Shown piece by piece: positions 1 to 14,051 of a DNA stretch of 14,051 nucleotides. A program made the position numbers and the translations under genes. The notes under the pieces are model-generated. The model did no database searches, had not been told where the DNA came from, and saw only the letters and a program-made list of their open reading frames with translations. Origin of the DNA: Gemmatimonadota bacterium (GTDB lineage: Bacteria > Gemmatimonadota > Gemmatimonadetes > Longimicrobiales > Longimicrobiaceae); contig JAHWJJ010000057.1 in the NCBI GenBank assembly GCA_019348475.1, positions 1-14,051 of the forward strand, read 5' to 3'. How positions within the stretch are numbered: position 1 is the stretch's first letter; each line of letters opens with the position of its first letter.

Positions 1-260
<260 letters not shown>

Positions 261-279
261 AACGCCGGGTTTTACCTTG

Positions 280-317
280 AAGTCCCGCCCCCCCGAAGCT
301 GGGAGGGCGGGACTTTT
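280..317 (+). terminator. Intrinsic terminator after the Ser-Gly protein gene
   Basis: A perfect 11-base stem (AAGTCCCGCCC at 280-290 pairing with 305-315) closes a 14-base loop and runs into TTTT at 314-317. It lies 20 bases past the stop codon of the gene on the left. Confidence 0.88.
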
Positions 318-387
318 GCGTGGCCGGGCTCAACTCGTTGGCAGATTCAAGTGGGTGCGTTGCCAAAATCAAGTGGCGCGCTACAAC

Positions 388-444
388 CGGCGGAGGCCCC
401 CTCCCCCCCGGCCCCCCTCCCCCGCTCCGCGGGAGAGGGGGGAG
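388..444 (+). repeat. Left inverted repeat of a MITE-like unit
   Basis: This 57-base G/C-tract sequence begins CGGCGGAGGCCCCCTCC and has a CCCGCTCCGCGGG core. The reverse complement of 564-620 matches it with about one substitution and single-base indels. The core is itself self-complementary, as in REP-type elements. The two arms enclose a DUF559 remnant. Confidence 0.85.
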
Positions 445-446
445 AA

Positions 447-566
447 CTACGCCTCCTCCCCGGGCTCCACCGCCAGCTCAATGCGCCGGACCACCGAGGG
501 AAGGTTCGACAGCACCTCATCATTCCGGAAGCGCAACACGCGGATGTTCAGCCGCTCCAGCGCCTC
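447..566 (-). pseudogene. DUF559 (endonuclease-like) C-terminal remnant
   Basis: On the minus strand a 39-residue frame ends at TAG 447-449. It reads EALERLNIRVLRFRND, then EVLSNLPSVVRRIELAVE. This matches the closing strand and helix of DUF559 proteins (typically ALGxRVLRFxNxEVLxNLxxVLxxI), a PD-(D/E)xK-related family associated with restriction and Vsr-like nucleases. No start codon and none of the N-terminal catalytic part is present; upstream the frame runs into the right inverted repeat. The peptide is intact but is only about one third of the family length. It is therefore either a gene fossil or the internal part of a non-autonomous repeat unit. Family assignment is from remembered consensus. 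Confidence 0.7.
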
Positions 567-620
567 CCCCTCTCCCGCGAAGCGGGGGAGGGGGGCCGGG
601 GGGGAGGGGGCCCTCCGCCG
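564..620 (-). repeat. Right inverted repeat of a MITE-like unit
   Basis: Mirror copy of 388-444, with core CCCGCGAAGCGGG and ending TCCGCCG at 614-620. Together with the left arm it bounds a unit of about 233 bases. I see no obvious flanking target duplication (left flank CTACAAC, right flank AGCCCGG). From 621 to 659 I see nothing further. Confidence 0.85.
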
Positions 621-659
621 AGCCCGGGGTACCCGCCTTCCCGAGCCGAACGCCGCGGG

Positions 660-691
660 CCGGCCCTCACCGGCCCCTCACCGGCCCCTCA
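660..691 (-). repeat. 11-mer tandem repeat containing the serine hydrolase stop codon
   Basis: Three units, TGAGGGGCCGG on the minus strand, of 11, 11 and 10 bases. The first unit supplies the TGA stop (689-691) of the serine hydrolase gene. Each later unit has another TGA, shifted in frame. Confidence 0.85.
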
Positions 692-1951
692 CGGCTCCGC
701 GGCGCGCCGGCGTGCCTCCCAGTCCACCAGCGGCGCGTCGACCATCGCGTTCTGGACGGCGTCGGCCACGGCGCGGCGCAGCGGGGCCTGCTTCTGGTTC
801 TGCGCCGTGGGGTTCACGCGCGTGGTGAGCAGCACCACGAACACGCTGCGCTCCGGGTCCATCCAGATGGAGGTGCCCGTGTATCCCGTGTGGCCAAAGC
901 TGCGCGGGGAGAAAAACCGGCCCGCGCTCGACTCGCCGGACGGCGTGTCCCAGCCCAGCGCGCGGCTGCTGCCGGCCACCTGCGGCGCCGTCCAGCGGGC
1001 AATGGTCTGCGGGCGAAGGATGCGGACGCCCCCGTACTCGCCGCCGTTCAGCAGCATCTGCGCGAACACCGCAAGGTCGCGCGCGCTCCCGAAGAGCCCC
1101 GCGTGCCCGGCCACGCCCCCCAGCGCCCACGCGTTGGGATCGTGCACCTCGCCCCAGATCAGGCCGCCGCGCGCGCTGTCCCGTTCCGTCGCGGCAATGC
1201 GGTCGCGCGGCACGCCGGGACGGTACCCCGTCTCGCGCATTCCCAGCGGCGCGAAGATGCGGTCGTGCACGAACGCGTCCAGCTCCTGCCCCGTGATCCG
1301 CTCGATGATCAGCTGCAGGAGGATGAGGTCCCAGTCGCTGTAGACGGTCTGCGCGCCGGGGGTGCCGCGCAGCGGGCGCAGGTTGATCTGCTCCAGGTAC
1401 TGCTGCCGTCCGCGGTGCGTCCGGTACAGCGGGGCGAACGCCTCCAGCCCGCCACGGTGCGTCAGCAGCATCCGCACGGTGATCGACTGCTTTGCGCTGT
1501 CCGCCAGCTCGGGCAGGTAGGATGCGACGGTGCGGTCCAGGTCCAGCCGCCCCTCCTCCTCCAGGATCATCGCCGCCGTCGTCGTGGCGACCACCTTGGT
1601 CACCGACGCCAGGTCGAAGAGCGTGCTGTCCGTCACCGCGGCGCTGCCGGGCGGCCAGTCCACCGCGCCGTAGCCGCGCAGGTGCACCAGGCGGCCGTGC
1701 CGCCCCACCGCGACGGCGATGGCCGGCGCCACCCGGTCCTCCACCGCCGTGAGCGCGATGGAATCCAGCTGCGCATTCAGCCGCGGCGTGAACCCGGCCT
1801 CGCCCGGCGGGGCGGCGGCGAGCACCGTGACCGCCTGCATCCGCGGCTCCGGCGCGGGCACCGGCGCCGGGACGGGCGCGGAGGCCGGAGGCGGCGTGCA
1901 GGCGCCGCCCAGCACGGCGGCCGCGGCGAGCGCGAGGGTACCTGGACGCAT
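689..1951 (-). CDS. Lipoprotein serine hydrolase (beta-lactamase/PBP-like)
   Basis: This 420-residue protein is probably an exported lipid-anchored serine hydrolase of the beta-lactamase/DD-peptidase superfamily (COG1680). It starts MRPGTLALAAAAVLGGAC, a signal peptide with lipobox LGGAC and modifiable Cys18, followed by a Pro/Ala-rich linker to about residue 36. The catalytic SxxK is SVTK at 116-119, the second motif is YSD at 204-206 (a common variant of YxN), and the KTG-equivalent is HTG at 354-356 within FGHTGYTG. The segment DPNAWALGGVAGHAGLFG near 271-288 is typical of the YfeW/esterase-like branch. The substrate cannot be told: peptide, ester and beta-lactam are all possible. The ATG at 1951 has GGAG nine bases upstream. 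It diverges from the DUF4349 gene and ends inside an 11-mer repeat. Confidence 0.87.
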   Translation of the reverse strand: MRPGTLALAAAAVLGGACTPPPASAPVPAPVPAPEPRMQAVTVLAAAPPGEAGFTPRLNAQLDSIALTAVEDRVAPAIAVAVGRHGRLVHLRGYGAVDWPPGSAAVTDSTLFDLASVTKVVATTTAAMILEEEGRLDLDRTVASYLPELADSAKQSITVRMLLTHRGGLEAFAPLYRTHRGRQQYLEQINLRPLRGTPGAQTVYSDWDLILLQLIIERITGQELDAFVHDRIFAPLGMRETGYRPGVPRDRIAATERDSARGGLIWGEVHDPNAWALGGVAGHAGLFGSARDLAVFAQMLLNGGEYGGVRILRPQTIARWTAPQVAGSSRALGWDTPSGESSAGRFFSPRSFGHTGYTGTSIWMDPERSVFVVLLTTRVNPTAQNQKQAPLRRAVADAVQNAMVDAPLVDWEARRRAAEP

Positions 1952-2001
1952 CGGTGTCGCTCCGCGTGAGTACGGTGGATCGGGATGTCGGATCGATCGG
2001 A

Positions 2002-2031
2002 ATCGTAGAGGCGCCTGCGGGCGTGCGTCAA
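2002..2031 (-). promoter_or_regulatory. Candidate promoter of the serine hydrolase gene
   Basis: On the minus strand TTGACG (2026-2031) is followed after 18 bases by TACGAT (2002-2007). This is a reasonable sigma-70-type match and lies about 50 bases before the ATG at 1951. Confidence 0.4.
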
Positions 2032-2089
2032 TCGGACCATCGCCGACGGCGGTGCATGGAGGGGTGGACGCCGATTCGCGGCCGCGGCG

Positions 2090-2125
2090 CGTTCAATGAA
2101 CGGTGGCGCGGCCGTTCAGTGAACG
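2090..2125. promoter_or_regulatory. Paired 13-base palindromes, candidate operator
   Basis: Two perfect palindromes of the form CGTTCA-N-TGAACG lie at 2090-2102 (central A) and 2113-2125 (central G). Their centres are 23 bases apart, about two helical turns, so two dimers could bind the same face of the DNA. They sit in the 334-base region between the divergent serine hydrolase and DUF4349 genes. The rest of that region (1952-2285) shows no gene. The cognate regulator is not identifiable here; the form suits a TetR-like or similar dimeric repressor. Confidence 0.5.
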
Positions 2126-2254
2126 TGTCCGGCGGGGGGAGCGCGTCAGAAACGGGCGGCGGGATGCATTGCAAGATGGCGCAGGCGAACAGCTTAGGTG
2201 CGCATCGATCCGCGTCGCGCGGCGGGAACGCGCCGTGCCCAGCACGTAGCTGCC

Positions 2255-2267
2255 GGTGACGGTCACC
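2255..2267. promoter_or_regulatory. 13-base palindrome just before the DUF4349 gene
   Basis: GGTGAC-G-GTCACC is a perfect dyad ending 18 bases before the ATG at 2286. A bound regulator there could affect transcript initiation or ribosome access, but chance cannot be excluded. Confidence 0.25.
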
Positions 2268-2285
2268 CCAACCCCGCATCCGCCG

Positions 2286-3296
2286 ATGAAACGCGCAGCC
2301 ATCCTCCTCATCCTCCTCTCCGCCGTCCTCTCCGCCTGCGGCAGGGACGACTCCGCCGAGTACCTTGAATCGGCCCCGTCGAGCGTGGCACGTGGCGGAG
2401 AGCGCGAGGAAGCCATCGTCACCATGGACGCCGCGGTGCCGGCCCAGGCACCCACCGCGGCACGGGGCCGGGAGGGCGGCGCACAACCGCGGTTCAGCAC
2501 GGCGGACACGGGCGTGGTGCCGCCGCAGCCCGGCCCGGTGGAGCCCGCCGTCTCCCTGAACCCCATGCTGATCCGCACCGGGACGGCGACCATCGAGGTG
2601 GATTCGCTGGAGCGGGGGATCGCGCAGGTGCGGGCGCTGGCGCAGCGCGTCGGGGGGATCGTGGGCAACACCACCATCAGTTCGGGCGCGCAGACGGCGC
2701 GGCAGGCCACGGTGGAGCTGCGCGTCCCCAGCGTGAACTTCGACCGCGCGGTGAGCGGGCTGGCACCCATCGGCCGCGTCGAGCACGTCCACGTGACGGC
2801 GGAGGACGTGGGCGAGGAGTTCACCGACGTAACGGCGCGCGTGGCGAACGCGCGCCGGCTGGAGGCACGGCTGCTGGACCTGCTGGAGCGCCGGACCGGG
2901 CGGCTGGAGGAGGTGCTGAACCTGGAGCGGGAGCTGGCCCGCGTTCGCGAGGAGATCGAGCGCTACGAGGGGCGGCTGCGGTACCTGCGCACCCGCACCT
3001 CCGTGAGCGTGCTGACGATCGCGCTGCATGAGCCGGGGGCCATCCTGGGCCGCCCCGGCGACCGCCCCATCCGCGACGCGTTCCGCCAGGCGTGGCGCAA
3101 CTTCGTGGAGATGATCGCCGGGCTGATCGCCGCTTCGGGGCTCCTGGTTCCGCTGGGGCTGCTGGTGTACGGCCTGTGGCGCGCGGTCCGATGGATCCGC
3201 CGCCGCGACCGGGAGCGCGACGCCGCATATCGCGAGGCCCTGCGCCGCGACCGCGAGCGCACCCCGCCGCCGGAGGAGCCGGCGATGCGCCCCTGA
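2286..3296 (+). CDS. DUF4349 domain lipoprotein
   Basis: This 336-residue membrane-anchored protein belongs to the DUF4349 family, whose function is not established. The ATG at 2286 is preferred over the GTG at 2256 because it opens directly into a signal peptide, MKRAAILLILLSAVLSAC, with lipobox LSAC (15-18). A low-complexity stretch to about residue 90 leads into the conserved core: IRTGTATIEVDSLERGIAQV near 96-115, a VGGIVGNTT turn near 122-130, RVPSVNFDRAV near 146-156, and GRVEHVHVTAEDVGEEFTDV near 163-182. A helical, probably coiled-coil segment spans 186-232. It is followed by the SVLTIALHEP strand, a transmembrane helix at about 274-299, and a very basic C-terminal tail. No good ribosome binding site is visible. 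It is convergent with pgl. Confidence 0.85.
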   Translation: MKRAAILLILLSAVLSACGRDDSAEYLESAPSSVARGGEREEAIVTMDAAVPAQAPTAARGREGGAQPRFSTADTGVVPPQPGPVEPAVSLNPMLIRTGTATIEVDSLERGIAQVRALAQRVGGIVGNTTISSGAQTARQATVELRVPSVNFDRAVSGLAPIGRVEHVHVTAEDVGEEFTDVTARVANARRLEARLLDLLERRTGRLEEVLNLERELARVREEIERYEGRLRYLRTRTSVSVLTIALHEPGAILGRPGDRPIRDAFRQAWRNFVEMIAGLIAASGLLVPLGLLVYGLWRAVRWIRRRDRERDAAYREALRRDRERTPPPEEPAMRP

Positions 3297-3343
3297 TTTC
3301 GCATGCTCGAACTCCGGCCCGCACGGCCGGCGCTCACTGCCAG

Positions 3344-3391
3344 GAGTGATGGAATAGATGGAGTGATGGAGTGATGGAGCGGAGTGATGGA
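3344..3391 (+). repeat. Degenerate octamer array (GAGTGATG)
   Basis: Four copies of GAGTGATG with a 9-base variant and a 5-base remnant, 47 bases after the stop of the DUF4349 gene and in its sense direction. It is the same family as the GTGAACGG/GTGAAGGG arrays elsewhere in the window; the zwf array mixes both unit types. A short CCGGCC/GGCCGG dyad at 3314-3330 precedes it. Confidence 0.75.
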
Positions 3392-3441
3392 CACCGTACG
3401 GCGTCGGCCAGCATGAGCGCGGCGGAGTAGTTCCTCGGTAG

Positions 3442-3550
3442 GCGCCCCGCAGATCCAGCACGCGTGCGGATCGCGCGGGGCGCTTTCCTCAGAATCACAA
3501 AACATACGCCTGGCTCGAAACCAGGTCGAGGAAGAGCCTTTTGCCGGCTC
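3442..3550. other. Three consecutive hairpins between convergent genes
   Basis: Hairpin 1 pairs GCGCCCCGC (3442-3450) with 3475-3483, with an inner GATCC/GGATC pair. Hairpin 2 pairs TTCCTC (3485-3490) with GAGGAA (3528-3533), enclosing CCTGG/CCAGG around the loop CTCGAAA. Hairpin 3 pairs GAGCC (3534-3538) with GGCTC (3546-3550). The stretch at 3490-3507 is unusually A-rich for this window. The hairpins could terminate the convergent DUF4349 and pgl transcripts or form a small structured RNA. I do not recognise an RNA family. Confidence 0.45.
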
Positions 3551-3555
3551 CGCAA

Positions 3556-3634
3556 TTCACCCGTTCACCCGTTCACCCGTTCACCCCTTCACCCCTTCAC
3601 CCCTTCACCCGTTCACCCGTTCACCCGTTCACCG
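3556..3634 (-). repeat. Octamer array overlapping the pgl stop codon
   Basis: Nine full units, written on the plus strand as three TTCACCCG, three TTCACCCC and three TTCACCCG, plus a partial one. On the minus strand, the sense of pgl, the units read CGGGTGAA and GGGGTGAA. The array encodes the last residues of pgl (VNG) and its TGA at 3613-3615. Confidence 0.93.
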
Positions 3635-4398
3635 ACCAGGCGCGACGCCGCGGCGGCGTCCATCACCCACACTGCCTCGCCGTCTCCGGGGCGAAGGAAC
3701 TGGGCGGGAAAGCGGAACGGGTCGATGGGGCCGCGCAGCACCTTCCACGCGATCTCCGCCTTGTCCGCCCCCAGCACCGGCAGCTCGATGCGCCCGGCCG
3801 CGTTCAGCACGGGCATGGTGAGCGTGATGCGCGGCTCGCCCAGCGGCAGGTGCAGGTTGGTGGTGGCGGTGCGCTCGCGCTGGTGGAGCGCGTCCGTGAA
3901 CGGAAACAGCGACGCGACGTGCCCGTCCGGACCCACGCCCAGGTGGATGAGGTCGAACCGCGGCACGCCGGGTCCGAAGAACGCCGCCAGCTCCCGCGCG
4001 TACGCCTCCGCGCCCTCCGCGGGGAGTAGCTCGCCGCGCATGCGGTGCACGTTCGCGGGCGGGATGGGCACGCGGGAGACGAACGCCTCATTCGCCATTC
4101 GGAAGTTGCTGCGTGTGTGGCCCGGCGGCACGCACCGCTCGTCGCCCCAGAACAGGTGGACGCCCTCCCACGGGATGCGCGACCGCAGCGGCTCGCTCCC
4201 CAGCAGCCGGTAGGCCTGCACCGGGCCGCTGCCGCCCGTCAGCGCGACGCTGAAGCGGCCGCGCGCCCGCACCGCCTCGATCGCCTGGCTGGCGAAGCTC
4301 TCCGCCAGCGCGGCGGAGGCGGCGTGCGCATCGGGGTGGATGGCGGCGCGGGCACCTGCGCGCCCGGTCTCGATGCTGTGCGGCGAATGCGTGGACAC
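3613..4398 (-). CDS. pgl: 6-phosphogluconolactonase
   Basis: Hydrolyses 6-phosphoglucono-delta-lactone to 6-phosphogluconate, the second step of the oxidative pentose phosphate pathway, in the cytoplasm. The 261-residue protein (family about 230-260) has the DevB/Pgl motifs ALTGGSGP (52-59), WGDERCVPPGHTRSNF (84-99), GVGPDGHVASLFP (154-166) and ITLTMPVLNAAGRI (191-204). There is no in-frame ATG before these motifs. The GTG at 4398 is chosen because it gives a normal family length, though it has no visible ribosome binding site, so the start is uncertain by some residues. The stop and last three residues come from the octamer array. It is separated from zwf and gnd by one opposite-strand gene, with which it shares a 90-base upstream region. 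Confidence 0.93.
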   Translation of the reverse strand: MSTHSPHSIETGRAGARAAIHPDAHAASAALAESFASQAIEAVRARGRFSVALTGGSGPVQAYRLLGSEPLRSRIPWEGVHLFWGDERCVPPGHTRSNFRMANEAFVSRVPIPPANVHRMRGELLPAEGAEAYARELAAFFGPGVPRFDLIHLGVGPDGHVASLFPFTDALHQRERTATTNLHLPLGEPRITLTMPVLNAAGRIELPVLGADKAEIAWKVLRGPIDPFRFPAQFLRPGDGEAVWVMDAAAASRLVGERVNG

Positions 4399-4420
4399 GG
4401 TGGATGGATGCGCGTACGTT
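4392..4420 (+). promoter_or_regulatory. Candidate promoter of the Clp N-domain gene
   Basis: TGGACA (4392-4397) and TACGTT (4415-4420) are 17 bases apart, which would start transcription near 4427. The -35 overlaps the proposed pgl start, as expected for a tight divergent pair. A CCCGGC/GCCGGG dyad follows at 4433-4449. Confidence 0.35.
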
Positions 4421-4488
4421 CTGGTGAGCGAGCCCGGCCGGCTGCCGGGAGCATGATCGGATCGACAACGCGAACCGGAGAGGGCGAC

Positions 4489-4980
4489 GTGCTCTTCAAG
4501 CGTCCCAAGATCCCGCCGCCGCGCCCGCCGGACCTGCCGTTCGACGAGGCCGCGCGCGACGCGCTGGGCGGCGCCACGGCGCAGGCCCAGCTCGCCAACG
4601 CCAGTGCCGTGCACGCCGAGCACCTGCTGCTGGCGCTGCTGGACGATCCCGCCGGCGTGCCGTCGCGCGCGCTGCGCCGCATCGGCTTTGAGCCGGACGA
4701 CATCAGGCGCCGGATAGAACACGCCGCCCCGCCGCGCCCGTGGGGTGTTCGCGCCCCCGTGCTCCCCTTCGCCGACGACACCAAGGGCGCCATCGAGTTC
4801 GCCATGCGCGAGGCGCGGATGGCCGGCGCGCGCGAGGTGGGGACGGGGCTGCTGCTGCTGGGTGTGCTGCAATCCCCGCAGGGCGTGCCCGTCCGCGCCC
4901 TCGCGCACCTGGACATCACCCCCGTCGCGCTGCGCTCCGCCATCGCGGCGGAGGGCAACCCGGCCGACCCTCACCCGTAG
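4489..4980 (+). CDS. Stand-alone Clp N-domain (double Clp repeat) protein
   Basis: The 163-residue soluble protein consists of two Clp N-terminal repeats and no AAA+ module. Repeat 1 is about 18-77 (FDEAARDALGG, AVHAEHLLLALLDD, VPSRALRRIG). Repeat 2 is about 94-153 (FADDTKGAIEFAMREARMAG, VGTGLLLLGVLQSP, VPVRALAHL). In ClpA/ClpC these repeats bind substrates, adaptors or phospho-arginine. Alone they could act as an adaptor or decoy for a Clp protease, which is inference. The GTG at 4489 is chosen because GGAGAGGG (4477-4484) lies four bases upstream. The ATG at 4453 would add 12 residues but has GGGAG too close to it. The gene interrupts the pgl-zwf-gnd cluster on the opposite strand and converges on zwf. 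Confidence 0.82.
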   Translation: MLFKRPKIPPPRPPDLPFDEAARDALGGATAQAQLANASAVHAEHLLLALLDDPAGVPSRALRRIGFEPDDIRRRIEHAAPPRPWGVRAPVLPFADDTKGAIEFAMREARMAGAREVGTGLLLLGVLQSPQGVPVRALAHLDITPVALRSAIAAEGNPADPHP

Positions 4981-4989
4981 CCACGCACT

Positions 4990-5008
4990 CTCTCGCGAAT
5001 CGCGAGAG
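4990..5008. terminator. Hairpin between convergent Clp N-domain gene and zwf
   Basis: A perfect 8-base stem CTCTCGCG/CGCGAGAG with a 3-base AAT loop lies nine bases after the TAG of the plus-strand gene. There is no T-tract, so it may be a bidirectional or weak terminator. Confidence 0.5.
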
Positions 5009-5018
5009 GGCGTGAACA

Positions 5019-5074
5019 TCACCCGTTCACCCGTTCACCCCTTCACTCCATCACCCCTTCACCCCTTCACTCCA
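5019..5074 (-). repeat. Mixed octamer array overlapping the zwf stop codon
   Basis: Seven full units on the plus strand in the order TCACCCGT twice, TCACCCCT, TCACTCCA, TCACCCCT twice, TCACTCCA, plus a partial one. On the minus strand they read GTGAACGG-, GTGAAGGG- and GTGATGGA-type units. The last zwf codons (GTG ATG GAG) and its TGA (5067-5069) are repeat sequence. Confidence 0.92.
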
Positions 5075-6655
5075 TCACACTCGGCACCGCCCAGCTGCGC
5101 CCCTCGCGCCGCAGCAGCTCGTCCGCGCAGCGCGGGCCCCAGGTGCCGGCGGGGTAGCGCTCCGGCTCGCCGCCCGCCTCCCACGCCTCCGCGATCGGGG
5201 TGATCAGCGTCCACGCATCCTCCACCTCGTCGCGGCGGGCGAAGAGGGTGGCGTCGCCCAGCATGGCGTCCAGCAGAAGGCGCTGGTAGGCCTCGGGCGA
5301 CTCCATGCCGAACGCCTTGCAGTAGTCGAAGTCCATGCTCACCGGGCGCAGGAGCCCCCGCAGGCCGGGCTGCTTGGCCTCGAAAAAGAGCGAGATCCCC
5401 TCGTCCGGCTGGATGTGCAACACCAGCGCGTTGGGCGCGGGGTCGTCGCGCTGCACCAGGTCGCGCACCGGGTGCGGCGCCGGGCGAAAGCGGATCACCA
5501 CCTCGCTGGCCTTGGCCGGCAGCCGCTTGCCCGTCCGCAGGTAGAACGGCACCCCCGCCCACCGCCAGTTGTCCACCGCCAGCCGCACCGCCGCGAACGT
5601 CTCCGTCCGCGACCCGGGCGGCACCTTCTCCTCGTCCAGGTAGCCGGCCATCGCGCCGTCCCCATCCCCCGAAGCCGCGTACTGCCCCCGCACCGCGCAA
5701 CGCTGGATGTCGTCGCCCTGCAGGAGCGGGATGGACTGCAGCACCTTGACCTTCTCGTTGCGGATGGAATCGGCGTCGTAGCTGGCGGGCGGCTCCATCG
5801 CGACCAGGGTGAGGATCTGCAGCAGGTGGCTCTGCACCATGTCGCGCAGGGCGCCGCTGCGGTCGTAGTAGCCGGCGCGCCCCTCCACCCCCACCGACTC
5901 GGCGACCGTGATCTGCACGTGGTCCACGTAGGTGCGGCTCCACAGCGGCTCCCAGATCACGTTGGCGAAGCGGAAGATGAGCAGGTTCTGCAGCGTCTCC
6001 TTGCCCAGGTAGTGGTCGATGCGAAAGATCTGCGGCTCGCCGAACACCCGCAGCAGCGCCGCGTTCAGCTCGCGCGCCGTCTTCAGGTCGCGCCCGAACG
6101 GCTTTTCGACGATGATGCGCGTCCAGCACTCCGCGTCCTCGGCGTCGCACACCAGCCCCGCGCGCCCCAGCCCCTCCGCGGTGGGCGCGATCACCGAGGG
6201 GGGGAGCGCCAGGTAGAACAGGCGGTTGCCGCGCGTCCCGTGCTCCCGGTCCGCCTCATCGAGCCGTTCGCGCAGCGCGGCGAAGGTCCGCGGGTCGTCC
6301 GTGGAGCCGTGCACGTAGAAGATGCGGCGCGCGAACTCTTCCCACTCCCCCGCGTCCGGCGCATCTGCGAACTCCTCCAGCGCGGCGCGCATCCGCTGGC
6401 GGTACTCGGCGTCGTCGATGTCCTCGCGCGAGTTGCCGACGATGCAGAAGGCGTCGGGGAGCAGGCCGTCCTCCTTCAGCTTCCACAGCGCCGGCATCAG
6501 CTTGCGCCGGGCCAGGTCGCCCGTGCCGCCGAAGATCACCAGCGCCAGCGGGTCCGGGGTGCGGACCCGCTGAAAGGGAGTGGCCAGCGAGGTGCGGAGG
6601 GGCGTCTCTCCCGCGGCGGGCGCGGGGGGGACGTCGGGAAGGTGCGGGTCGTCGC

Positions 6656-6659
<4 letters not shown>
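5067..6659 (-). CDS. zwf: Glucose-6-phosphate 1-dehydrogenase
   Basis: Oxidises glucose 6-phosphate to 6-phosphogluconolactone, feeding the pgl product next door; cytoplasmic. The 530 residues hold the N-terminal nucleotide-binding motif IFGGTGDLARRKL (42-54), EKPFG (185-189), and the substrate-binding and catalytic signature RIDHYLGKE (213-221) with its conserved His. A complete C-terminal domain follows (NEKVKVLQ, PFYLRTGKRL, MDFDYCKAFG, and an ending near RSWAVPSVME). Length is normal, slightly longer at the N-terminus, where about 35 Pro-rich residues precede the Rossmann fold. The ATG at 6659 overlaps the gnd stop codon as ATGA, so the two are probably translationally coupled, with gnd first. 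The open frame runs upstream through gnd, but that part is a shadow. The C-terminal VME is encoded by the octamer array. Confidence 0.97.
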
Positions 6660-7582
<923 letters not shown>

Positions 7583-7819
7583 GCCGCCCTCCGCTCGTCT
7601 GTGATGTCCGATCCGCGCCGCGCCGGCCGCCGCTGCAAGTCCCGTCCCCACCGACGAGATTTCACGCGGAGCCGCGGAGGAAAACGGGAGCCGCGGACGA
7701 AGGGAGAAAAGAAGGTTCCTGGTGGTCTGGCTGCAGGCAAGCGCCGGTCTGTCGTTCCGAGACAGGCGCCCGCGCCCCGGCGACGGTTCCCCACCTGCTG
7801 CTGCCCGGCCAAACGCGAA
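7583..7819. other. Gene-free region upstream of gnd
   Basis: No convincing gene lies between the gnd start and the rho terminator. It must hold the gnd promoter, but I see no clear -35/-10 pair. Two imperfect copies of CGGAGCCGCGGA occur at 7667-7678 and 7685-7697 within a purine-rich stretch. They resemble a degraded dispersed repeat of the GCGGAG(A/C)CGCGGAG kind. Confidence 0.4.
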
Positions 7820-7851
7820 GCGCGGCGGCCTCGCTGAGAAGGCCGCCGCGC
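7820..7851 (-). terminator. Hairpin terminator of rho
   Basis: A perfect 12-base stem (GCGCGGCGGCCT at 7820-7831 with 7840-7851) and an 8-base loop start 30 bases past the rho stop. Only scattered Ts follow on the minus strand, so the U-tract is poor. Confidence 0.75.
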
Positions 7852-7881
7852 GTCGTCGTCCCACCGATCTTCGGAGCGGGC

Positions 7882-9060
7882 CTACCGAAGGCGCGCCAGA
7901 AGCTCGTCGTTGCTTTTGGTGTCGTTCATCTGCTTGAGCAGCAGGTTCAGCGCGTCGTCCGGCCCCAGGGAGTGCAGCGCGCGGCGCAGCTGATAGATCT
8001 TGTCCAGCTGCTCCTGCGGAAACAGCATCTCTTCGCGGCGCGTGGCGCTTTTTTCGATGTCGATCGCGGGAAAGATGCGCTTGTCGGCCAGCGAGCGGTC
8101 CAGCACGATTTCGCTGTTGCCCGTTCCCTTGAACTCCTCGAAGATCACCTCGTCGCCGCGGCTTCCCGTGTCGATGAGGGCGGTGGCGATGATGGTAAGG
8201 CTGCCGGTGCCGCCCCGCACCTTGCGCGCGCTGCCGAAGAAGCGCTTGGGCTTTTCCAGCGCGCCGCTGTCGATGCCGCCGCTGAGCATGCGCCCCGTGC
8301 CGCGCTCCGTGGTGTTGTACGCGCGCGCCAGTCGGGTGAGCGAGTCCAGCACGATCACCACGTCGCGGCCGCTCTCCACCTGGCGCCGCGCGTGCTCCAG
8401 CACCATCTCGGCCACCGTAACGTGCCGCTCCGCCGGGCAGTCGAACGAGCTGGCGATCACGTCGCCGATGCCCAGCATCTGCATCTCCGTCACCTCTTCC
8501 GGGCGCTCGTCCACCAGCAGCACCATCAGGACGGCTTCGGGATAGTTGGTGTGGATGCCCCGCATGATGGCCTGCAGCACCGTGGTCTTGCCGGCCTTGG
8601 CCGGGGCCACGATCAGCGCGCGCTGCCCTTTGCCCAGGGGCGAGATCAGGTCGATGATGCGGTTGGTGAAGTCGCGGCGGGACCTGCTCCCTTCTTCGGG
8701 CGGAACCTCCAGCTTCAGCCGCTCGTCGGGGTACGAGGCGGGCAGGCTGCCGAAGTCGGCGCGCCCCCGGGCCTGCGCGGGGTCCAGCCCGTTCACCGCG
8801 TGCACGTCGTCCAGCGGCGGGCTCTTGCCGCGGCCGGGGGGGGTGCCGGTGGTGCCCTGCACCCGGTCGCCCGTGCGCAGCCCCAGGCGGCGGATGACCG
8901 ACTGCGAGACGAACACGTCGCCGTCGGCGGCCTGGTACCCGTTGGCGAAGGTGCGCAGGAACCCGCTGCCGCTGGGCAGGATTTCGAGGATGCCGTCCGC
9001 GGGAGGCTGCGGCGCACCGGCAGGACGCGCCGCGGCGGACGGTTGGGCGGAAAGACTCAT
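7882..9060 (-). CDS. rho: Transcription termination factor Rho, short form
   Basis: Hexameric RNA helicase that ends transcription of untranslated RNA. The 392-residue protein has a cold-shock-like RNA-binding domain at about 23-90 (GILEILPSGSGFLR, ADGDVFVSQSVIRRLGLRTG). The ATPase follows, with Walker A APAKAGKTT (152-160; usual form APPKAGKT), VDERPEEVTEMQ (183-194), Walker B VVIVLDSLTRLARAYN (234-249), a Q-loop in RKVRGGTGSLTIIATAL (279-295) and the R-loop KGTGN (311-315). The first 22 residues are Ala/Pro-rich, so the usual N-terminal helical bundle (about 45 residues in E. coli) is missing. The frame upstream of the ATG at 9060 does not encode it. There is no Shine-Dalgarno; the ATG follows an A-rich run. 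It is divergent from mrdA. Confidence 0.97.
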   Translation of the reverse strand: MSLSAQPSAAARPAGAPQPPADGILEILPSGSGFLRTFANGYQAADGDVFVSQSVIRRLGLRTGDRVQGTTGTPPGRGKSPPLDDVHAVNGLDPAQARGRADFGSLPASYPDERLKLEVPPEEGSRSRRDFTNRIIDLISPLGKGQRALIVAPAKAGKTTVLQAIMRGIHTNYPEAVLMVLLVDERPEEVTEMQMLGIGDVIASSFDCPAERHVTVAEMVLEHARRQVESGRDVVIVLDSLTRLARAYNTTERGTGRMLSGGIDSGALEKPKRFFGSARKVRGGTGSLTIIATALIDTGSRGDEVIFEEFKGTGNSEIVLDRSLADKRIFPAIDIEKSATRREEMLFPQEQLDKIYQLRRALHSLGPDDALNLLLKQMNDTKSNDELLARLR

Positions 9061-9403
9061 GCGGTTTTTTCGTTTTGGCTGATGCCGGAGCGCGAAGGCC
9101 CCGCCGGCAGATCGCCGGTCGGATGAGGGTTCGGGAGCTCCGCGGATGTCGGGCTGGATGCGCGCCGGGATAACGTCAATTTGCGTGCCGCAAGAGGGCC
9201 GCAAAGGAGAAGCGAAAGACGCGTGTGGAGCGCGGGATGCCAGAATACTAGCGTTCCCGCGGCCCGGCGCAAGGATGACGCGCGCGCCGCTCCGGGGCGC
9301 GGCGGTATGACACGCCACCCCGGGGGATGTTCCGACTGGCGCAAAAACGTTCGCGTGCTTAGCTTTAGGTCGCTTTCCCCGCAACGAAGCACGCCACCTT
9401 CGC
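9061..9403. other. Divergent rho-mrdA control region
   Basis: These 343 bases lie between two oppositely oriented starts and hold no supportable gene. On the minus strand TTGCGC (9267-9272) and TAGTAT (9245-9250), 16 bases apart, form a possible rho promoter. This would leave a leader of about 175-180 bases, in line with known long, attenuated rho leaders. No good promoter or ribosome binding site for mrdA was found. Confidence 0.35.
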
Positions 9404-11257
9404 ATGTCGCGCTACCAGGACCTCAGGCTCCGCCCCGCGGACCCGTTCCACCCGCACTCGCGCCGCCAGCGCTCGCTGTCGGCGGTGATGGCCATCGTGG
9501 TGATGCTGGGGCTGCTGGGAAGCGCCTTCTTCCGCACCCAGATCGTGCACAGCGGCGAGTTCGCCCTGCGCGCGGACGACAACCGCTTCGACGTCCTTCC
9601 CGTGCCCGCCCCGCGCGGCGCCATCTACGACCGGCACGGCGAACTGGTGGCCGAGACCGTCACCGGCTACAGCCTGCTGGTGGACCCCGCCCCGGCCGAC
9701 TCCATCCGCGCCTGGCTGGCCCCCGTGGCCACCATGCTGGCGCTGGACTCGGCCGGGGTGCAGGACGTCATCCGCCGCTCGCTGACCAGCAAGGGCAAGC
9801 CGGTGCAGGTGGTGCCGCACCTGACCTTCGAGCAGGTGTCGCGGCTGGAGGAGCGGCGCGAGCCGCTGCGCGGGCTCACCATGGACCGGAGCCCCATCCG
9901 CCGCTACCCGGCGGGGGCGGCGGTGGCGCACGTGGTGGGGTACGTGCTGGAGATCAACGACCGCGAGCTGCAGAGCCCCGCCTTCGAGGGGTACGTGCAG
10001 GGGCAGCACATCGGCAAGACGGGGATCGAGCGGCAGTACGAGCGCACGCTGGGGGGCAAGCCGGGCGCGCAGTTCATCGAGGTCAACTCGCGCGGGCAGG
10101 TGCTGGGCCGCTTCGCCCCCACCGTCAACGATCCGCCCGAGCCCGGCGCCGACGTGCGCCTTACCCTGGACCTGGACCTGCAGCGCTACGCGCACCAGGT
10201 GTGGCCCGCGGGAATGCGCGGCGCCGTGGTGGCCATGACCCCCGCCACGGGCGAAATCCTGGCCCTGTACTCCGCCCCCTCGTACGACCCCAACCTGTTC
10301 GTGGGCGGCATCCGCGCGCAGGACTGGGCGGCGCTCAACCGCGACCCCGCGCGCCCGCTGCTGAACCGCGCGGTCGCCGGCATCTACCCCCCGGGCTCCA
10401 CCTGGAAGCTGGCGACGGCCATCGTGGGGCTGGAGCGCGGGGTGGTCACGCCGGAGTACGTGATGCCGGTGGCTTGCACGGGGGGAATGGCGTACGCCGG
10501 CCGCTACTCCCGCTGCCACAAGCGCGAGGGGCACGGGCGGCAGAACCTGATCCAGGCCATCGCCAACTCCTGCAACGTCTACTTCTACCAGCTGGGCATC
10601 CGGCTGGGGCTGGACGTTCTGGCGGCGGAGGGCACGCGGCTGGGGTTCTCCCGCCCAACCGGGGTGGACATGCCGGGGGAGCGCGCGGGAACGTTCCCCA
10701 CCGGCAAGAAGTGGTACGTGGACCGCTTCGGCTGGCGCCCGCCGCCCAGCGAGGTGATGAACGTGTCCATCGGGCAGGGGCCCAACGCGCAGACTCCGCT
10801 GCGCATGGCGCAGTTCTTCTCGGCGCTGGCCGGCGGCGGCACCGCCCGCGCCCCGCACATGCTCATGCGCCGCCAGGTGCCGGTGGAGACGGACCTGCGG
10901 GTGAGCAAGCAGACGCTGCAGACGGTGTGGCAGGGGATGGCCGCGGTGGTCGAGGCCGGCGGCACCGCGCACGCGGTGGAGCTCGCGCGCTTCAAGCTGT
11001 ACGGCAAGACGGGAACCTCGCAGAACTCGGCCGACGCCAAAAAGCCGCACGCCTGGTTCACCGGCTTTGCCGGCCGGCGCGGCGGCGATCCGGAAATCGT
11101 GGTGGCGGTGGTGGTGGAGTTCGGGGAGAGCGGCTCCAGGGCGGCGGCCCCCGTCGCCGCGCGGATCGCCGAATACTACCTGAACAAGAAGCACGGCTTC
11201 GCCAACCCGCCCGTTGCCGCGGAGTCCATCGCGGACCCGGTGGGGCGGCGGGAGTGA
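9404..11257 (+). CDS. mrdA: Penicillin-binding protein 2 (cell elongation transpeptidase)
   Basis: Class B PBP that crosslinks peptidoglycan during elongation, working with RodA and MreB. The 617 residues comprise a short cytoplasmic N-terminus, one transmembrane helix at about 25-46, a PBP dimer/pedestal region from about 55 (VPAPRGAIYDRHGE at 67-80) and the transpeptidase domain. The domain has SxxK as STWK (332-335), SxN as SCN (389-391) and KTG at 535-537 (KLYGKTGTSQNS). Cys358, Cys371, His377 and Cys390 match the spacing of a zinc site reported in other PBP2 proteins. Usual partners (mreBCD, rodA) are not in the window. The ATG at 9404 lacks a visible ribosome binding site but leads straight into the typical MSRYQDLRLR start. 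The TGA stop is the first unit of an octamer array. Confidence 0.96.
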   Translation: MSRYQDLRLRPADPFHPHSRRQRSLSAVMAIVVMLGLLGSAFFRTQIVHSGEFALRADDNRFDVLPVPAPRGAIYDRHGELVAETVTGYSLLVDPAPADSIRAWLAPVATMLALDSAGVQDVIRRSLTSKGKPVQVVPHLTFEQVSRLEERREPLRGLTMDRSPIRRYPAGAAVAHVVGYVLEINDRELQSPAFEGYVQGQHIGKTGIERQYERTLGGKPGAQFIEVNSRGQVLGRFAPTVNDPPEPGADVRLTLDLDLQRYAHQVWPAGMRGAVVAMTPATGEILALYSAPSYDPNLFVGGIRAQDWAALNRDPARPLLNRAVAGIYPPGSTWKLATAIVGLERGVVTPEYVMPVACTGGMAYAGRYSRCHKREGHGRQNLIQAIANSCNVYFYQLGIRLGLDVLAAEGTRLGFSRPTGVDMPGERAGTFPTGKKWYVDRFGWRPPPSEVMNVSIGQGPNAQTPLRMAQFFSALAGGGTARAPHMLMRRQVPVETDLRVSKQTLQTVWQGMAAVVEAGGTAHAVELARFKLYGKTGTSQNSADAKKPHAWFTGFAGRRGGDPEIVVAVVVEFGESGSRAAAPVAARIAEYYLNKKHGFANPPVAAESIADPVGRRE

Positions 11258-11293
11258 ACGGGTGAAGGGGTGAAGGGGTAAAGGGGTGAACCG
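11254..11293 (+). repeat. Octamer array overlapping the mrdA stop codon
   Basis: Five units: GTGAACGG, GTGAAGGG twice, GTAAAGGG and GTGAACCG. The TGA in the first unit (11255-11257) is the mrdA stop. The fourth unit has TGA changed to TAA at the equivalent position, still a stop triplet. Confidence 0.92.
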
Positions 11294-11610
11294 GGTTCGG
11301 TCTTCCCCGGATTCGGCGGATGGGGCGCGGCGAGGGCGTGAGTGCGGATCAAGAGCGGCTCCTCCCGGTACACGGCGAAGGAGCCGATTCGGCGTCCCGG
11401 CCCGGTTGCGCTGAACGGATGGTCCAATGACATTGGGGGCTTCTGCGGCTGCTCCCACCGGGCCGGGCCGAAGGTAAGCGAAGGCCCGAAAAGAACCTGA
11501 CTCATTTTCGGTACGGCCGTTGCGACTACCCGGGCCCGTTGCGGCGGCCGGCGCGGAGCCGGGCGCAGATTGCAGAGCCACACCAGCGGGACAGATCAGT
11601 TGAAGCACCC
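11294..11610 (+). other. Leader region of the MerR-B12 regulator
   Basis: No gene is supported in these 317 bases. A CGGCTCCT/AGGAGCCG hairpin (11356-11386) without a T-tract may end the mrdA transcript. A perfect 13-base palindrome lies at 11424-11436, and CCGTTGCG occurs twice (11517-11524, 11536-11543), 19 bases apart. No clear promoter hexamers were found. Confidence 0.4.
11424..11436. promoter_or_regulatory. 13-base palindrome, possible operator
   Basis: CCAATG-A-CATTGG is a perfect dyad about 175 bases upstream of the MerR-B12 regulator. It could be an autoregulatory site, though its sequence alone does not show which protein binds. Confidence 0.3.
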
Positions 11611-12471
11611 ATGAGCTACCGTATCAAGCGCGTCGCCCACCTCACCGGGATCAACCCCGCCACGCTTCGCGCGTGGGAGCGCCGCTACGGCCTGGTGGCG
11701 CCGGACCGCACCGGGTCCGGCTACCGGCTGTACACGGACGAGGACGTGGCGATGCTTTCGCGCATCAAGATCCTGGTGGACGAGGGGCTCACCATCGGTG
11801 AGGCCATCAGCCGCGTGCGCCGGGGCGCCGAGCCGCTCCCCGCCGACGCCGGCGGCCCCTCGATCCGCGACGTGCGCTTCCGCATGCTGGAGGCGCTGGT
11901 CTCGTTCGACCGGCGCGGCGCGCTGGACGCGTACCAGGACGTGCTCCGCCTGCCGCCGGAGCGGCGGGTGGAAGAGGTGCTGCTCCCCGTCCTGCGCCAG
12001 GTGGGCGAGTTGTGGGAGGCCAACGAGTGCGGCGTGGGCGAAGAGCACTTCGCCAGCGCCTTCATCCGCGAGAAGCTGGCGGGGATCATCGAAGACCTGG
12101 ACACGGGCGCCGCCCGCGGGCCCGAGGCGGTCTGCGCCGGGGTCCCCGGTGAGCTGCACGAGTGCGGGCTGATGGCGGCCGCCATCCACCTGGCCACGCG
12201 CGGCTGGAGGGTGGTGTACCTGGGGACGAACGTGCCCATCGAGGAGATCCGGCGCATCCTGCGGCAGCGGCGCCCGGCGCTCTTCTGCACCTCCGTCGTC
12301 AACACGATGGGGATCGCCGACTTCCGCGACCTGGCCCGCGCGCTGCGCGAGGCCGCCCCCGCCGAGACCGAGGTCGTCATCGGCGGGGGCGGCGTTCCCG
12401 GCCCCTTCGCCAGCGCCGAAGGCGTGCGCCTGACCGAGGACCTGGCCGAGCTGGCGCACGTGGCCGCGTAG
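11611..12471 (+). CDS. MerR-family regulator with B12-binding domain (CarH/LitR-like)
   Basis: A 286-residue transcription factor. The N-terminal MerR helix-turn-helix is at about 3-70 (RIKRVAHLTGINPATLRAWE, RRYGL, GYRLYTDEDVAML). A four-helix B12-cap follows at about 85-165, containing the W-x9-EH signature: Trp135, Glu145, His146. A cobalamin-binding Rossmann domain from about 172 has ExHxxG (Glu181, His183, Gly186; His183 is the expected lower cobalt ligand), YLGTNVP (203-209) and GGGGVPGP (258-265). In CarH, adenosylcobalamin assembles a DNA-bound tetramer in the dark and light breaks it, usually derepressing carotenoid genes. The CarH residue His132, next to the Trp, is Glu136 here, so the light response may differ. 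No carotenoid gene is in view. The ATG at 11611 begins the standard MerR start. Confidence 0.88.
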   Translation: MSYRIKRVAHLTGINPATLRAWERRYGLVAPDRTGSGYRLYTDEDVAMLSRIKILVDEGLTIGEAISRVRRGAEPLPADAGGPSIRDVRFRMLEALVSFDRRGALDAYQDVLRLPPERRVEEVLLPVLRQVGELWEANECGVGEEHFASAFIREKLAGIIEDLDTGAARGPEAVCAGVPGELHECGLMAAAIHLATRGWRVVYLGTNVPIEEIRRILRQRRPALFCTSVVNTMGIADFRDLARALREAAPAETEVVIGGGGVPGPFASAEGVRLTEDLAELAHVAA

Positions 12472-12499
12472 CACGCCGTAACACCCGGAAAGATAAAGG

Positions 12500-12528
12500 G
12501 CCCCGCCCGGCGCGCTGCCGGGCGGGGC
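12500..12528. terminator. Hairpin terminator between convergent genes
   Basis: A perfect 12-base stem GCCCCGCCCGGC/GCCGGGCGGGGC with loop GCGCT starts 29 bases after the MerR-B12 gene stop. It is followed by TTCTCG, and on the other strand by CCTTTATC. It probably serves both this gene and the minus-strand NGP-repeat gene that ends at 12585. Confidence 0.82.
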
Positions 12529-12584
12529 TTCTCGTATCACCCATCCGCCGTCCCGCGGCACCGCTGTCGCGCGGCGACGCGCGT

Positions 12585-13415
12585 TCACATCTCGCGGATG
12601 CGGACGGGGCCGTTCGTGGTGACCACCCGGATGGTGGGGCCGCCGCCGTTCAGGTCGGTGCTGATGCGGCCGCCCGGGCTCCAGCGCCGCCGCTCGTCGC
12701 GCTCGGGACGAATGCCGTTGGGCGCGCTGATGGGGCCGTGCACCGTGGCGCTTTCCAGGTGCGCCGCGTAGCCCCGCGGCATCCGCAGGGTGACGGGGCC
12801 GTTCACCGTCTCCGCGTCCAGCCCTTCGCCGTTCCAGCGGCGGCCGGCAAGGGTCACGGTGATGGGCCCGTTCTGCGCCCGCGCCTGCACGTCGCCCGCC
12901 AGCTCGACCAGCGAGATGGGGCCGTTGACCGCCCGCAGGCGGATGTCCCCGTGCAGCCGCTCCACGGAGATGGGGCCGTTGTGCGTCTCCACGTTCAGGT
13001 CGGTGCGCGCGGGCACCAGGATCTCGTAGCTCACCGCCCAGCCGCGGTTGCGTCCGGAGGTCTCGGGGCCGGTGGAGCGGATGGTGCCGTCGGTGCTCAC
13101 GCGGATTCCGCGCGCGATCTCGCGCGCCTCGGCCTCGGTGCGGGCATTGGTCTGCACTTTGGCCCGCACCAGCACGTCGCGACCGTCCCAGGCGCGCACG
13201 CTCACGCCGCCGTTCTGGCCCGCGTCCACCCGCAGCGAGCCGCGCGCCGGGAGTCGCGTCTCGCGCACCTCGCAGTGCACTTCGCGGTCGGAGCCGCCGT
13301 AGTTGTTGTTGCGCCGGCAGTTCTCGACCCAGCGGTCGGAGTCGTTCTGCGCGGCGGCGGGGGCCGCGGCCGCGGCAAGGGCGATCGAAAAGAAGAAGAG
13401 GCGAGACGTACGCAT
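12585..13415 (-). CDS. Secreted NGP-repeat (DUF4097-like) protein
   Basis: The 276-residue protein is exported: signal peptide MRTSRLFFFSIALAAAAAPA with likely cleavage after AQ at about residue 23. Two cysteines, Cys33 and Cys48, may form a disulfide. From about 140 the protein is a series of short strands marked by a repeated triplet: HNGPIS, VNGPIS, QNGPIT, VNGPVT, VHGPIS and, at the end, TNGPVR. This is the pattern of DUF4097/adhesin-like beta-solenoid proteins. Their role is unknown; they often appear beside anti-sigma factors and envelope stress genes. The ATG at 13415 has GGAG seven bases upstream and opens directly into the signal peptide. The in-frame ATG at 13433 would give a poorer leader. 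It is convergent with the MerR-B12 regulator, sharing a terminator. Confidence 0.72.
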   Translation of the reverse strand: MRTSRLFFFSIALAAAAAPAAAQNDSDRWVENCRRNNNYGGSDREVHCEVRETRLPARGSLRVDAGQNGGVSVRAWDGRDVLVRAKVQTNARTEAEAREIARGIRVSTDGTIRSTGPETSGRNRGWAVSYEILVPARTDLNVETHNGPISVERLHGDIRLRAVNGPISLVELAGDVQARAQNGPITVTLAGRRWNGEGLDAETVNGPVTLRMPRGYAAHLESATVHGPISAPNGIRPERDERRRWSPGGRISTDLNGGGPTIRVVTTNGPVRIREM

Positions 13416-13536
13416 CGTGGGCTCCGCAAACATGCAGGGAAAGGGGGCGGCGGCACCGGGCCGCCGTGGAATCCGTTGCTCTGATGCGCCCGGCCCTTCA
13501 AGGGTTTGGACGGGGGATGAAAAAGGGCGCGGACTT

Positions 13537-13568
13537 CCACGGATCGGCGGATCCACGGATCGGCGGAT
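13537..13568. repeat. 16-mer direct repeat next to the LysR gene stop
   Basis: CCACGGATCGGCGGAT occurs twice in tandem. A decayed continuation (CGCGGGTCAGCGGATCGGCG) covers the stop codon of the LysR gene at 13575-13577. The rest of 13416-13574 holds the NGP-repeat gene's upstream region, with no clear promoter. Confidence 0.8.
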
Positions 13569-13574
13569 CGCGGG

Positions 13575-14051
13575 TCAGCGGATCGGCGCGGCGCGCGCGG
13601 CCTCGATGACGGCGACCACGCCGGGGTGGCGCGGACGCCGCTCGACGGTGAGGGCGAAGAAGTGCTGCACCGCGTCCGGTGCCTCGCCCACGGGGTCCAG
13701 CGCGTACCGCGCGCCCAACTCTTCCGCCACGATCGTGGGCGCGGCGATCACGCCGGCCGCGGACTGCGCCAGCAGCAGCCGCGACGTCCAGTCGTCCAGC
13801 TCGGCCACGACCGTCGGTACCACGGCGGCGGCGCGGAGCCACGCGTCCAGCGAGCGGCGCAGGGCCGCGTCCGAGGGTGGCATCACGAAGGGAACGGCGT
13901 CCAGCGACGCCGGAAACCCGCCCGCCAGCTGCGCGGCCAGTTCACCCGCCGCGAGCAGGGTCACGCCGCAGGGCCCCAGCGGGTGCGGCCGGGCGCGCAC
14001 GGCGGAGCCGGCGGGAAGCCGCTCGGCGCTCAACACCACGTCCAGCTCGCG
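13575..14051 (-). CDS. NhaR-like LysR-family regulator, C-terminal part
   Basis: The gene enters from the right edge, so the DNA-binding N-terminus is missing; 158 residues are visible. They match the effector-binding domain of NhaR-type LysR regulators: LDVVLSAERLP near the start, LGPCGVTLLAAGELA, GFPASLDAVPFVMPP, LRRSLDAWL, VVAELDDWTSRLLLAQSAAG, VIAAPTIVAEELG, then an HFFALTVERRPRHPGVVAVI end. E. coli NhaR has the parallel EFDDAALMKAFG, FVAPTLYA and ERMIQHPAV segments, as I recall them. NhaR senses sodium and activates the nhaA antiporter gene; whether this protein does so cannot be judged without its neighbours. The final residues and stop fall in a decayed 16-mer repeat. Confidence 0.77.
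   Translation of the reverse strand, partial: RELDVVLSAERLPAGSAVRARPHPLGPCGVTLLAAGELAAQLAGGFPASLDAVPFVMPPSDAALRRSLDAWLRAAAVVPTVVAELDDWTSRLLLAQSAAGVIAAPTIVAEELGARYALDPVGEAPDAVQHFFALTVERRPRHPGVVAVIEAARAAPIR

Follow-up and report, generated by a model that had tools for sequence, protein, structure and literature searches.

The window, meaning here the whole analysed stretch of 14,051 nucleotides, covers positions 1 to 14,051 of contig JAHWJJ010000057.1 from a Gemmatimonadota bacterium of the Longimicrobiaceae (GCA_019348475.1) and includes a DUF4349 gene, pgl, zwf and mrdA, at or shortly beyond whose 3' ends lie tandem arrays of octamers (Table 1). The name mrdA is taken from the initial annotation, and Pfam gives a PBP transpeptidase and a PBP dimerisation domain for this gene. 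The pattern GTGAN4GTGAN4GTGA is matched 15 times in the window and not once in 200 dinucleotide shuffles, the array at pgl (3556-3634) holding ten GTGA, and all stop codons involved in the arrays are TGA. One inward-facing pair is present, formed by the arrays at 3344-3391 and 3556-3634 with convergent genes on either side; when folded, the first 150 nt of the spacer between them (3392-3555) give a z-score of -2.3, with an equally good fold in 4 of 200 shuffles. Rfam returned no match at gathering scores in the window.

Table 1. Octamer arrays of the window, the genes beside them and their stop codons.
Feature	Position	Strand
DUF4349 gene (Pfam DUF4349)	2286..3296	+
Irregular GTGATGGA octamer array with interruptions, left arm	3344..3391	+ (G-rich on +)
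Spacer separating the two facing arrays of the convergent genes; includes a GC-rich hairpin, about 3442-3484	3392..3555	.
GTGAACGG/GTGAAGGG array, right arm, entering the pgl ORF	3556..3634	- (G-rich on -)
pgl stop codon TGA, from the third unit of the array	3613..3615	-
pgl gene (Pfam Glucosamine_iso, 6-phosphogluconolactonase)	3613..4398	-
GTGAAGGG/GTGATGGA/GTGAACGG array at the zwf 3' end, eight GTGA	5019..5078	-
zwf stop codon, from the array's second unit	5067..5069	-
zwf gene (Pfam G6PD)	5067..6659	-
mrdA gene (PBP transpeptidase and PBP dimerisation domain, Pfam)	9404..11257	+
GTGAACGG/GTGAAGGG array at the mrdA 3' end	11254..11293	+
mrdA stop codon, from the array's first unit	11255..11257	+

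Repeats of other kinds also occur in the window. Two inverted copies of a dispersed repeat of the CCCCTCCCCC...GGGGGAGG type lie at 397-428 and 584-610, with similar copies at loci L103 and L033, and a perfect (GCTCCG)8 hexamer array occupies positions 1-50 at the contig edge. A 15/16-base tandem repeat with GGATC motifs at 13536-13588, which is outside the 7- to 8-base kind, adjoins the 3' end of a minus-strand ORF ending at 13575.

The initial annotation had described the octamer arrays as sitting on stop codons, always in sense, and had suggested either a stop-in-all-frames cassette or repeats that survive only where the stop they bring is harmless. The coordinates bear out the described locations: for pgl, zwf and mrdA each array includes the stop of its own gene, and for DUF4349 the array begins 47 nt past the stop (gene end at 3296). 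The zwf array starts at 5019 as described and ends slightly beyond the 5074 given for it, at 5078. Every unit was said to hold one TGA, which fails for the fourth unit of the mrdA array (GTAAAGGG, without TGA); the arithmetic is correct in that one TGA per unit at period 8 puts a stop in each of the three frames over three units.

The follow-up drew on samples from three genomes of one genus, namely 100 contig stretches plus the window (820 kb) from the window's own genome (G000; 504 contigs, 76.6% complete), 364 kb from G010 and 294 kb from G012. The G000 sample included 51 contigs, out of the 100, that were not picked for arrays, and the G010 and G012 stretches were placed at array loci found by an earlier scan with an AGTG pattern. 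Genes were called by a codon-usage script seeded on nine window genes, and arrays were detected by self-matching at periods of 5 to 12. This gave 275 seven- and eight-base arrays more than 60 bp from stretch ends, of which 22 without a called neighbour on one side and 6 deep inside ORFs (all antisense) were dropped, leaving 247 for analysis. As a check on the gene calls, 20 ORFs, out of 25 listed as terminating at a stop-free octamer array, were compared with Pfam, and 17 of these 20 match a family. Of 95 GTGA arrays, 14 lie at contig ends; the stop-overlap count covers 80 of the other 81, because the script kept only contigs with a generic tandem match.

With respect to unit sequence, the main G000 units are the octamers GTGAACGG, GTGAAGGG and AGTGCGAA, which contain GGG with spacers of 4-5 nt, and the pattern (GTGAN4)3GTGA has 715 overlapping matches in G000. 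The exact triplet (GTGAACGG)3 is matched 183 times in G000, three times in one other genome and not at all in nine same-genus genomes, making 2 of 21 genomes in which it is present; the looser GTGA pattern is present in 10 of the 21. Beside or in place of GTGA units, the same-genus relatives carry AGTGCGNN octamers, a four-unit AGTG pattern being matched 762 times in G010 and 381 times in G012. Some units are stop-free in every sense frame (AGTGCGGA and AGTGCGGG in relatives, AGTGCGAA in G000), so that the cassette idea can be tested directly.

Across the three genomes, 205 of the 247 arrays lie closer to the ORF found 5' of their own G-rich strand, in whichever direction that ORF runs (P = 6e-27; median distances 15 and 184). 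The counts are 111/129 in G000, 51/63 in G010 and 43/55 in G012; by spacer type they are 42/46 in convergent, 143/177 in tandem and 18/21 in divergent spacers, three arrays falling in no class. Contigs not picked for arrays give 28/33, and octamers follow the rule in 170 of 196 cases, with heptamers doing so less strictly (35/51, P = 0.011). For arrays that have a gene start as their 5'-side neighbour, considered separately, the rule is significant in G000 (42/54) and not in G010 (20/30, P = 0.10) or G012 (15/24, P = 0.31). Gaps of at most 10 nt are found in 98 of 128 arrays anchored to a 3' end versus 20 of 77 anchored to a 5' end.

The outcome of this rule is that arrays are in sense at 3' ends and antisense upstream of starts. 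In tandem spacers, which separate co-directional genes, the two orientations are equally frequent (92 sense, 85 antisense), and orientation sets which ORF the array hugs: arrays whose nearest border is a 3' end are sense in 85 cases and antisense in 27, and those nearest to a 5' end are antisense in 58 and sense in 7. The constant sense orientation that had been reported is therefore the 3'-end appearance of a broader outward-pointing rule; it holds for all four arrays of the window and breaks down genome-wide, where arrays upstream of starts are mostly antisense. Enrichment at 3' ends is strong in the sampled G000 contigs, with 33 of 80 GTGA arrays overlapping or touching a sense stop against 1.8 for random placement and 7.0 for random placement within spacers, and with 50 of the 80 lying in sense between -24 and +60 of a stop. 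Of the two signs that together would have spoken against the initial annotation, a lack of 3'-end enrichment is thus not seen, and equal numbers of sense and antisense arrays are seen in co-directional spacers. A composition gradient was considered as a cause and rejected: with arrays masked, the outward strand shows no G skew after stops. Upstream of gene starts in G000, G010 and G012, also with arrays masked, this strand is mildly G-skewed (about 0.10-0.18 at 10-50 nt upstream), and the leaders are therefore C-rich in mRNA sense.

A stop-in-all-frames cassette, in which the unit would be retained to catch ribosomes that read through or shift frame, would fit the enrichment at sense stops, the exclusive use of TGA in the window and the correct frame arithmetic. 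Stop-free units, however, are placed just as stop-bearing ones are (81/100 versus 124/147 following the rule overall, 47/52 versus 81/87 in sense at 3' ends), and in convergent spacers, where start codons are far away, the rule is followed by 12 of 15 stop-free (P = 0.035) and 30 of 31 stop-bearing arrays. Units without GGG follow it in 118 of 144 cases and units with neither stop nor GGG in 53 of 62, or 33 of 35 at 3' ends. Since units lacking both obey equally, neither a stop cassette nor a G-quadruplex is the common cause: the identical placement of stop-free units rules out the cassette as a general cause, and the units without GGG rule out the quadruplex as a requirement. In addition, 77 of the 205 anchored arrays lie upstream of a gene and antisense to it, where a stop is useless, occurrence per gene is sporadic, and Ho and Hurst (PMC6764699) report no evidence that fail-safe stops are under selection in eubacteria. 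We regard the cassette as a highly improbable explanation.

The junctions between arrays and genes differ with the unit. Stop-free arrays mostly start right after an intact native TGA, TAG or TAA, which also speaks against a cassette, and stop-bearing arrays often overlap the stop. Intrusion into the ORF by 4-24 nt is seen in 32 of 81 stop-bearing versus 2 of 47 stop-free arrays (P = 6e-6), and one further stop-free heptamer array enters an ORF by 51 nt. The second suggestion of the initial annotation, survival only where the stop is harmless, agrees with this intrusion and with the antisense orientation of all 6 arrays deep in ORFs, and leaves the placement of stop-free arrays unexplained; taken as a whole, that interpretation is partly supported. 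In GTGA arrays, unit one supplies the stop in 18 cases, unit two in 8 and unit three in 5 (P = 0.011 versus equal use). A fixed phase of the array at the stop was rejected, any phase being found (chi-square P = 0.4).

Orthologous gene ends carry arrays only sporadically. Among the zwf loci with a readable 3' end, 4 of 16 (G000 included; read by eye) have an array at the stop, those of G000, G017, G014 and G010, and the units differ in each. Arrays within 60 nt of the stop were found in 3 of 10 relatives for mrdA, 0 of 9 readable loci for pgl and 1 of 10 for rho, with some further 8-9-base repeats 69-220 nt away. A conserved array location across orthologues is accordingly weak, and such sporadic placement argues against an indispensable function at any single gene. 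The matches to zwf among the named genomes (80 loci, best 53% identity) were not used in these counts, and the pgl matches in G015:C419, G010:C26 and G017:C6 each contain one in-frame stop codon inside the matched stretch.

This distribution bears on a possible role at the RNA level, by which arrays in outgoing transcripts, that is in mRNA 3' ends and in antisense RNA leaving 5' ends, would act in termination or stability as G-rich, R-loop, quadruplex or hairpin signals. Arrays keep one orientation relative to transcripts leaving a gene at either end, the GGG tracts of the main G000 units fit such signals, and at L268:10649-10735 two arrays are the arms of a strong hairpin (z = -6.9) that fills the spacer from stop to next start and is kept in G013. 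On the other side stand the low frequency of arrays among the orthologous ends, a rate of 17 sense arrays per 265 3' ends in the unchosen G000 contigs and the compliance of units without GGG, and we consider an RNA-level role unlikely.

Arrays frequently occur in company. At least two are present in 54 of the 185 array-bearing spacers (strict rule), and neighbours are oriented +- in 42 cases, -+ in 1, ++ in 6 and -- in 10; among compact neighbours (looser detection, gaps of at most 60 nt) the counts are 24, 0, 8 and 15. Co-occurrence was scored as a plus array in the left half of a spacer together with a minus array in the right half, against a length-stratified expectation, and both edges are occupied more often than expected in the three genomes (19 versus 9.4, P = 0.001; 14 versus 6.0, P = 0.001; 17 versus 4.6, P = 0.0002). 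Furthermore, the two members of a pair match in unit class in 11/19 (P = 0.02), 9/14 (P = 0.02) and 16/17 cases (0 of 5000 shuffles). The spacers inside pairs show no excess of structure (27 versus 135 controls, P = 0.27).

The DNA around the arrays is varied. Outside the masked arrays it is repetitive in 87 of 247 cases versus 83-93 of 247 for random spacers; array spacers of at least 250 bp are somewhat richer in dispersed repeats (P = 0.007-0.02), and exact inverted copies are slightly above swapped controls (21 versus 16, 17 versus 15 and 21 versus 17). That the arrays are the edges of one particular repeat was rejected: the excess of unmasked flank matches (1442 versus 56) is misleading because arrays matching arrays were counted, and masked 3' flanks equal random spacers. 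A Y1_Tnp domain, assigned at the family level and not RAYT-specific, is found in 13 of 21 genomes and has no visible tie to array content among them, being absent from the array-carrying G002 and present twice in G016, where the GTGA pattern has no match. G012 also has a family of inverted repeats, dispersed over 11 spacers at loci L263, L264, L268, L269, L271, L276, L277 and L278, whose arms are of the CACACAGAGACACAGAG ... CTCTGTGTCTCTGTGTG type; some members lie near a gene end.

Sister species allow array sites to be read with and without arrays. Three 20 kb stretches of G012 were aligned with G013 (long segments mostly at 86-96% identity) and six array sites were read; one stretch was also compared with G016 (71-88%) and with G009 (mostly 88-93%, reaching 98% in short pieces). 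At two of the six sites, A and B, an array pair in G012 flanks a core that contains long inverted repeats (TGTCATCCTGAG ... CTCAGGATGACA), and this array-bounded stretch is absent from all sisters read (G013 and G016 for A; G009, G016 and G013 for B), which have other DNA in its place. The sequence around the stop at site A in G016 resembles a degenerate unit, so the arm there may have begun from native sequence. The other four sites are common to G012 and G013, and three of them differ in how many units are present or of what kind; site C, for instance, has nine versus two units on one side and octamers versus heptamers on the other. At the fourth common site, D, the hairpin differs between the two genomes by substitutions.

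The palindromic core of G012 has 9 copies in the sample of that genome, of which 7 are bracketed by inward arrays (by eye, one bracketing array being degenerate and unmarked by the script), and no copy in the G000 or G010 samples. In G010, another dispersed core is accompanied by one or more arrays in 11 of 17 regions versus a baseline of 45/159, and a second core in 1 of 13, and five G000 seed cores are near or below baseline (2/18 to 6/17 versus 81/302). This uneven bracketing makes the arrays better seen as arms enclosing varied cores than as the ends of one core. The distance from core to array varies in G012, with other repeats sometimes in between. A report on Nostoc is said to describe small dispersed repeats within heptamer arrays. 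Nested inverted repeats are observed at L262 (G012:C14), with octamer arrays outermost, then GCGAATGAATTCGC-type arms, and a CATCCTGAG core innermost.

We consider it probable, with some reserve, that the arrays form, in inward-facing pairs, the outer arms of inverted-repeat elements that lie between genes and are pinned against the coding sequence. Such an element would consist of a G-rich array at one edge of the spacer and a C-rich one (G-rich on the opposite strand) at the other, with a short loop or other repeats between the arms, many sites retaining one recognisable arm. The array pair would spread as one repetitive, mobile or convertible unit, the arms would grow and change through slippage, and purifying selection on coding sequence would set where an arm ends. 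A TGA- or TAG-containing unit may enter the ORF by up to 24 nt, tolerated there because it supplies the stop itself, and a stop-free unit would end after the native stop. This spacer-border reading is preferred over a stop-codon safety device because repeats without a stop follow the same placement rule; a sense array at a stop would then be a matter of geometry and need no translational role. The outward polarity, the abutment of stops in any phase, the pairing, the presence or absence between sisters and the change of units were all read directly from the genomes. For the window's own arrays, geometry and pairing carry the reading, since no copy of the G012 core occurs in the G000 sample.

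Much of the geometry would also follow from polar erosion, if arrays arose anywhere in either orientation and deletion or overwriting on their 5' side moved them up to coding sequence. Such a process explains why the rule holds for both ORF orientations, why the gap is near zero at 3' ends and wider at 5' ends, and why any phase, equal numbers of sense and antisense arrays and inward pairs occur. It does not, however, predict the co-occurrence of arrays at both edges with matching units, nor array-bounded stretches that are present in one sister and absent from another, and both edges of the arrays are sharp, with no clear growth polarity within them. Its probability seems to us a shade below even that of an RNA-level role, and array pairs as arms of intergenic elements remain the preferred explanation.

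Comparable arrays are known from other bacteria. Rehm et al. (2015, PMC4692102) describe heptamer arrays of GGGNATC and GGGGA(C/T)T in Xanthomonas and Nostoc that lie near the 5' neighbouring ORF, obey the same strand rule and overlap stops, and they state that no role was found. For Xanthomonas they give nearly equal sense and antisense shares for arrays between aligned ORFs (30/35% and 35/35%) and 70 and 75 convergent pairs in two genomes; Nostoc has unequal strands (18/34%) and few pairs. Nearness to the 5'-side ORF and inward pairing are common to those arrays and ours. The main G000 units differ from GGGNATC and GGGGA(C/T)T, the heptamers AGGGAAT and AGGGAAC coming close, and the arrays described here comprise octamers as well as heptamers, several units per genome and many units without G tracts or stops. 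G-quadruplex formation and a preference for four units are further traits of the arrays of that report (PMC4692102); placement here does not depend on GGG. The present analysis adds tests of unit-class matching in pairs and of presence or absence between sisters.

The Beggiatoaceae TAACTGA heptamers (MacGregor 2015, PMC4679880) are likewise short-unit intergenic arrays, with stops in all three frames when read in one orientation, which is stated to restrict overlap to ORF ends; most TAACTGA sets face a downstream start codon, whereas arrays near starts are mostly antisense here. REPINs (Bertels and Rainey 2011, PMC3116915) are short extragenic repeats arranged as inverted doublets, which fold into hairpins and behave as a single unit, and a GTAG/CGTC-type REP tag is named in PMC3733652. 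An inverted-doublet hairpin of this kind is clear at L268, and many of our sites are one-armed. Unlike those of REPINs, the arms here are built of tandem arrays that vary in length and unit, and no link to a RAYT transposase was found in 21 genomes. We found no account of these octamers in the open literature searched.

It is possible, if still doubtful, that these are miniature intergenic elements ended by inward tandem arrays instead of fixed inverted repeats, in which place and polarity are kept while the unit is exchanged between sister species, and that some process carries one unit, specific to the species, to gene borders by the hundred. The outward placement has been published for Xanthomonas and Nostoc without an explanation, and the several units that coexist here separate the proposed causes, constituting a natural experiment within one genus in which neither the stop nor the G tract is necessary. 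With sisters at about 86-96% identity that have and lack an array-bounded stretch, the birth and movement of such arrays become directly testable.
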